From an uncultured PS1 clade bacterium (GTDB lineage: Bacteria > Pseudomonadota > Alphaproteobacteria > MED-G09), in assembly GCA_902626605.1 (NCBI GenBank), contig CACOFZ010000003.1:87201-151200 (forward strand): a stretch of 64,000 nt of DNA. Reading direction: 5' to 3'. Below the pieces are notes generated by a model. That model saw only the letters and a program-made list of their open reading frames with translations. It was not told where the DNA came from and did no database searches. Shown in pieces: positions 1 to 64,000 of this stretch. The translations under genes were made by a program, and so were the position numbers. Numbering within the stretch: the first letter of the stretch is position 1; every line of letters starts with the position of its first letter.

Positions 1-2
1 AT

Positions 3-503
3 AGAATTGGGGATATTTTATCTAAACAAAATTATTCTCTTCTTTATGGAGGTGGTGTTCTTGGGTTAATGGGTGTAGCTGCAAAATCAGCAAATAAGAA
101 AGGTGTTAAAATAATTTCAGTTTTTCCTAAATATTTAGATGACCCTGATATAATTTTTTCAAAACATCAAAAAGTTATTAGAACAGAAAATATTAATGAT
201 AGAAAAAAAAAGATGATTCAATTATCTGATATTTTTGTTTGTCTGCCAGGAGGAATTGGAACTCTTGACGAAATAACAGAAGTACTATCTAGCGCAGCGC
301 TTGGTGAACATACAAAACCAATTTTTTTAATAAATAATAATAATTTTTGGGATCCTTTTATGGACTTACTTGATCATATGGAAAACAATAAATTTATTAG
401 AACAAAAAGAGATAAAAATATAAAATTCTCAAGTCTTAAGAATTTATTCATTGTAAATAATTTAGATGAGCTTTCATTGCATAAAAAATTTATTTCTATT
501 TAG
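3..503 (+). CDS. LOG family protein (TIGR00730-like, lysine decarboxylase-like Rossmann fold), 5' truncated by window edge
   Basis: PGGxGTxxE motif (LPGGIGTLDEITE). The frame stays open upstream of the listed ATG, reading ...YSLLYGGGVLGLMG, so the CDS starts before the window. Confidence 0.85.
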   Translation, partial: RIGDILSKQNYSLLYGGGVLGLMGVAAKSANKKGVKIISVFPKYLDDPDIIFSKHQKVIRTENINDRKKKMIQLSDIFVCLPGGIGTLDEITEVLSSAALGEHTKPIFLINNNNFWDPFMDLLDHMENNKFIRTKRDKNIKFSSLKNLFIVNNLDELSLHKKFISI

Positions 504-2097
504 GCTGCGGAGCTCCATCTTTGATTAATTTGTATTGTATCGAGTCCATCAAAGCTTTAAGAGACGCATCAACAATGTTTGGACTAACGCCAACTGTAAA
601 CCAACTTTTTCCCTCTGCGTCTTTTGACTCAATTACTACCCTTGTAGTGGCTTCTGTTCCTCCATTTAAGATCCTAACCTTATAATCAACCAGAACTAAA
701 TCTTTCATATATTTGTCAAAAATGCCTAAATCACTTCTCAATGCTTTATCAAGTGCGTTTACAGGTCCATTACCCAAACCTGTTGACTCAATTTCTCTGC
801 CATCAACATTTAAAATAACCTTAGCCTCAGAATTAAGAGCTTCTTCTTTTGATATTTGCCCTTTTTTTATTGATATAGAATAATCCTCAACAGTAAAAAA
901 ATTCGGAACATTGTCTAAAATATTTTTTGCTAAAAGTTCGAAAGAGGCTCCTGCACCATCATAAGAATAACCATTAAATTCTTTTTCTTTTACAACCTCT
1001 AATAAATCTCCTAAACGATCATCCTTATCATCAACATTAATTCCAACAGATGATAATCGAGATAATAGGTTTGATTTACCAGCCTGATTAGAAACAAGAA
1101 TTTTTCTATTATTTCCTATATCCTCAGGTTTAACATGCTCGTATGTTGATGGATCTTTCATAACAGCAGAAACATGAAGACCACCTTTATGAGCAAACGC
1201 ATTATCACCAACATAAGGCTGATGTTTGTTAGGTTGCCTATTTATAATATCATCAAGTAGTAATGAAATATTTTTAATATTTTTTAAATCATCTTTAGAA
1301 ATTGAAATATCATAATTACTTGAATATCTCTCTTTTAAAATTAACGTAGGTAATAGAGAAATAAGATTTGCATTTCCACATCTTTCACCCAAGCCATTTA
1401 ATGTTCCTTGAACCTGTCTAACACCTCCATCAATTGCTGCAAGAGAATTAGCAACTGCATTCTCAGTGTCGTTGTGAGAGTGAATTCCTATTTTTTCTCC
1501 AGGAAATCGAGAACATACTTGATTCACAATTTCGTAAATTTCACCAGGCAAAGTTCCTCCATTAGTATCACACAAAACCACCCATCTTGCCCCAGAATTA
1601 AGAGCGCTTTCAATACAAGAAAAAGAAAAATCATTATTAGATTTAAAGCCATCAAAAAAATGTTCACAATCAATTATGGATTCAATATTATTTTCATTGA
1701 TAGATTTAACAGAGTCTTCAATTGACTTTAGATTTTCCTCTAATGACACGCCAAGAGCTACATCAACATGATAATCCCATGTTTTTGCAACTAAACATAT
1801 GCTATCTGAGTTGGTGTCAATTAAAGCTCTTAATTGTGGGTCATTATCGGCTGATCTACCTGCACGCTTGGTCATACCAAAAGCCGTAAACTTTGAATTA
1901 CTTAAATTTGGTCTTGATTCAAAAAACTTGGTATCAGTTGGATTAGCCCCTGGCCATCCACCCTCAATATAATCTAAACCAAATTTGTCTAGTGCTTCAG
2001 AAATTATAATTTTATCCTGAACACTAAAATCTACACCCTGCGTTTGTTGACCATCACGTAAAGTTGTATCAAAAATATATAATTTATCTTTAGTCAT
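496..2097 (-). CDS. cimA: (R)-citramalate synthase / isopropylmalate synthase family
   Basis: N-terminal DTTLRDGQQTQGVDFS; full-length 533 aa with HMGL-like and LeuA-allosteric-like C-terminal domains. Confidence 0.88.
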   Translation of the reverse strand: MTKDKLYIFDTTLRDGQQTQGVDFSVQDKIIISEALDKFGLDYIEGGWPGANPTDTKFFESRPNLSNSKFTAFGMTKRAGRSADNDPQLRALIDTNSDSICLVAKTWDYHVDVALGVSLEENLKSIEDSVKSINENNIESIIDCEHFFDGFKSNNDFSFSCIESALNSGARWVVLCDTNGGTLPGEIYEIVNQVCSRFPGEKIGIHSHNDTENAVANSLAAIDGGVRQVQGTLNGLGERCGNANLISLLPTLILKERYSSNYDISISKDDLKNIKNISLLLDDIINRQPNKHQPYVGDNAFAHKGGLHVSAVMKDPSTYEHVKPEDIGNNRKILVSNQAGKSNLLSRLSSVGINVDDKDDRLGDLLEVVKEKEFNGYSYDGAGASFELLAKNILDNVPNFFTVEDYSISIKKGQISKEEALNSEAKVILNVDGREIESTGLGNGPVNALDKALRSDLGIFDKYMKDLVLVDYKVRILNGGTEATTRVVIESKDAEGKSWFTVGVSPNIVDASLKALMDSIQYKLIKDGAPQPK

Positions 2098-3435
2098 TTA
2101 TTCACCCAAAAGACGTCTTTTGATTTTATCATAACCTATTAATAAAATAAGTTCTTTTAATTCTGGACCATAATCTAATCCTGTAATTGCTTTTCTTAGA
2201 GGAAGAAATAAATCCTTTCCCCTTCTATCAGTGGAATCTTTTATTTTTTCAATCCATAAATTCCAGGTTTTTTCATCCCATGGCTGATTGGGTAGAGCAT
2301 CTGCCGCAAGTTTTAAAAATTTATTATCAAAACTCTTTATTTCAATGTCTTTGTTTATTATTTTATCCCATTCACTATATTCTGAGAGAAAATTTATATT
2401 ATTTTTTACTATCTCCCATAAAGGTTCATAAGCAATAATATTTTGAATTTTTAGCCTGCCTTTAATTTCTTTAAAGCTTAAAATACTTAATTGAGATGAA
2501 TTTAATTTTGTTAATTGATCTAAACTAAATCTTCCAGGGGCTCTCCCTAATTTACTTAAGTCTAAAATATCTGAAATTTCTTCGAGTGATCGATAAGAAT
2601 TTAACTCAATTGAAGTACCTATAGATATATTAAGAGAATTAATTGCCATTGGCTCAAAATTTTTATCTTTAAGACTCTTTAAAGATGAAGCAGCATTTCT
2701 TTTTGAAAAAGGATCACCATTTTCATCAACGAGAAGAGGATGATGACCAAAAATTGGTGCATTTTTTCCTAAAGATGAAAACATCTCAATTTGAATACCA
2801 GAATTTGTCACATGATCTTCACCGCGAATAATATTCGAAATTTCCATTTCAACATCATCAATTACGCTTGGTAAATTATATAAGAAACCTCCATCCTCTC
2901 TAACAACAACTGGATCTGACTGAGTTGATGTATCTACTACTACCTCCCCTCTTATCATATCATTAAAAACAATCTTTTTTCCTGAAAGTTTAAACCTCCA
3001 ATAAGGTTTTCTTCCTTCATCAAGATATTTATTCTTTTCATCTTCAGATAAATTAAGTGATGCCCTATCATAAACTGGTGGCATTCTCCTCGATATCAAT
3101 CTCTTTCTTTTATAATCGAGCTCTTCCTGTGTTTCAAAACATTCGTATAGAAAACCATCCCTAACTAATTGATTAAAATATTTTTTATAAGTATCTATTC
3201 TTTCAGATTGCTTGTAAATTTTATCAACTTTTATTCCTATCCATTTTAAATCCGATATGATTTGTTCTGCAAATTCATCAGTGCTTCTTTCAATATCTGT
3301 ATCATCAATTCTTAAAATAAATTTTCCATTATTTTTTATTGAATAAAGATAATTAAAAAGTGCCGTACGAATATTACCTACATGCAATAATCCTGTTGGG
3401 CTAGGAGCAAATCTTGTGACAGTTTTTTGTGTCAA
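2098..3435 (-). CDS. gltX: Glutamate--tRNA ligase
   Basis: FAPSPTGLLHVGNIRTALFN (HIGH-type motif) and FSKRNAAS (KMSKS-type) class I aaRS motifs. Confidence 0.92.
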   Translation of the reverse strand: MTQKTVTRFAPSPTGLLHVGNIRTALFNYLYSIKNNGKFILRIDDTDIERSTDEFAEQIISDLKWIGIKVDKIYKQSERIDTYKKYFNQLVRDGFLYECFETQEELDYKRKRLISRRMPPVYDRASLNLSEDEKNKYLDEGRKPYWRFKLSGKKIVFNDMIRGEVVVDTSTQSDPVVVREDGGFLYNLPSVIDDVEMEISNIIRGEDHVTNSGIQIEMFSSLGKNAPIFGHHPLLVDENGDPFSKRNAASSLKSLKDKNFEPMAINSLNISIGTSIELNSYRSLEEISDILDLSKLGRAPGRFSLDQLTKLNSSQLSILSFKEIKGRLKIQNIIAYEPLWEIVKNNINFLSEYSEWDKIINKDIEIKSFDNKFLKLAADALPNQPWDEKTWNLWIEKIKDSTDRRGKDLFLPLRKAITGLDYGPELKELILLIGYDKIKRRLLGE

Positions 3436-5099
3436 TTTTTATCTCTAAATAAATTTGTGATTGGATATCTTCGGTCTCTTCCAAAGTTTTTTTGGCTTAC
3501 TTTTACACCTGGAGCAGATTGTCTCCTTTTATATTCAGAAACATAGAGAAGATTCTCTATTTTTTTAACTAAGGATTTCTCATGACCTCTTTTTACTATT
3601 TCTGAAATACTCATTTCATAATCAATAAGACACTCTAAAATATCATCAAGTTTATCATAAGGAGGAAGAGAGTCTTTATCCTTTTGATCTTCTCTTAACT
3701 CTGCGGTTGGTTCTTTTTCAATAATGGAAATTGGAATAACTTTACCAGATGGTCCTAGACAATTTGAAGATTTTGAAAAATTTCTCCATTTAGAGAGTGC
3801 ATAAACTTCTGTTTTGTAGATATCTTTTATGGGGTTATATCCTCCATTCATATCACCATATAATGTCGAATAACCAACAGAAACCTCTGACTTATTCCCA
3901 GTTGTAACAACCATATTACCAACTTTATTTGACAGTGCCATTAAGAGTGTACCTCTTATTCTTGACTGCAAATTTTCTTCAGTAACATCCTTTGGTAAGT
4001 TATCAAAAAAAGGAATAAGAACTGACTCAAGACTATTAAAAGACTCCCCAATATCCAAACTTCCAAGCTCAATGTCTAAATTTTTTGCACATTCAATTGC
4101 ATCAATAAAGCTTTGTTTTGATGTATATTTAAAAGGTAACATAAAACATTTTACTTTTTCTGGGCCAAGAGCATCAACTGAAATAGCTGCACATAAAGCA
4201 GAGTCTATTCCTCCTGATAAGCCAAGTATTACTCCTGGAAATTTATTTTTCATAACGTAGTCTCTCAAACCAAGGACTAATGCTGAGTAAATATCCTCTA
4301 GCTCATCTTTATTTTTTATATTCTTTGGAGTTTCATCGATTTTTTTATAAAATCCATTTTTAACATCATAATCTATGCTAATAATTTCTTGTGCCCATGA
4401 TGAACTTTTTAAAAATAAAGATTGATCGGAATTAACAACAAAGCTTGAGCCATCAAAAACTAGTTCATCTTGACCACCGACCTGATTAACATAAATTAAA
4501 GGTAAATTATTTTCTTTAACTCTCTGAATAGCAGTTTCTATTCTTAGATTTCTTTTATACCTGTCATATGGAGAACCGTTTGGTGTAATAATTATATCAG
4601 AACCATCGGTTTTTAATTGTCTGCAGACATCAGATTTCCAAATATCTTCACAAATTGGAATCCCTATTTTAATACCTCTAAAATCAAATGTTTGAGAGGA
4701 ATTTCCTCGATCAAAAACTCTTTTTTCGTCAAATACACTATAATTAGGTAAGCTCTTCTTTTTACTGATACCGATAATTTTACCACTGTCAATTAGAGCA
4801 GCTGAATTAAAAATTTTATCACCCTCTTTAATTGGAACCCCAATGATAATTCCAATATTGAGATCTTTAGTATATTTGACAATCTCCTCAAGACCTTCCA
4901 AACATGCATCTAAAAAAGAAGACTTTAAAACTAAATCCTCAGGAGGATAACCAGAAATATATAATTCAGAAAAAACTATCAAATCTGAATTTTTTGATTT
5001 CTTACTAGCTATTATTTCTTTAGCCTTAGCAATATTTCCATCAATATCGCCTACTGTATTATTTAATTGTGCAATAGTAATTTTCATTCTTATATCCAA
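3432..5099 (-). CDS. nadE: Glutamine-dependent NAD+ synthetase (start probably at MKITIAQ, about 5087)
   Basis: N-terminal nitrilase domain (FSELYISGYPPEDL) plus NAD synthase SGGIDSALCAA. Confidence 0.92.
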   Translation of the reverse strand: MDIRMKITIAQLNNTVGDIDGNIAKAKEIIASKKSKNSDLIVFSELYISGYPPEDLVLKSSFLDACLEGLEEIVKYTKDLNIGIIIGVPIKEGDKIFNSAALIDSGKIIGISKKKSLPNYSVFDEKRVFDRGNSSQTFDFRGIKIGIPICEDIWKSDVCRQLKTDGSDIIITPNGSPYDRYKRNLRIETAIQRVKENNLPLIYVNQVGGQDELVFDGSSFVVNSDQSLFLKSSSWAQEIISIDYDVKNGFYKKIDETPKNIKNKDELEDIYSALVLGLRDYVMKNKFPGVILGLSGGIDSALCAAISVDALGPEKVKCFMLPFKYTSKQSFIDAIECAKNLDIELGSLDIGESFNSLESVLIPFFDNLPKDVTEENLQSRIRGTLLMALSNKVGNMVVTTGNKSEVSVGYSTLYGDMNGGYNPIKDIYKTEVYALSKWRNFSKSSNCLGPSGKVIPISIIEKEPTAELREDQKDKDSLPPYDKLDDILECLIDYEMSISEIVKRGHEKSLVKKIENLLYVSEYKRRQSAPGVKVSQKNFGRDRRYPITNLFRDKN

Positions 5100-5215
5100 A
5101 AAAACAATTCATACCTTGCTTAGAGCCTATGAACAACTTAAAGATTGGTATCTTAATTGACTATATGTAATATATCAAAAGAGATTACATAAAATATAAA
5201 TAAAATGAGAGTAAA

Positions 5216-6232
5216 ATGAACAAAATTATTAGCAAAGAAATCCATCTACTTTCTAGACCAGATGGAGAACCAAAAAGTGAAAATTTTCAACTTGTTGAAA
5301 ATGAAATCAAAGAAATACAGACGGATGAAGTACTTGTTAAAAATTTATGGATGTCGGTTGATCCCTATATGCGCGGTAGGATGATTGATAGAAAAAGTTA
5401 TGTTCCTCCTTTTGAAGTAGGTAAAACTCTTGAAGGTGGGGCAATAGGGGTAGTTATTGAGTCAAATTCTTCAAATTTTAAAAAAGGAGATTACGTAAAC
5501 TCTAACTTTGGTTGGAGGGAATATTTTTCCTCTAATGCAAATTCTTTAAGCAAAGTTAATCCTGATATTGGACCGCTGCAAGCATATTTAGGTACTCTTG
5601 GAATGCCTGGAATGACAGCATATGTTGGTTTATTGAGAATTGGTGAACTTAAAGAAGAAGAAAATGTATTAGTGTCAGCAGCAGCTGGTGCTGTAGGAAC
5701 AGTAGCTTGTCAAATAGCTAAGGCAAAAGGTTGTAAAGTATACGGAACTGCTGGCTCTGATGAAAAATGCCATTTCCTTGAAAATGAACTTGGAATAGAT
5801 GGAGCCATTAATTACAAATCTTCAGATCACCTCACTAAATCAATACATAGTGTTTGTTCAAATGGTGTCGATGTATATTTTGAAAATGTTGGTGGGTCTC
5901 ATCTTGAAGCCGCTTTGAGCGCAATGAATCCTAATGGAAGAGTTGCGTTATGCGGAATGATTGAGCAATATAATGACACTAATCCAAGGCCTGGGCCAAA
6001 CAATTTAATGGCAGCAATTGTAAAATCTTTAAAAATTCAAGGATTTGTTGTTTCAAGTCACTATGATTTATCAGATAATTTTTTAAATGATATGAAAAAA
6101 TGGATTGAAAATGACAAAATGAAATGGAAAGAAACAATTGATGAGGGTATTGAGTCTGCCCCAAATGCATTCTTAAAATTATTTAGAGGTGAAAACTTCG
6201 GAAAAATGCTTGTTAAAATTGCAGAAGAGTAA
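5216..6232 (+). CDS. NADP-dependent oxidoreductase, zinc-less MDR family (CurA/leukotriene B4 dehydrogenase-like)
   Basis: MSVDPYMRGRM and VSAAAGAVGTVACQIAKAKG cofactor loop. Confidence 0.85.
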   Translation: MNKIISKEIHLLSRPDGEPKSENFQLVENEIKEIQTDEVLVKNLWMSVDPYMRGRMIDRKSYVPPFEVGKTLEGGAIGVVIESNSSNFKKGDYVNSNFGWREYFSSNANSLSKVNPDIGPLQAYLGTLGMPGMTAYVGLLRIGELKEEENVLVSAAAGAVGTVACQIAKAKGCKVYGTAGSDEKCHFLENELGIDGAINYKSSDHLTKSIHSVCSNGVDVYFENVGGSHLEAALSAMNPNGRVALCGMIEQYNDTNPRPGPNNLMAAIVKSLKIQGFVVSSHYDLSDNFLNDMKKWIENDKMKWKETIDEGIESAPNAFLKLFRGENFGKMLVKIAEE

Positions 6233-6243
6233 AATAGATAATA

Positions 6244-6657
6244 ATGAAATTTAAAAATATAATAGATGATTTCCAGTTTTTAGAAAGTTGGGAAGATAAG
6301 TATAAATATATTATTGATATGGGTAGCTCTTTAAAACCCCTAAGTAATGATGATTATAATGATGGAAATAAAGTTGAAGGATGCGCAAGTCAAGTATGGT
6401 TAACTGTTGAGGAAAACAAAAAGGAAGGGAAAACTTTTCTCAAATTTAATGGTGATTCTGATGCTTTTATAGTTAAAGGCTTAATAGCTATATTATTTGC
6501 TTTATTTTCTGAAAAAACCCCCTCAGAGATTTTAGAAATAAATCCAACAACTGAACTTAAAAAATTAAATTTGGATGAAAATATCACACGGCAAAGATCT
6601 GACGGTTTAACTGCAATGATAAACAGAGTTTTTTTTGAAGCAAAAAAAAGAATTTAG
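6244..6657 (+). CDS. SufE family protein (Fe-S cluster assembly)
   Basis: SufE-like VEGCASQVWL motif with active-site Cys; about 137 aa. Confidence 0.85.
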   Translation: MKFKNIIDDFQFLESWEDKYKYIIDMGSSLKPLSNDDYNDGNKVEGCASQVWLTVEENKKEGKTFLKFNGDSDAFIVKGLIAILFALFSEKTPSEILEINPTTELKKLNLDENITRQRSDGLTAMINRVFFEAKKRI

Positions 6658-6665
6658 TTATTTCA

Positions 6666-7886
6666 ATGAAAAAAGTGTTAGTAAAATCATCACCAATAAG
6701 AAATCTTTTATTCTACATGACAGGACAAGCATCTTGGTATCTCTCTCAGGGATTACAAATGGTCTTATTTCCAACAATTTTAATTTTGATGCTTCAAATT
6801 TCTCCATCAAACTATGGACTTGCTCAAGTTTCATTACTAGCACCATCTATATTTCTTATTGTTCTCGGTGGAACTATATCCGACAGAACTGATACAAGGA
6901 TTTTATTATTCCTTGTGCACTTAATAGCTACCACTCCATTATTTTTAATTCTGTTTGCAATTTATTTTAATTTTTTAAGTTTTGAAGTTATGATTTTTTA
7001 TGGTCTTATAATGGGCTGCGCATCAGCATTTGCGTTACCATCAAGAGAGTCTCTTTTAACATCAATTTCTTATGGTCAAATTCAAAGAACTGTTACAATT
7101 GCAATGATCACACAATTTAGTTTTCAATTAATTGGAATGTTTTTGGGGGGATTAGCAGATAACTTGGGAGTACTTCCATTAATTATTGCTCAAGGTTTAT
7201 CACTTGTAATAGGTGCCTATTTCTCACTGAAGCTTCCAAAACCAACATTTAAAAAAGAGCCTTTTAAATTAAATAAAATAAAAAATGAAATGATTGAAGC
7301 ATTTATTGAGGTAAAAAATTCTAGAGAAATTCTTCCTGTTTCTTTATCAATGATAATGGTTGGATTGTGTTACATGGGAAATAATCTGGTTACACTTCCA
7401 TATATTACAACAGAGAGATATGGATTTGGTTCAACAGGTTTTGCAATTGTATCAGCTTGCTTTTGGACAGGAACCTTATTCTCAAATACTATACTAGCAA
7501 TCAAGAAAGATATTAAAAACTGGGGAATTGCCCTTATGATAGCTTTATCATGTGGATTGCCCATTTTAGGATCATTATATTTTGAAATGCCTTTTTATAT
7601 TTTTTGTTTAATTATTTTTTCTTGGGGTTGTGGTGCAGGTGTAGTTATAGCAATGGGGAGAACAATAACTCAAACTTTTGCAATTGAGAGTCATAGAGGC
7701 CGTATGCTCTCTGTTTATACATTAGCTTTTATGGCTTCAGGTCCAGTTGGCGCGATAGTATCTGGCAATATTATTGAAAAATACAGTCTTCAAACCAATA
7801 TTCTAATCACGTCTAGTGTAGGAATTATTTTTTTATTAACCTTAAGCTTAAAGACTAATATTTGGAAAATAAAATCACCTACTTAA
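6666..7886 (+). CDS. MFS transporter
   Basis: About 12 hydrophobic segments; GGTISDRTDTR loop between TM2 and TM3. Confidence 0.8.
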   Translation: MKKVLVKSSPIRNLLFYMTGQASWYLSQGLQMVLFPTILILMLQISPSNYGLAQVSLLAPSIFLIVLGGTISDRTDTRILLFLVHLIATTPLFLILFAIYFNFLSFEVMIFYGLIMGCASAFALPSRESLLTSISYGQIQRTVTIAMITQFSFQLIGMFLGGLADNLGVLPLIIAQGLSLVIGAYFSLKLPKPTFKKEPFKLNKIKNEMIEAFIEVKNSREILPVSLSMIMVGLCYMGNNLVTLPYITTERYGFGSTGFAIVSACFWTGTLFSNTILAIKKDIKNWGIALMIALSCGLPILGSLYFEMPFYIFCLIIFSWGCGAGVVIAMGRTITQTFAIESHRGRMLSVYTLAFMASGPVGAIVSGNIIEKYSLQTNILITSSVGIIFLLTLSLKTNIWKIKSPT

Positions 7887-8776
7887 GAGTATTGTTCCTC
7901 ATCCCACCATGGATAATATTCTGGCATATCGTTTTTTACACTATCACTAAATTCTGCTGGTCTTTTATCGAGAAATGACTGGACACCCTCTTTAGCATCA
8001 GACATTCTCCCTCTTGCAAAAATTCCTCTACTATCAATTTTATGAGCATCCATTGGATGATTGGCACCAGCCATTCTCCAAATCATTTGCCTTGATAAAG
8101 CAATTGATACTGGTGCTGTATTATCGATAATTTCTCGAGCAATCTCTCTTGCCGCTTTAATTAAGCTGTCTGGTTTATGAATTGATCTAATTAATCCGCC
8201 CTCCAAAGCCTCCTCAGGACCAAAAACTTTTCCAGAATAAATCCATTCTAATGCCTTTGAAACACCAACAATTCTTGGGAGAAACCATGAAGAGCATGCT
8301 TCTGGAACTAAACCCCTTCTGGCGAAAACAAAACCATATTTAGCTTCCTCTGATGCAAGTCTAATATCCATTGCCAATTGCATTGTTAAACCAACTCCAA
8401 CAGCTGGACCGTTGCAAGCTGAAATAATAGGTTTTAAACATTCAAACATTTTAAGAGTAACTCTACCCCCTCCATCTCTCACACCAGAATGGGACCAATC
8501 AATTTCTCCATTATCTGAAATTGCACCTTTTCTATCGTCCCTTACCTCCATATTAAAAGTATCTTTTCCAGCAGATAAATCAGCTCCTGCACAATAACCT
8601 CTTCCTGCCCCAGTAACAATTATTGCCTTAACTTCGTCATCATCATTAGCTCTATCGATCGCATTTATTAAATCACTTTGCATGTTGTAATTGAAAGCAT
8701 TTAATTTATCAGGACGGTTTAATGTAATGGTTAAAATGTTTTCTTTAACTTCATATAATATTGCTTCATAATTCAT
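7883..8776 (-). CDS. Enoyl-CoA hydratase/isomerase (crotonase) family protein
   Basis: ITLNRPDKLNAFN and AGRGYCAGADLS crotonase motifs. Confidence 0.88.
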   Translation of the reverse strand: MNYEAILYEVKENILTITLNRPDKLNAFNYNMQSDLINAIDRANDDDEVKAIIVTGAGRGYCAGADLSAGKDTFNMEVRDDRKGAISDNGEIDWSHSGVRDGGGRVTLKMFECLKPIISACNGPAVGVGLTMQLAMDIRLASEEAKYGFVFARRGLVPEACSSWFLPRIVGVSKALEWIYSGKVFGPEEALEGGLIRSIHKPDSLIKAAREIAREIIDNTAPVSIALSRQMIWRMAGANHPMDAHKIDSRGIFARGRMSDAKEGVQSFLDKRPAEFSDSVKNDMPEYYPWWDEEQYS

Positions 8777-8869
8777 TTTCTTCTCCTAGAGGATTTTTAT
8801 TTAATAAATAAATATTGCATTAATAATAATATAATTTTTAAATAATTAAATTTAAAAAAGAGGAATTAA

Positions 8870-10417
8870 ATGCATCCATATATTCATGCTAAGAAAAATC
8901 CCAACAAACCTGCATTAATAATGGCATCATCAGGTAAAATTACCACGTATAAAGAACTTGATGAAAGATCAAATCAAATAGCTCATTTATTTAGGCAAAA
9001 GGGTTTAAAAATTGGAGATGGTATTTCAATTTTTATGGAAAATAACCCTAGATTTCTTGAAATTTGTTGGGCCGCACAAAGGTCTGGTTTATATTTTACG
9101 CCAATTTCATCTAAACTTACCGCAAGTGAGGTAAAGTATATTCATGATGACTGTAATTCTAAATTTTTTATTTCATCAAAATATTTAAAAAATGTTGCCA
9201 ATGAAACATATAAATTATTAAAAAATACAGAACATCATTATATGGTTGATGGTACAGAGGAAGGCTGGGAATCATTAGAAAATGCTATCAAGGATCTTCC
9301 AAAAACACCTGTACAAGATGAAGAGATGGGACAAGATATGCTTTACTCATCCGGAACTACAGGAAAACCAAAAGGTATAAGAGTACCTTTAAAGCATATT
9401 CCTATTGATCAATCTGATGCACTAATGTCAGTAATTGCACCTCTTTATGATATCAATGAAAATACGAAATATTTATCACCGGCTCCCTTATATCATGCAG
9501 CACCTTTAAGATTTACCATGAGAGTAAACTATCTTGGAGGCACAAACATCATAATGGAAAATTTTGATGCTGAAATGTCTCTCTCTTTTATTGAAAAATA
9601 TAAAATCAATATGAGCCAATGGGTTCCAACAATGTTTGTTAGAATGTGTAAATTGCCAGAAGAGATAAGAACGAAATATGACCTCTCAACACATGAGTGT
9701 GCGATACACGCTGCAGCTCCCTGTCCTATTGAAATAAAAAAAATGATGATAGATTGGTGGGGAGAAATCATCAATGAATTTTATGCTGGATCCGAAGGTA
9801 ATGGTTTTTTTGCATGCAATTCTAAAGAATGGCTTAGTCATATTGGTACTGTAGGCAAACCAATTTTTGGCATCCCACATATTTGTGACGAAAAAGGAAA
9901 TGAACTTCCAGTTGGATCAGAGGGGACTATATGGTTTGAGAGTGATGTTGAATTTACATATCATAATGATGAGAAAAAAACTCTTGAAACTAGACACCCT
10001 AATAATTCTAAATGGACTACATTAGGTGATATAGGAAAATTAGATGAGGATAATTATCTCTATCTTACCGATAGAAAAGCTTTTATGATTATTTCTGGTG
10101 GAGTAAATATTTATCCGCAAGAAACAGAAGATTTAATTATTACTCATCCTAAAGTTTTCGATTGTGCAGTTATAGGGGTTCCAAATCAAGATTTTGGCGA
10201 AGAAGTTAAAGCAGTTGTTCAGCCCATATCTTGGAATGATATAGGAAAAGACTTAGAGGAAGAAATTATTGAATTTTGTAAAAGTAACTTATCTACTATT
10301 AAATGTCCAAAAACAGTAGATTTTGAAAAAGAGCTTCCTAGGCATCCGACGGGAAAACTCTATAAAAGACTTTTAAAAGACCGTTATTGGGGTAAAAAGG
10401 ATAGTAAGATTGTATAA
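8870..10417 (+). CDS. AMP-dependent acyl-CoA synthetase/ligase
   Basis: YSSGTTGKPKGI P-loop; LGDIGKLDEDNYLYLTDRKAFMIISGGVNIYPQE motif. Confidence 0.9.
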   Translation: MHPYIHAKKNPNKPALIMASSGKITTYKELDERSNQIAHLFRQKGLKIGDGISIFMENNPRFLEICWAAQRSGLYFTPISSKLTASEVKYIHDDCNSKFFISSKYLKNVANETYKLLKNTEHHYMVDGTEEGWESLENAIKDLPKTPVQDEEMGQDMLYSSGTTGKPKGIRVPLKHIPIDQSDALMSVIAPLYDINENTKYLSPAPLYHAAPLRFTMRVNYLGGTNIIMENFDAEMSLSFIEKYKINMSQWVPTMFVRMCKLPEEIRTKYDLSTHECAIHAAAPCPIEIKKMMIDWWGEIINEFYAGSEGNGFFACNSKEWLSHIGTVGKPIFGIPHICDEKGNELPVGSEGTIWFESDVEFTYHNDEKKTLETRHPNNSKWTTLGDIGKLDEDNYLYLTDRKAFMIISGGVNIYPQETEDLIITHPKVFDCAVIGVPNQDFGEEVKAVVQPISWNDIGKDLEEEIIEFCKSNLSTIKCPKTVDFEKELPRHPTGKLYKRLLKDRYWGKKDSKIV

Positions 10418-10431
10418 TTTAGGAGAAAATT

Positions 10432-10884
10432 ATGAGAGTTTTTAACAATGTTGAAGAAATGAAAAAATGTGTTGGCCAGGAAATAGGTGTTAGCGACTGG
10501 TTTGCTATTGATCAAGATCGTATTAATGATTTTGCGGATGCTACTGGCGATCATCAATGGATACACGTAGATCCAGAGAGAACTAATTCAGAATTAGGTA
10601 TGCCTACAATAGCTCATGGATTTTTAACTTTATCTCTTGTACCAATGCTAACATCAAAAATTAGCTCAATAAAAAGTGTTACTAGAGGTATTAATTATGG
10701 AACAAATAAAGTTAGGTTTACTAATATGGTTCCAGTGAACTCAAATGTAAGAGCCAAAACTAAACTTCTTGAGGCTCAATCTAAGGCAGGCGGAACACAA
10801 TTAATTTCAGAAGTAAGTATTGAAATTGAAGGCCAAGATAGACCAGCAATGATTGCAGAAACCGTATCAATAGTTTTTGAATAA
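10432..10884 (+). CDS. MaoC family (R)-hydratase (NodN-like)
   Basis: FADATGDHQWIHVDPERT ... IAHGFLTLSLVP hotdog-fold hydratase motif. Confidence 0.88.
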   Translation: MRVFNNVEEMKKCVGQEIGVSDWFAIDQDRINDFADATGDHQWIHVDPERTNSELGMPTIAHGFLTLSLVPMLTSKISSIKSVTRGINYGTNKVRFTNMVPVNSNVRAKTKLLEAQSKAGGTQLISEVSIEIEGQDRPAMIAETVSIVFE

Positions 10885-10889
10885 ACTTT

Positions 10890-12998
10890 ATGCCGCCTAT
10901 TAATAAAAATTACCCGCCCAGGGCAAGAAAAAAGCTCGTCAAAAGGAAAGTGCATAATAAAGATTTGTCTGATCATTTTGATTGGATAAGAGATAATAAT
11001 TGGCAAGAGGTTCTTCATTCGCCAAATATTTTAAAAAAAAATATAAGAAAATATATAGATGAAGAAAATAATTGGACCAATAAAAATTTATCTTTTTTAA
11101 TACCAATAGAAAAAAAGATTTTCAAAGAGATTAAAAGTAAAATCAAAGAAGAGGATTTTTCAATACCTCAAAAAGATTGCAACTGGTTTTATTATTCAGA
11201 AACGAAAAAAAATAAAGAATACTCTATTTTAAAACGTTATAAATCTAATTCTTCAAGAAAAAAAAGTTTTGTTTATCATGATTGGAATAAAGAGAGTAAA
11301 CCTTATAAATATTTCAAACCTGGTGGAGCTTTCAACTCTAACAACCATAATCTTTTAGCATGGAGTTTTGATAATAAAGGTTCAGAATTTTATGAGGTAA
11401 AAATCAAAGACCTTAATAACAAAAAACACCTTAAGGATAATATTAAAAATACTGATGGAAGAATTGTATGGTCGTTAAATAATGACGGATTTTATTATAT
11501 AAAAATGGATAAAAATCATAGACCATCCAGTTTGTATTTTCATTTACTAGGAACACATCAGGATAAAGATACAGAAATATATAATGAAAAAGACTCTGGA
11601 TATTTCTTAAATATAAGTGAAACGTTAAGCAAAAAATATCTAGTTCTTAACATCCATAATCATGAAACAAGCGAAGTAAGAATTATTAATCAGGAAGAAA
11701 AAAATAAAAAGTTAGAGTTAATAGCTAAAAGAAAAAAAGGTATTGAATACAGCATCGAACATGATCGAGAAAATTCAAGACTATTAATACTTACTAACAA
11801 AGATGATGCAATTGACTTTAAATTAATGGAAACAAATGAAAATGAATTAAGTAAAAAAAATTGGATAGATTTTTTACCCCATAGAGAAGGAACATTAATT
11901 ACAAACTTCTCTTGCTTAGCTCAGTATATAATAGTTCAAGAGATAGAAAATGGATTACCAAGAATAGTAGTAATAAATAAAAAAAATAATAAAAAAAATA
12001 TTATAAAATTTGATGAAGAAATTTATGATTTAGATTTTAATGAGGGTTATGAATATGAAACAAATAAAATTAAAATATATTATTCTTCAATGGCAACGCC
12101 ACTTTTGACTTATGACTATAAATTAAAAGAACAGAAAAAAAGAATTATAAAAAAACAGCAAATCCCCTCTGGGCATAATGAAAAAAACTATAATTTAAAA
12201 AGAATTTATGCAATTTCTCATGATGGGGAAAAAATTCCAATATCAGTTATAAAGCGAAAAGATACACCAGAGAATGCTCCAACTTTACTATACGGATATG
12301 GATCTTACGGAATTTCAATATCACCAAGTTTTTCTGTATCTAGACTTTCTCTAATTGATAGAGGAATGGTTTATGCGATTGCTCATATAAGAGGTGGAAT
12401 GGAAAAAGGAAAAAAATGGTACGAGAATGGAAAAAAGAAAAATAAACTAAATAGTTTTAGAGATTTTATTGCGTGTGCTGAGTTTTTAAAAAAAGAAAAT
12501 ATTTCAAAGAATATTACAATCCACGGTGGAAGTGCTGGTGGTCTTTTAATTGGGGCCTCTCTAAATATAAGCCCTGATACCTTTCATTGTGCTGTTGCTG
12601 AAGTGCCATTCGTAGATGTTTTAAATACCATTCTTGATGATAGCCTTCCATTAACCCCTCCAGAATGGGAGGAATGGGGAAACCCGATTAAAAATAAAAG
12701 TGATTTTGATTATATCAGATCTTATTCACCATATGATAATATAAAAGAACAAAATTATCCTGCTATACTTGCTACATCAGGACTAACAGACCCCAGAGTT
12801 ACTTACTGGGAGGCAACCAAGTGGATCGCAAAACTAAGAAGTAAAAAAACTAATGATAATCCATTATTTTTAAAAACATATACCGAAGCAGGTCACGGTG
12901 GAATGGCTGGAAGGTATAATCAAATAAAAGAAACAGCATTTATTTATGCATTTATTTTGTGGAGAAATAATTTAATTAAAAGGTCTTTCACCAGATAA
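10890..12998 (+). CDS. S9 family peptidase, oligopeptidase B / prolyl oligopeptidase-like
   Basis: GGSAGGLLIGASLN nucleophile elbow; C-terminal AGHGG His; beta-propeller-like N-terminal region. Confidence 0.88.
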   Translation: MPPINKNYPPRARKKLVKRKVHNKDLSDHFDWIRDNNWQEVLHSPNILKKNIRKYIDEENNWTNKNLSFLIPIEKKIFKEIKSKIKEEDFSIPQKDCNWFYYSETKKNKEYSILKRYKSNSSRKKSFVYHDWNKESKPYKYFKPGGAFNSNNHNLLAWSFDNKGSEFYEVKIKDLNNKKHLKDNIKNTDGRIVWSLNNDGFYYIKMDKNHRPSSLYFHLLGTHQDKDTEIYNEKDSGYFLNISETLSKKYLVLNIHNHETSEVRIINQEEKNKKLELIAKRKKGIEYSIEHDRENSRLLILTNKDDAIDFKLMETNENELSKKNWIDFLPHREGTLITNFSCLAQYIIVQEIENGLPRIVVINKKNNKKNIIKFDEEIYDLDFNEGYEYETNKIKIYYSSMATPLLTYDYKLKEQKKRIIKKQQIPSGHNEKNYNLKRIYAISHDGEKIPISVIKRKDTPENAPTLLYGYGSYGISISPSFSVSRLSLIDRGMVYAIAHIRGGMEKGKKWYENGKKKNKLNSFRDFIACAEFLKKENISKNITIHGGSAGGLLIGASLNISPDTFHCAVAEVPFVDVLNTILDDSLPLTPPEWEEWGNPIKNKSDFDYIRSYSPYDNIKEQNYPAILATSGLTDPRVTYWEATKWIAKLRSKKTNDNPLFLKTYTEAGHGGMAGRYNQIKETAFIYAFILWRNNLIKRSFTR

Positions 12999-13823
12999 AG
13001 TAATTCTATGCAAAAGTCTTTTATATCCCTCATAACCTCCTTGAGCGCAATGGTTAACCGATCGATTATCCCACATTACAAGCATATTAGGTTCCCATGA
13101 ATGCTTATATACATAAATTTCTTTTTCCATATGATTATATAATTCATCTAGTAATAGTTTAGACTCATTTTCATTAAATCCATCAATTGCTATAGTATAT
13201 ACCGGGTTGATAAAAAGTGACTTTTTATTAGTTTCAGGGTGAGTTCTAACTAGTGGATGCAAAAAAATATCTTTAGCCTTTTTTGATGGTTTTATCTTCA
13301 TTGATCTATCATTATTCTTTTCCAATGCATAAAATCCATCATCGGCGTATGGTCTAACTGCACTGTGAACAACATTAAGGTTATTTATTTTATTTTTAAT
13401 TGATGTTGATAAATCTTCATAAGCTTTTTGTGTGTTTAAAAATAATGTTTCACCTCCAACTGGAGGTATTATTTTTGAGTGAAGAAGTGTTGCAGAGGGA
13501 GGATTTTCTTGAAAAGACCAATCTGAATGCCAAGATCCACCAAACGGAGGAGCTTTTTCGTTTGCTTCTCTTTTAACTTCAATAATATTTGGATGATTTT
13601 TCATGGATTCAATATATGGATCATCACCAAACTCACCAAATAATAAACTAAAACTTTCAAATTGATGATGATCTAATTTCAAATTTTTAAAAATTAATAT
13701 AGAATTTTCTAACCACAGATTTCTTATTTCATTTATATAAATTGAAGAGCAATGATTTTCTATTTTAAAATCATGTATTTCAACACCTAAATTAGATTTA
13801 TTATTTATTTTTTTATATTTCAC
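12972..13823 (-). CDS. TauD/TfdA family Fe(II)/2-oxoglutarate dioxygenase
   Basis: WHSDWSFQENPP (HxD) ... MLVMWDNRSVNHCAQGGYEGYKRLLHRITLSG (distal H, R). Confidence 0.87.
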   Translation of the reverse strand: MKYKKINNKSNLGVEIHDFKIENHCSSIYINEIRNLWLENSILIFKNLKLDHHQFESFSLLFGEFGDDPYIESMKNHPNIIEVKREANEKAPPFGGSWHSDWSFQENPPSATLLHSKIIPPVGGETLFLNTQKAYEDLSTSIKNKINNLNVVHSAVRPYADDGFYALEKNNDRSMKIKPSKKAKDIFLHPLVRTHPETNKKSLFINPVYTIAIDGFNENESKLLLDELYNHMEKEIYVYKHSWEPNMLVMWDNRSVNHCAQGGYEGYKRLLHRITLSGERPFN

Positions 13824-13900
13824 ATTAATATTATCTTATCAAAAAAAGAATGTTTCAATTATTAAATTAATGATTATTATGCAAAAAAAATTTAGGAGAT

Positions 13901-14875
13901 TTGACAATGGCACTAGTATCAAAATTAGATGGAAAATTAAGACTTCCAGTTGTGGGAGCACCTTTATTTATTGTCTCTGGACCAGAGTTAGTAATTGCTC
14001 AATGTAAAGCTGGTATTGTTGGATCTTTTCCAGCTCTTAATGCGAGACCACAGAGTATGCTTGGCGATTGGTTGACGAGAATTAAAGAAGAACTTGCAGA
14101 ACATGATGAAAAAAATCCTGAATCACCATCTGCTCCTTTTGCTGTTAATCAAATCTGTCATGCATCTAATGATAGACTTATGGAAGATATGCAAACATGC
14201 GTAGAACATGAAGTTCCTATTATTATTACTAGCCTTAGACCTCCTCTTGAAATTGTTCAAGCAGCTCATAGCTATGGAGGTGTTGTTTTTCATGATGTTA
14301 TTAATGTTAAACATGCAAAAAAGGCAGCGGAACAAGGAGTTGATGGACTTATTTTAGTTTGTGCAGGAGCTGGTGGTCATGCTGGAAGCCTATCTCCCTT
14401 TTCCTTGGTAAGAGAAATCAAAGAATGGTTTGACGGAACAATATTGTTATCTGGTTCAATTAGCGATGGTCACTCTGTAGCCGGCGCTTTAGCGATGGGA
14501 GCAGATCTTGCTTATATAGGAACAAGATTCATTGCAACTGAAGAGGCTAATGCTGATCAAGGATACAAAGATATGTTAATTGAATCTACTGCAGATGATA
14601 TCGTTTATTCTTCACTTTTTACAGGTGTTAATGGTAATTACCTTAAACCTTCAATTGCAAGAGCTGGTCTAGATCCTGATAATCTTCCTGGTGCTGATAA
14701 ATCAAAAATGAATTTTGGGTCGGGTGGAAATATGAAACAAAAAGCTTGGAAAGATATTTGGGGATCCGGTCAAGGTATTGGTGGTATAAAAGATGCTCCA
14801 TCAGTAGGTAATCTTGTTGGTAAAATTGAAAAAGAATACAATCAAGCTTTTGATGAAATGATTGAGAAAAGATAA
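13901..14875 (+). CDS. Nitronate monooxygenase / 2-nitropropane dioxygenase family
   Basis: GAGGHAGSLSPF, SGSISDGHSVAGALAMGADLAYIGTRFIATEEA FMN-binding motifs. Confidence 0.87.
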   Translation: MTMALVSKLDGKLRLPVVGAPLFIVSGPELVIAQCKAGIVGSFPALNARPQSMLGDWLTRIKEELAEHDEKNPESPSAPFAVNQICHASNDRLMEDMQTCVEHEVPIIITSLRPPLEIVQAAHSYGGVVFHDVINVKHAKKAAEQGVDGLILVCAGAGGHAGSLSPFSLVREIKEWFDGTILLSGSISDGHSVAGALAMGADLAYIGTRFIATEEANADQGYKDMLIESTADDIVYSSLFTGVNGNYLKPSIARAGLDPDNLPGADKSKMNFGSGGNMKQKAWKDIWGSGQGIGGIKDAPSVGNLVGKIEKEYNQAFDEMIEKR

Positions 14876-14878
14876 CAA

Positions 14879-15913
14879 CTAAAACCAGAAATTATTATCC
14901 TTAATTCTTTTCAAATCATGCTCTACCATCATGCTTACTAGAGATTGAAAATTAATAGATGGTTTCCATCCAAGTTTCTTTTTTGCTTTAGATGCATCTC
15001 CTAAAAGATGATCTGTTTCAGATGGTCTAGTGTACTGCTTATCTACGGAAATAATTATACTGCCGGTTTTTTTACAAATTCCAACTTCGTTGTCACCTTC
15101 ATTATCCCATTCAATATCTACATCAATAGAATTTGCTGCAACCTGAACAAAATCTCTGACACTATTAGTTTCACCTGTAGCAATAACATAGTCATCAGGT
15201 TTATCTTTTTGAAGCATTAACCACATTGCCTCAATATAATCACCAGCAAAACCCCAGTCCCGTTCAGCATTTAAATTCCCTAAATTAATTTTTTTGATTT
15301 TTTTTAAAGCTATTTGGGCTATTCCTTGTGAAATTTTACGAGTTACAAATTCTGTTCCACGCAAAGGTGACTCATGATTAAAAAGGATTCCAGAACATGC
15401 GAACATATTCCATGCTTCACGGTAATTTACAGTCATCCAATGAGAATAAAGTTTTGCGATTCCGTATGGGCTTCTTGGATAAAAAGGTGTATTTTCATTT
15501 TGAGGGCTTTGTTGAGCCTTTCCAAACATTTCTGAAGTAGAAGCTTGATAAAATTTGGGATTACCTCCTAAATTTCTTACTATCTCTAGAAGTCTTGTAA
15601 CGCCAATACCATCTATATCGGATGTATAAATAGGTTGCTCATATGAGGTTTGAACAAAACTTTGAGCTGCAAGATTGTAAATTTCATCTGGTTCTATCCT
15701 TTCAATCAATCTTTGGATATTTGTGATCTCCGCAAGATCCATTGTTACAAGCTCTATGTCATCTAAGACGCCTATGTAAGATAAACGGGAAGTATTAATT
15801 GATGAAGTTCTTCTTACAGCCCCATAAACTTTATAACCTTTTTTAATTAAAAATTCAGAGAGATATGCTCCATCTTGGCCAGTAATTCCTGTAATGAGTG
15901 CTTTTTTTGTCAT
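14879..15913 (-). CDS. gmd: GDP-mannose 4,6-dehydratase
   Basis: ALITGITGQDGAYLSEFLIKKGYKVYGAVRR; YGIAKLYSHWMTVNYREAW; RPSETDHLLGDASKAKKKLGW. Confidence 0.93.
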   Translation of the reverse strand: MTKKALITGITGQDGAYLSEFLIKKGYKVYGAVRRTSSINTSRLSYIGVLDDIELVTMDLAEITNIQRLIERIEPDEIYNLAAQSFVQTSYEQPIYTSDIDGIGVTRLLEIVRNLGGNPKFYQASTSEMFGKAQQSPQNENTPFYPRSPYGIAKLYSHWMTVNYREAWNMFACSGILFNHESPLRGTEFVTRKISQGIAQIALKKIKKINLGNLNAERDWGFAGDYIEAMWLMLQKDKPDDYVIATGETNSVRDFVQVAANSIDVDIEWDNEGDNEVGICKKTGSIIISVDKQYTRPSETDHLLGDASKAKKKLGWKPSINFQSLVSMMVEHDLKRIKDNNFWF

Positions 15914-15985
15914 GAAAGTAAAATAATTAAATAAAAATAAAAGTATATATTTTATTTAATAATTATATTGCAATGCTCTTAAAAA

Positions 15986-17491
15986 TTAAAAAAGATTTTT
16001 TTGGATTTCAACTTTTTTATTTTTAGCTTGTTTCTTTATTTTTTTTATTCTGGGCTTTCTACTCCCATGTTTAATATAAATCTTATTAGACTCAATTTTA
16101 TGAGTTTGTTCTTTACGTAATTTATATATTTTACTTGCTGCAACTTTTCTTGCCAATGACTCTTCAACTATCGGAAAATTATATTCTTTGATATAATTTT
16201 TATCTTCCCAAGGCATATGGATGTATTTTTTTGGTACATTTTTTAATTCAGGTACCCATTTTTTTATAAATATTCCATCAGGATCATGATCAATACCTTG
16301 CTTGATAGGATTGTAAATTCTTATAGCATTGATACCGGTAGTTCCCGACTGCATTTGCGATTGGGAATAGTGAATTCCTGGTTCATAATCAATAAATAAA
16401 GTCGCAAGATATTTTGAAGTTTTTTGCCAAGGAAGCCACAGATGATAGCTTGCAAAGCTCATTAACATAGCTCTCATTCTAAAATTAAGCCAACCTGTTT
16501 TTATAAGCGATCGCATACATGCATCTACCATTGGATAACCTGTAAATCCATTTTTCCATCTTTCAAAAAAAAGATTATTATCTTTTTCATTTCTCAATTT
16601 ATTATAAGAAGAATGCATGTTTTTAAATTCAATATCAGGTTGATCTTCCAGTTTTTGAATAAAGTGACAATGCCATCTTAACCTACTTGAAAATGTATTT
16701 ATTGATCTAGGCCAATTTTCTTTTTCATCTTTTGGAAGTTTTTGTATTTCTCTTTTTCTATTAATTGTTTGTTGAATAATTTCTTTAATAGATAGAGTTC
16801 CAAATGCTATATGAGCTGATAGCCTCGAGGAACTATAATGTGCTGTTAAAGGAGAGGACATTTCCTTTGAATAATTTTTTCCTCTTTTATTCAAAAAACT
16901 CTTTAAAAGCCTAAGCCCTTCATATCTTCCTCCTTTTTGCAATATTTCAATACCGTCATTTTTAAGACCTAATTGTTTCGCTGAAGGTATTTTTTCGGAA
17001 ATAAATTTATAATCTCTTATTTTTTTTGGAGGTTCGTATGGCAAAATATTCATTCTTCTTTGCCATTCTTTTGACCAACCGTCTCTATTTTTTAAGCCTC
17101 TAATAACTCCGTTTTGTGAGGCTTCATTCCATTTAATATTTTTTGATTTAAACCAATCTTTAAGCTTAAGGTCTCTTTTATATGTCCAAAAATTCCAAGT
17201 TTCCTGATGTGACCAGATTTCTTTTATTCCATACTGATTGTTAATATCATTAAATATTTCTAAAGCATCACCTGTTTTAATGATTAAATTCTGTCCTATT
17301 TTTTTTAAGTCTTTATCCAAATCTTTTAGACAGTCTTCTAAAAAATTATACTGTCTATAACTTAAATCATCCTGTTGCCAGAGCTCTGGTTCTATAATAT
17401 AGAGAGGCATTACAAGTTTGCTCTTACAAGCATTTGTAAAAGCTTCATTATCCCAAACCCTTAAATCCCTTTTAAACCAAGCAATATGCAT
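15986..17491 (-). CDS. Cryptochrome/DNA photolyase family protein
   Basis: AWFKRDLRVWDNEAF N-terminus; FAD-domain GYPMVDACMRSL, NFRMRAMLMSFASYHLWLPWQ. Confidence 0.87.
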   Translation of the reverse strand: MHIAWFKRDLRVWDNEAFTNACKSKLVMPLYIIEPELWQQDDLSYRQYNFLEDCLKDLDKDLKKIGQNLIIKTGDALEIFNDINNQYGIKEIWSHQETWNFWTYKRDLKLKDWFKSKNIKWNEASQNGVIRGLKNRDGWSKEWQRRMNILPYEPPKKIRDYKFISEKIPSAKQLGLKNDGIEILQKGGRYEGLRLLKSFLNKRGKNYSKEMSSPLTAHYSSSRLSAHIAFGTLSIKEIIQQTINRKREIQKLPKDEKENWPRSINTFSSRLRWHCHFIQKLEDQPDIEFKNMHSSYNKLRNEKDNNLFFERWKNGFTGYPMVDACMRSLIKTGWLNFRMRAMLMSFASYHLWLPWQKTSKYLATLFIDYEPGIHYSQSQMQSGTTGINAIRIYNPIKQGIDHDPDGIFIKKWVPELKNVPKKYIHMPWEDKNYIKEYNFPIVEESLARKVAASKIYKLRKEQTHKIESNKIYIKHGSRKPRIKKIKKQAKNKKVEIQKNLF

Positions 17492-17524
17492 AATAAAAAA
17501 GTTTCTAAACTATTAATAATAATT

Positions 17525-17599
17525 TGGCTGGGGCGGTAGGATTCGAACCTACGCATCGCGGGATCAAAACCCGCTGCCTTACCGCTTGGCTACGCCCCA
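17525..17599 (-). tRNA. tRNA-Gln (anticodon UUG)
   Basis: Reverse complement TGGGGCGTAGCCAAGCGGTAAGGCAGCGGGTTTTGATCCCGCGATGCGTAGGTTCGAATCCTACCGCCCCAGCCA; 7-bp acceptor stem, anticodon loop TTTTGAT, TTCGAAT T-loop, encoded CCA. Confidence 0.96.
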
Positions 17600-17741
17600 A
17601 AAGACATAATTAAAAATATGTTACATCGTATAACCTTCGTATACTAATATTGACAAGAAAAAAAGTTATAACTTTCTTAAATCTTTACATATAAAAAATA
17701 TTATGATGTCATAAAAAATTATTCATAAAAGGAGGGTAAAT

Positions 17742-18170
17742 ATGAGTGAGTTTCAAATAATATCTATGATGAATTCTGGACTAGCTATGAATGGTCTTTT
17801 TTTAATTGGTTTTTCTTTTCTAGCTTGGTTTTCAGGAAGAGCAGCAGTAATTATGCATGAAAAGGGTAATGCCAATTTATTTGGAAAAATTGTTATAAGT
17901 GCTTTTTCGCTTACATCAGTATGGTATATAAATATGCAATTTGCATATGTATCACTTGGTATTAGAGGTGCAGCACATTCAATGGCTGTCTTAAAAGAGG
18001 AAACTGGATCTGTAAGTGCTAGAGGTCAATCGCTTATCGATAACTTTAATGGAAGCACTGAAGTACCAACATTCAGCCTTATAAATGAACCTGCAGGTTT
18101 AATTTTAGTAATCGCTCTAGCTTTATGCTTATTGTCAGGTATTTGGTTAGGTGATTCTAATAATAAATAA
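17742..18170 (+). CDS. Uncharacterised membrane protein, about 3 TM, 142 aa
   Basis: AGGAGGG ribosome-binding site before the ATG, hydrophobic segments, strong downstream terminator; family not recognised. Confidence 0.7.
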   Translation: MSEFQIISMMNSGLAMNGLFLIGFSFLAWFSGRAAVIMHEKGNANLFGKIVISAFSLTSVWYINMQFAYVSLGIRGAAHSMAVLKEETGSVSARGQSLIDNFNGSTEVPTFSLINEPAGLILVIALALCLLSGIWLGDSNNK

Positions 18171-18195
18171 TTTTTTATTAAATTTTAACTATTTT

Positions 18196-18222
18196 AAAAG
18201 GCTGGTTTTCCAGCCTTTTTTT
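18196..18222 (+). terminator. Intrinsic terminator
   Basis: aaaaggctgg-tttt-ccagcctttt 10-bp perfect stem followed by a T-tract. Confidence 0.9.
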
Positions 18223-18351
18223 ATTTGAAAAAATTAAATGCTAGGCTAATGATTTAAACAATCAAATAATTTGTTGCTAATTTGATAAAAATATAGTCAA
18301 GTAATAATATTAATTTGTCTAAATAATAATAATAATAGAGGAGGGAGACAA

Positions 18352-20766
18352 ATGATGTTTAATTCTAAACATTTTACTATCATTTTACTATCATTAAGTA
18401 TCTTTATATTTAGTGGATTTTTAACCGTTTCTGCTCAAGAAAATCAAGCAGAGAATTCTGAGTCGTTTGGTATTGAAGAGATAATAGTTACTGCTAGAAA
18501 AGTGGAAGAGAGCGCTCAAGATGTTCCTGTCGCTATTACAGCAATTACAGAACAACTTAGAAAATCAAATATTAGAAATCTTTCTGATCTGCAAGGTTTT
18601 GCTCCAAATGTAATAATTGGTAATTATGGAGAGAGATCTGGTGGAGCAAATCTTAATATTAGAGGTATTAGCCCTCCTAGATCAGATGATAATTCATTTG
18701 ATGCTCCTATCGCCGTAATGATTGACGGAATTCATTTAGGAACTTCTGCTGGTCAAATACTTGAAAATTTTGACCTTGAAAGAGTTGAGGTTCTTCGTGG
18801 TCCTCAAGGAACTCTTTTTGGTAAAAATACAGTTGGTGGTGTTATAAATGTCATAAGAAGTAAGCCAACTGGTGAATTTGGCGCTAGACTTAAGGCTACA
18901 ATTGGTGACGATGGACAGCAAGAATTAAGGGCTGTGGTTAATTTTCCAATATCAGAAGGTAAAGTTGCTGGTAAAGTTTTTGCTACAATGATTGAGGATG
19001 ATGGCTGGCTTCCAAATATTACTCTAGGGAAAAAAGTACCTGAAAAAGATTATCAAAACTTTGGATTTTCACTTTTATTTACTCCTAATGAAAAGTTCGA
19101 AGCTACAGTTACAGTTGAACAATTTGACGACCAGAGTGATTTAGCTGGTTATCATTACAGTTATAACTTTGCTACGGGTGTTGATACACCTCCAACAGAT
19201 CCAAGACAGGTAAATACTGCTTTAGCGACAACTTCTTGTGCTATTTATGGTGCTTGTCGTACTAGCCTGGATATTCCTAGTTATGCTGAAAATGATACAA
19301 ATAATGATGGTGCTCTAGAAACAGACGCAATTACCATTAATGCTACATATCAATTAACTGAGAATTCACAGTTAGTTTATGTAGGAGGTATTAGAGATCT
19401 AACAGAGTATAGAATATATGACTTTGATGCATCAGCAGCTCCTTTCATTACTATTGAAAGATGGAATGATTATGAGCAAACTAGTCATGAGCTTAGATAT
19501 GAGAGGCAGACAGAAAATTCAACTCTTGTTGCAGGATATTATTTCTGGAATAGTGAATTTACTCAAGACTGGGTAACTGGTGGAGAGTTTTGGAAAACAT
19601 TATTTGGAGCCGTGGCACAAACTCCTGCTCTTTGGGCAGCTTGTCAGGGTACTAACGGTTTAGATGGTGCTTTTGCTCCTATCGCCTGTGACCTAGGTAT
19701 ACAAGGTGGGTTAGGACCAAATGATATTGTTACTCAAATCCTTTATGAAACTCAAGAAACAGAGTCAGAAGCTTTCTTCCTTAATTATGAATACGATATA
19801 AATGATAAAATATCTGTTAATGCAGGTATTCGTTGGACAGAAGAATGGAAGGCATTTATTGCTGGCCAATCTTATCTTTCAAATGTTGAAAGACAAAGAG
19901 AGAGAAATTTCCCAGGATATGCAGATTTGTATCAAAAATGGGATGAGGTTTCTCCAAGAGTTGGTGTTACATACAGAATTGATGAAGATAAAATGCTTTA
20001 TGTATCTTACTCAGAAGGTTTTAAATCTGGTGGATTTTTTGGGGTAAATCAAAATATTCGTGACTTTGAAAGAGATCAATATGACCCTGAATTTGCTTCA
20101 AACATCGAAGTTGGTTTTAAAAGTATGTTAATGGAAAATAGATTAAGACTTAATCTTACAGCTTTTAGAAATGAATTTGAAGACAAACAAGAGTCATTTG
20201 TTGCTTTAGATCCAGATACTAAAACTGTTCAATCTGTTTTTAATAATGCTGCTGAAGTTCTTTATGAAGGTTTTGAAATTGAGGCTCTTTTTGCTGCAAC
20301 CCGTAATCTTCAATTATTTTTAAATTATGGTAGTCTTGACGCAAGTTATGAGGAATTTTTTACTGACATCAATCAATTTGATGGCTTGGGAACAGTCGAG
20401 GATGCTAGCTTCTTAGAACCTAGAAATGCTCCGGAACATACTCTTGGAGTTGGTTTCCAATATAATGCTCAAGTTGGTAATGGTGAAATTGAGATATATG
20501 CCAAATACAGTGAAACTGGCGAAACTCAAACAAGCCTTCTCAATCTAACATCTGGTGCTTTTGACGGTACTGAAGATGTTAGTGCTAATATAGGTTACTA
20601 CCAAGATAATTGGAATGTTGTTCTATTTGGTAGAAATCTTACTGATGAGCAATATGAGGTACCTACTCTACTTGGTGGAAGTTTTACTTCCGGCCCTCTT
20701 TTCTCAATGTCTAATGCTGGAAAAAGACCTAGGGCTTTCGGTATTGAGTTTGGATATGAATTTTAA
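18352..20766 (+). CDS. TonB-dependent receptor
   Basis: Signal peptide; TonB-box/plug motif IEEIIVTARKVEESAQDVPVAITAIT; RVEVLRGPQGTLFGKNTVGGVINV; C-terminal FGIEFGYEF. Confidence 0.93.
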   Translation: MMFNSKHFTIILLSLSIFIFSGFLTVSAQENQAENSESFGIEEIIVTARKVEESAQDVPVAITAITEQLRKSNIRNLSDLQGFAPNVIIGNYGERSGGANLNIRGISPPRSDDNSFDAPIAVMIDGIHLGTSAGQILENFDLERVEVLRGPQGTLFGKNTVGGVINVIRSKPTGEFGARLKATIGDDGQQELRAVVNFPISEGKVAGKVFATMIEDDGWLPNITLGKKVPEKDYQNFGFSLLFTPNEKFEATVTVEQFDDQSDLAGYHYSYNFATGVDTPPTDPRQVNTALATTSCAIYGACRTSLDIPSYAENDTNNDGALETDAITINATYQLTENSQLVYVGGIRDLTEYRIYDFDASAAPFITIERWNDYEQTSHELRYERQTENSTLVAGYYFWNSEFTQDWVTGGEFWKTLFGAVAQTPALWAACQGTNGLDGAFAPIACDLGIQGGLGPNDIVTQILYETQETESEAFFLNYEYDINDKISVNAGIRWTEEWKAFIAGQSYLSNVERQRERNFPGYADLYQKWDEVSPRVGVTYRIDEDKMLYVSYSEGFKSGGFFGVNQNIRDFERDQYDPEFASNIEVGFKSMLMENRLRLNLTAFRNEFEDKQESFVALDPDTKTVQSVFNNAAEVLYEGFEIEALFAATRNLQLFLNYGSLDASYEEFFTDINQFDGLGTVEDASFLEPRNAPEHTLGVGFQYNAQVGNGEIEIYAKYSETGETQTSLLNLTSGAFDGTEDVSANIGYYQDNWNVVLFGRNLTDEQYEVPTLLGGSFTSGPLFSMSNAGKRPRAFGIEFGYEF

Positions 20767-20794
20767 ATTATAGTTAAAGTTAACAAAGTAAATT

Positions 20795-20824
20795 AAAGGA
20801 CTGCTTTTAGTGGTCCTTTTTTTT
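20795..20824 (+). terminator. Intrinsic terminator
   Basis: aaaggac ... gtccttt stem with a T8 tract. Confidence 0.82.
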
Positions 20825-20941
20825 GTTCCCATAAATTTGAAAAATATTAAAAAAATTTATCCATTGAAAAAATATAAAAATTACTGTCAAATCAAATAGT
20901 CATTTTTTAAATATTCTAAATTATTAAGAAAGGAAGATAAA

Positions 20942-23404
20942 ATGGTCAAATTAAACAAAATAATTTTCGGATTTTTTGTATTTAGTATAATCACATCATA
21001 TGGATTTACATACAGTTTAGCGCAAGAATCTGAAAATGCATCAGGTATAGAAGAAATAATTGTTACAGCAAGACAGCAGGAGGAAAGTCTGCAAGATGTC
21101 CCAGTAACTGTTACTGTTATGTCAGAAATGGATCTGGATCGTTACAATATTACTAGCCTTACCGATGCTGCAAAAATGGTACCAAATTTTAGAATCAATG
21201 CCGGTGGCTCTGGTAATGGTACTAACATTTATTTGCGAGGTATTGGCTCTAGCTCTATTTCAGCAGCCTTTGATCAATCAGTTGCAATTAATATTGACGG
21301 AGTTGTTGTTAACCGAGGACGTTTCATTCACAATGCTTATCTCGATATGGCACAAATTGAAGTTCTTAAGGGGCCTCAATCTCTTTATTTTGGTAAATCA
21401 GCTACTGCAGGTGTTATTTCAATTAAAACAAACGATCCGACTGATGAGTTTGAAGCTGAGTTTGGTATTGGTACAGAAACCGAACATGAAACAACATTTT
21501 TCGATGGTGTAATTTCAGGACCAATCTCTAATAATTTATTAGCAAGGCTTGCATTTGGTACCAGTGAAACTGATGAGTTAAAGGAAAATTACTCTTTTGG
21601 TAATGATCCCTCTTTAGCACTTTACGGAAATGAAACAAAGCCTTTCTTTGGTGAAGAGTCTACAAATATTAGATTAACACTTCTATGGACTCCAACTGAA
21701 ACAATTACAGCAAAATTAAAATATCAACATTCAACATATGAAAATGATGGTGGTGGAACCATGCATCAAGAAGAATACTGTGTTGATGGTCTTGGTAATC
21801 CTGATGCACATCAATTTACTGCTGCACCAATTGCTGTTCGACGAGGAGTTGATGATTGCGTAGTAAATGGTAACACATCAAAAATAAACCTAGAACCTGG
21901 TTTAAGAGCTGGTTTACCATATGGTGCTGATTCTGGTGAACCATTCTTAGATCAAGAGACTGATATGCTGTCTCTTCAAGTTGATTGGGATATCTCTAAT
22001 GCGCTATCTTTAACATCTGTTACTAGTCACGTTACACTGGATCATACTGAAATGGATGATTATAGTTTTGGTGCTGGTGTATACGGGGGTTTACACGTAA
22101 ATGAATACGAGCATACCTCTCAAGAATTCAGATTAACAAGTGATCTTGAGGGTGCAATTAATTTTCAAGCTGGTCTTTTTCTTCAAGAAATTGAACAAAG
22201 ATTTGAAGCGCATCAATATGCTGCAAATTTGGCGGTTACACCAAACATTTTAGGCCCAGCTCTTGGATTTTTTGGAAACTTTGATCTTTCTAATCCTTTA
22301 ATTGGACCTGATCCAGTAACCGGTAATATGTATGATTATAGAAAAGATCATTTTTTAGATACTGACGTTTTATCAGCTAGTATGGCAATTTATCTAGATA
22401 TTAATGAGAAAACAGAACTTTCAGTTGGCGCAAGGTATACTGAAGAGGAAAAAGAGGGATACATTATATTCCAAAACTTCCATTCTGCTGCTGCGGCTTT
22501 AGGTTTTGCTGCTCCTCCACTTGTTGATGGTATTGAGTTTGAAGACTCAAACTTGTCTCCAGAGATAGCTGTAAATTATTATATTACTGATGATACAAGT
22601 ATATATGTTGCCTATAAAAAAGCATTTAAATCAGGTGGTATTGATAATAGTGCATTACCAACTGCTTCTTTAAATGTAGATTCTCCAGCTTTCAAAGGAT
22701 TTGATGCATTGATTTATGACTCTGAAGAAGTTGATGGTTTTGAAATTGGATTAAAATCAAATCTTTTGAATAATAGTATGAGAATAAACGCAACATATTA
22801 TATATATGAGTATACTGATCTTCAAGTTCAGCTTTTTGATGCTCAAGCTATTCAGTTCAGTACTTTTAATGCCGGTGCTGTTGAGACCGAGGGCTTTGAG
22901 GCAGATCTCCTTTGGTATACTGAAGTACCTGGTCTTACTTTGAGAGGTCAATTTGCTTGGTCTGATGCAACTAACACTGGTGATTTTTTCAATACTAGTG
23001 GTGTAAATTTAAGAGGAAGTGAGAGATCTTATAGTCCTGAATTTGCTGGATCACTTGGTTTTAGTTACGACGCTGGTTTAGGTGCAGGTTGGAGATTAAA
23101 CTTATCGTCTGATGCAAGATACAGTGATGATTATGGATGGGGAGTATACAAAAACTCTCCTAGACAAGAATCTTACTGGATGAATGATGCAGCAATAAGC
23201 TTATATTCTGAAGACGGAACGCACTCATTTAATCTAATTGGAAGAAATCTTGGCGATGAAATTGTTATTGTCACAGGTGGTTCAATTCCAGGAAGAGTAG
23301 CCACACGTTCTGTTCCAGGAATTGAGGGCGCTCTTCTTCAAGACCAAGCTGTTACTACACAACTGGGTCGAACTCTAACCTTACAATATAAATTTAAAAT
23401 GTAA
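20942..23404 (+). CDS. TonB-dependent receptor
   Basis: Signal peptide; IEEIIVTARQQEESLQDVPVTVTVMS; IEVLKGPQSLYFGKSATAGVISIKT plug motif; C-terminal aromatic-rich beta strands. Confidence 0.93.
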   Translation: MVKLNKIIFGFFVFSIITSYGFTYSLAQESENASGIEEIIVTARQQEESLQDVPVTVTVMSEMDLDRYNITSLTDAAKMVPNFRINAGGSGNGTNIYLRGIGSSSISAAFDQSVAINIDGVVVNRGRFIHNAYLDMAQIEVLKGPQSLYFGKSATAGVISIKTNDPTDEFEAEFGIGTETEHETTFFDGVISGPISNNLLARLAFGTSETDELKENYSFGNDPSLALYGNETKPFFGEESTNIRLTLLWTPTETITAKLKYQHSTYENDGGGTMHQEEYCVDGLGNPDAHQFTAAPIAVRRGVDDCVVNGNTSKINLEPGLRAGLPYGADSGEPFLDQETDMLSLQVDWDISNALSLTSVTSHVTLDHTEMDDYSFGAGVYGGLHVNEYEHTSQEFRLTSDLEGAINFQAGLFLQEIEQRFEAHQYAANLAVTPNILGPALGFFGNFDLSNPLIGPDPVTGNMYDYRKDHFLDTDVLSASMAIYLDINEKTELSVGARYTEEEKEGYIIFQNFHSAAAALGFAAPPLVDGIEFEDSNLSPEIAVNYYITDDTSIYVAYKKAFKSGGIDNSALPTASLNVDSPAFKGFDALIYDSEEVDGFEIGLKSNLLNNSMRINATYYIYEYTDLQVQLFDAQAIQFSTFNAGAVETEGFEADLLWYTEVPGLTLRGQFAWSDATNTGDFFNTSGVNLRGSERSYSPEFAGSLGFSYDAGLGAGWRLNLSSDARYSDDYGWGVYKNSPRQESYWMNDAAISLYSEDGTHSFNLIGRNLGDEIVIVTGGSIPGRVATRSVPGIEGALLQDQAVTTQLGRTLTLQYKFKM

Positions 23405-23426
23405 TTTTTAAATAAATATATTAATT

Positions 23427-23454
23427 AAAAGGGCTATTTTATAGCCCTTTTTTT
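23427..23454 (+). terminator. Intrinsic terminator
   Basis: aaaagggcta-tttta-tagccctttt 10-bp stem plus T-tract. Confidence 0.9.
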
Positions 23455-23502
23455 ATTGCTTTATATCAATTGATGATATCAAATAACAATAGGGAGGGTA
23501 TT

Positions 23503-24018
23503 ATGGAAGAAATGTCACAGGAACCTGAAGAAGAAACAAAAGATTATATCTTTAATCAGACAATGCTTAGAATAAAAGACCCAAGAAAATCACTAAATTT
23601 TTATACAGATATTTTAGGAATGACATTGTTAAAAAAAATTGATTTTCCTGAATTCAAATTTTCTTTATTTTTTTTAGCTTATTTAAGATCAAATGATGAT
23701 CCTGTACCAGAGAATAAAAATGATAGATTTGCCTATACTCTAAGTCAAAAAGCGGTACTGGAACTAACTCATAATTGGGGAACAGAAAATAATGAAAATT
23801 TTTCACATCATGACGGTAATTCTGATCCAAGGGGTTTTGGCCACATTGGTATAACTGTACCAGATGTATATGAGGCTTGCTCAAGATTTGAGTCAAAAGG
23901 TGTAGAATTTCAAAAAAAACCTGATGACGGAAATATGAAAGGGCTTGCTTTTATAAAAGATCCTGATGGATATTGGATAGAAATTCTATCAGCTAAGGGT
24001 TTGGCTAGTACAATCTAA
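23503..24018 (+). CDS. gloA: Lactoylglutathione lyase (glyoxalase I); listed ORF begins 23470 but the RBS supports 23503
   Basis: [44 protein letters not shown] ... [20 protein letters not shown] ... [19 protein letters not shown] upstream of the ATG at 23503. Confidence 0.88.
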
Positions 24019-24932
24019 TCATTTAAATACATGGATTTAAAATTACTGATAAGAAAAATAATCTCTTCAGTTCTGGAATTTATAATATTATGCCCACCTT
24101 CAAAAGAAAATGTTATAGCCTCAGGTACTAATTCAATTGCCTTTACTATTGAGTCCATGGGAACATCTTCGTCATCTGTTGCATAAGTAATGTGAATGGG
24201 AATCTTATAATCATTGATTAATTTATAATCATTATAAAAATCATGTTTTATAAAATTTTTCATAAGAGAGCTTAACGAATATTGAGTTCCTATAACATTA
24301 AATTGCTCGATAAAATGATATGGATCTTGGTTATCATCAGTTAAATCGTATCCCCTCTCTATTAATTTAGTAATAATAAAAAACCTTAAATAGAAATCCC
24401 AAAAAAATGGTATAGATGTAAATTTTTCAAGACCAATTGTCTGCATCCCAACAAATGGAACATTTAAAATCAATGCTTTAACTTTAGTTGGGTTTTTAGC
24501 TGTATAATTTGATGCTAAAGCACCTCCCATAGACACTCCCATTAAAGTAACATTATCAATTGATAGGTAGTTAATAAAATCATTTAGTTGATTTTGATAA
24601 GCAGACATACTGTATTTTATTTTTGGCCTATCAGAAAAACCCCTTCCAAAATGGTCATAAACATAAACCTTATAACCAATTTCAGATAAATTAGTGGCAA
24701 TCTTTTTGTAATAATATGAAGGAACAGTAACCCCATGAATAAGAATCAAAGGTTCACCATCGTCCTCACCAATTGAATAATAAGCTGTTCTTCCATTGTT
24801 ATTTTTAAAAAAAGAATACTCAAGATCTGTTTCTAAATCACTTATATGAGCAGTTTCTCTATTATTAAAAAAATATATAAAGGTGAGCGAAAGAAAAAAA
24901 GCAAAAAATATATATATAAACCAATTGACCAT
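24015..24932 (-). CDS. Alpha/beta hydrolase with N-terminal membrane anchor
   Basis: [23 protein letters not shown] nucleophile elbow, GGHN catalytic His. Confidence 0.87.
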
Positions 24933-24973
24933 AACTTTTCTCTAAACAATTATACCATAGGGAGGATAATAAA

Positions 24974-25753
24974 ATGTCAATTTTAGAATTATTTAATTTA
25001 AAAGATGAAGTAGCTGTTGTAACGGGTGCCGGTAAAGGTATAGGGAAAGGAATTGCTATAGCTCTTGCCGAGGCAGGTGCTGATATTGTATTAGCTTCTC
25101 GAAGCGAGGACCAGTTAGAAAACGTTGCGAAAGAAATCAAAAAAATAGGTAAGGATGCGCTTGTTGTTCCAACAGATGTTACAAATATAGATTCAATGGA
25201 AAAGTTAGGTCAAAAAGCATTTGATAAGTATGGCAAGTTATCCATATGGGTAAATAATGCTGGTGGCCTTCCCGATGGAACACCTAGATATCTAACCAAA
25301 ACATCTCCTGATCAATTCAATGCTCAACTAGAATTAAATATAAATGCAGCCTGGTCAGGGTGTGTGGTAGCTGCAAAATACATGAATGAAAAAGGTGGAT
25401 CAATTATTAATATCTCATCAACATCTTCAAAAAATATGGGACCAAATATTAAAAATGGGCCATATGGGGCATCCAAAGCAGCAATAAATAGTTTAACAGC
25501 AACTTTTTCAGTTGAATTAGCTCCACACATAAGAGTAAATGCAGTAGCTCCTGGGCCTATCCCAACTGAAAATTTTATAGACTCGATGAAAATGGATACC
25601 CCAGAAAGAGAAGAGCAATTAAAAAAAATGATAAATATTCCACTAAAAAGATGGGGAAAGCCTGAAGATATTGGTGCTGCAGTTGTCTTTATGGCATCAC
25701 CGGCCTCTGGATGGGTAACTGGACAATGTCTTTTTGTTTCAGGTGGTTTATAA
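24974..25753 (+). CDS. SDR family oxidoreductase
   Basis: VTGAGKGIGKGIA, NNAG, YGASKAA, C-terminal GWVTGQCLFVSGGL. Confidence 0.9.
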   Translation: MSILELFNLKDEVAVVTGAGKGIGKGIAIALAEAGADIVLASRSEDQLENVAKEIKKIGKDALVVPTDVTNIDSMEKLGQKAFDKYGKLSIWVNNAGGLPDGTPRYLTKTSPDQFNAQLELNINAAWSGCVVAAKYMNEKGGSIINISSTSSKNMGPNIKNGPYGASKAAINSLTATFSVELAPHIRVNAVAPGPIPTENFIDSMKMDTPEREEQLKKMINIPLKRWGKPEDIGAAVVFMASPASGWVTGQCLFVSGGL

Positions 25754-25755
25754 AA

Positions 25756-27138
25756 TTAACGAGAGGGTATTTGAAGTTTAACAATAAGACCTTTTGGCTT
25801 TGCATCCAGTAATTCAATAGTACCTTTATGAAATTTTATCATTGAGGCAACTAGGCTTAAACCTAGACCCGTACCAGATGTATTTCTGCTTGTATCTAGC
25901 CTTGTAAATCTATCCAAAACCTTTTCTTTATCTTTATCTTGAATTCCAGGTCCAGTATCAGATACCCATATCAAAATGCTATCTGCATTATCCCTTGAAC
26001 CAACATTAACTATATTTTCAACTCCTCCATACTTAATAGCATTATCAATGAGATTTGAAATAGCTTGAGATAGAAGATTTTTATTACCCTCAAGAAATAT
26101 ATCAATATCACATTCATTATTTAAAATTACACCCTTTTCCTCTGCTAAAGGTTCCCATAAATCCACAATATCCTCTATCAAATTCTTTATATTAATTTTT
26201 TCTTTTTTAAGCGATACGGAACCAGATTCTACTCTTGATATAGCAAGTAAAGAATTAAAAGTATTAATTACACTATCAACATCATCTATAACCTCTTTTA
26301 TAGTCTCCCTATAACTCTCTGAGTCGGGATTTGACATTAAGGTAACTTCTAAATTAGTTCTTATTTTATTAAGAGGGGTTCTTAAGTCATGAGCAATATT
26401 ATCACTAACGTCCTTCATGCCAATCATGAGCTTATTAAGTCTATCAAGCATATTATTTAGATTAAGTGATAATTGATTTAATTCATCGTTATTCGATGAT
26501 GTTGGTAACCTCATTGAAAGGTCTCCATCCATTATCTCTAAACTTGTCTTATTAATAGCAGAAATTCTATTTAGGAAATTTCTACTTAAAACATACCCGC
26601 CCAACAATCCTAAAAAAATAATTAATAGTGATGTGCTTAAAATAGTATTAAAAAAACGTTCCTTAAGATAGTTCTCATAACTTACATCTCGAGCAACAAT
26701 TAAATTATATTTATTTCTCACTATAAATTCTTTTCCTCTAAAGTAATACTTCCTTACAGTCTCTCCATTGTTATTTTTCTTTTCAAATGAAAATAATACG
26801 CCACCCTCCTCAAGTCTTGTTAAGTTCCATAAAGAATCGGTATCTGAAAAATTACCGGCAATAAATTTATTATTGGAATCTCTTAATATATACAAATTAG
26901 GGTTTGGTGTTTTTGAGAGATATTGAATTTCTCTAATAAGACCTACTTCTTTATACCTCTTATGAACTTGACTAAGTCTAATACTTTCCTGAATAATTTC
27001 ATTATCAATTTTTGTTTGAAAATCTCTTGAAGTTGACAAATATAGATAAAATGCTACCAAGCCAATAGAGAATGCAAGAAGCACAATATAGATAAATATT
27101 ATCCGAAAACTTGTTAACCGAAATAAATCAATCATCAC
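25756..27138 (-). CDS. Two-component sensor histidine kinase (HAMP, HisKA, HATPase)
   Basis: NIAHDLRTPLNKIRTNLE H-box; NLIDNAIKYGG N-box; DTGPGI; GTGLGLSLV. Confidence 0.92.
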   Translation of the reverse strand: MMIDLFRLTSFRIIFIYIVLLAFSIGLVAFYLYLSTSRDFQTKIDNEIIQESIRLSQVHKRYKEVGLIREIQYLSKTPNPNLYILRDSNNKFIAGNFSDTDSLWNLTRLEEGGVLFSFEKKNNNGETVRKYYFRGKEFIVRNKYNLIVARDVSYENYLKERFFNTILSTSLLIIFLGLLGGYVLSRNFLNRISAINKTSLEIMDGDLSMRLPTSSNNDELNQLSLNLNNMLDRLNKLMIGMKDVSDNIAHDLRTPLNKIRTNLEVTLMSNPDSESYRETIKEVIDDVDSVINTFNSLLAISRVESGSVSLKKEKINIKNLIEDIVDLWEPLAEEKGVILNNECDIDIFLEGNKNLLSQAISNLIDNAIKYGGVENIVNVGSRDNADSILIWVSDTGPGIQDKDKEKVLDRFTRLDTSRNTSGTGLGLSLVASMIKFHKGTIELLDAKPKGLIVKLQIPSR

Positions 27139-27808
27139 TTCTTAAGGCATATCCGGCCCCTCTTTCAGTAAATAACATTTCTTTACCGTCAAAAGGTTTA
27201 TCAATTTTAGATCGCAATCTTGATATATGAACGTCAATTACATTTGTTTGAGGATCAAAGTGATACTCCCAAACACCTTCTAATAACATTGTTCTAGTTA
27301 CAACCTGATTCGAACGCTTCATTAAAAACTCAAGTAATCTAAATTCTCTTGGTTGAAGATCTATCTCAATTCCTTGACGATGAACTTGTCGAGTAAGCAA
27401 GTTCATTGATAAGCTTCCTACTTTAAGAGAAGTTTCCTTTATCTCAGGATTTGTTCTCCTATTAAGAACTTCTATTCTTGCTAGCAATTCTGAAAAAGAA
27501 AAAGGCTTTGCTAAATAATCATCTGCGCCTGCCTTAAGACCTAAAACTTTCTCATCAACCTCTCCCAATGCTGATAAAATTAATATTGGAGTATCAATAT
27601 CCTCTTTTCTTATTTTATTTATAAGTGATAATCCATCTAATTTGGGTAACATTCTATCCACAACAATTACATCAAACTTTAATGTTAAGGCTAATTGTTC
27701 ACCCTCTTCACCATTAGAAGCATGATCCACTACATGACCACTTTCCTTTAGCCCTTTTATTACATAACTAGCTGCATTAATATCGTCTTCAATAAGTAAA
27801 ATATGCAT
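27128..27808 (-). CDS. OmpR/PhoB-family response regulator
   Basis: Receiver domain MHILLIEDDINAASYVIKGL, DRMLPKLDG phospho-Asp, K at KPFSFSELLARI; winged-helix C-terminus. Confidence 0.93.
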   Translation of the reverse strand: MHILLIEDDINAASYVIKGLKESGHVVDHASNGEEGEQLALTLKFDVIVVDRMLPKLDGLSLINKIRKEDIDTPILILSALGEVDEKVLGLKAGADDYLAKPFSFSELLARIEVLNRRTNPEIKETSLKVGSLSMNLLTRQVHRQGIEIDLQPREFRLLEFLMKRSNQVVTRTMLLEGVWEYHFDPQTNVIDVHISRLRSKIDKPFDGKEMLFTERGAGYALRSDD

Positions 27809-27860
27809 TTAATTCTCCACCAATAGAATAGTCTAAATATTTTAGAAAAGTTAGAGATTA

Positions 27861-27916
27861 ATTTGACTGTACCTGAAATTTTTCTGGGGAGCTATGATAT
27901 TCAAGTACAGTCAAAT
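27861..27916. promoter_or_regulatory. Long inverted repeat between response regulator and CaiB genes
   Basis: atttgactgtacctgaa (27861-27877) and ttcaagtacagtcaaat (27900-27916): 16/17 complementary, 22-nt spacer. Confidence 0.75.
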
Positions 27917-28004
27917 ATTTTTGTAAATACATATTGCGTTATTGTTTTTTACCAATACATTTCTATATTATTAATTTTTTGTAATGTTTTATAAGAGGTT
28001 TGAA

Positions 28005-29189
28005 TTGAAAATTTTAAAAAATATTAGAGTTTTAGACTTTGGAAGATATATTGCTGGGCCATATTGTGGAGCTCTTCTAGGTGACCTAGGTGCCGAGGTA
28101 ATAAGAATTGAGAGATTAAGTGGATCAGAGGATAGGTTCATTCATCCCTTAAAAGAAGAAGGCGGCGAAGGTGCAATGTTTATGCAAATGAATCGTAACA
28201 AAAAAGGAATGACATTAAATCCAACAAAAGAGGGTTCAGCAACTATAGTAGAGAAATTAATAAAGTCCGCTGATGTAGTTATTGCAAATCTTCCTCCTCA
28301 GACACTCAAAAGAATGGGTATAGATTATGAGACAATTTCAAAATATAACCCTGGTATAATCCTTACGACCGTTTCAGCTTTTGGTGCAGGGGGTCCATAC
28401 TCAGAAAGAGTTGGTTTTGATGGGGTTGGTCAAGCAATGTCAGGTGCGGCTTACTTAACAGGAAACGAAAGTGAACCTGTTAAAGCTTACTCACCATATA
28501 TAGATTATGGAACAGCTTCATTGACGGCGATGGGAACACTGGCTGCAATTATTGAAAGAAATGAAACTGGAAAAGGACAGATAGTTGAAGGTGCTCTTTT
28601 TGCAACATCGCTTGCATTTATGAATACACACTTAATAGAGCAGTCAATTACAAAAAAGAATAGAAAAGCGATTGGGAATAGAAGTCCTTATGCTGGTCCT
28701 GTCGATATGGTTGAGACAAAAGATGGATGGATAGTTGTTCAAGTCTTAGGTGATACACTATTTAAACGATGGGCAAACCTTGTGGGTGCAGAAGATTTAT
28801 TGGATGACGATAGATTCTCTACTGACATTAATAGAGGGGTAAATGGAGAAATCTTAAGTAAAAAAACAAGTGATTGGGCATCGCAATATACTAATGAAGA
28901 AGCGTTAAAATTGTTGGCAAAAGCAAGTGTACCTGCTGGCCCTGTTAATGATTTACAAGATGCATTAGATGATCCCCATGTAAAAGCTATGAATTTTTTT
29001 CAAGATCTTGAATATCCTGGTATACCAGGTAAATCTCCAGTAATGGGGCTTCCGGTAAAATTATCTAATTCAGAAAATATAATAGACAAAAGACCTCCAA
29101 TTTTAGGGGAGCATACAGAAGAGATTTTAATTGATCTGGGTTTTACCAATGATGAAATTAATGAATTTAAAGAAAAAAGAATTATTTAA
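28005..29189 (+). CDS. CaiB/BaiF family CoA-transferase; probable TTG start at 28005 (listed ORF begins 27984)
   Basis: IRVLDFGRYIAGPYCGALLGDLGAEVIRIE; NRNKKGMTLN; AAGAG G RBS-like sequence upstream of the TTG. Confidence 0.88.
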   Translation: MKILKNIRVLDFGRYIAGPYCGALLGDLGAEVIRIERLSGSEDRFIHPLKEEGGEGAMFMQMNRNKKGMTLNPTKEGSATIVEKLIKSADVVIANLPPQTLKRMGIDYETISKYNPGIILTTVSAFGAGGPYSERVGFDGVGQAMSGAAYLTGNESEPVKAYSPYIDYGTASLTAMGTLAAIIERNETGKGQIVEGALFATSLAFMNTHLIEQSITKKNRKAIGNRSPYAGPVDMVETKDGWIVVQVLGDTLFKRWANLVGAEDLLDDDRFSTDINRGVNGEILSKKTSDWASQYTNEEALKLLAKASVPAGPVNDLQDALDDPHVKAMNFFQDLEYPGIPGKSPVMGLPVKLSNSENIIDKRPPILGEHTEEILIDLGFTNDEINEFKEKRII

Positions 29190-29893
29190 AAACCTATAAA
29201 TTCTGAAAACTCTTTTACGTCAGCTCTACTGCTTCTAAATTGGTTGATAGGATTTTTTGGATCAGCATATCCAATACCCATACCACAAAAGAGCATAAGT
29301 TCATCGGGAATTTTTAAAAAACTACCAACGGATTTGTACCAAATTGCCCATGCCTCTTGTGGAGCAGTGTGCAAACCTTCCTCTCTTGCTAATAGCATAA
29401 TTGATTGTATGAACATTCCAAGATCTGACCATTGTCCCTCTTGCATTTCCCTGTCAATTGCAAAAAAAAGTGCAACTGGTGCATCAAAAAATTCAAAATT
29501 TTTCATAAATTGTTTAATTCTTCCAACTTTATCATCTCTTGAAACATTTATTGCGTTATACATACCCTCTCCAACATCTTTTCTTCTTTTTTCATATGGG
29601 TCTTTTAAATTTGGTGGATAAATTTTATACTCTGTACCTTCACCTCTAGGATTTTTTGATGCTTTAATTTGAATTTCCTTCTTAAAACTTTTAAGAGGTT
29701 CACCTGAGACTACCCAAACTCTCCAAGGTTGAAGGTTACCACCTGATGGAGCTCTTCTGGCCTTATCAAGTATATCAAAAATAACTTCTTTTTTTATTTC
29801 GGTACTTTTAAAAGCTCTGCAGGTTAGTCTTGTATCTAGAGCTTCACTCACAGTTTTTGATTTTTTATAAATATCTCTCATATTAAACTCCAA
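29186..29893 (-). CDS. Nitroreductase family protein
   Basis: DTRLTCRAF ... ARRAPSGGNLQPWRVWVVSG; CGMGIGYADP. Confidence 0.88.
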   Translation of the reverse strand: MEFNMRDIYKKSKTVSEALDTRLTCRAFKSTEIKKEVIFDILDKARRAPSGGNLQPWRVWVVSGEPLKSFKKEIQIKASKNPRGEGTEYKIYPPNLKDPYEKRRKDVGEGMYNAINVSRDDKVGRIKQFMKNFEFFDAPVALFFAIDREMQEGQWSDLGMFIQSIMLLAREEGLHTAPQEAWAIWYKSVGSFLKIPDELMLFCGMGIGYADPKNPINQFRSSRADVKEFSEFIGF

Positions 29894-29894
29894 A

Positions 29895-30671
29895 TTAACT
29901 TTTATCTATGTCCCATCTTTTAAGTAATATTTTTTCTAATAGAGACATGATTAAAAATAAAATAACTCCTAAAACTACCAAAAGAATTAATGCTGCAAAT
30001 AATTTTGGTACATCAAGACGATTACCAGCTTCAATAATTCTCCAAGCTAAACCAGTTGAGGTTCCAGATCCAGCTACAAATTCTGCCACAACTGAACCGA
30101 TTAAAGCTAAACCAATAGATGTCTTCATGCCTGTAAGAATAAATGGTAAGGCATAAGGCAACTGCAACTTAAATAATCTTTGAAATCTATTTGCTTCATA
30201 TAAGCTAAATAATTCACTAAGATTCTTTTCAACTGAACGAATTCCAAGATTCGTATTTGCTAAAACTGGAAAAAACGCAACGATAACGGCTAAAATTAAA
30301 ATAGCAAATTCAGCATTATCAAGCCCAACCCAAATTAATATTAGAGGTGCAATTGCTACCACGGGCGTAACCTGAAAAATTACTGCAATTGGATAAAGAG
30401 ATAATTCAATTATTTTTGATTGAGAAAACAATATGGCTATAAAAATAGCTAATAATGATGCAATCATAAAAGCAAAAAAAGTTATTCGAAATGTTATAAA
30501 GGTTGACCTTAATAAATCACTATAATTTAGCAAAAAAGAAGTAAATATATCAGTAGGAGCAGGAAGAATATATTTTGGTATATTTTGAAAATTAACAATC
30601 AATTCCCATGCAAAAAGTAATAAAAGGAATGTAATAATAGGAGCCATAAAGGATAGATAACGTTTTATCAT
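29895..30671 (-). CDS. ABC transporter permease (SsuC/TauC type)
   Basis: Multi-TM; EAA-like loop in the region SLYEANRFQRLFKLQLPYALPFILTGMKTSIGLALIGSVVAEF. Confidence 0.88.
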   Translation of the reverse strand: MIKRYLSFMAPIITFLLLLFAWELIVNFQNIPKYILPAPTDIFTSFLLNYSDLLRSTFITFRITFFAFMIASLLAIFIAILFSQSKIIELSLYPIAVIFQVTPVVAIAPLILIWVGLDNAEFAILILAVIVAFFPVLANTNLGIRSVEKNLSELFSLYEANRFQRLFKLQLPYALPFILTGMKTSIGLALIGSVVAEFVAGSGTSTGLAWRIIEAGNRLDVPKLFAALILLVVLGVILFLIMSLLEKILLKRWDIDKS

Positions 30672-31396
30672 TCACTCTTCTCCTTCTTAAGAATATTAGT
30701 TAAATAATTTATCTTTGAGAAGAATTCACTACTTTGTTGACCATCATCTCTTAATCTTTTTTCAGTAATAATAACATCATCTAAAATCTTTCCTGGATTT
30801 GATGACATAACTAAAACTCTTTGAGCTAAATAAACAGCCTCTGTGACTGAATGCGTAACAAACAAAACTGTTAATTCATTTTTTTTCCAGATATCCAATA
30901 AATCATCTTCAAGTTTATTTCTCGAGACCTCATCAAGGGCTGCAAAAGGTTCGTCCATTAATAATAATGAACAGTCTTGAAACATTGCCCTTGCAATTGA
31001 AACTCTCATTTTTTGACCACCTGAAAGCTGATTTGGTAGAGAATTCTCCTTACCTTCTAAACCAACTTTAGATAGCCAAAAATAAGCTTTTTCTTTTGAT
31101 AATTTTTTATTTTTAGATGTTAATTCTGCTGGAAGAAGAACATTGTCAATTACAGTTCTCCATGGAAGAAGGGTTGGATCCTGAAAAACAAAACCAATAT
31201 TTGGTTTTTCATTATTAGCGTACTCGATAGATCCGGAGGTGGGTTTAATTAAATCTGATGCTAATCTTAATAAGGTTGACTTACCTGCACCTGAAGATCC
31301 CAAAATTGAGACAAAACTATTTTTTTTTATATCTAAGCTTATAGGCCCAAGAATTGGGGCATCATATTCCTTATAAATTTTATTAAATTTAAACAT
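30668..31396 (-). CDS. ABC transporter ATP-binding protein (SsuB/TauB type)
   Basis: Walker A GSSGAGKST; LSGGQKMRVSIARA signature; LLLMDEPFAALDE Walker B. Confidence 0.92.
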   Translation of the reverse strand: MFKFNKIYKEYDAPILGPISLDIKKNSFVSILGSSGAGKSTLLRLASDLIKPTSGSIEYANNEKPNIGFVFQDPTLLPWRTVIDNVLLPAELTSKNKKLSKEKAYFWLSKVGLEGKENSLPNQLSGGQKMRVSIARAMFQDCSLLLMDEPFAALDEVSRNKLEDDLLDIWKKNELTVLFVTHSVTEAVYLAQRVLVMSSNPGKILDDVIITEKRLRDDGQQSSEFFSKINYLTNILKKEKSE

Positions 31397-32388
31397 TAAT
31401 TACCTTTTTCAATAAAATCCAAAGTGTAAGCATCTCTCCAGTTGAGATCTTTATCATAAACACCATTTTCAGACATTATATTGAAAAAATTCATCCATTT
31501 TTCTTCTGACATTTTACCAATATCATTTCCAAGGGATGCTTCATTAGATATCATATTATATTCTCTAATTTTGCTAATAGCTTGGAACAAGACTTCTTCG
31601 GTCATTTCACTATTTTCGCTTAATATCAATTTATTCCCTAAAGTTGGATCTCCATAAATATAATCAATCCAACCTTCAATACTTGCATCAACAAAATCTT
31701 GAACAATTTTTGGATCTTTTACTATCATAGAATTGGAGGCCAGTATCATTGCCCCATAACTTGGATAACCATAATCAGCCATTAGAAAAACTTTTGGTTT
31801 TTTCCCAGTTACTTGTTCAAAAAGATAAGGCTCAGACGTTAAGTAGCCTTGCTGAATAGATGAGGTATCTCTCAAAAAAGGGGCCAAACTAATAGTTTTT
31901 TTTCGAATTTGATTATCTTTAAAACTATATTTAGATTTTAACCATAACCAAAATCCTCCAATGCTTGCATCTGCAATCATGATAGGAAGGCCCATAATAT
32001 CTTCGATATTCTCTACATTATTACTTGCATGAGTCATAATTATTTGAGGATCTTTTTGGAAAACAGCCATCACAGCCTTACCCGGAATATTATTAACGAC
32101 CATATTCATTGGAATAAAGCTATTTGAGCCCATTCCAAAATCAATTGAATTTGATGCTAATAACCTTGGAATGTTTATATTTGCATTACCCTGAATAATT
32201 TTTACATCTAAGCCCTTTTTTAAATATTTTCCAGAGGCTAAAGCTTGATAGAAACCACCCTGCTCTGCCTGAGCTTTCCAATCAGTTGCAAAAGTAATTT
32301 TTAATAAACCATTATTACTCTCTTTATCTTTATCCTCTGAGCAAGAAGACAAAAAAATTATAAAAATTATGAAATAAATTTTTTTCAT
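31396..32388 (-). CDS. ABC transporter substrate-binding lipoprotein (NMT1/ThiY-like)
   Basis: Lipobox IFLSSCS; TDWKAQAEQGGFYQALASGKYLKKGLDVKI. Confidence 0.83.
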   Translation of the reverse strand: MKKIYFIIFIIFLSSCSEDKDKESNNGLLKITFATDWKAQAEQGGFYQALASGKYLKKGLDVKIIQGNANINIPRLLASNSIDFGMGSNSFIPMNMVVNNIPGKAVMAVFQKDPQIIMTHASNNVENIEDIMGLPIMIADASIGGFWLWLKSKYSFKDNQIRKKTISLAPFLRDTSSIQQGYLTSEPYLFEQVTGKKPKVFLMADYGYPSYGAMILASNSMIVKDPKIVQDFVDASIEGWIDYIYGDPTLGNKLILSENSEMTEEVLFQAISKIREYNMISNEASLGNDIGKMSEEKWMNFFNIMSENGVYDKDLNWRDAYTLDFIEKGN

Positions 32389-32392
32389 TCAA

Positions 32393-33232
32393 TTATTCCT
32401 CTAAACCAATTAAAATAGTTGGTATATTTAATATTGGTTTCTTTAAAGTAGATACTAAAGTACCTTTTTTTCTTCCTTTTCTAATCTCAGAGAAGCTAAA
32501 ACCATCTTTTAATAGAGCATTATAACAATTATTATAATTGTCGGCATGCCAACCAATACCAAAATATTGAGAATTTTGTTTAATATCTTTTCCTTCGACT
32601 ACTTCTAATGTTACACCACCTAACCTAAAAAAAAGCATTCTACCAGCCCATTCCTTAAATGTTTTATCTAAGGCCAACCTAATTCTCAGTTTTCCTTCAA
32701 AAATACCTTTAATGGACTCAGGATCATCTGTTTGAATTACTAGTTGATTTACTTTGCTCACATTATTTTTTGAATATACTTTGTTATTTTGAAAATCTAT
32801 TTCATTGCTAATAAGGATATTCAAACTTTTGATATCGTTATCTAATATATTAAAAAAAGAAAATTTTATTTGAGACTTATTATTTCCTTCAAAATTACCG
32901 CTAATTTTGTCACTTAATTTTAGCTTATTTTTTACAAAATTATTATAATCACTCTCGAGATTATCAGAGGAAAAATTTATACCAAAAATACCCTCACCCT
33001 TATTCTTCAGAAAATTATTTATTGTTTCAGACCAAATACCAGAGCTCTTTGGAGAGATTAAACAAATATTTGTCTTATTTAATCCAAAACTTATTATATC
33101 AATACCAAGGTTTTTTGATTGGCCAGTAAAATTCGATTTTCTACCAAAAAAAATGGAAAATTTTCGAGATGTTTCCTCTAAATTTTTAGTTGCAAGAAAG
33201 ATATTTTGTACTCGAGTAAGCATTTTAAACAT
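32393..33232 (-). CDS. VOC-superfamily (glyoxalase-like) protein, likely two modules
   Basis: VQNIFLATKNLEETSRKFSIFFG start; second module VNQLVIQTDDPESIKGIFEGKLRIRLAL ... GGVTLEVVEG. Confidence 0.72.
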   Translation of the reverse strand: MFKMLTRVQNIFLATKNLEETSRKFSIFFGRKSNFTGQSKNLGIDIISFGLNKTNICLISPKSSGIWSETINNFLKNKGEGIFGINFSSDNLESDYNNFVKNKLKLSDKISGNFEGNNKSQIKFSFFNILDNDIKSLNILISNEIDFQNNKVYSKNNVSKVNQLVIQTDDPESIKGIFEGKLRIRLALDKTFKEWAGRMLFFRLGGVTLEVVEGKDIKQNSQYFGIGWHADNYNNCYNALLKDGFSFSEIRKGRKKGTLVSTLKKPILNIPTILIGLEE

Positions 33233-33302
33233 AATAATACATTAATTAAATTTATTAATGCTTTTTCTTTAATTAAAATAATGCAATTGCTAAAGTATAA
33301 TT

Positions 33303-34709
33303 ATGCATAATTCAGATATAAATAAATTTAAAAAAATTGTTGGTAGTAAAAATGTTATTACCGATAAAAAAGATATGGAAAAATATCTTAAAGAATGGAG
33401 GGGTATTTATACTGGAATTGCTGGAGCAATAATTAAGCCCAAATCAACTAAAGAAGTTTCAAATATACTTAAATACTCACATGAAAAAAATATTTCATGT
33501 ATTCCTCAAGGTGGGAATACAGGTCTTGTTGGTGGACAAATACCTTTTAATAAAAATCATGTAGTTATTAGTTTAGAAAGACTTTCTAAAATAAGAGAAA
33601 TTAATAATGTAAATCAAACAATTACAGTAGAGGCAGGTTTGATTCTTTATAATTTACAAAAAATATGTGAAGAAAATAATCTCCTTTTTCCATTGTCACT
33701 TGCATCTGAAGGGAGCTGCAGTGTTGGTGGAAATATTGCTACAAACGCCGGGGGAGTTGCTGTTCTCCATTATGGAAATACTAGAGAATTAGTAATGGGT
33801 CTCGAAATAGTTTTACCTGATGGATCTGTTGTTAATAATTTAAAAACACTCATTAAAGATAATACAGGCTATTCTTTAAAAGATTTATTTGTTGGGTCCG
33901 AAGGAACTCTAGGAGTTATAACAGCTGCAACATTAAAAGTTTTCCCAAAACCAAAGAAAATATATACAGCGCTAGTTTCGGTAAATTCCCCAAAAGAATC
34001 TATTAAAATTTTAAATTATATAAAAAATAATTTTTCGATCCCTCTAACCGCGTTTGAGTTAATGAATAATTTTTCTATAGAGCTCGTCAAAAGACATATA
34101 AATGATATTTTAATACCAATTAAAAAATTTAAATGGTTAATATTAATTGAATTTTCTTCAAATGAAGGATCGAAGGATGAAGAAGATAAAATTGAAAATA
34201 TTCTTAATAAAATTTTAAATCAAAATCTTGCCAAAGATATTTTTATTGCACAATCTCTCAAGCAAAGTAAGAATATTTGGAATATAAGAGAAAGTATTTC
34301 GGAAGCCCAAAAAAAAGAAGGCGGTAGCATTAAAAATGATATATCAATTCCAATTGAAGATATAAGTAAATTCATTAATAGCGCTATTAAAATATCAAAT
34401 GAAGAAATACCTGGCTCAAGATGTGTAGTTTTCGGTCATATAGGCGATGGTAACATTCACTTCAATATATCTCAGCCAGTAAAAGCTAATAGAGATAAAT
34501 TCCTAAAAAAAGAGAAAAATTTAAGAAAAAAAATTATTAATCTTACCCTTGATCTAAAAGGGTCTATTAGCGCTGAACATGGTATTGGACTTGCAAGAAA
34601 AAATGACTTAAAAAAATATAAGAAAGAAGATGTCGAAATCTTTAAATCAATTAAAAGATCATTTGATCCAAAAAATATAATGAATCCTGGAAAAGTAATA
34701 GATATTTAA
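33303..34709 (+). CDS. FAD-binding oxidase (GlcD / D-2-hydroxyacid dehydrogenase family)
   Basis: PQGGNTGLVGGQIP; GSEGTLGVITAATLKV; HIGDGNIHFN; SAEHGIGLARK. Confidence 0.92.
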   Translation: MHNSDINKFKKIVGSKNVITDKKDMEKYLKEWRGIYTGIAGAIIKPKSTKEVSNILKYSHEKNISCIPQGGNTGLVGGQIPFNKNHVVISLERLSKIREINNVNQTITVEAGLILYNLQKICEENNLLFPLSLASEGSCSVGGNIATNAGGVAVLHYGNTRELVMGLEIVLPDGSVVNNLKTLIKDNTGYSLKDLFVGSEGTLGVITAATLKVFPKPKKIYTALVSVNSPKESIKILNYIKNNFSIPLTAFELMNNFSIELVKRHINDILIPIKKFKWLILIEFSSNEGSKDEEDKIENILNKILNQNLAKDIFIAQSLKQSKNIWNIRESISEAQKKEGGSIKNDISIPIEDISKFINSAIKISNEEIPGSRCVVFGHIGDGNIHFNISQPVKANRDKFLKKEKNLRKKIINLTLDLKGSISAEHGIGLARKNDLKKYKKEDVEIFKSIKRSFDPKNIMNPGKVIDI

Positions 34710-35203
34710 ATTGTATTTTTTATAGGAATTCCAGGTAAATACTTTGATTGTCTAATAGTTAATGAGGTTTTAACGCTTGCCACATTTGGTGCAGAAGTAA
34801 GCTCTTGTGTGAGAAAAATTTGAAAAGCAGATAAGTCAGGTGCAACACATTTTAATATAAAGTCTATTTCACCATTCAACATATGACACTCTCTTACATA
34901 ATCTAGTGAGTTAACTCTCTCCTCAAAAGCCCTTAAATCAGACTCAGCTTGATTATGTAAACCAACCATAGCAAAAACAGTAACTTGAAAGCCTAGTTTT
35001 TCTGATGATAAATCAGCATGATATCCTTTAATAAAGCCGTTTTCTTCTAATGATCTTACTCTTCTTAGGCATGGAGGAGCTGATAAATCAACTTTCTCAG
35101 CAAGATCAACATTTGTGATTCTGCCATTTTCCTGAAGTTTTTTTAAAATTTTTATATCAATATTATCTAAATTATCTCGTTTCATATAAATTATGTTATA
35201 CAT
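34706..35203 (-). CDS. Lrp/AsnC family transcriptional regulator (start possibly MKRDN, about 35185)
   Basis: NIDIKILKKLQENGRITNVDLAEKVDLSAPPCLRRVRSLEENGFIKGY HTH plus C-terminal RAM domain. Confidence 0.92.
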   Translation of the reverse strand: MYNIIYMKRDNLDNIDIKILKKLQENGRITNVDLAEKVDLSAPPCLRRVRSLEENGFIKGYHADLSSEKLGFQVTVFAMVGLHNQAESDLRAFEERVNSLDYVRECHMLNGEIDFILKCVAPDLSAFQIFLTQELTSAPNVASVKTSLTIRQSKYLPGIPIKNTI

Positions 35204-35207
35204 TGTC

Positions 35208-35229
35208 TAATAATCACGCAAGATTATTA
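35208..35229. promoter_or_regulatory. Short palindrome between Lrp-type regulator and ELM1 gene
   Basis: taataatc-acgcaa-gattatta, 8-bp perfect arms. Confidence 0.5.
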
Positions 35230-35243
35230 CAAGGAATTAATAA

Positions 35244-36176
35244 ATGACAGAAAAAAAATCTATAAATTGCTGGATTATTTCCTCAGGATTAATCGGTTGC
35301 GAAAATCAATGTATTGGTCTTGCTGAAGAGTTAAATTTTAACTATGAAATAAAAAAAATTAATCCTGGAAAAATTTTATCCATTACAGCACCGTTTGGTA
35401 TGCCGAGAAAAGTTAAAAACTTTATAGAGCCTTGGCCAAAATTTATCATTGGTGCGGGTAGAAAAACTGTACCCTATATGAAATATTTAAAATCTAAACT
35501 TAAAGGTGATATTTTTACTATATTCCTTCAAGATCCGAAAATTAAGACAAATAATTTTGATTTTGTATGGGCCCCTCTTCATGATGAAATAAAAGGAGCA
35601 AATACTTTTTCAACTTTACTGTCTCCTGGAAGGATATCTCAAGATTTAATAACTAAAGAAGTCACTAAATGGAGTGATAAATTTTCAACTCTCCCCAAAC
35701 CTTTTTTAACAATTTTAATAGGAGGTAAAACAAAGGCATTTAATTTTAATAAAGAAGAATGTTTTTATATCTTAGAAACAATATCTAGATCTATTCAGGA
35801 TGGTTGGACACCTCTAATTTCAATTTCTAGAAGAACTCCTAAATTTTTAAAAAATGAAATAAAAAATATTGTCAAAAATAAACCTCACTATTTTTATGAT
35901 AATAGTGGAGAGAATCCTTACTATGCATTTCTAGGGGTTTCAAATATAGCTTTAGTAACCCCTGACTCTGTAAATATGGTAAGCGAAACGATAACAGCTA
36001 ACCTATCAACCTATATTTTTGATCTAAAATGTAGATCAAAAAGAATTAATAAGTTTATAGCAAAATTAGAGGAAGAAAATTTTATAAAAAAGATTAATGG
36101 AAAAATTAACAAATTTCATTTTAAAAAAAGTAATGCCACTAGAGAAATAGCTGATCATTTAGCTAAATTAATATAA
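35244..36176 (+). CDS. Mitochondrial fission ELM1 family protein
   Basis: CWIISSGLIGCENQCIGLAEEL, FIIGAGRKTVPYM, LIGGKTKAF, TPDSVNMVSE. Confidence 0.85.
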   Translation: MTEKKSINCWIISSGLIGCENQCIGLAEELNFNYEIKKINPGKILSITAPFGMPRKVKNFIEPWPKFIIGAGRKTVPYMKYLKSKLKGDIFTIFLQDPKIKTNNFDFVWAPLHDEIKGANTFSTLLSPGRISQDLITKEVTKWSDKFSTLPKPFLTILIGGKTKAFNFNKEECFYILETISRSIQDGWTPLISISRRTPKFLKNEIKNIVKNKPHYFYDNSGENPYYAFLGVSNIALVTPDSVNMVSETITANLSTYIFDLKCRSKRINKFIAKLEEENFIKKINGKINKFHFKKSNATREIADHLAKLI

Positions 36177-36238
36177 ATTTATGTTGTTTTGAAAGATTAA
36201 GAATCTTTTATAATAAAAAAAAGTATGAAAGGAAAAAA

Positions 36239-37183
36239 ATGTCTAATATTAATCATTCTAAAGTACTAATTCTAGGTTCTGGACCAGCAGGTTATACAGC
36301 AGCTATTTATACCTCTAGAGCAATGCTAGAACCGGTCTTATTGACTGGAATTGAACCTGGGGGACAAATGACAATTACAACAGATGTTGAAAATTATCCT
36401 GGTTTTTCTGATGTTATTCAAGGTCCATGGTTAATGGAACAAATGCGTGATCAAGCTCAAAAAGTAGGCACAAAAATAATTCTAGATACTATAATTGATG
36501 TAGATTTATCTGTAAGACCGTTTGTTTTATCATCAGACTCTGAAAAAAAATATTCATGTGATGCTCTAATAATTTCAACTGGAGCTCAAGCACGTTGGCT
36601 TGGGCTTGAGTCAGAGGATAAATTTAAAGGTTATGGTGTATCTGCGTGTGCTACATGTGACGGATTTTTCTATAAAGATAAAAAAGTTATGGTTGTTGGT
36701 GGAGGAAATACTGCAGTAGAGGAAGCTTTATTTCTTACAAATTTTGCTTCTGAAGTAGTATTAGTTCATAGAAGAGATGAATTAAGAGCCGAAAAAATTC
36801 TTCAAAATAAACTTTTTAATCATCCAAAAATTTCAACAATCTGGGACTCTGAGGTTAAAGAAATAATTGGTGAAGAAAATCCTCCAAGCGTTAATAGTGT
36901 TTTACTAAAAAATGTAAAAAATAATAGTGAAAATAAGATAATGGTCGATGGGATCTTTATTGCTATTGGTCACAGTCCTTCATCATCAATTTTTAAAGAC
37001 AAATTAAAAATAAATAAAAATGGTTACATAATTACTGAGCCTGACTCAACTTTAACCTCTGTTGAAGGAGTATTTGCTGCTGGTGATGTTACAGATGAAA
37101 AATATAGGCAGGCAGTAACAGCTGCTGGTTTGGGATGTATGGCTGCTTTAGAGGCTGAAAGTTATCTATCTTCAAAAGAGTAA
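36239..37183 (+). CDS. trxB: Thioredoxin-disulfide reductase
   Basis: LGSGPAGYTAAIYTSRA; CATCDGFFYK redox motif; GGGNTAVEEA; AAGDVTDEKYRQAVTAAGLGCMAA. Confidence 0.95.
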   Translation: MSNINHSKVLILGSGPAGYTAAIYTSRAMLEPVLLTGIEPGGQMTITTDVENYPGFSDVIQGPWLMEQMRDQAQKVGTKIILDTIIDVDLSVRPFVLSSDSEKKYSCDALIISTGAQARWLGLESEDKFKGYGVSACATCDGFFYKDKKVMVVGGGNTAVEEALFLTNFASEVVLVHRRDELRAEKILQNKLFNHPKISTIWDSEVKEIIGEENPPSVNSVLLKNVKNNSENKIMVDGIFIAIGHSPSSSIFKDKLKINKNGYIITEPDSTLTSVEGVFAAGDVTDEKYRQAVTAAGLGCMAALEAESYLSSKE

Positions 37184-37186
37184 TAA

Positions 37187-37603
37187 CTATCTTAAAGTTT
37201 CAGATGGTGAATTTAAAATTTGACTTTCGAGATTGGGGCTAACCTCCTCAACATCTCTCATTTCAGAGTCAATTACCTCTCGAATATTTGGAATAGCCTC
37301 AGCTACATCTGAACCTGTCATCAAATTAATTTCTGATGTACTAAATTCATCAGTTTTATTTTGACCAAATAAAATTGATTGTAATTGTCGGTTTGGTTGC
37401 TGAGGATCAGGACGTATTTCTCCCTCGGCTGGAGGTCTAAGATTATATTCTGGAGGAACAATTAACGCTGGCTTTGTTAAAATTGTAAACTCATCTGGTG
37501 GTAGTTTATTTGTTCCTAAAACTTCTGCCAGCTCACTGCCACAACTAGACAAGAAAGAAATATTAAAAAAAATAAAAATAAAGCCAAAAAATCTTATAAA
37601 CAT
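37187..37603 (-). CDS. DUF3035-like lipoprotein
   Basis: Lipobox LSSC; PPDEFTILTKPALIVPPEYNLRPPAEGE. Confidence 0.82.
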   Translation of the reverse strand: MFIRFFGFIFIFFNISFLSSCGSELAEVLGTNKLPPDEFTILTKPALIVPPEYNLRPPAEGEIRPDPQQPNRQLQSILFGQNKTDEFSTSEINLMTGSDVAEAIPNIREVIDSEMRDVEEVSPNLESQILNSPSETLR

Positions 37604-37613
37604 TATTTCCCCA

Positions 37614-38102
37614 TTACTTATTTACAAAAGTTTCTCTACTAAGATCAACTAAAACCATCAAACCGCCTAGAACTATAGCAATATCAGCTATGTTAAATAC
37701 ATACCAGTAATAATCAAAAACATGAAGTGAAATAAAATCAATTACTTTACCATAAATAAGTCTATCAAAAATATTTCCTAAAGCTCCGCCAATCATAATA
37801 AATAAGGATATTCTTGTAAATTTTGAGGTTGATTTTGTTGACCAATAATAAAGGTAAAAAATAACTAAAATAGAGAGAATTGAGATAATCCAACGCTGCA
37901 TTTCGTTGCCATTTGATAAAATACCGAAACTTATACCAGGATTTAAAACTAATATGAAATCAAGAAATGGAGTTAGGTAAACTCTTCCTTTTGATCCTAA
38001 ATCATAATAATTAATTAAAAAATATTTACTAGAAAAGTCTAAAATAAAAATAAAAATTGATAATATTAAAAAACTATTATTTCTTAATTTTTTATTTATC
38101 AC
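37614..38102 (-). CDS. lspA: Signal peptidase II
   Basis: LNPGISFGIL; GGALGNIFDRLIYGKVIDFI; FNIADIAIVLGG catalytic Asp motifs. Confidence 0.93.
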   Translation of the reverse strand: MINKKLRNNSFLILSIFIFILDFSSKYFLINYYDLGSKGRVYLTPFLDFILVLNPGISFGILSNGNEMQRWIISILSILVIFYLYYWSTKSTSKFTRISLFIMIGGALGNIFDRLIYGKVIDFISLHVFDYYWYVFNIADIAIVLGGLMVLVDLSRETFVNK

Positions 38103-40935
38103 TAATTTCTCTCATAACATTTGCATCACGAATACTTAAATCTGGATAATCAGGATCTGTACCTACTTCAGGTAATATTTTCCATGACCTATTACACTTT
38201 TTTCCTTCTGCAATAGAGCATAAAACGGAAACTACATTATTCTCAGATAATCTAAATGCATTTTCTGGTCCTTCACCCTCTGAAATTTTTGCTTGAGATG
38301 TAATAAATATTTCAGCTAAATCAATATTTTTAAAAATCTTTAAATATTCATCATTCGATATGAATACATTTGGAAAAGCTTCTAGACTTGACCCTATTCT
38401 TTTTTCTTTTCTTTCCAATTCAATAGCGCCTGTCACAACCTTTCTTACAGAACGTATCTTTTCCCATTTTTCAAAGAGTTCGTTATTCAACCATTTATCA
38501 TTTGTTTCTAAAAAATCTAACTCATGAATACTCTTATCATGGTCAGGAAAACGAGACTGCAATACTTCCTCACAAGTAAAGCATAATATAGGAGAAAACC
38601 AACGAACAAGATAATTGAATAAAATATCTAAAACTGTTCTGGTAGATCTTCTTGATATGTTATTATAACTATCACAATAAAGGGAATCCTTTCTGATATC
38701 AAAATAAAATGACGAAAGATCTAAATTTGAAAAATTAAGAAGAGTTTGAAATACTACCTTAAGGTCATAATCATTATAACCTTTTTTAATTTTTTCATCG
38801 ATTACTTTTAGCTTATGAAGAATATATTTTTCCAGTTCAGGCATATCATCATATGAAACAATCTCCTTATTACTAAAATCGTGAAGGTTTCCCAATAGGA
38901 AACGAAATGTATTTCTTATTTTTCTATATGACTCTACATTTGCTTTCATTATTTCCTGACCAACTCTTAAATCTTCAGTAAAATCAGATGATACTACCCA
39001 TAATCTAACTACATCTGCTCCGTACTGATTAATGAGGTCATCAGGAAGAATAACATTTCCAATGGATTTTGACATTTTCCTTCCATCCTTATCCATCACA
39101 AATCCATGTGTCAAAACTTGTTCAAAAGGAGCAACACCTCTTGTTCCACATGACTCAAGCAATGATGACTGAAACCATCCTCGGTGTTGATCTGATCCCT
39201 CCAAATAAAGATTTGCTGGAGATGACAAATTCTCATCATTTTCTAAAACAAAAGCATGTGTTGAACCAGAGTCAAACCAAACATCCAGAATATCATTAAC
39301 TTTTTCCCAATCATTGGAGTTGTAATCATCACCTAAATACTCTGAAGAACTTTTACTAAACCAAGAGTCTGAACCATTTTCTCTGAACGAGTCTGCAATT
39401 CTTTTATTGACTTCTCTATCCCTTAAAGGCTCGCCAGTTTTTTTATTAACAAAAATTGATAAGGGAACACCCCAAGCCCTTTGCCTTGAAACAACCCAAT
39501 CAGGCCTTGATTCAACCATTGCTTTTATTCTGTTTTTTCCTTTTAAAGGTATCCATTTAACATCCTCAATAGCCTTGAGAGATTTTTTTCTTAATTCATT
39601 TGTTTCCATTGAGATAAACCATTGAGGGGTATTTCTGAAAATCAATGGAGATTTTGAACGCCAACTATGTGGGTACTGATGCCTCAGCTTTCCTTTTCCT
39701 AATAAATTATCCGATTTTATTAACTCAGAAATAACTGCGCCTGTAGCATCACCCAATGATCCATCATCATTATAAACTTTTTTACCAGCAAAAATCTTTA
39801 CATCTTCTAGATAATAACCTTCATCATCTAGGATGAAAGGTGGCTTGATACCATTTTTAATCGCAAGCTCGTAATCATCTTGACCGTGACTAGGAGCTAG
39901 ATGAACGAAACCTGTACCAGCATCTTCGGTTAAAAAATCACCCTCAAGCAATGGAACATCAAAATTATATCCGCTTTCCTTAAATGGATGGCTACAGATT
40001 AAACCTTCAAGAGATTTCAAAGATTTCAATAAATTTAATTTTATTTTAGCTGCTTTTTCAACATTTTCTTGCATAGCTGTATTTATAATTATTTTTTTAC
40101 CAATCGATGCTATGCTATCTTCTTCAATTGATGAAACTTCAAATAAACCATATTCAAATTGGGATGAAAATGCTATGGCTCTATTGGCTGGAATAGTCCA
40201 AGGAGTTGTTGTCCAAATTAAAATATTTGCATCACTTAATTCCTTATCACCATTTAAAATTGGAAAGCTTACCCATATCGTAGGAGATGCATGCTCAAGA
40301 TATTCGACTTCAGCTTCCGCCAATGCTGTTTTCTCCACAACAGACCACATCACGGGTTTTGAACCCATATATAGGTCTCCATTCATTAAAAACTTATGAA
40401 ACTCCTCAACAATAGCTGCCTCAGAAGAAAACTCCATTGTTGTGTATGGATTGTCCCAATTACCTAAGACACCTAATCTCATAAATTGTTCTTTTTGAAT
40501 ATTTATCCATTTTTTTGCAAAAGCCCTGCATTCGCCTCGAAAATCATTGATTGGTATATCTTCCTTTACCTTATTAGCTTCTCTGTATAATTCCTCAACC
40601 TTCCACTCAATAGGTAATCCATGACAATCCCAACCGGGTCTGTACTCTGCATCAAATCCCTGCATTTGCTTAGAACGAACAATAACATCTTTTAAGATTT
40701 TATTTAGGGCAGTTCCCATGTGTAAATTTCCATTTGCGTATGGTGGTCCGTCATGCAAAATGAATTTTTTTCTGCCTTTTGACATCTCTCTGATTTTAGA
40801 AAATAACTTTTCTTTGTTCCATTTTTCTAAAAAATTAGGCTCTTTTTCTGGAAGGCTTGCTCGCATAGGTAGATCTGTTTTTGGCAGTAACAAGGTGTCT
40901 CTATAGTCTATCTTATTTTCATTTTCTAAAGACAT
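38092..40935 (-). CDS. ileS: Isoleucine--tRNA ligase
   Basis: HDGPPYANGNLHMGTALNKILKD; DGRKMSKSIGN; WTTTPWTIPANRA. Confidence 0.96.
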   Translation of the reverse strand: MSLENENKIDYRDTLLLPKTDLPMRASLPEKEPNFLEKWNKEKLFSKIREMSKGRKKFILHDGPPYANGNLHMGTALNKILKDVIVRSKQMQGFDAEYRPGWDCHGLPIEWKVEELYREANKVKEDIPINDFRGECRAFAKKWINIQKEQFMRLGVLGNWDNPYTTMEFSSEAAIVEEFHKFLMNGDLYMGSKPVMWSVVEKTALAEAEVEYLEHASPTIWVSFPILNGDKELSDANILIWTTTPWTIPANRAIAFSSQFEYGLFEVSSIEEDSIASIGKKIIINTAMQENVEKAAKIKLNLLKSLKSLEGLICSHPFKESGYNFDVPLLEGDFLTEDAGTGFVHLAPSHGQDDYELAIKNGIKPPFILDDEGYYLEDVKIFAGKKVYNDDGSLGDATGAVISELIKSDNLLGKGKLRHQYPHSWRSKSPLIFRNTPQWFISMETNELRKKSLKAIEDVKWIPLKGKNRIKAMVESRPDWVVSRQRAWGVPLSIFVNKKTGEPLRDREVNKRIADSFRENGSDSWFSKSSSEYLGDDYNSNDWEKVNDILDVWFDSGSTHAFVLENDENLSSPANLYLEGSDQHRGWFQSSLLESCGTRGVAPFEQVLTHGFVMDKDGRKMSKSIGNVILPDDLINQYGADVVRLWVVSSDFTEDLRVGQEIMKANVESYRKIRNTFRFLLGNLHDFSNKEIVSYDDMPELEKYILHKLKVIDEKIKKGYNDYDLKVVFQTLLNFSNLDLSSFYFDIRKDSLYCDSYNNISRRSTRTVLDILFNYLVRWFSPILCFTCEEVLQSRFPDHDKSIHELDFLETNDKWLNNELFEKWEKIRSVRKVVTGAIELERKEKRIGSSLEAFPNVFISNDEYLKIFKNIDLAEIFITSQAKISEGEGPENAFRLSENNVVSVLCSIAEGKKCNRSWKILPEVGTDPDYPDLSIRDANVMREISDK

Positions 40936-40966
40936 AACTTTTCCATTTAAAGCTCAACTTTTAAAA

Positions 40967-41896
40967 TCATAAATTCAATAAATCTTTTGCTATATTTATA
41001 TCAAGCTGAATCTGTGATTTTAAAGATTCAAGACCATTAAATTTCTTTTCTTTTCTTATAAAGTCAACAAAAGAAATAATAATTTCTTTTCCATACAAAT
41101 TATCGGAAAAATTAAATAAATGCACTTCTAATATAGGTAGTGATTTTGTTTTATCGAAGGTAGGTCTTACGCCAAAATTTGCAATCCCATCATAGGTATC
41201 ATTATTATAATCAATTTTAACTGCATAAACTCCAAAATCGGGTTTTATAAGGTTATTCAATAAAATATTTGCAGTGGGAAATCCTATTTCTCTTCCCCTT
41301 TTATCACCTTCAATTACCTCACCTAAAATTTTCCAGTAATCACCAATAATTTTTTTCACTTTTTGAAAATTTAGTTCCTCTATTGCCTCTCTTATTTTAG
41401 ATGAAGAAATAGTTAGTTCCATGTTTTTAACCTGTTTAATGATAGTAAGATCAATATTAAATTCAGAACAAATTTTTGATAATATTTCAACATCCCCTTC
41501 CCTATTTTTACCAAACCTAAAATTATATCCAACAATAAGATGAGAAACACCAACTCTATTTTTAATTATTTTTTCAATAAATTCTCTAGGGGAAAGATTA
41601 GACATAAAATCATCAAATTTTAGTATACCTAAAAAATCTAGCTTAGTTTTTTCTAAAAGATGTGATCTTGTTTTTATGTCAGATAAAATAAAATCACCTA
41701 ATTTTGGATTAAAATAATTTCTTGGATGAGGATCAAAAATTAAAACACCTGATGGAATATTTTTCGAAATACTAATATCAATTACTTTTGAAATTATTTC
41801 TTTATGACCAAGATGAACTCCATCGAAATTACCTAGTGCATAAACACCACCTCTCGCAGATTTTAAATTATCATTTTTATCGATAAAAATTTTCAT
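40967..41896 (-). CDS. ribF: Bifunctional riboflavin kinase/FAD synthetase
   Basis: ALGNFDGVHLGHKEII; GEVIEGDKRGREIGFPTANI. Confidence 0.94.
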   Translation of the reverse strand: MKIFIDKNDNLKSARGGVYALGNFDGVHLGHKEIISKVIDISISKNIPSGVLIFDPHPRNYFNPKLGDFILSDIKTRSHLLEKTKLDFLGILKFDDFMSNLSPREFIEKIIKNRVGVSHLIVGYNFRFGKNREGDVEILSKICSEFNIDLTIIKQVKNMELTISSSKIREAIEELNFQKVKKIIGDYWKILGEVIEGDKRGREIGFPTANILLNNLIKPDFGVYAVKIDYNNDTYDGIANFGVRPTFDKTKSLPILEVHLFNFSDNLYGKEIIISFVDFIRKEKKFNGLESLKSQIQLDINIAKDLLNL

Positions 41897-41924
41897 AACC
41901 CTTAACCAAAGAAACTTCTAATGT

Positions 41925-42776
41925 TTAGAAAGTTAATTCCTCAATGAGATATGTTGGAAAAACCTTCTTATTGTTAATCACCTTATATACCTCATCTATT
42001 TTTTGACCAGAGAATAACCCACCTAATGTTAGTAAGCTATCTAATTTATAATCATTAGCTCCTTTAATATCTGTATCAATTCCATCACCGATAACAATGG
42101 TTGATGAAAAATTTCCTTTTCCTAAGCTATCTATATTTTTAATTGCCTCATCAAAAATTGGTTGGAAAGGCTTTCCAATATTAATAACTTCGCCACCTAT
42201 AGATTCATATTTTCTAGAAATTGCCCCTGCACAAGGAATTAATTGATTGCCTCTTTGGACCCAAATATCTGGATTTGCGCATAACAATTTAAGGTTTCTT
42301 TTTTTGCTCTCCTCTAAAAGAGGTAAGTAAGTGTTTTCATCTTCTTCCTCATCATTAAATAATCCAGTAATAAAAATAAAATCAGATTTATCAAAATTAA
42401 CCCTGTTTACCCTTATACCCTCAAAAATCTTTAAATCTCTATCTGGACCAATATGATAGCAATTTTGACCAAGAGATCCGTCGTTTAATATTTTCTGAGT
42501 TAAATCACCAGATGTAATAATTTTATTATAACAATTTTTATTTAAACCCATTTTTTCAAGAATTAATTTTATCTCTTCTCCTGGACGAGGAGCATTTGAA
42601 ACCAAAATGATAGGATATCCTTGATTCTTTAATTCATGTAAACAATCCACGCTTGAACTAAATAACTTGTGTCCATTATGAATTACGCCCCAAATATCAC
42701 AGATTATGGAGTCATATTTTTCAAAAACTTCTGAAAAGTTATTAATTTTAATAGATTTATTTGTGTCATCAGCCAT
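41925..42776 (-). CDS. TIGR01459-like HAD-IIA family hydrolase
   Basis: DSIICDIWGVIHNGHKLF; LVSNAPRPGEE; VIGDGIDTDIKGANDYKLDSLLTLGG. Confidence 0.88.
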   Translation of the reverse strand: MADDTNKSIKINNFSEVFEKYDSIICDIWGVIHNGHKLFSSSVDCLHELKNQGYPIILVSNAPRPGEEIKLILEKMGLNKNCYNKIITSGDLTQKILNDGSLGQNCYHIGPDRDLKIFEGIRVNRVNFDKSDFIFITGLFNDEEEDENTYLPLLEESKKRNLKLLCANPDIWVQRGNQLIPCAGAISRKYESIGGEVINIGKPFQPIFDEAIKNIDSLGKGNFSSTIVIGDGIDTDIKGANDYKLDSLLTLGGLFSGQKIDEVYKVINNKKVFPTYLIEELTF

Positions 42777-42862
42777 ACAATCACTGACTAATATACTGTG
42801 TCTTATTCGTCAACTATTGGCTTCATTTAGTTTTTAAGCTCTGCTATTCTAAAACAGAAATC

Positions 42863-43639
42863 ATGGGAAAAAAAATGGAATTATTTAATTTATCAGGAAA
42901 AAGAGCGTTGATTACTGGTTCAACAAAAGGAATAGGCGAATCTATTGCAAAAAGATTTGCTGAACATGGTGCTAAGGTTGTTATATCAAGTAGAAAAGAG
43001 GATATGTGTATAAAAATAAAAGATGAAATTAATGAAAAATTTTATGATAGTGCTATTTCAATTCCATGTAATATTAATGAAAAAAAACAATTAGAAAATC
43101 TTGTAAATGAGACAAATTCAAATTTTGGAGGAATAGATATTTTAGTGTGTAATGCTGCCTTAAATCCATTCTTTGGATCCTCAATGGATATACCAGATGA
43201 TGCTTTTGATAAAATTTTAAGTGCTAATATAAAATCAAATCATTGGTTATCTAACATGGTCCTCCCACAAATGATCAAAAGAAAAGAGGGCTCAATTATA
43301 GTTATATCATCTATTGGCGGTATGAAAGGGTCTGAAATGCTTGGAGCTTATAGTATTTCAAAAGCAGCTGACATGCAGTTAGTTAGAAATATAGCCGTTG
43401 AGCAAGGGCCAAACAATATCAGAGCTAATTGTATCTCACCTGGAATTATAAAAACCAGATTTGCAAAAGCTTTATGGGATAATCCAGAAATTTTAAAAAG
43501 TACTACATCCAAAGCGCCTTTAAGAAGGATTGGTGTTCCAGACGAAGTTGCTGGAGCAGCCATATTTTTAGCTAGTGAAGCAGGATCTTTTATTACAGGT
43601 CAAAACATTGTTATAGATGGGGGCGTTACAATCGCTTAA
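42863..43639 (+). CDS. SDR family oxidoreductase (start possibly MELFNLSG, about 42875)
   Basis: ALITGSTKGIGESIA; NAALNP; YSISKAA; FITGQNIVIDGGVTIA. Confidence 0.9.
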   Translation: MGKKMELFNLSGKRALITGSTKGIGESIAKRFAEHGAKVVISSRKEDMCIKIKDEINEKFYDSAISIPCNINEKKQLENLVNETNSNFGGIDILVCNAALNPFFGSSMDIPDDAFDKILSANIKSNHWLSNMVLPQMIKRKEGSIIVISSIGGMKGSEMLGAYSISKAADMQLVRNIAVEQGPNNIRANCISPGIIKTRFAKALWDNPEILKSTTSKAPLRRIGVPDEVAGAAIFLASEAGSFITGQNIVIDGGVTIA

Positions 43640-43642
43640 AAA

Positions 43643-44671
43643 ATGAATTTATTAATTCTTGGAAAAAAGGGAGAGGCGATCCAAAAAGATCTTAAAGAAA
43701 ATCTTGATCAATCTTGGAAAATATTTAATTGGAATCCCGGTGAAAGTGAAGAACAGTTGTCGAATCTTCTTGATAAAGCAGACATAGCAATAACTGGGTC
43801 TGATGCTTTAATTTATGGAGGTATTTTTAAGTTCATTTCATCAGCAAAAAATTTAAAGCTTTTACAGATACCTTTTGCTGGAGTTGATTGGCTTAACCCC
43901 AAGTTAATACCAAAGAGTCTTATGGTTGCAAATGCAACTGGTCATGAAATAGCAATGTCAGAATATATTATTGGTTGTATAATGAGTTTAAGTATTGACC
44001 TCTTAGCCAATCACAATGATTTTAAATCTGGATCGTGGGAGAAGACAGGTACTCTGTCAGATCCTAAAAGTATGCATGGTGAAGTTTTTGGTAAAAATTT
44101 AGGTATAATTGGATATGGTCAGATTGGTATTGAAACAGCAATAAGAGCAAAGTCACTTGGAATGAAAATATATGGACTTAATAGAACTCAGAAAAAAAAT
44201 ACTCCAAAATATCTTGATTGGCATGGGTCCTCGGATGATCTCGATTTTATTTTGAAAGAAAGTGATTTTATAGTCTTAGCCTGCGACCTTAATGAAAGCA
44301 CCAAAGGTCTCATCAACAAAAGAACATTATCTATGATGAAAAAAACTTCCTATCTTATTAATGTTGCAAGAGGAGATATTTGTGTGGAAGAAGACCTTTT
44401 TAAAAGTTTAAAGAATAATAATATTGCTGGCGCAGCTATTGATACTTGGTGGATATACCCCGATAGACCAAAAGAGGGTGGTCAGCCAGAAAAAGCACCA
44501 AGGCCATCTGATTATCCTTTTCATAAATTAGATAACGTAATAATGACTCCCCATAACTCTGCACATACTTTAGAATCAGATTTAAGAAGATCTAAATCAA
44601 TTTTAAATAATTTATTAGATTTTAAAAAAGGAAAAAAACCCTCAGGTTTTGTTTTTTACGGAAATAAATAA
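43643..44671 (+). CDS. D-isomer-specific 2-hydroxyacid dehydrogenase family
   Basis: GEVFGKNLGIIGYGQIGIETAIRAKSLGMKIYGLNR; LINVARGDICVEEDL; NVIMTPHNSAHT. Confidence 0.88.
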   Translation: MNLLILGKKGEAIQKDLKENLDQSWKIFNWNPGESEEQLSNLLDKADIAITGSDALIYGGIFKFISSAKNLKLLQIPFAGVDWLNPKLIPKSLMVANATGHEIAMSEYIIGCIMSLSIDLLANHNDFKSGSWEKTGTLSDPKSMHGEVFGKNLGIIGYGQIGIETAIRAKSLGMKIYGLNRTQKKNTPKYLDWHGSSDDLDFILKESDFIVLACDLNESTKGLINKRTLSMMKKTSYLINVARGDICVEEDLFKSLKNNNIAGAAIDTWWIYPDRPKEGGQPEKAPRPSDYPFHKLDNVIMTPHNSAHTLESDLRRSKSILNNLLDFKKGKKPSGFVFYGNK

Positions 44672-44705
44672 TATATTATGCTAATATTTTTTAAAGAGAG
44701 AAAAA

Positions 44706-44927
44706 ATGACAGAAGAAAACAGTAAAAAAGCAGATAGAATAACAGTGTTAGCGGAAGATTTTACACCTGCGGCTATGGAATTTCATAGAAAAAATATGAG
44801 CGCACGAGGTTATAGAATGGAAGGAACAATAGTGCCAAGAAAGTTCCAAATGATTAGTGGTGTTGAAGATGCAAAAGATCTATTTGATGGCAAAGAGTAC
44901 TATGCTGTTACATTTGTAAAGGAATAA
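44706..44927 (+). CDS. Small uncharacterised protein (73 aa)
   Basis: AGAGAG-type RBS, in-operon position, clean ORF; family not recognised. Confidence 0.65.
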   Translation: MTEENSKKADRITVLAEDFTPAAMEFHRKNMSARGYRMEGTIVPRKFQMISGVEDAKDLFDGKEYYAVTFVKE

Positions 44928-44928
44928 A

Positions 44929-45675
44929 TTACTCTAAAATTCTATTTTTTAACAAGTCTAAAGTTTGATTATTAATTTCTAATTCTTTAACTACAAAATC
45001 TTCAATTGAATTATATGATGAAAAAATTTCTGAGAAGGCTGCATTTATATAATCAACTCTTGCCTCAAATAAAGGTTTTAATTTTTCTGACGTAGTATCT
45101 CTCCAATTCTCATTAATTATTGGTCCTTTAAAAAATTTGTTTGTAAGTAAATAATCCTCAATTATAGTTTCCTTTTTAACGCCTAATAATCCTAGGTATA
45201 AAAGAGCCCCAAAACCAGTTCTATCCTTTCCAGCGAAACAATGGAAAACTAGAGGAATTTCTCCATAAGCAACTAGATTTATAAAATCCCGATATTTTTT
45301 CTTATGCTGATGAACATACAGAACGTAGTGATGCTGCATTTCTTGAGCCATTTCTTCGCTTGTGACGTCATTTCTAGTTGACAGCTCTCTAAGATCAGTA
45401 GTTCCCAATGTTTTAATTGGTATATGTTTTAGCGCGGGCAGAGTTTTTTCAGAAAACGGTGATGGAAATTCATCAAGCTCAATATCACTTCTAAAATCAC
45501 ATACAGTTTTTATACCAATTTCATTAATTTTCTCTAAATCTTCTTTTAACAGATGAGATAAATTATCTGAACGATAAATGAGCCCGCGCTTCAGCTTCAT
45601 GCCGTCTTCGGTTTCATATCCTCCAAGATCTCTAAAATTTGAGGCACCTATTAAATTTATATGTCTATCTGGCAT
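44929..45675 (-). CDS. Tyrosine-protein phosphatase (DSP-like, PF13350-type)
   Basis: NFRDLGGYETEDGMKLKRGLIYRSDNL; HCFAGKDRTGFGALL (HCxxGxDRT). Confidence 0.9.
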   Translation of the reverse strand: MPDRHINLIGASNFRDLGGYETEDGMKLKRGLIYRSDNLSHLLKEDLEKINEIGIKTVCDFRSDIELDEFPSPFSEKTLPALKHIPIKTLGTTDLRELSTRNDVTSEEMAQEMQHHYVLYVHQHKKKYRDFINLVAYGEIPLVFHCFAGKDRTGFGALLYLGLLGVKKETIIEDYLLTNKFFKGPIINENWRDTTSEKLKPLFEARVDYINAAFSEIFSSYNSIEDFVVKELEINNQTLDLLKNRILE

Positions 45676-45704
45676 TACTCTAGTATTTATCTTTTTTTAT
45701 CTTA

Positions 45705-45781
45705 TGGTAGCGGGGGAGGGATTTGAACCCCCGACACGCGGATTATGATTCCGCTGCTCTAACCAACTGAGCTACCCCGCC
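45705..45781 (-). tRNA. tRNA-Met (anticodon CAU, elongator-type)
   Basis: Reverse complement GGCGGGGTAGCTCAGTTGGTTAGAGCAGCGGAATCATAATCCGCGTGTCGGGGGTTCAAATCCCTCCCCCGCTACCA; anticodon loop ATCATAA; encoded CCA. Confidence 0.94.
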
Positions 45782-45819
45782 ATAAGTGTTCGTCCATTAA
45801 TGCTGTAAATTGCAAGATG

Positions 45820-46950
45820 TCAAGATAAGCGATTATCATATATCCATCCCCCACCTAAAACCCTTGAGCTATTTTGAATATCATAAAATACGCAAGCCTG
45901 GCCCGGAGAAATGCCTTCCCTTAGCCCAGATTCCAATTTTACACTTATATTATTTCCTTCAGTAATTATATCTGCATTTTCTAGTTCAAGGGTTGAGCCA
46001 ACTTTTACCTTAACTTTAAGTGTTTTATTAGTAAATTTATCATCACCCAACCAATTAATGTCCTTAATATATATAGTTTCTTTTTTCAAATCTTCCTTGG
46101 TACCGACGGTAACTTCGTACGAAGAGGGATTTATATCAATAACATATAAAGGCTTACCAATTGCTAATCCCAATCCTCTTCTTTGGCCAATAGTAAAATT
46201 TACTATACCATTATGCTCTGCAAGAATTTCACCTGATTTAGAGACAATTTTCCCTTTAATATGACCATTAGGGTTCAGTTTCTTTAAAACATCCTTATAA
46301 TTGCCATCAGGAACAAAACAAATGTCTTGACTATCTGGTTTTTCTGAAACTTCAAGGCCAATATTTTCTGCTATTTGACGAATTTCTGATTTAATAAAGT
46401 TACCTAGAGGAAATCTTAAAAAATTAAGTTGCTCTCTTGTGGTTTTAAAAAGAAAATAACTTTGATCTCTTTCTATATCCCTAGCTCTGTACATTTCACG
46501 TCCATTTTTACCCTCAACTGAATTAATGTAATGTCCAGTTACTAGTGCATCAGCATTTAAATCTTTTGAAACATCAAATAAGTCATCAAACTTAACTCTT
46601 TCATTGCATAAAACACATGGTATTGGTGTCTCACCTTTTTCGTATGATGATGCAAAATCATTTATAACTTTTTCTTTAAAAATTTTTTCATAATCTAAAA
46701 CATAGTGAGGAATTTTTAATTTAGATGCTACCTTTTTGGCATCGTGAATATCTTGGCCAGCACAACAGGATCCTTTCTTTTTAGGAGAACTGCTATTATC
46801 ATAAAGTTGGAGCGTAATTCCAATTGCTTCATAACCAGAAGCTTTTACAAGAGCTGCAGCTACGGAAGAGTCAACGCCACCTGACATGGCTATTACAACT
46901 CGGCCTTTCTTGTTTTCATTTTTTAATTCTAAATCTACTTTTGGTATCAT
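45820..46950 (-). CDS. mnmA: tRNA 2-thiouridine(34) synthase
   Basis: VVIAMSGGVDSSVAAALVK; PIPCVLCNERVKFDDL; QDICFVPDGNY. Confidence 0.95.
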   Translation of the reverse strand: MIPKVDLELKNENKKGRVVIAMSGGVDSSVAAALVKASGYEAIGITLQLYDNSSSPKKKGSCCAGQDIHDAKKVASKLKIPHYVLDYEKIFKEKVINDFASSYEKGETPIPCVLCNERVKFDDLFDVSKDLNADALVTGHYINSVEGKNGREMYRARDIERDQSYFLFKTTREQLNFLRFPLGNFIKSEIRQIAENIGLEVSEKPDSQDICFVPDGNYKDVLKKLNPNGHIKGKIVSKSGEILAEHNGIVNFTIGQRRGLGLAIGKPLYVIDINPSSYEVTVGTKEDLKKETIYIKDINWLGDDKFTNKTLKVKVKVGSTLELENADIITEGNNISVKLESGLREGISPGQACVFYDIQNSSRVLGGGWIYDNRLS

Positions 46951-47057
46951 AAGAACTAAATATAAAAATTATTCAATTAATGCAATTAATTAAGACTCAA
47001 AAATAATACCTTTAATTATTTAATTTATTTTATTACTTATAGTTACTATAATTTCTT

Positions 47058-47837
47058 ATGTTTCAAAAAAATATTTTAACTGAATTAATTAAAATCTCTT
47101 ATGAGGCAGGAGTTTTAATTATGAATATTTATAATAGTAAATTTGAAGTAAATCATAAAAATGATAATTCACCTGTAACTAATGCAGACAGAGATGCTGA
47201 AGAATTTATTTTAAAAAAATTGAATAATATCTTTCCCAATATTCCAATTATTTCGGAAGAGGCATATTCAAATAATATTATTCCAAATTATGATAAAAAA
47301 TTTTTTCTTATTGATCCTTTGGATGGAACAAAAGAGTTCATAAAAAAAAATGGAGAATTTACTGTTAACATTGCATTTATAGATGAAGGATTCACAAAAA
47401 TTGGCTTCATAAATGCTCCAGCAAAGAATAAAATTTTTTTCAATGATGAAAAAAAGTCTTACGTTATTGAAACAAAATCTAAAGATCAAATATCTATTCA
47501 AAAAGCCAAACAAATTAAAGTAAGTAATGAAAAACAAAAGAATTTAATCGCTACAATTAGTAGATCTCATGCTGAAAAAGAGACTGAAAATCTTTTAAAA
47601 AATTATGATATTGATAAGATCAACTATTTAGGTTCTTCATATAAATTTTGTTCAATTGCATCTGGAGAAGCCCATATATATCCAAGAATGTCGCCAACTT
47701 GCGAATGGGACACTGCAGCAGGACATGCAATTTTAAAAACTGCAGGTGGCAATACTAGGTTATTAAATGGTGAGGAATTAAGATATGGTTTTAAGGAGAA
47801 TAATTTTATAAATCCATATTTTATTGCAAGGAATTAA
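47058..47837 (+). CDS. cysQ: 3'(2'),5'-bisphosphate nucleotidase (inositol monophosphatase family)
   Basis: PVTNADRDAEEFI; ISEEA; LIDPLDGTKEFIKKNGEFTVNIA; CEWDTAAGHAIL. Confidence 0.9.
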   Translation: MFQKNILTELIKISYEAGVLIMNIYNSKFEVNHKNDNSPVTNADRDAEEFILKKLNNIFPNIPIISEEAYSNNIIPNYDKKFFLIDPLDGTKEFIKKNGEFTVNIAFIDEGFTKIGFINAPAKNKIFFNDEKKSYVIETKSKDQISIQKAKQIKVSNEKQKNLIATISRSHAEKETENLLKNYDIDKINYLGSSYKFCSIASGEAHIYPRMSPTCEWDTAAGHAILKTAGGNTRLLNGEELRYGFKENNFINPYFIARN

Positions 47838-47875
47838 TAAATTATTTAATTTAGAATTATATAGCTTTCGGGTAA

Positions 47876-50101
47876 TTGAGGGGAATAATGAGTCATCCAA
47901 GTCTAGGAAAAAAAACAGCAATTTTTATTAATATTTTTTTAATCTTTATGCTCGTATTTGGTATTTTAGTCAAAACCGCATCAATAAACAAACCAGATAT
48001 AAAGAAAAATATACCTATGCCAAAAGAAAAAAAGGTAAATTCATTAGGTGATATAAATACTCAAAGAATTATTAATGCTAACAATGAGCCACATAATTGG
48101 TTAGCTCATGGAAGAGACTATAATGAGCAAAGATACTCCCCTCTTGATCAAATAAATACAGAAACAATTCAAAATTTAGAACTTGAGTGGTCTTTAGATA
48201 TGGGAACAACTAGAGGTCTAGAAGCTACACCAATAGTAGACAATGGAATAATGTTTGTTTCAAGTACATGGAGTGTTGTTCATGCTGTAGATGCAAAAAC
48301 TGGAGAGGAATTATGGGTTTATGATCCAAACGTTCCAAGAAGTTGGGCAAGAAAAGTATGTTGTGATGTTGTAAACAGAGGTGTAGCTGTTTGGGAAAAG
48401 AAAGTTTATTTTGGAACAATAGATGGCCGTCTTATAAGTTTGGACTCAAAAACTGGAGAAGTTGTATGGGAAATCAATACACTAATTGATAAGGAGAAAG
48501 ACTATACAATCACTGGCGCTCCTAGAATTGCAAATGGAAAAGTTTTTATTGGTAATGGTGGTGCGGATATGGGTGGTGTAAGAGGTTATGTCTCAGCATA
48601 TAATGTGGATAATGGAAATTTAGAATGGCGCTTTTTTACTGTTCCAGGGGATCCATCTCTTCCTTTTGAGCACCCAGAACTTGAAATGGCCGCAGAAACA
48701 TGGACTGGTCAGTGGTGGACAATGGGTGGTGGTGGAACTGTATGGAATTCAATAGTATTTGATCCTGAATTTAATCAAGTATATATAGGTACTGGTAATG
48801 GTTCACCTTGGAATCAACAGATTCGCTCTCCTGGAGGAGGTGATAATTTATTTCTATCATCGATAGTAGCCTTAGATGCAGACAATGGTAAAATGAAATG
48901 GTTTTATCAAACAACTCCCGAGGAAAGATGGGATTATACAGCTACACAAGATATTATGTTAGCTGAAATTTTAGTTGATGGCTCTAACAGAAAGGTTCTA
49001 ATGCAAGCACCAAAAAATGGCTTTTTTTATGTATTAGATAGAGAAACAGGTGAACTTCTCAGAGCAAATAATTATGTTAGAACAAACTGGGCTACACATA
49101 TTGATTTAAATACAGGAAGGCCTGTTCTTAATCCTGATAAAGATTATTATAAAAAAGCCGAATGGATTTTACCGGGTACTTTTGGAGGTCATGGCTGGCA
49201 AGCTATGTCATATGATCCAAAACAAGGATTGGTTTTTATACCTACAATGGAAATTGTTGCTGTTCATAAAGTTAAAGAGTCATACTCAAAAACAGGTCTA
49301 TATAAAATGCAGCCTCAAACTGTAAATACAGGAACTGAATTTAATTTATGGGGAACTGTACCAGATATGTCTGATGGAGAGAGCATACCTCCAATTACAG
49401 GAGAATTAATTGCCTTTGATCCAATTACTGGTAAAACTAAATGGTCAATCCAGCATGAACAATTTTGGAATGGCGGTCCACTTACTACAGCGGGAAATTT
49501 AGTTTTTCAAGGAAACGCATCTGGTTTTTTTGAGGCATATGACTCTCGAAATGGAAAATTAATGTGGTCTAAAAATGCTTATATAGGAATTATGGCTCCA
49601 CCCATAACATTTATGATTGATGGTGAGCAATATATAAGCATTCTAGCCGGTGACGGAGGCTCAAGTAATTTTCTTGGTGATAATTTTGGCGAATGGAGAG
49701 GAAAGCTTGCATCTATAAAATATGGCAACAACGGAAAGCTTTTAACATTCAAACTAGGTGGCAGATCTAAAATAGAAGAAATGCCAGAGAGAGATTTAAA
49801 AATACCTGAACAACCAATCTTAAATGCTAGTTCAAAAGATATTAAGGCCGGTGAAGATATCTATGCGAACTATTGTGCAATTTGTCATGGCAGTGGGGTA
49901 CATGGAAAAACAATAGCTGATTTAAGGTATATGGACTCTTACACTCACGAGAATTTTAGAGAAATAGTCTTAAATGGATTATATGAGGAAAACGGGATGA
50001 AAGGTTTTTCAGACATATTAAATGAAAAAAATGTTTTTGAAGTCCACTCTTACATCGTTGATGTAGCCTCTAAAGAGAGAATTCAAAATCAAAATAATTA
50101 G
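47876..50101 (+). CDS. PQQ-dependent dehydrogenase with C-terminal cytochrome c domain (quinohemoprotein alcohol dehydrogenase-like)
   Basis: GHDWxAHGRDYNEQRYSPL-like start (NWLAHGRDYNEQRYSPLDQIN), vicinal Cys KVCCDVVNRG, tryptophan-docking repeats, C-terminal YCAICHGSGVHG CxxCH. Confidence 0.9.
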   Translation: MRGIMSHPSLGKKTAIFINIFLIFMLVFGILVKTASINKPDIKKNIPMPKEKKVNSLGDINTQRIINANNEPHNWLAHGRDYNEQRYSPLDQINTETIQNLELEWSLDMGTTRGLEATPIVDNGIMFVSSTWSVVHAVDAKTGEELWVYDPNVPRSWARKVCCDVVNRGVAVWEKKVYFGTIDGRLISLDSKTGEVVWEINTLIDKEKDYTITGAPRIANGKVFIGNGGADMGGVRGYVSAYNVDNGNLEWRFFTVPGDPSLPFEHPELEMAAETWTGQWWTMGGGGTVWNSIVFDPEFNQVYIGTGNGSPWNQQIRSPGGGDNLFLSSIVALDADNGKMKWFYQTTPEERWDYTATQDIMLAEILVDGSNRKVLMQAPKNGFFYVLDRETGELLRANNYVRTNWATHIDLNTGRPVLNPDKDYYKKAEWILPGTFGGHGWQAMSYDPKQGLVFIPTMEIVAVHKVKESYSKTGLYKMQPQTVNTGTEFNLWGTVPDMSDGESIPPITGELIAFDPITGKTKWSIQHEQFWNGGPLTTAGNLVFQGNASGFFEAYDSRNGKLMWSKNAYIGIMAPPITFMIDGEQYISILAGDGGSSNFLGDNFGEWRGKLASIKYGNNGKLLTFKLGGRSKIEEMPERDLKIPEQPILNASSKDIKAGEDIYANYCAICHGSGVHGKTIADLRYMDSYTHENFREIVLNGLYEENGMKGFSDILNEKNVFEVHSYIVDVASKERIQNQNN

Positions 50102-50655
50102 TTTTTTTCTGGAAGTGAAGGAGATAGTATTTCTTCTAACTCGATATTAATCTCGCCAGATAAAGAGTTATACTTATCCTTATCTTTTAATTCATCAGGC
50201 AGTTGTTCATTTTCGTTTAACTTTATGTTTAAATTTGTGAGTTTTACAGCCACTGGTGTACCCTTTTTAGTAATTTTTTCAATTTCCATTATTTTTTCTA
50301 AAAGTAACGGATTGTATTCAACAGCATAAAGCCTGGGATCACCCTTCTCTATTCCTTCAGAATCGGTAGATCTTAATAAAAGAAAAATTTCTCCCTTTGT
50401 TTTTTCTAATTTGTTAGGTTCATTTACCCCACTCCATAAAATTTTATAAAGCTGATCATTTTTTGAAAAATCGTTATCTCTATAAGGAATACCCTGCATT
50501 TCTCTTATTGACGAATATGAGATAATAGAAAAAATAAGAACTAAAAAAATAAGAAAAATTTTTATTTTAATAGAAAAATTCGTAAGAAAATTAATACTAA
50601 CTAATAATGCAAATAAAGCTGCATATGCTATTCCAAAAAGTATGAATTGATTCAT
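50098..50655 (-). CDS. Uncharacterised protein with two N-terminal TM helices; third gene of a MotA/ExbB-like operon
   Basis: Two hydrophobic segments then a soluble domain (EKGDPRLYAVEYNPLLLEKIMEI); 1-nt gap from the upstream gene. Confidence 0.7.
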   Translation of the reverse strand: MNQFILFGIAYAALFALLVSINFLTNFSIKIKIFLIFLVLIFSIISYSSIREMQGIPYRDNDFSKNDQLYKILWSGVNEPNKLEKTKGEIFLLLRSTDSEGIEKGDPRLYAVEYNPLLLEKIMEIEKITKKGTPVAVKLTNLNIKLNENEQLPDELKDKDKYNSLSGEINIELEEILSPSLPEKN

Positions 50656-50656
50656 T

Positions 50657-51268
50657 TTACTTTACCCTGCCTGTGATTAATGGTTTTTGCAGTTGATTTA
50701 TATCTAAAACATTACCTTTATCGTCGAGAGTAAATCTTAAGGCTGTAATTTCATCACCGGTTTTTTTTAAAAAAAAGTCATTAAAATAAATTAATTCCAA
50801 TTTAGGATTAATCTTTTCAACTTTTACTTTTACGATTATAGGTCTTGGGCCATGTGACTTATAGTAGAGTAAATTAACAACATACTCTCCTTGCATATAA
50901 CCTCTTATAGTAACAACTTCTTGATTGTTAGGGTTTGCCATCTCAATTCCGTCAATCACTATTCTATCCCCAAGAGCACCTCTGTCATCTCTATCAAGGT
51001 GCATCAATCCAGCTTGTTGACTCTGAAAATAAACAATATTTCCTTCCGGATCTTCTACAATTAAATCAATATCGTCTGGATTACCATCTTTCCACTCAGC
51101 TGAAATAATAAATTCTGCTTTGCTATCAATTTTACCCCCATCTTGCGGTTTTTGAATCAACGCAAATGAAATAAAAAACATAAAGGCAAAGCCTAATAAT
51201 GCATTAAATAATAAATCAGTGAATGCATCTCCATTACTAGACTCAATTGAAAGAATTTTTTTACTCAA
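50657..51268 (-). CDS. Single-TM ExbD/MotB-like protein with DUF2135/YfaP-like extracytoplasmic domain
   Basis: DAFTDLLFNALLGFAFMFFISFALIQ (Asp at TM entry) followed by EWKDGNPDDIDLIVEDPEGNIVYFQ ... GEYVVNLLYYKS. Confidence 0.65.
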   Translation of the reverse strand: MSKKILSIESSNGDAFTDLLFNALLGFAFMFFISFALIQKPQDGGKIDSKAEFIISAEWKDGNPDDIDLIVEDPEGNIVYFQSQQAGLMHLDRDDRGALGDRIVIDGIEMANPNNQEVVTIRGYMQGEYVVNLLYYKSHGPRPIIVKVKVEKINPKLELIYFNDFFLKKTGDEITALRFTLDDKGNVLDINQLQKPLITGRVK

Positions 51269-51893
51269 AATTATTTTCCGTATAAAAAGCTAAATCATTC
51301 AACAGAGAAATAATCCATGTAGCTGAAAAATGAAATTGTATTCTAAGTAAAGTGCTAACAATTAAACCAGTGAGGGTAGTATATAAAGCTACAGCCATTC
51401 CAGAACTCATTGACGATAATGCTATTTTTAGATCCTCTGGACTTGTGCTGTTTAAATCGGCAATAGGTTTTAGCATAAGAATGAATCCTATAATTGTTCC
51501 AAGCAATCCTAATTTTAAAGCAACATCTGATGCAATTACACCATAGCTAATCTTTTTCTCAAACTCTGACTCAAAAGCATTAATTAAAACATCCTTATCT
51601 TCTTTTTTGTCCAAAGAATTAAAAAATTTAGAAACCAGTAATTTTTTATTTTTAAATTCCATATTTTCAAAAGAATTTCTCTCTTCAGAAATAATTTTTG
51701 ATAAATATAACCAATAAATCGATGAAATAACCCATAAACCAACTATTACTTTAGATATTTGACTTTTATCACCTTCCAAAATAATTGCTAATAACCCTCT
51801 TTCATTGAGAATCCATATTCCAAATATAATTAATACTAAAAGAAGGAGTGATCTTAAAACTCCAAGTGATTGATTTTTTGCATTTAATTTCAT
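51261..51893 (-). CDS. MotA/TolQ/ExbB proton-channel family protein
   Basis: KLGLLGTIIGFILMLKPIADLNSTSPEDLKIALSSMSSGMAVALYTTLTGLIVSTLLRIQ matches the MotA_ExbB signature. Confidence 0.82.
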   Translation of the reverse strand: MKLNAKNQSLGVLRSLLLLVLIIFGIWILNERGLLAIILEGDKSQISKVIVGLWVISSIYWLYLSKIISEERNSFENMEFKNKKLLVSKFFNSLDKKEDKDVLINAFESEFEKKISYGVIASDVALKLGLLGTIIGFILMLKPIADLNSTSPEDLKIALSSMSSGMAVALYTTLTGLIVSTLLRIQFHFSATWIISLLNDLAFYTENNFE

Positions 51894-51996
51894 AATTTAT
51901 TTCCTTTTATTATTATATATAATAATTTGAATAGGAATTAATATTTTAATTTTGATTTTAATTATTATTATTACTATAAGGCTTTGAGGTATTAAT

Positions 51997-53328
51997 ATGA
52001 AAGAAAAAATTCTTATTGAAAATGGTACAATAATTGATGGAACCGGCTCTAAAGAATACGTCGGCAATATAGTTATTGAAGATAATAAAATTATTGCCAT
52101 TGAAGAAAATTTAGAAGATTTCTCTAAAGCAGAAAATATCAAGAAAATTGATGCATCTGGTAAATTTGTTATGCCGGGTATTATTGATGCTCATTGTCAT
52201 ATAAGCTTTGACGAGCCAACATCAAATGATGAGCTATTTTTTCATAGAAGACAGGCTTTAGCAGCAATAATATCGGGACACAATGCTAGAAAAGTTTTAT
52301 TAGCTGGTGTAACAGGTTTTTGTGATCCTGACAGTTTGCATGAAATTGGAATTGATTTAAGGGACGCCATTAATTCTGGATATGTTGAGGGACCAAGAAT
52401 GTCTGTTGGAGGAAATGCTCTGTTAACATCTGTTGGGGGAACCGCAGGCAGATTAATACCTGATCAAGGTATAAGAGGTTATGCTCAAATCGTACAAAAT
52501 AGAGATGAAATAATCACAGAAGTTAGGCGTCAGATAAAGAATGGCGCTGACTGGATAAAAATTCATGTTACGGGTCTTATTCCAAACCAAAGAGAGTCTG
52601 GTGAAATATCTGTATGGTCATATGATGAGCTTAAATTAGTATGTGATTTAGCGCATGACCTTGGTATTCCAGTTGTCGGCCATGTAAGAAATGCAAAAGG
52701 GGTAATAGATAGTATTAAAGCTGGAATGGATATGATACTCCATGCAACATTTATGGATGAAGAAGCAATTGATCTAGTTTGTGAAACCAAAACACCAATT
52801 GTTCCAACTTTTACTTTTCAAGCAAATCTTGCTGATTTTGGTGAAATAATAGGCGCGTCATCTGACTACAGAGAAATTTTTAGAAAAGAAATTGTTGATA
52901 ATTGTGAAATATTTAAAAAAATTCATGATGCAGGTGTTCCATTGCTATGTGGAACTGAGAGTGGTTTTTCAATGACACCATATGGAGAATGGCATTACAG
53001 AGAGCTTGAAGTCTTTTCTAATGATATAGGTATGAGCAATTTAGAATCAATTGTTTGTGCTACAAAAAATGCCTCTAAGGCCTTAAAGATGGAAGGACAA
53101 GTTGGTACATTAGAAAATAACATGCTTGCTGATATATTAATTTTAGATGAGAATCCTCTTAAAGATATCACTGTCTTAGGTGATAAATCAAAGATTTCAT
53201 CGATTATACTTAATGGACGTGAGATAGATAGAACTATACCAATTCCAGAAATTACTCCGCCACAAGGGTGGAGATTATCTCCTTATTCTGACAAAATTCT
53301 AACACAAAATATTGCAAAAAATAGATAA
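51997..53328 (+). CDS. Amidohydrolase family protein (imidazolonepropionase-like)
   Basis: VMPGIIDAHCHISFDEP; carbamate/His region WIKIHVTG; VGHVRN; LLCGTESGF; ADILILDENPLKDI. Confidence 0.9.
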   Translation: MKEKILIENGTIIDGTGSKEYVGNIVIEDNKIIAIEENLEDFSKAENIKKIDASGKFVMPGIIDAHCHISFDEPTSNDELFFHRRQALAAIISGHNARKVLLAGVTGFCDPDSLHEIGIDLRDAINSGYVEGPRMSVGGNALLTSVGGTAGRLIPDQGIRGYAQIVQNRDEIITEVRRQIKNGADWIKIHVTGLIPNQRESGEISVWSYDELKLVCDLAHDLGIPVVGHVRNAKGVIDSIKAGMDMILHATFMDEEAIDLVCETKTPIVPTFTFQANLADFGEIIGASSDYREIFRKEIVDNCEIFKKIHDAGVPLLCGTESGFSMTPYGEWHYRELEVFSNDIGMSNLESIVCATKNASKALKMEGQVGTLENNMLADILILDENPLKDITVLGDKSKISSIILNGREIDRTIPIPEITPPQGWRLSPYSDKILTQNIAKNR

Positions 53329-53333
53329 TTTAA

Positions 53334-54539
53334 ATGACTGAACACATCTTTAATAATTACAATGATGCAGTTAATGCTTTGAGAATTAAAGATCTAAAGC
53401 AATCACTATATGATGATGGTGAGGTAATTATGGATCAAGTTTTAGTTTGTCTCCATGGAGAAGAACATAAAAAAAGAAGAAAACTTGAGAATAAAATTTT
53501 TACAAGAGAAGTTTTTAAATATTATGAAAATGAAGTTTTCCCTAGAACTATTAATGAAACTCTAGAACCTTATAAAGAATCCGGAAAAATGGACCTAGTA
53601 GATTATGGTTTTAGAGTTTTACTTAATTTAACAGCAGATTTCTCTGGTGTTGATAGACCTGAAAAAACAAAAAAAGAAACTGAAATATTATTAGGTTTAT
53701 TAAAAATTTTTGCATCTGGGGCAACCTTACATCATTCAACAAGAGATCATGAAGAAGTTAAAAATGAGGTAAGAAATGCTCTTAAAAGTTTTGATAAACA
53801 ATTTTTAAAACCATCGATTGAAAGAAGGAAAAATTTAATTAAAAAACAGGCTTATGAAGACTTACCAAGCGACATATTGACTGTTCTTCTTATGAATGAA
53901 GATGATCTAAACCTTCCATATGATGTTCTTCAAAGAGAAATAGCTTTTTATCTATTAGCAGGAGCTCAAACATCAATTCATTCACTTGTTCATGTTTTTC
54001 ATGAGATTCATGATTGGATTAAAAATAATCCTGAAAAAAAAGTTAAATTGAAAGATGATCCAATATTTGTCCAAAAATGCTTCCTCGAAAGCACTAGATT
54101 ACACCCATCAAGCCCAATTGCTTTGAGAAAGCCAGTCTGCCCTGTGAAGCTCCCAGATAATAAGGAAGCTAACTTAGGTGATAGCATTGTTATTGATCTA
54201 TATAATTCAAACAGAGATAAAAAAATATTTGGAGAAGATGCGAATAAATTTAATCCTTACAGAGAGCCACCTAGTGGTCAAAATTTATATGGACTCTCCT
54301 TCGGCCTAGGAATGCATTCATGTATTGGAAGAAATCTTGCAGCAGGTGTTAATTCGAAACCAGATACAGATCCAAATAATCATCATTATGGAACTGTGAC
54401 TATGATTTTAAGAGAGTTAATTTCACGTGATGCTATTCCTGACCCAAATAATAAACCAAAAATGGATGATAAAACAAAAAGACCAAATTGGGGTTATTAT
54501 CCTATAATTTTTTCCTCCAAGGATAAAAATTGTGACTAA
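53334..54539 (+). CDS. Cytochrome P450 (tandem paralog 1)
   Basis: ESTRLHP (ExxR); FGLGMHSCIGRNL heme-Cys loop. Confidence 0.92.
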   Translation: MTEHIFNNYNDAVNALRIKDLKQSLYDDGEVIMDQVLVCLHGEEHKKRRKLENKIFTREVFKYYENEVFPRTINETLEPYKESGKMDLVDYGFRVLLNLTADFSGVDRPEKTKKETEILLGLLKIFASGATLHHSTRDHEEVKNEVRNALKSFDKQFLKPSIERRKNLIKKQAYEDLPSDILTVLLMNEDDLNLPYDVLQREIAFYLLAGAQTSIHSLVHVFHEIHDWIKNNPEKKVKLKDDPIFVQKCFLESTRLHPSSPIALRKPVCPVKLPDNKEANLGDSIVIDLYNSNRDKKIFGEDANKFNPYREPPSGQNLYGLSFGLGMHSCIGRNLAAGVNSKPDTDPNNHHYGTVTMILRELISRDAIPDPNNKPKMDDKTKRPNWGYYPIIFSSKDKNCD

Positions 54540-55740
54540 GTTTGAAACATCAAGTTACGAAACCATAAAATCAGCTCTTGTAAATAGAGATTTAAAACAA
54601 GCATTATATGATGAAGGGAAAGTCATTATGGATGGAGTTTTACTTACTTTACATGGGGATGAACACAGAAAAAGAAGAAAATTAGAACATAAGGTTTTTC
54701 AAAGAGATTTTTTTAAATATTACGAACAAGAGCTTTTTCCAAAAACTTTAAATGAGACAATTTTACCATTTCTTAAAAAAGGAAGCATGGATTTAATTGA
54801 TTTTGGATACAGAATTACAATGAATCTTACAGCTGATTTTGCTGGTATCGATCGAGTAAAAAAAACCCCACAAGAAACAGAAAATTTATTAACTTTAGTC
54901 AAAACTTTCAGTCAGGGAGCAACTTTGGTTCATTCAAAAAGATCTCATGATGAAGTTAATAAAGAAGTTTTGAAAGCATTAGATAAATTTGAGAAAGAAT
55001 TTCTCTCACCTTCAAAACAAAGAAGAGAAAAGTTAATAAGAGAATTTAAAAATAATAAATTAAAAAAAGAGGATCTTCCAAGAGATGTATTAACTATCCT
55101 TTTGATGAATGAAGATAATATAAATTTAAATAACGATCTAATTAAGCGAGAAATAGCTTTTTATCTTCAAGCAGGGTCGCATAGTACAGCAAATTCAATG
55201 ACTCACGCCTTACATGAAATTTTCATCTGGTGTCAAAAAGACCCTCAAAATATTACAAAAATAAGCGAAGACTCGATTTTTCTTCAACGATGTGTTCATG
55301 AAAGTATGAGACTTCACCCTGCGAGTCCTGTTGCTTGGAGAAAATCCCAATGCCCGGTAAGTCTTGAAAAGAATATTAATATGAAAAAAAATGATCTTAT
55401 AATCATGGATCTTCATGAGGCAAATCAAGATAAATCAATCTTTGGTAAAGATTCTCATATATTTAATCCAAATAGAAAAGTTTCAAAAAATCAATTTCTT
55501 TGGGGTTTAACGTTTGGAATTGGTCTTCATATGTGTTTTGGTAGAGATTTAGATGGCGGAGTAGTTCCTAATGAAAATACTGATCCCAGTAATCATCAAT
55601 ATGGTATAGTAACTTTATTGGTTAAAAAAATTCTCAATGAAAATGGATACCCTGACCCAAAAAATATGCCTAAAGTTGACGCAAATACGGAGAGATCAAA
55701 TTGGGCCTCTTACCCAATTATTTTTGGAGAGAAGAAATGA
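54532..55740 (+). CDS. Cytochrome P450 (tandem paralog 2, GTG start)
   Basis: ESMRLHP; FGIGLHMCFGRDL; high similarity to the preceding ORF along its length. Confidence 0.92.
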   Translation: MTKFETSSYETIKSALVNRDLKQALYDEGKVIMDGVLLTLHGDEHRKRRKLEHKVFQRDFFKYYEQELFPKTLNETILPFLKKGSMDLIDFGYRITMNLTADFAGIDRVKKTPQETENLLTLVKTFSQGATLVHSKRSHDEVNKEVLKALDKFEKEFLSPSKQRREKLIREFKNNKLKKEDLPRDVLTILLMNEDNINLNNDLIKREIAFYLQAGSHSTANSMTHALHEIFIWCQKDPQNITKISEDSIFLQRCVHESMRLHPASPVAWRKSQCPVSLEKNINMKKNDLIIMDLHEANQDKSIFGKDSHIFNPNRKVSKNQFLWGLTFGIGLHMCFGRDLDGGVVPNENTDPSNHQYGIVTLLVKKILNENGYPDPKNMPKVDANTERSNWASYPIIFGEKK

Positions 55741-56477
55741 GAAGTGCAATTGTAACAGGAGCTGGGGCTGGAATAGGTAAAGCAATTTCAGAAAAATTAA
55801 GTGAAAATAATTATCGAGTTGGCATGCTAGATCTTAATGAAAGTAATGTTAACGACGCCTCAAAAGAAATAGAAAATAGCTTACCTCTTCATGGTGACGT
55901 TACTAATGAAGATTCTATCAAGGAAGCATTCGAAAAATTTGGTGAAATACCAGACTTATTGGTAAATAATGTTGGTATTGTTCTGTTTAGTCCTCTCGAA
56001 GATCATTCAATAAGTGATTACAGCAAGAGCCTTAACATTAATCTTTTAGGGTCTTTTATTACCTCAAGAATTTTAATAAATGATATGATTAAAAGAGGTC
56101 ATGGCTCTATCATTAACATGTCCTCAGTAAATGGAATAAATCCTGGAATTGGTATAGGGGCATATCCTGCGTCAAAAGCTGGAATTATTTCAATGACTCA
56201 ACAAATGGCAATTGAATGGGGCAAATTTGGGATTAGAGTAAATTGTATTTCTCCAGGGTTTATAGATGCCGGAATGTCTAAACCAATATACAAAGATAAT
56301 AAAGTAAGAAAGCTTAGAGGAGGTGCAGTTCCTTCAGGTAGACTTGGAGAAGCAGAGGATATAGCAAATGCAGTTTTGTTTTTAGACTCAGAAAATGCAT
56401 CTTATATTAATGGTCATAATTTAGTAGTTGATGGCGGTGTGATAAGTAGTGTAATCGCTCAACTTCCAAGGGAATAA
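55737..56477 (+). CDS. SDR family oxidoreductase (ATG overlaps the P450 stop; listed ORF begins 55701)
   Basis: MRSAIVTGAGAGIGKAIS; NNVGIV; YPASKAG; YINGHNLVVDGGV. Confidence 0.88.
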   Translation: MRSAIVTGAGAGIGKAISEKLSENNYRVGMLDLNESNVNDASKEIENSLPLHGDVTNEDSIKEAFEKFGEIPDLLVNNVGIVLFSPLEDHSISDYSKSLNINLLGSFITSRILINDMIKRGHGSIINMSSVNGINPGIGIGAYPASKAGIISMTQQMAIEWGKFGIRVNCISPGFIDAGMSKPIYKDNKVRKLRGGAVPSGRLGEAEDIANAVLFLDSENASYINGHNLVVDGGVISSVIAQLPRE

Positions 56478-57163
56478 TGAAAAAAAATTTAATTTTTTCT
56501 GGTGGAATATTTCATCCATTTGATGACACATCAAAAACTTTATCAACAATCATTAATAATTTTGGTTACGAATCTGAAATAACGGTAGATATTGAAGAAG
56601 GTATTAGAAATATCGATAAATATGATTTAATTACCTTCAATGCTCTTAGGTGGAGAATGCTAAATCATGAAAAATATATCCCATATTTAGATGAGTGGCA
56701 GTTCAGCTTATCAAATATTTCAAGAAAATTATTAGATGATTACATTAGAAAAGGTGGTAAAATGCTTGCTTTTCATACCTCAGTGATATGTTTTGATGAT
56801 TGGGATGGGTGGTCAAGACTTATAGGTGGAAAATGGAATTGGGATGAGTCTTACCATCCGCCAGCTGAAATAGTTGAAGTGTCACCTTTAAAAAATCATT
56901 CTTTACATAAAAATGTAAAAAATTTTAAACTTAAAGATGAGGTTTATCATAACCTTCAAATAGAAAAAGACTCTCATCCCTTTCTTTCAGCAAAATCTAA
57001 TACAACAAACGAGGATCATATTATTGGCTGGACACATCAATATCAAAAAGGAAGAACTGTTTATAATGCTTTGGGTCATGACTCAGACTCTTTTAAAAAC
57101 CCAGATATGATAAATATTATTGAAAATAGCATATTGTGGTTATCAGGAGATAAAATTTGTTAA
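56477..57163 (+). CDS. ThuA-like domain protein
   Basis: LIFSGGIFHPFDDTSKTL ... GGKMLAFHTSVICFDDWDGWSRLIGGKW ... WTHQYQKGRTVYNALGHD. Confidence 0.82.
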   Translation: MKKNLIFSGGIFHPFDDTSKTLSTIINNFGYESEITVDIEEGIRNIDKYDLITFNALRWRMLNHEKYIPYLDEWQFSLSNISRKLLDDYIRKGGKMLAFHTSVICFDDWDGWSRLIGGKWNWDESYHPPAEIVEVSPLKNHSLHKNVKNFKLKDEVYHNLQIEKDSHPFLSAKSNTTNEDHIIGWTHQYQKGRTVYNALGHDSDSFKNPDMINIIENSILWLSGDKIC

Positions 57164-57918
57164 AAATCAAAGATATGTCAATTATAGTAACTGGCGGTTG
57201 TTCGGGTTTAGGCCTTGGAATGGCTAAAAAATTTAGTAAAGCTGGAGCAAAAGTTACTATATGTGGCAGAAGAAAAGAAAAAGTCAGAGAAGCACAAGAT
57301 AATCTTGGTCCTAATGTTCTAGCAATCGTTGCAGATGTTACGAAAGAAAATGATAGAAAAAAAATTATCGAAAATGCCCTAGAGCATGGAGGAAAAATTA
57401 GCTCCCTAATAAATAATGCTGGTAATATGTATAGGGGGTCCATTGATGAGTTGGAGCAAGAAAAACTTTTAGATATTTTTAATACAAATGTTATTTCAGG
57501 AATGATGCTTTTAGGAAAAGCAAAAAAATATTTATCCAAAACCGAAGGATCAAATATTTTTATAGGTTCTGTTCATAATAGGAGAGCTTTTCCGGGAGCT
57601 TCACCTTATGCTGCAACAAAAGGTGCATTAGAAACATTAACAAAAGTCCTGGCTGCTGAACTTGGTAAAGAAAAAATAAGAGTAAATTGTGTTGTACCGG
57701 GTGGAGTTTATACTGAAATTAATCAAAGGGCAGGTTTATTTGATGAAAAAACTGCAAAAAAAAGATTAAATAATATGGCATCAATTCATGCTCTTGAAAG
57801 AATTGGAACCCCAGAGGAGATAGCCGAAGCAATTGAATACCTTATTTGTGCAAAGTGGACAACAGGTGCTATTCTTGAGGTTGATGGAGGTTTGGGCTTG
57901 GGATTAACTAATGCTTAA
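57157..57918 (+). CDS. SDR family oxidoreductase (TTG start, or ATG at 57175)
   Basis: IIVTGGCSGLGLGMAKKF; NNAGN; YAATKGA; GAILEVDGGLGLG. Confidence 0.88.
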   Translation: MLKIKDMSIIVTGGCSGLGLGMAKKFSKAGAKVTICGRRKEKVREAQDNLGPNVLAIVADVTKENDRKKIIENALEHGGKISSLINNAGNMYRGSIDELEQEKLLDIFNTNVISGMMLLGKAKKYLSKTEGSNIFIGSVHNRRAFPGASPYAATKGALETLTKVLAAELGKEKIRVNCVVPGGVYTEINQRAGLFDEKTAKKRLNNMASIHALERIGTPEEIAEAIEYLICAKWTTGAILEVDGGLGLGLTNA

Positions 57919-58706
57919 ATAGGTAAACTTGACACACCGCCATCGACAGCGATTGATTGTCCTGTAATATAGCTTGATTTTTCAGAAGCCAAAAAAGTTA
58001 CTAAATCTGCTAATTCCTCTGGTCTGCCAACCCTTTTAATTGGAATATTGCTTGAAATTGTATCGATAACTTGATCTTCAGAGATATCCAAATCTTTTGC
58101 TTGTAAAGAGACGAGACCTTCGACTCTCTCTGTTTTTGTAAAGCCTGGACAAACATTATTTATTAAAATATTTTCTGATGCGACTTGATTTGATAGAGTT
58201 TTGGCCCAACCGTGAACTGACATTCTTACTCCATTAGATAAAATTAAATTATCAATAGGTTGTTTTGCTGAAACTGAACTAATATTAATAATTCTTCCCC
58301 ATTTATTTCTTTTCATCGAAGGTAAAACAGATCTTGTAAGTCTTACTGCAGATAAAAAGGTTGACTCAAAAGTAGATAGCCAGTCATCATCAGTAATATC
58401 ATCAAAAAATCCTGCTTTTGGTCCACCTGTATTATTAACAAGAATATCTATTCTTCCATATTTTTTAATAATGCTTTCAACCATTTTATTTATTTCCATT
58501 TCTTTGCATAAATCAGTTTGAAAAAAAATAACTTCGGAACCACTTTGTTCTTTAATGTCTTTTGAAGCTTTTGATATTTTTTCTTTATCCCTTGAGCAAA
58601 TAATTACTGTTGCACCCTCATTTGCTATAGAAAGTGCAGAGGCCTTACCAAGGCCTTGGCTAGCTGCTGTTATAAGAGCAATTTTATTATTTAATCCCAA
58701 ATCCAT
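57915..58706 (-). CDS. SDR family oxidoreductase (FabG-like)
   Basis: ALITAASQGLGKASA; NNTGG; YITGQSIAVDGGVSS. Confidence 0.88.
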   Translation of the reverse strand: MDLGLNNKIALITAASQGLGKASALSIANEGATVIICSRDKEKISKASKDIKEQSGSEVIFFQTDLCKEMEINKMVESIIKKYGRIDILVNNTGGPKAGFFDDITDDDWLSTFESTFLSAVRLTRSVLPSMKRNKWGRIINISSVSAKQPIDNLILSNGVRMSVHGWAKTLSNQVASENILINNVCPGFTKTERVEGLVSLQAKDLDISEDQVIDTISSNIPIKRVGRPEELADLVTFLASEKSSYITGQSIAVDGGVSSLPI

Positions 58707-58818
58707 ATTAACCCCACTTTTAATATTTAATTAATTAATAGATATTTAGTATATTAATGAATATAGACTTTAAACCAAAAAAAATTATATATATATTTAA
58801 TTTTTGAAAGGAAAGTAA

Positions 58819-61176
58819 ATGTCCGAAAAAGGTATAGGATCTTCAGTTCTTAGAAAAGAAGATTTTAGGTTCATTACAGGTCGTGGCAAATATACAGATG
58901 ATATAAATCATCCCAATCAGTTATATGCATATTTTTTAAGATCACCTGTAGCACATGCAAATTTAATTTCTATCGATACTGAAGATGCTAAATTATCTCC
59001 AGGGGTCGTTGCGATTTATACAAATAAGGATATTGATGCCTCACTTCCATGTGGTTGGGAAGCACCTACTAAAGCTGGAACACCTCCTATGCATGAACCT
59101 CCATGGCCAGTTTTTGCAAAAGATAAAATAAGATTTGTTGGTGAAATGATTGCTGTTGTCATAGCAGAGACAGTTAATCAAGCAAAAGATGCATGTGACT
59201 TAATTAATATTGAGTATGAAGATCTTCCAGCAGTTGTTTCACCGAAAAAAGCCATAGAGGATGATGCCCCTCAAATATGGAATGATATTCCTAATAACGT
59301 GTGTTTTGAATGGGAGTTGGGTAATAAAGAAGAAACTGAAAAAGCATTTAAGGAAGCAGAGCATCACGTTAAGATTGATTTAACAAATAGTCGATTGGTT
59401 CCAAATGCTATGGAACCAAGATCATATATCGGAAATTATGAATCTGGAAAACAAGAATACACTTTATATACAACAACTCAACTTCCTCATATTATTAGAA
59501 TGCTTGTATGCACAGTTTTAGGTTTAGAAGAGCATAAAGTGAGAGTTATATCTCATGATGTTGGCGGGGGATTTGGCTCAAAAGCTTTTCATTATGCAGA
59601 AGAAGCAATTGTAACATGGGCTGCTGGAAAATTAGCTAGAGCGATTAAATGGACATCTGAGAGAAGTGAAGCATTTATTAGTGATCGTCATGGTAGAGAT
59701 CATATTACAAAAGCTGAAGCCGCTCTTGATAAAGATGGTAATTTCACTGCAATGAGAGTTACAACTTTAGCCTCCTTAGGTGGATATCTCTCAGGGTCCG
59801 GACCAGCTATACCAACATTTTTTTACGGTCCTCTTATACCTGGACCATATAAAACACCAAATCTTTACTGTGATGTTAAAGGAGTATTTACAAATACTGT
59901 TCCAGTTGATGCTTACAGAGGCGCAGGAAGACCTGAAGCTACATATGTTACCGAAAGATTAGTTGAGGCTGCCTCTTGTCAGACAGGAATTGACTCAATT
60001 GAATTAAGAAAGAAAAATTTTATACAACCAAGCCAATTTCCCTACCCATCACCTGGTAATTTAACATATGACTCTGGAGATTATGATGCATGCCTAAATT
60101 CTGCGCTTAAAGCTATAAAATATGATGAGTATAATGATAGAAAAATTGAATCAGAAAAAAATGGTAAATTAAGAGGAATTGGAATTTCTTGTTATATTGA
60201 AGCCTGCGGAGTGGCACCATCAAAAATGACCCTAGAAGCAGGAGGAAGAGGCGGTTATTATGAGTCTTCAACAGTCAGAGTAAATCCAACAGGTTCAATA
60301 ACAGTTTTTACAGGCTCACACTCACATGGACAAGGCCATGAAACAGTTTTTGCTCAGATTGTTCATGAGACACTAGGAATACCCTTTGAATCTATTGATG
60401 TAGTTCATGGAGATACGGGAAGAGTTCCATATGGAGTTGGTACTGTTGGTTCAAGATCTCTAGCTGTAGGTGGTCCAGCATTAATGAAATCCCTAGAAAA
60501 AATTATTGCAAAAGGAAAAAGGATTGCAGCTCATATACTTGAGTCATCCGCTGATCAAATTATTTTCGAAGATGGTGAATTTTCAGTTAAAGATACAAAT
60601 AAGTTTATTTCACTACCTGAAGTAATAGGCGCTGCATATGTCCCGGGAAACTATCCTATTCACGAACTTGAACCTGGCCTTGAAGAAACATCTTTTTATG
60701 ATCCACCTAATCTTACATATCCAGCCGGAACTCATATCTGTGAAATCGAAATAGATCCAGAAACTGGAAAGACTGAAATTATAAATTATGCTGTTGCCGA
60801 TGACTTTGGTATAATTATGAATCCTATGATTGTCGAAGGGCAAGTTCATGGAGGTGTAGCCCAGGGTATTGGTCAAGCCATGCTTGAACATTGTATTTAT
60901 GAGGAAGATACAGCTCAATTAATCAATGGATCCTTTATGGATTATACAATGCCAAGAGCAGACAATATACCTACAATGATTGTTAAAACTGAAGTTACAC
61001 CATCTGTCCATGGACTCGGTGTAAAAGGTTGTGGAGAGGCAGGTGCGATTGCAGCACCTCCAGCAGTAATACATTCAGTTTTAGACGCTTTGAAATCAAA
61101 AGGAGTTAAAGATTTTGATATGCCTGCAACCCCTAATAAAATATGGGAGGCAATTCAAAGGGCTAAGACAGGTTAA
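58819..61176 (+). CDS. Molybdopterin-binding large subunit, xanthine dehydrogenase / CoxL form II-like
   Basis: SSVLRKEDFRFITGRGKYTDDI; GGGFGSKAF; DAYRGAGRPEATYVTERL (AYRGAGR); GVKGCGEAGAIAAPPAV. Confidence 0.92.
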   Translation: MSEKGIGSSVLRKEDFRFITGRGKYTDDINHPNQLYAYFLRSPVAHANLISIDTEDAKLSPGVVAIYTNKDIDASLPCGWEAPTKAGTPPMHEPPWPVFAKDKIRFVGEMIAVVIAETVNQAKDACDLINIEYEDLPAVVSPKKAIEDDAPQIWNDIPNNVCFEWELGNKEETEKAFKEAEHHVKIDLTNSRLVPNAMEPRSYIGNYESGKQEYTLYTTTQLPHIIRMLVCTVLGLEEHKVRVISHDVGGGFGSKAFHYAEEAIVTWAAGKLARAIKWTSERSEAFISDRHGRDHITKAEAALDKDGNFTAMRVTTLASLGGYLSGSGPAIPTFFYGPLIPGPYKTPNLYCDVKGVFTNTVPVDAYRGAGRPEATYVTERLVEAASCQTGIDSIELRKKNFIQPSQFPYPSPGNLTYDSGDYDACLNSALKAIKYDEYNDRKIESEKNGKLRGIGISCYIEACGVAPSKMTLEAGGRGGYYESSTVRVNPTGSITVFTGSHSHGQGHETVFAQIVHETLGIPFESIDVVHGDTGRVPYGVGTVGSRSLAVGGPALMKSLEKIIAKGKRIAAHILESSADQIIFEDGEFSVKDTNKFISLPEVIGAAYVPGNYPIHELEPGLEETSFYDPPNLTYPAGTHICEIEIDPETGKTEIINYAVADDFGIIMNPMIVEGQVHGGVAQGIGQAMLEHCIYEEDTAQLINGSFMDYTMPRADNIPTMIVKTEVTPSVHGLGVKGCGEAGAIAAPPAVIHSVLDALKSKGVKDFDMPATPNKIWEAIQRAKTG

Positions 61177-61708
61177 TTTCACAAATCTTTTTAGAAAAAT
61201 TTTTTACATCGTCCCAATCAGTAAACTCATAATTCTTTGAGGTATCAGTTGGTCCATTAGTAATCCACATTATAAATTTAATTATAAATTTGTCTGAAAT
61301 TTTGTATTTTGAATATTCAAGACTTCCAGCAAATACTCCAACTAAATTTGGCTGCCATTTTGTTTTTTTTAAAAACTTAATTATGTATGGGTTGGTTTCG
61401 GGAGTATTTTTTTCTTTTTTTCTTGCAACTAAATTAACGCCAAAAAAACAACTAATTTTTTTATCTAAATGTATTTTATTTTTAGATATAAATTCATATA
61501 GACTTTTTCTAAACTTGCCATAACGAATACTTGCTCCGATAATAATTCGATTATAATCGTTAATATTATATTTATTTATGACTTCTAAATCCACTAAATC
61601 AATATCATCCTTAGAATCTAAAAATCTAGATATATAGTCACTTATTTTCTTTGTATGATTATCAACAGTTGAAAAAATTATAAGTGTTTTCATGATTTTT
61701 AATCCCAT
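61163..61708 (-). CDS. hemG: Flavodoxin-type protoporphyrinogen oxidase (start probably MKTLII, about 61693)
   Basis: MKTLIIFSTVDNHTKKIS, IIIGASIRYGKFRKSL, VNLVARKKEKNTPETNPYIIKFLKKTKWQPNLVGVFAGSLEYSKY closely match remembered E. coli HemG; sits in a heme operon. Confidence 0.85.
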   Translation of the reverse strand: MGLKIMKTLIIFSTVDNHTKKISDYISRFLDSKDDIDLVDLEVINKYNINDYNRIIIGASIRYGKFRKSLYEFISKNKIHLDKKISCFFGVNLVARKKEKNTPETNPYIIKFLKKTKWQPNLVGVFAGSLEYSKYKISDKFIIKFIMWITNGPTDTSKNYEFTDWDDVKNFSKKICEINLS

Positions 61709-62532
61709 TTAGCGGTAGGAGGCATTGACATTAATATCGCGTCAGTAGATCCGCCTGTTTTCAAGCCAAATAGCGTTCCTCTATCCCATAAAAGATTAAA
61801 TTCAACATATCTACCTCTTTTTAAAAGCTGTATATCTTTTTCATCTTGAGACCAAGTCTTATTCTTTCGTTTTTCAACGATAATACAAATAGTTGTTAAA
61901 ATATCCTCACCAAAATCACGGATAAAATTAAAATCCTTATCAAAATTATCATTATTCAAATGATCAAAAAAAATACCACCTTCTCCCCTTGGCTCATCCC
62001 TATGAGGAAGATAAAAATATTCATCGCATTGTTTCTTAAAATCTGGATAATAGTTTTTATCATGCTTGTTACATGCTTTTTCAATTGATTTATGAAAAAA
62101 ATTTACATCATCATCATTAGAAATTGAAGGTGTCATATCAGCACCGCCACCAAACCACTTTTTCCCAGTTTGAATGAATCTAGTATTAAAATGAAAAGCT
62201 GGTACAAAAGGAGATTGCATATGAGCAACAACACTTATACCACTTGCCCAATAATTTGGAGCTTTTTCTGTACCAGATATTTGCTTTCTGAAATCTTCTT
62301 TAAATTCTCCTTTAACAGTCGAAATATTAACGCCAACCTTTTCAAAAACATTCCCTTTTAAAATACTCATTTCTCCACCACCCTCTCCGGAATGTTTCCA
62401 AGTCTTTCTGACAAATTTTTTGCCATCAATTTCTTCAAATTTTTTACAAAATTGATCTCTTAGTTCTCTAAACCATTCTTGAGCAATTTTTTTCTCACCA
62501 TCAATTTCATCTGATCTTAAAGAGTCATTCAT
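61699..62532 (-). CDS. hemF: Oxygen-dependent coproporphyrinogen III oxidase
   Basis: WFGGGADMTPS; YFYLPHRDEPRGEGGIFFDHL; GRYVEFNLLWDRGTLFGLKTGG. Confidence 0.96.
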   Translation of the reverse strand: MNDSLRSDEIDGEKKIAQEWFRELRDQFCKKFEEIDGKKFVRKTWKHSGEGGGEMSILKGNVFEKVGVNISTVKGEFKEDFRKQISGTEKAPNYWASGISVVAHMQSPFVPAFHFNTRFIQTGKKWFGGGADMTPSISNDDDVNFFHKSIEKACNKHDKNYYPDFKKQCDEYFYLPHRDEPRGEGGIFFDHLNNDNFDKDFNFIRDFGEDILTTICIIVEKRKNKTWSQDEKDIQLLKRGRYVEFNLLWDRGTLFGLKTGGSTDAILMSMPPTAKWD

Positions 62533-63563
62533 TTAAAATTTTCCCTAATAGTTTTTATAAAGTAACTAACATTTTCTTCTGGTGTAGTTTTTAAAATACC
62601 ATGTCCTAAACCACAAACCCAACCAGCCCTATCAGATAAATTTAAATTAAGTATTGGCTCTATATATTTATCAAGCTCTCTTTTAACCTCATCTAAAGAT
62701 TTAGTTAAAATCTCTTGATTAAAATTACCTTGAACAAAACCTTTTTTAATTTTTCTTAGACATTGTGAAATCTCGAATGTGTGATCAAATCCTATTCCTG
62801 ATAATGCTTTATCTTCATTAGAATTTATTTTTTCAATAAAAAAGTTATAATCAAACGGATACTTTGCAAAAAATCCAACCTTATTATTAAAAGGTTTAAT
62901 TAAATTATTATAAATTAAATCTGAATAATCATAAAAATCTTTTGAATTTCCTATTCTTGCTGCATCTGTATCAAAAATCATCACTATTTCGGCACCTGAA
63001 GAAATCTGCATTTCAATATTTTTCTTTAATAAAGGTATTATTTTCTCAGTAAGAAGTTTATAAATAAAGTCATTTCTAAAATTACCTTCAAAATTTATAC
63101 CCTTATTCATTCCAGTGCCATAAGAAGATACTGTCCATGGACCACCTACAAAGCCAATTAAACTTTTATTTTTTGGTAAAATTTCTCGTGTTATTTTCAA
63201 AGCCTCGCTCTGAAAATTTAAATCTAGAATAGCGTCTTCAACCTTTTTTAATTCATTAAAATTTGAATGATCAATAAATTTAGAAAAAACTGGTCCTGGA
63301 TTATATTTGAGATTCATACCCAAAGCCTCTAATGGAAAAAGAATATCGCTAAATAGAATTGATACGTCAAAATCAAAATCTTTTATTGGCCCCAGAGCAG
63401 TTTGCGCAGCCAACTCTGGATTTTTGCATAAGTCCTCAAATGAATAATCTTTCTTTAAATTCTGATAATGCGAATGATACCTTCCAGCTTGTCGCATAAA
63501 CCATATTGGCGGAGTTTTTTGAGATACTCTTTTTAAGGCATTATTGAATAATAAATTTGACAT
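62529..63563 (-). CDS. hemE: Uroporphyrinogen decarboxylase (start at MSNLLFNN; listed ORF extends to 63641)
   Basis: PPIWFMRQAGRYHSHYQNLKK; FSDILFPLEALGM; GFVGGPWTV; CGLGHGILKTTPEENV. Confidence 0.94.
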   Translation of the reverse strand: MSNLLFNNALKRVSQKTPPIWFMRQAGRYHSHYQNLKKDYSFEDLCKNPELAAQTALGPIKDFDFDVSILFSDILFPLEALGMNLKYNPGPVFSKFIDHSNFNELKKVEDAILDLNFQSEALKITREILPKNKSLIGFVGGPWTVSSYGTGMNKGINFEGNFRNDFIYKLLTEKIIPLLKKNIEMQISSGAEIVMIFDTDAARIGNSKDFYDYSDLIYNNLIKPFNNKVGFFAKYPFDYNFFIEKINSNEDKALSGIGFDHTFEISQCLRKIKKGFVQGNFNQEILTKSLDEVKRELDKYIEPILNLNLSDRAGWVCGLGHGILKTTPEENVSYFIKTIRENFK

Positions 63564-64000
63564 TAAAAACCTATTTCTTTTGCCAGCCGTGCACCATAAG
63601 AAATAATGTATTGAGCTCCAGCTCTTCGCATAACATGCCAAGTTTCTTTTAAAGCCTCATTTAAATCCAATAAACCTTTTTCTTCTGAAAGACACAAACC
63701 AGCATATTCACCACTCACCTGATAAGAGCCAACCATAAGATTAGTTTTTTCTTTTATTTTCATAATTAAATCAATGGAGGTCATTCCAGGTTTGACCATA
63801 AGCATGTCAGCGCCTTCTTCGGCACATCTTATGCTTGCTCTGATCGCCTCGGTTTTACCCTTATAATCTAATTGGTATTGTTTTCTATCACCAAAAGATG
63901 GTGCCGATGAAGCAGCTTCTCTAAATGGTCCATAAAAATTACTCGAAAATTTAGTACTGTAACTAATTATAGGTTTCATTGAAAATTTCTCTTTATCAAG
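63563..64000 (-). CDS. hemB: Delta-aminolevulinic acid dehydratase, 5' part beyond window end
   Basis: ISYSTKFSSNFYGPFREAASSAPSFGDRKQYQLD; MLMVKPGMTSIDLI; VGSYQVSGEYAGL; frame remains open to 64000. Confidence 0.94.
   Translation of the reverse strand, partial: LDKEKFSMKPIISYSTKFSSNFYGPFREAASSAPSFGDRKQYQLDYKGKTEAIRASIRCAEEGADMLMVKPGMTSIDLIMKIKEKTNLMVGSYQVSGEYAGLCLSEEKGLLDLNEALKETWHVMRRAGAQYIISYGARLAKEIGF

What the first reader, a model, noticed from the sequence alone, without database searches (positions are those of the whole stretch)
50098..51893. Three-gene MotA/ExbB-like operon with a DUF2135/YfaP-like 'stator' partner: candidate undescribed ion-driven envelope machine
Seen: three minus-strand genes in tight order (8-nt overlap, then 1-nt gap). 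Gene 1 has the MotA/TolQ/ExbB signature (KLGLLGTIIGFILMLKPIADL...MAVALYTTLTGLIVSTLLRI). Gene 2 has a single N-terminal TM with Asp at its entry (FTDLLFNALLGFAFMFFISFALI), as in ExbD/TolR/MotB. Instead of an ExbD periplasmic or OmpA-like domain, it carries a beta-rich domain with DIDLIVEDPEGNIVYF...GEYVVNLLYY, which resembles DUF2135/YfaP. Gene 3 has two TMs and a soluble domain I do not recognise. Established: MotA/ExbB-type proteins form ion-driven complexes with a single-TM Asp-bearing partner (ExbBD, TolQR, MotAB, ZorAB). Inference: this is a stator-like complex with an unusual output domain. No TonB, TolA/Pal, flagellar or Zorya effector genes are adjacent.
Basis: partly seen in the sequence, partly recalled or inferred. 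Interest (0 to 1): 0.72.

Follow-up and report, generated by a model that had tools for sequence, protein, structure and literature searches.

The report
Phage-borne ExbB-like trio beside quinoproteins
Three adjacent genes in this marine bacterium look like the parts of an undescribed ion-powered membrane machine, which recurs as an intact set in many bacteria, often beside enzymes that oxidise alcohols outside the cell membrane, and also in hundreds of virus contigs.

Summary
In detail: three minus-strand genes (51893-50098; 8-nt overlap, then 1-nt gap) encode a MotA/TolQ/ExbB-family protein (Pfam E 5e-11), a one-TM protein with Asp at the TM entry and a beta-rich periplasmic domain, and a two-TM protein. 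All three genes are under purifying selection and stay together in 77 of 80 virus contigs and 78 of 80 bacterial contigs examined. The beta domain matches E. coli YfaP weakly (hhalign 7e-5), not ExbD, TolR or OmpA; no family model covers genes 2 and 3. New here: (1) the trio occurs in 27 named Rhizobium/Sinorhizobium phage records, including temperate phage 16-3, and gene 2 in 274 IMG/VR stretches; (2) on chromosomes it is tied to PQQ-dependent alcohol dehydrogenase systems: within 6 kb of the enzyme gene in 11 genomes of 7 families (at most 0.8 expected), in one case inside a pqqBCE/PQQ-ABC cluster; in the window a convergent PQQ enzyme gene overlaps gene 3. Best reading: an ion-driven stator-type complex with a new output domain, working in the periplasm for quinoprotein systems and borrowed by phages. 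Rotation, stoichiometry and the exact job are inference.

The parts
51261..51893 (-). Gene 1, MotA/TolQ/ExbB-family inner-membrane protein, 210 aa, four predicted TM segments; cytoplasmic stretch between TM2 and TM3 shorter in viral relatives
   Evidence: Pfam PF01618 E 5.1e-11 over cut-off; hydropathy; profile vs PDB MotA 8gqy 1.6e-8, TolQ 2.3e-6, ExbB 1.9e-4; loop 64 residues median on chromosomes, 24 in virus contigs, 11 in reference phages
50657..51268 (-). Gene 2, single-TM partner with periplasmic beta domain, 203 aa, TTG start, overlaps gene 1 by 8 nt
   Evidence: No Pfam/NCBIfam/PADLOC family; AlphaFold2 pLDDT 90.7
51215..51217 (-). Codon of Asp18 of gene 2, at the TM entry
   Evidence: Aspartate in 69 of 71 dereplicated relatives; Val in the other two; further exceptions
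50660..51118 (-). Periplasmic beta domain of gene 2 (residues 51-203) with invariant W59, D66, D68, L91, D94, D95, G97, E117, R122, G127, T175
   Evidence: Conservation in 71 relatives; model; hhalign to YfaP
50098..50655 (-). Gene 3, two-TM protein with alpha/beta domain, 185 aa; basic loop between the helices suggests N-out, C-out (inference)
   Evidence: AlphaFold2 pLDDT 86.7; no Pfam family common to its relatives; no PDB fold match at E <= 1e-3
47876..50101 (+). Convergent neighbour: PQQ-dependent dehydrogenase with a C-terminal cytochrome c domain (quinohemoprotein alcohol dehydrogenase type), overlaps gene 3 by 4 nt
   Evidence: TIGR03075 617.6 bits over cut-off; convergent homologue near the trio in 69 of 80 genome-contig loci and 0 of 80 viral loci
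51894..51933 (-). Leader of gene 1 with an AAAAGGAAAT ribosome-binding-like stretch
   Evidence: Sequence

Best explanation
The trio encodes a three-component inner-membrane complex of the ExbB/TolQ/MotA class. Gene 1 forms the ion channel/stator ring; the Asp-bearing helix of gene 2 sits in it; ion flow moves or gates gene 2, whose beta domain sits close to the membrane because only about a dozen residues link it to the helix; gene 3 adds a second periplasmic domain. The output is in the periplasm, since the cytoplasmic part of gene 1 is almost gone in phage versions. In bacteria it serves periplasmic PQQ-dependent alcohol dehydrogenase systems, perhaps by an energy-dependent step in supplying or maintaining PQQ or its metal ion; phages carry it to do the same or a related envelope job in infected cells. 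Shown by computation: families, topology, conservation of the set, phage carriage, genomic link to PQQ systems. Inferred: assembly, ion coupling, rotation, substrate, role in phages.
For: Gene 1 family. TM Asp and separate beta domain. Set conserved: 77/80 and 78/80, also in distant relatives. Phage carriage; contigs with terminase. PQQ link: TIGR03075 within 6 kb in 11 genomes of 7 families against at most 0.8 expected; trio genomes 41/55 with the enzyme against 77/330 without the trio, Fisher 4e-13, not corrected for phylogeny; trio next to PQQ_ABC_bind/repeats/ATP genes with pqqB, pqqC, pqqE and the enzyme in L291, to pqqE in L273, to PQQ_ABC genes in L277, L283, L286, L288; PQQ-linked loci in both main branches of the gene 2 tree.
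Against: No structure of the complex and no functional data. In most genomes the nearest PQQ enzyme gene is not close, and 14 of 55 trio genomes have none at E <= 1e-30. Phage copies have no PQQ enzyme nearby, so the PQQ link may not be the core function. Asp18 is displaced or missing in some lineages. The neighbour enzymes are of both WDYT and WDYD/WDFD types, which argues against a lanthanide-only role.
Confidence: 0.55

Rival explanations
1. It is a gated ion valve, not a motor: gene 1 and the gene 2 helix form a channel opened by ligand or metal binding to the beta domain, and ion flux itself is the output (control of membrane potential).
For: The beta domain's polar residues are the most conserved part; the cytoplasmic part is minimal in phages; the short linker gives little reach.
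Against: All families of this class with known structures that gene 1 matches (MotA, PomA, TolQ, ExbB) are described as force-transducing complexes (PMC9389320; own knowledge).
Confidence: 0.2
2. It is an anti-phage or superinfection-exclusion system, comparable in kind to Zorya, carried by phages against competitors.
For: Carried by temperate and large phages; weak similarity of gene 1 to ZorA (PADLOC E 8e-6; NCBIfam 2e-4); a trypsin-like protease gene lies directly upstream in 16-3-type phages and in L072.
Against: No ZorB, ZorC, ZorD or ZorE homologue found next to it; genes 2 and 3 hit nothing in PADLOC; present in nearly all members of the window's family at one syntenic place, and tied to PQQ genes, unlike a defence island.
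Confidence: 0.12
3. The PQQ neighbourhood is hitch-hiking: the block moved between bacteria by transfer, and the trio has a general envelope function.
For: Convergent, not co-transcribed, in the window's group; SAR86, Pseudomonadales and Myxococcota share the same pair.
Against: Different arrangements with different PQQ enzymes and accessory genes in separate lineages and in both tree branches; presence of the enzyme also correlates genome-wide.
Confidence: 0.15
4. It is a lineage-specific replacement of TolQR or ExbBD.
For: The window's family has, besides gene 1, only two MotA_ExbB proteins and one ExbD, in one operon, so no separate TolQR was found.
Against: G025, with the trio, also has several MotA_ExbB and ExbD proteins; gene 2 lacks an ExbD/TolR fold; no TonB- or TolA-like partner seen beside it.
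Confidence: 0.05

Closest known systems
ExbBD and TolQR
   Same: Gene 1 family and TM3/TM4 GT...T motifs; partner with one TM helix and Asp at its entry, short resemblance to ExbD there
   Different: Partner's periplasmic domain is an unrelated beta domain; a third two-TM subunit; no TonB/TolA adjacent; four instead of three predicted TM segments in gene 1
MotAB / PomAB flagellar stators
   Same: Best PDB sequence match of gene 1 is MotA 8gqy (1.6e-8); four-TM plan
   Different: No OmpA-like peptidoglycan-binding domain in gene 2; cytoplasmic part of gene 1 small, nearly absent in phages; no flagellar genes adjacent
Zorya ZorAB
   Same: MotA-type subunit with an Asp-helix partner
   Different: No long ZorA tail (210 aa here), no ZorB domain, no ZorC/D/E nearby
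YfaP / DUF2135 proteins
   Same: Beta domain aligns over about 75 columns (DxDLxVxxPxG...GxYxVxxxYY), hhalign 7.2e-5
   Different: Below Pfam's cut-off (3 of 21 members weakly, best 0.032); YfaP has no TM stator helix
PQQ-dependent alcohol dehydrogenase clusters (TIGR03075, TIGR03863, TIGR03864, TIGR03866, pqqBCE)
   Same: Trio lies in or beside such clusters in several families
   Different: The trio itself is not among the NCBIfam families of these clusters

Membership tests
MotA/TolQ/ExbB family (PF01618), gene 1 | Pfam model over the curated cut-off | tested here: met
   42.9 bits against 22.9; 68 of 68 relatives match at E <= 0.01
MotA/TolQ/ExbB family (PF01618), gene 1 | Conserved Gly/Thr motifs of the two channel-lining helices | tested here: met
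   G129, G132, T133, T173 invariant in 68 relatives, aligned with TolQ GLFGTVWG and ALIATAIGL
5:2 ion-driven motors | Adjacent partner with one N-terminal TM helix and an Asp at its entry | tested here: met
   exceptions in a minority of lineages
5:2 ion-driven motors | Five gene 1 and two gene 2 subunits; ion-driven rotation | not testable with these tools
   Only single chains could be modelled
ExbD/TolR | PF02472 fold of the periplasmic domain | tested here: not met
   No PF02472 hit for any of 21 members; hhalign to an ExbD covers 15 columns, E 0.097; model all-beta
MotB/PomB/ZorB | OmpA-like peptidoglycan-binding domain | tested here: not met
   No such Pfam hit; no such fold match
Zorya | ZorA with long tail, ZorB, and ZorC/D or ZorE effectors | tested here: not met
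   neighbourhoods
DUF2135 (PF09906) | Pfam model over the curated cut-off | tested here: not met
   0 of 41 relatives' genomes; 3 of 21 members, best E 0.032; profile similarity to YfaP 7.2e-5 says related fold, not membership

The most novel reading that the evidence does not exclude
An undescribed class of ion-driven envelope machine with a DUF2135-like output domain and a third two-TM subunit is a missing energised component of bacterial quinoprotein (PQQ) systems, and tailed phages have taken it over and reduced it.
Probability: 0.3. Interest if true: 0.9.

Novelty: new variant of a known kind. Interest (0 to 1): 0.74.

Why it matters
Few kinds of ExbB/MotA-class complexes have a known job. 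This would add one with a new output domain, a third subunit, a genomic link to periplasmic alcohol oxidation and wide carriage by phages, where genes of this class are hardly discussed. It turns into testable questions: what energised step PQQ-dependent dehydrogenases need, and why phages bring a stator-like complex into an infected cell.

Tried and rejected
DUF2135 by Pfam search of relatives' genomes: nothing; the link shows only by profile comparison. PDB fold search with both models: no match at E <= 1e-3; the best-ranked hits have low TM-scores and were not used. A lysis role: gene 3's frame in L138 runs into an endolysin without a stop, but a ribosome-binding-like AAGGAG and ATG precede the endolysin, the contig ends there, and it is one case. 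Conserved viral neighbours: none besides the trio across lineages. A trypsin-like protease near the trio: operon-like in 16-3-type phages and L072, otherwise only within 8 kb, no background computed. Lanthanide-specific role: rejected, since the window group's enzymes have WDYT, others WDYD or WDFD (meaning of the motif from own knowledge). My first dereplication failed by a typing error and was redone. In one search the printed '68 trio loci in genomes with PQQ-ADH' is a scripting artefact; the expectation of 0.8 is not affected.

Full report
Observation. The three genes lie at 51893-51261, 51268-50657 and 50655-50098 on the minus strand, with an 8-nt overlap and a 1-nt gap. Gene 1 matches Pfam MotA_ExbB (E 5.1e-11). 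Gene 2 and gene 3 have no convincing family in Pfam, NCBIfam, PHROGs or PADLOC; gene 2 has a weak hit to phrog_1735, unknown function (5e-5). Gene 3 overlaps by 4 nt the end of a convergent PQQ-dependent dehydrogenase gene. The window belongs to a 1.29-Mb assembly whose nearest named relatives are PS1 clade / OCS116 alphaproteobacteria.

Proteins. AlphaFold2 gives gene 2 a TM helix (14-38) and a domain of 12 strands, pLDDT 90.7, and gene 3 two TM helices and a small alpha/beta domain, pLDDT 86.7. Neither model has a PDB match at E <= 1e-3; gene 2's has a few significant matches to phage proteins in BFVD (best 6e-6). hhalign links gene 2's domain to E. coli YfaP (E 7.2e-5, 75 columns) and to ExbD only at the TM entry. 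In 71 dereplicated relatives W59, D66, D68, L91, D94, D95, G97, E117, R122, G127 and T175 never vary, and D18 is Asp in 69. Exceptions form lineages: one genus (f171) has FDPLGVMLF, the Asp being displaced, and L281 and L283 also differ. Gene 1's relatives keep G129, G132, T133 and T173, which align with TolQ's channel helices. The stretch between TM2 and TM3 shrinks from a median of 64 residues on chromosomes to 24 in virus contigs and 11 in reference phages. This suggests the output is not in the cytoplasm (inference).

Conservation of the set. With profiles of the three genes, 77 of 80 IMG/VR loci and 78 of 80 genome-contig loci hold all three within 1.8 kb on one strand. These are the best-scoring loci, so the fraction applies to them. 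dN/dS within the clade is 0.07-0.27. Gene 2 is found in 61 of 385 class genomes and 17 of 399 phylum genomes.

Phages. tblastn finds gene 2 in 27 phage records, all of Rhizobium or Sinorhizobium: Pootjesviridae of about 155 kb, others of 60-171 kb, and temperate phage 16-3 (p038, p040, p042). The looked-at records carry all three genes, all annotated as hypothetical or unnamed. IMG/VR gives 274 relatives, in contigs with terminase, PhoH and ThyX genes. The gene 2 tree needs at least two, by parsimony four, moves between viruses and chromosomes; the chromosomal copy L291 is 59% identical to a virus contig's. The root is not known, so direction cannot be told.

PQQ link. A convergent PQQ dehydrogenase homologue lies near the trio in 69 of 80 genome-contig loci (several of the other 11 loci end close by) and in no viral locus. 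That group could be one transferred block. But a TIGR03075 gene lies within 6 kb in 11 genomes of 7 families against at most 0.8 expected, in varied arrangements. L291 has the trio beside PQQ_ABC_bind, PQQ_ABC_repeats and PQQ_ABC_ATP genes, then a TonB receptor-like gene, pqqB, pqqC, pqqE and the enzyme; L273 has pqqE directly upstream of gene 1; L277, L283, L286 and L288 have PQQ_ABC or quinoprotein-relay genes (the TonB receptor call is by eye). Linked loci occur in both main branches of the tree. Of 55 class genomes with a strong trio hit 41 have TIGR03075, of 330 others 77 (Fisher 4e-13); this is not corrected for relatedness. Other lineages have the trio away from PQQ genes, and phages have no PQQ enzyme beside it, so the link is strong but not universal.

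Judgement. The trio is a member of the MotA/TolQ/ExbB family by its gene 1 and works, most likely, like the ion-driven complexes of that family; by its gene 2 and gene 3 it is not ExbBD, TolQR, MotAB or Zorya. Its use in bacteria is probably tied to periplasmic quinoproteins. What exact step it powers, and what phages gain, are open. Literature search in an open-licence library found no description; a 2025 survey of MotAB homologues groups many such proteins as generic ion transporters of unknown function (PMC12505986).

Noticed in passing
G000:C3:79348-80738 (just outside the window): The window's family has two MotA_ExbB genes and one ExbD in one operon besides gene 1, and no separate TolQR was found in any of its members searched.
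   Followed up: partly
L242:7247-8146, L243:4577-5224, L244:4132-4842, L245:4075-4797, L072:6703-7476: Trypsin-like protease gene directly upstream of the trio in 16-3-type phages and in one virus contig; similar genes within 8 kb in about a dozen others.
   Followed up: partly
L138:6689-7537: Gene 3's reading frame continues without a stop into an endolysin (phrog_7) up to the contig end; fusion or internal start.
   Followed up: partly
L267:6665-7357, L275:9358-10065, L276:9828-10613, L286:4172-4882, L287:1879-3009, L292:3135-3827: A lipoprotein-like gene of one family follows gene 3 or lies just behind the trio in several lineages; a possible fourth component.
   Followed up: partly
G329:C42:6435-7055 and G378:C7, C43: A second gene 2 copy split by a frame change in G329, and four gene 2 copies in G378.
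   Followed up: no
window 53334-55740: Two adjacent similar cytochrome P450-like genes (401 and 402 aa) next to an amidohydrolase-like gene (by eye).
   Followed up: no
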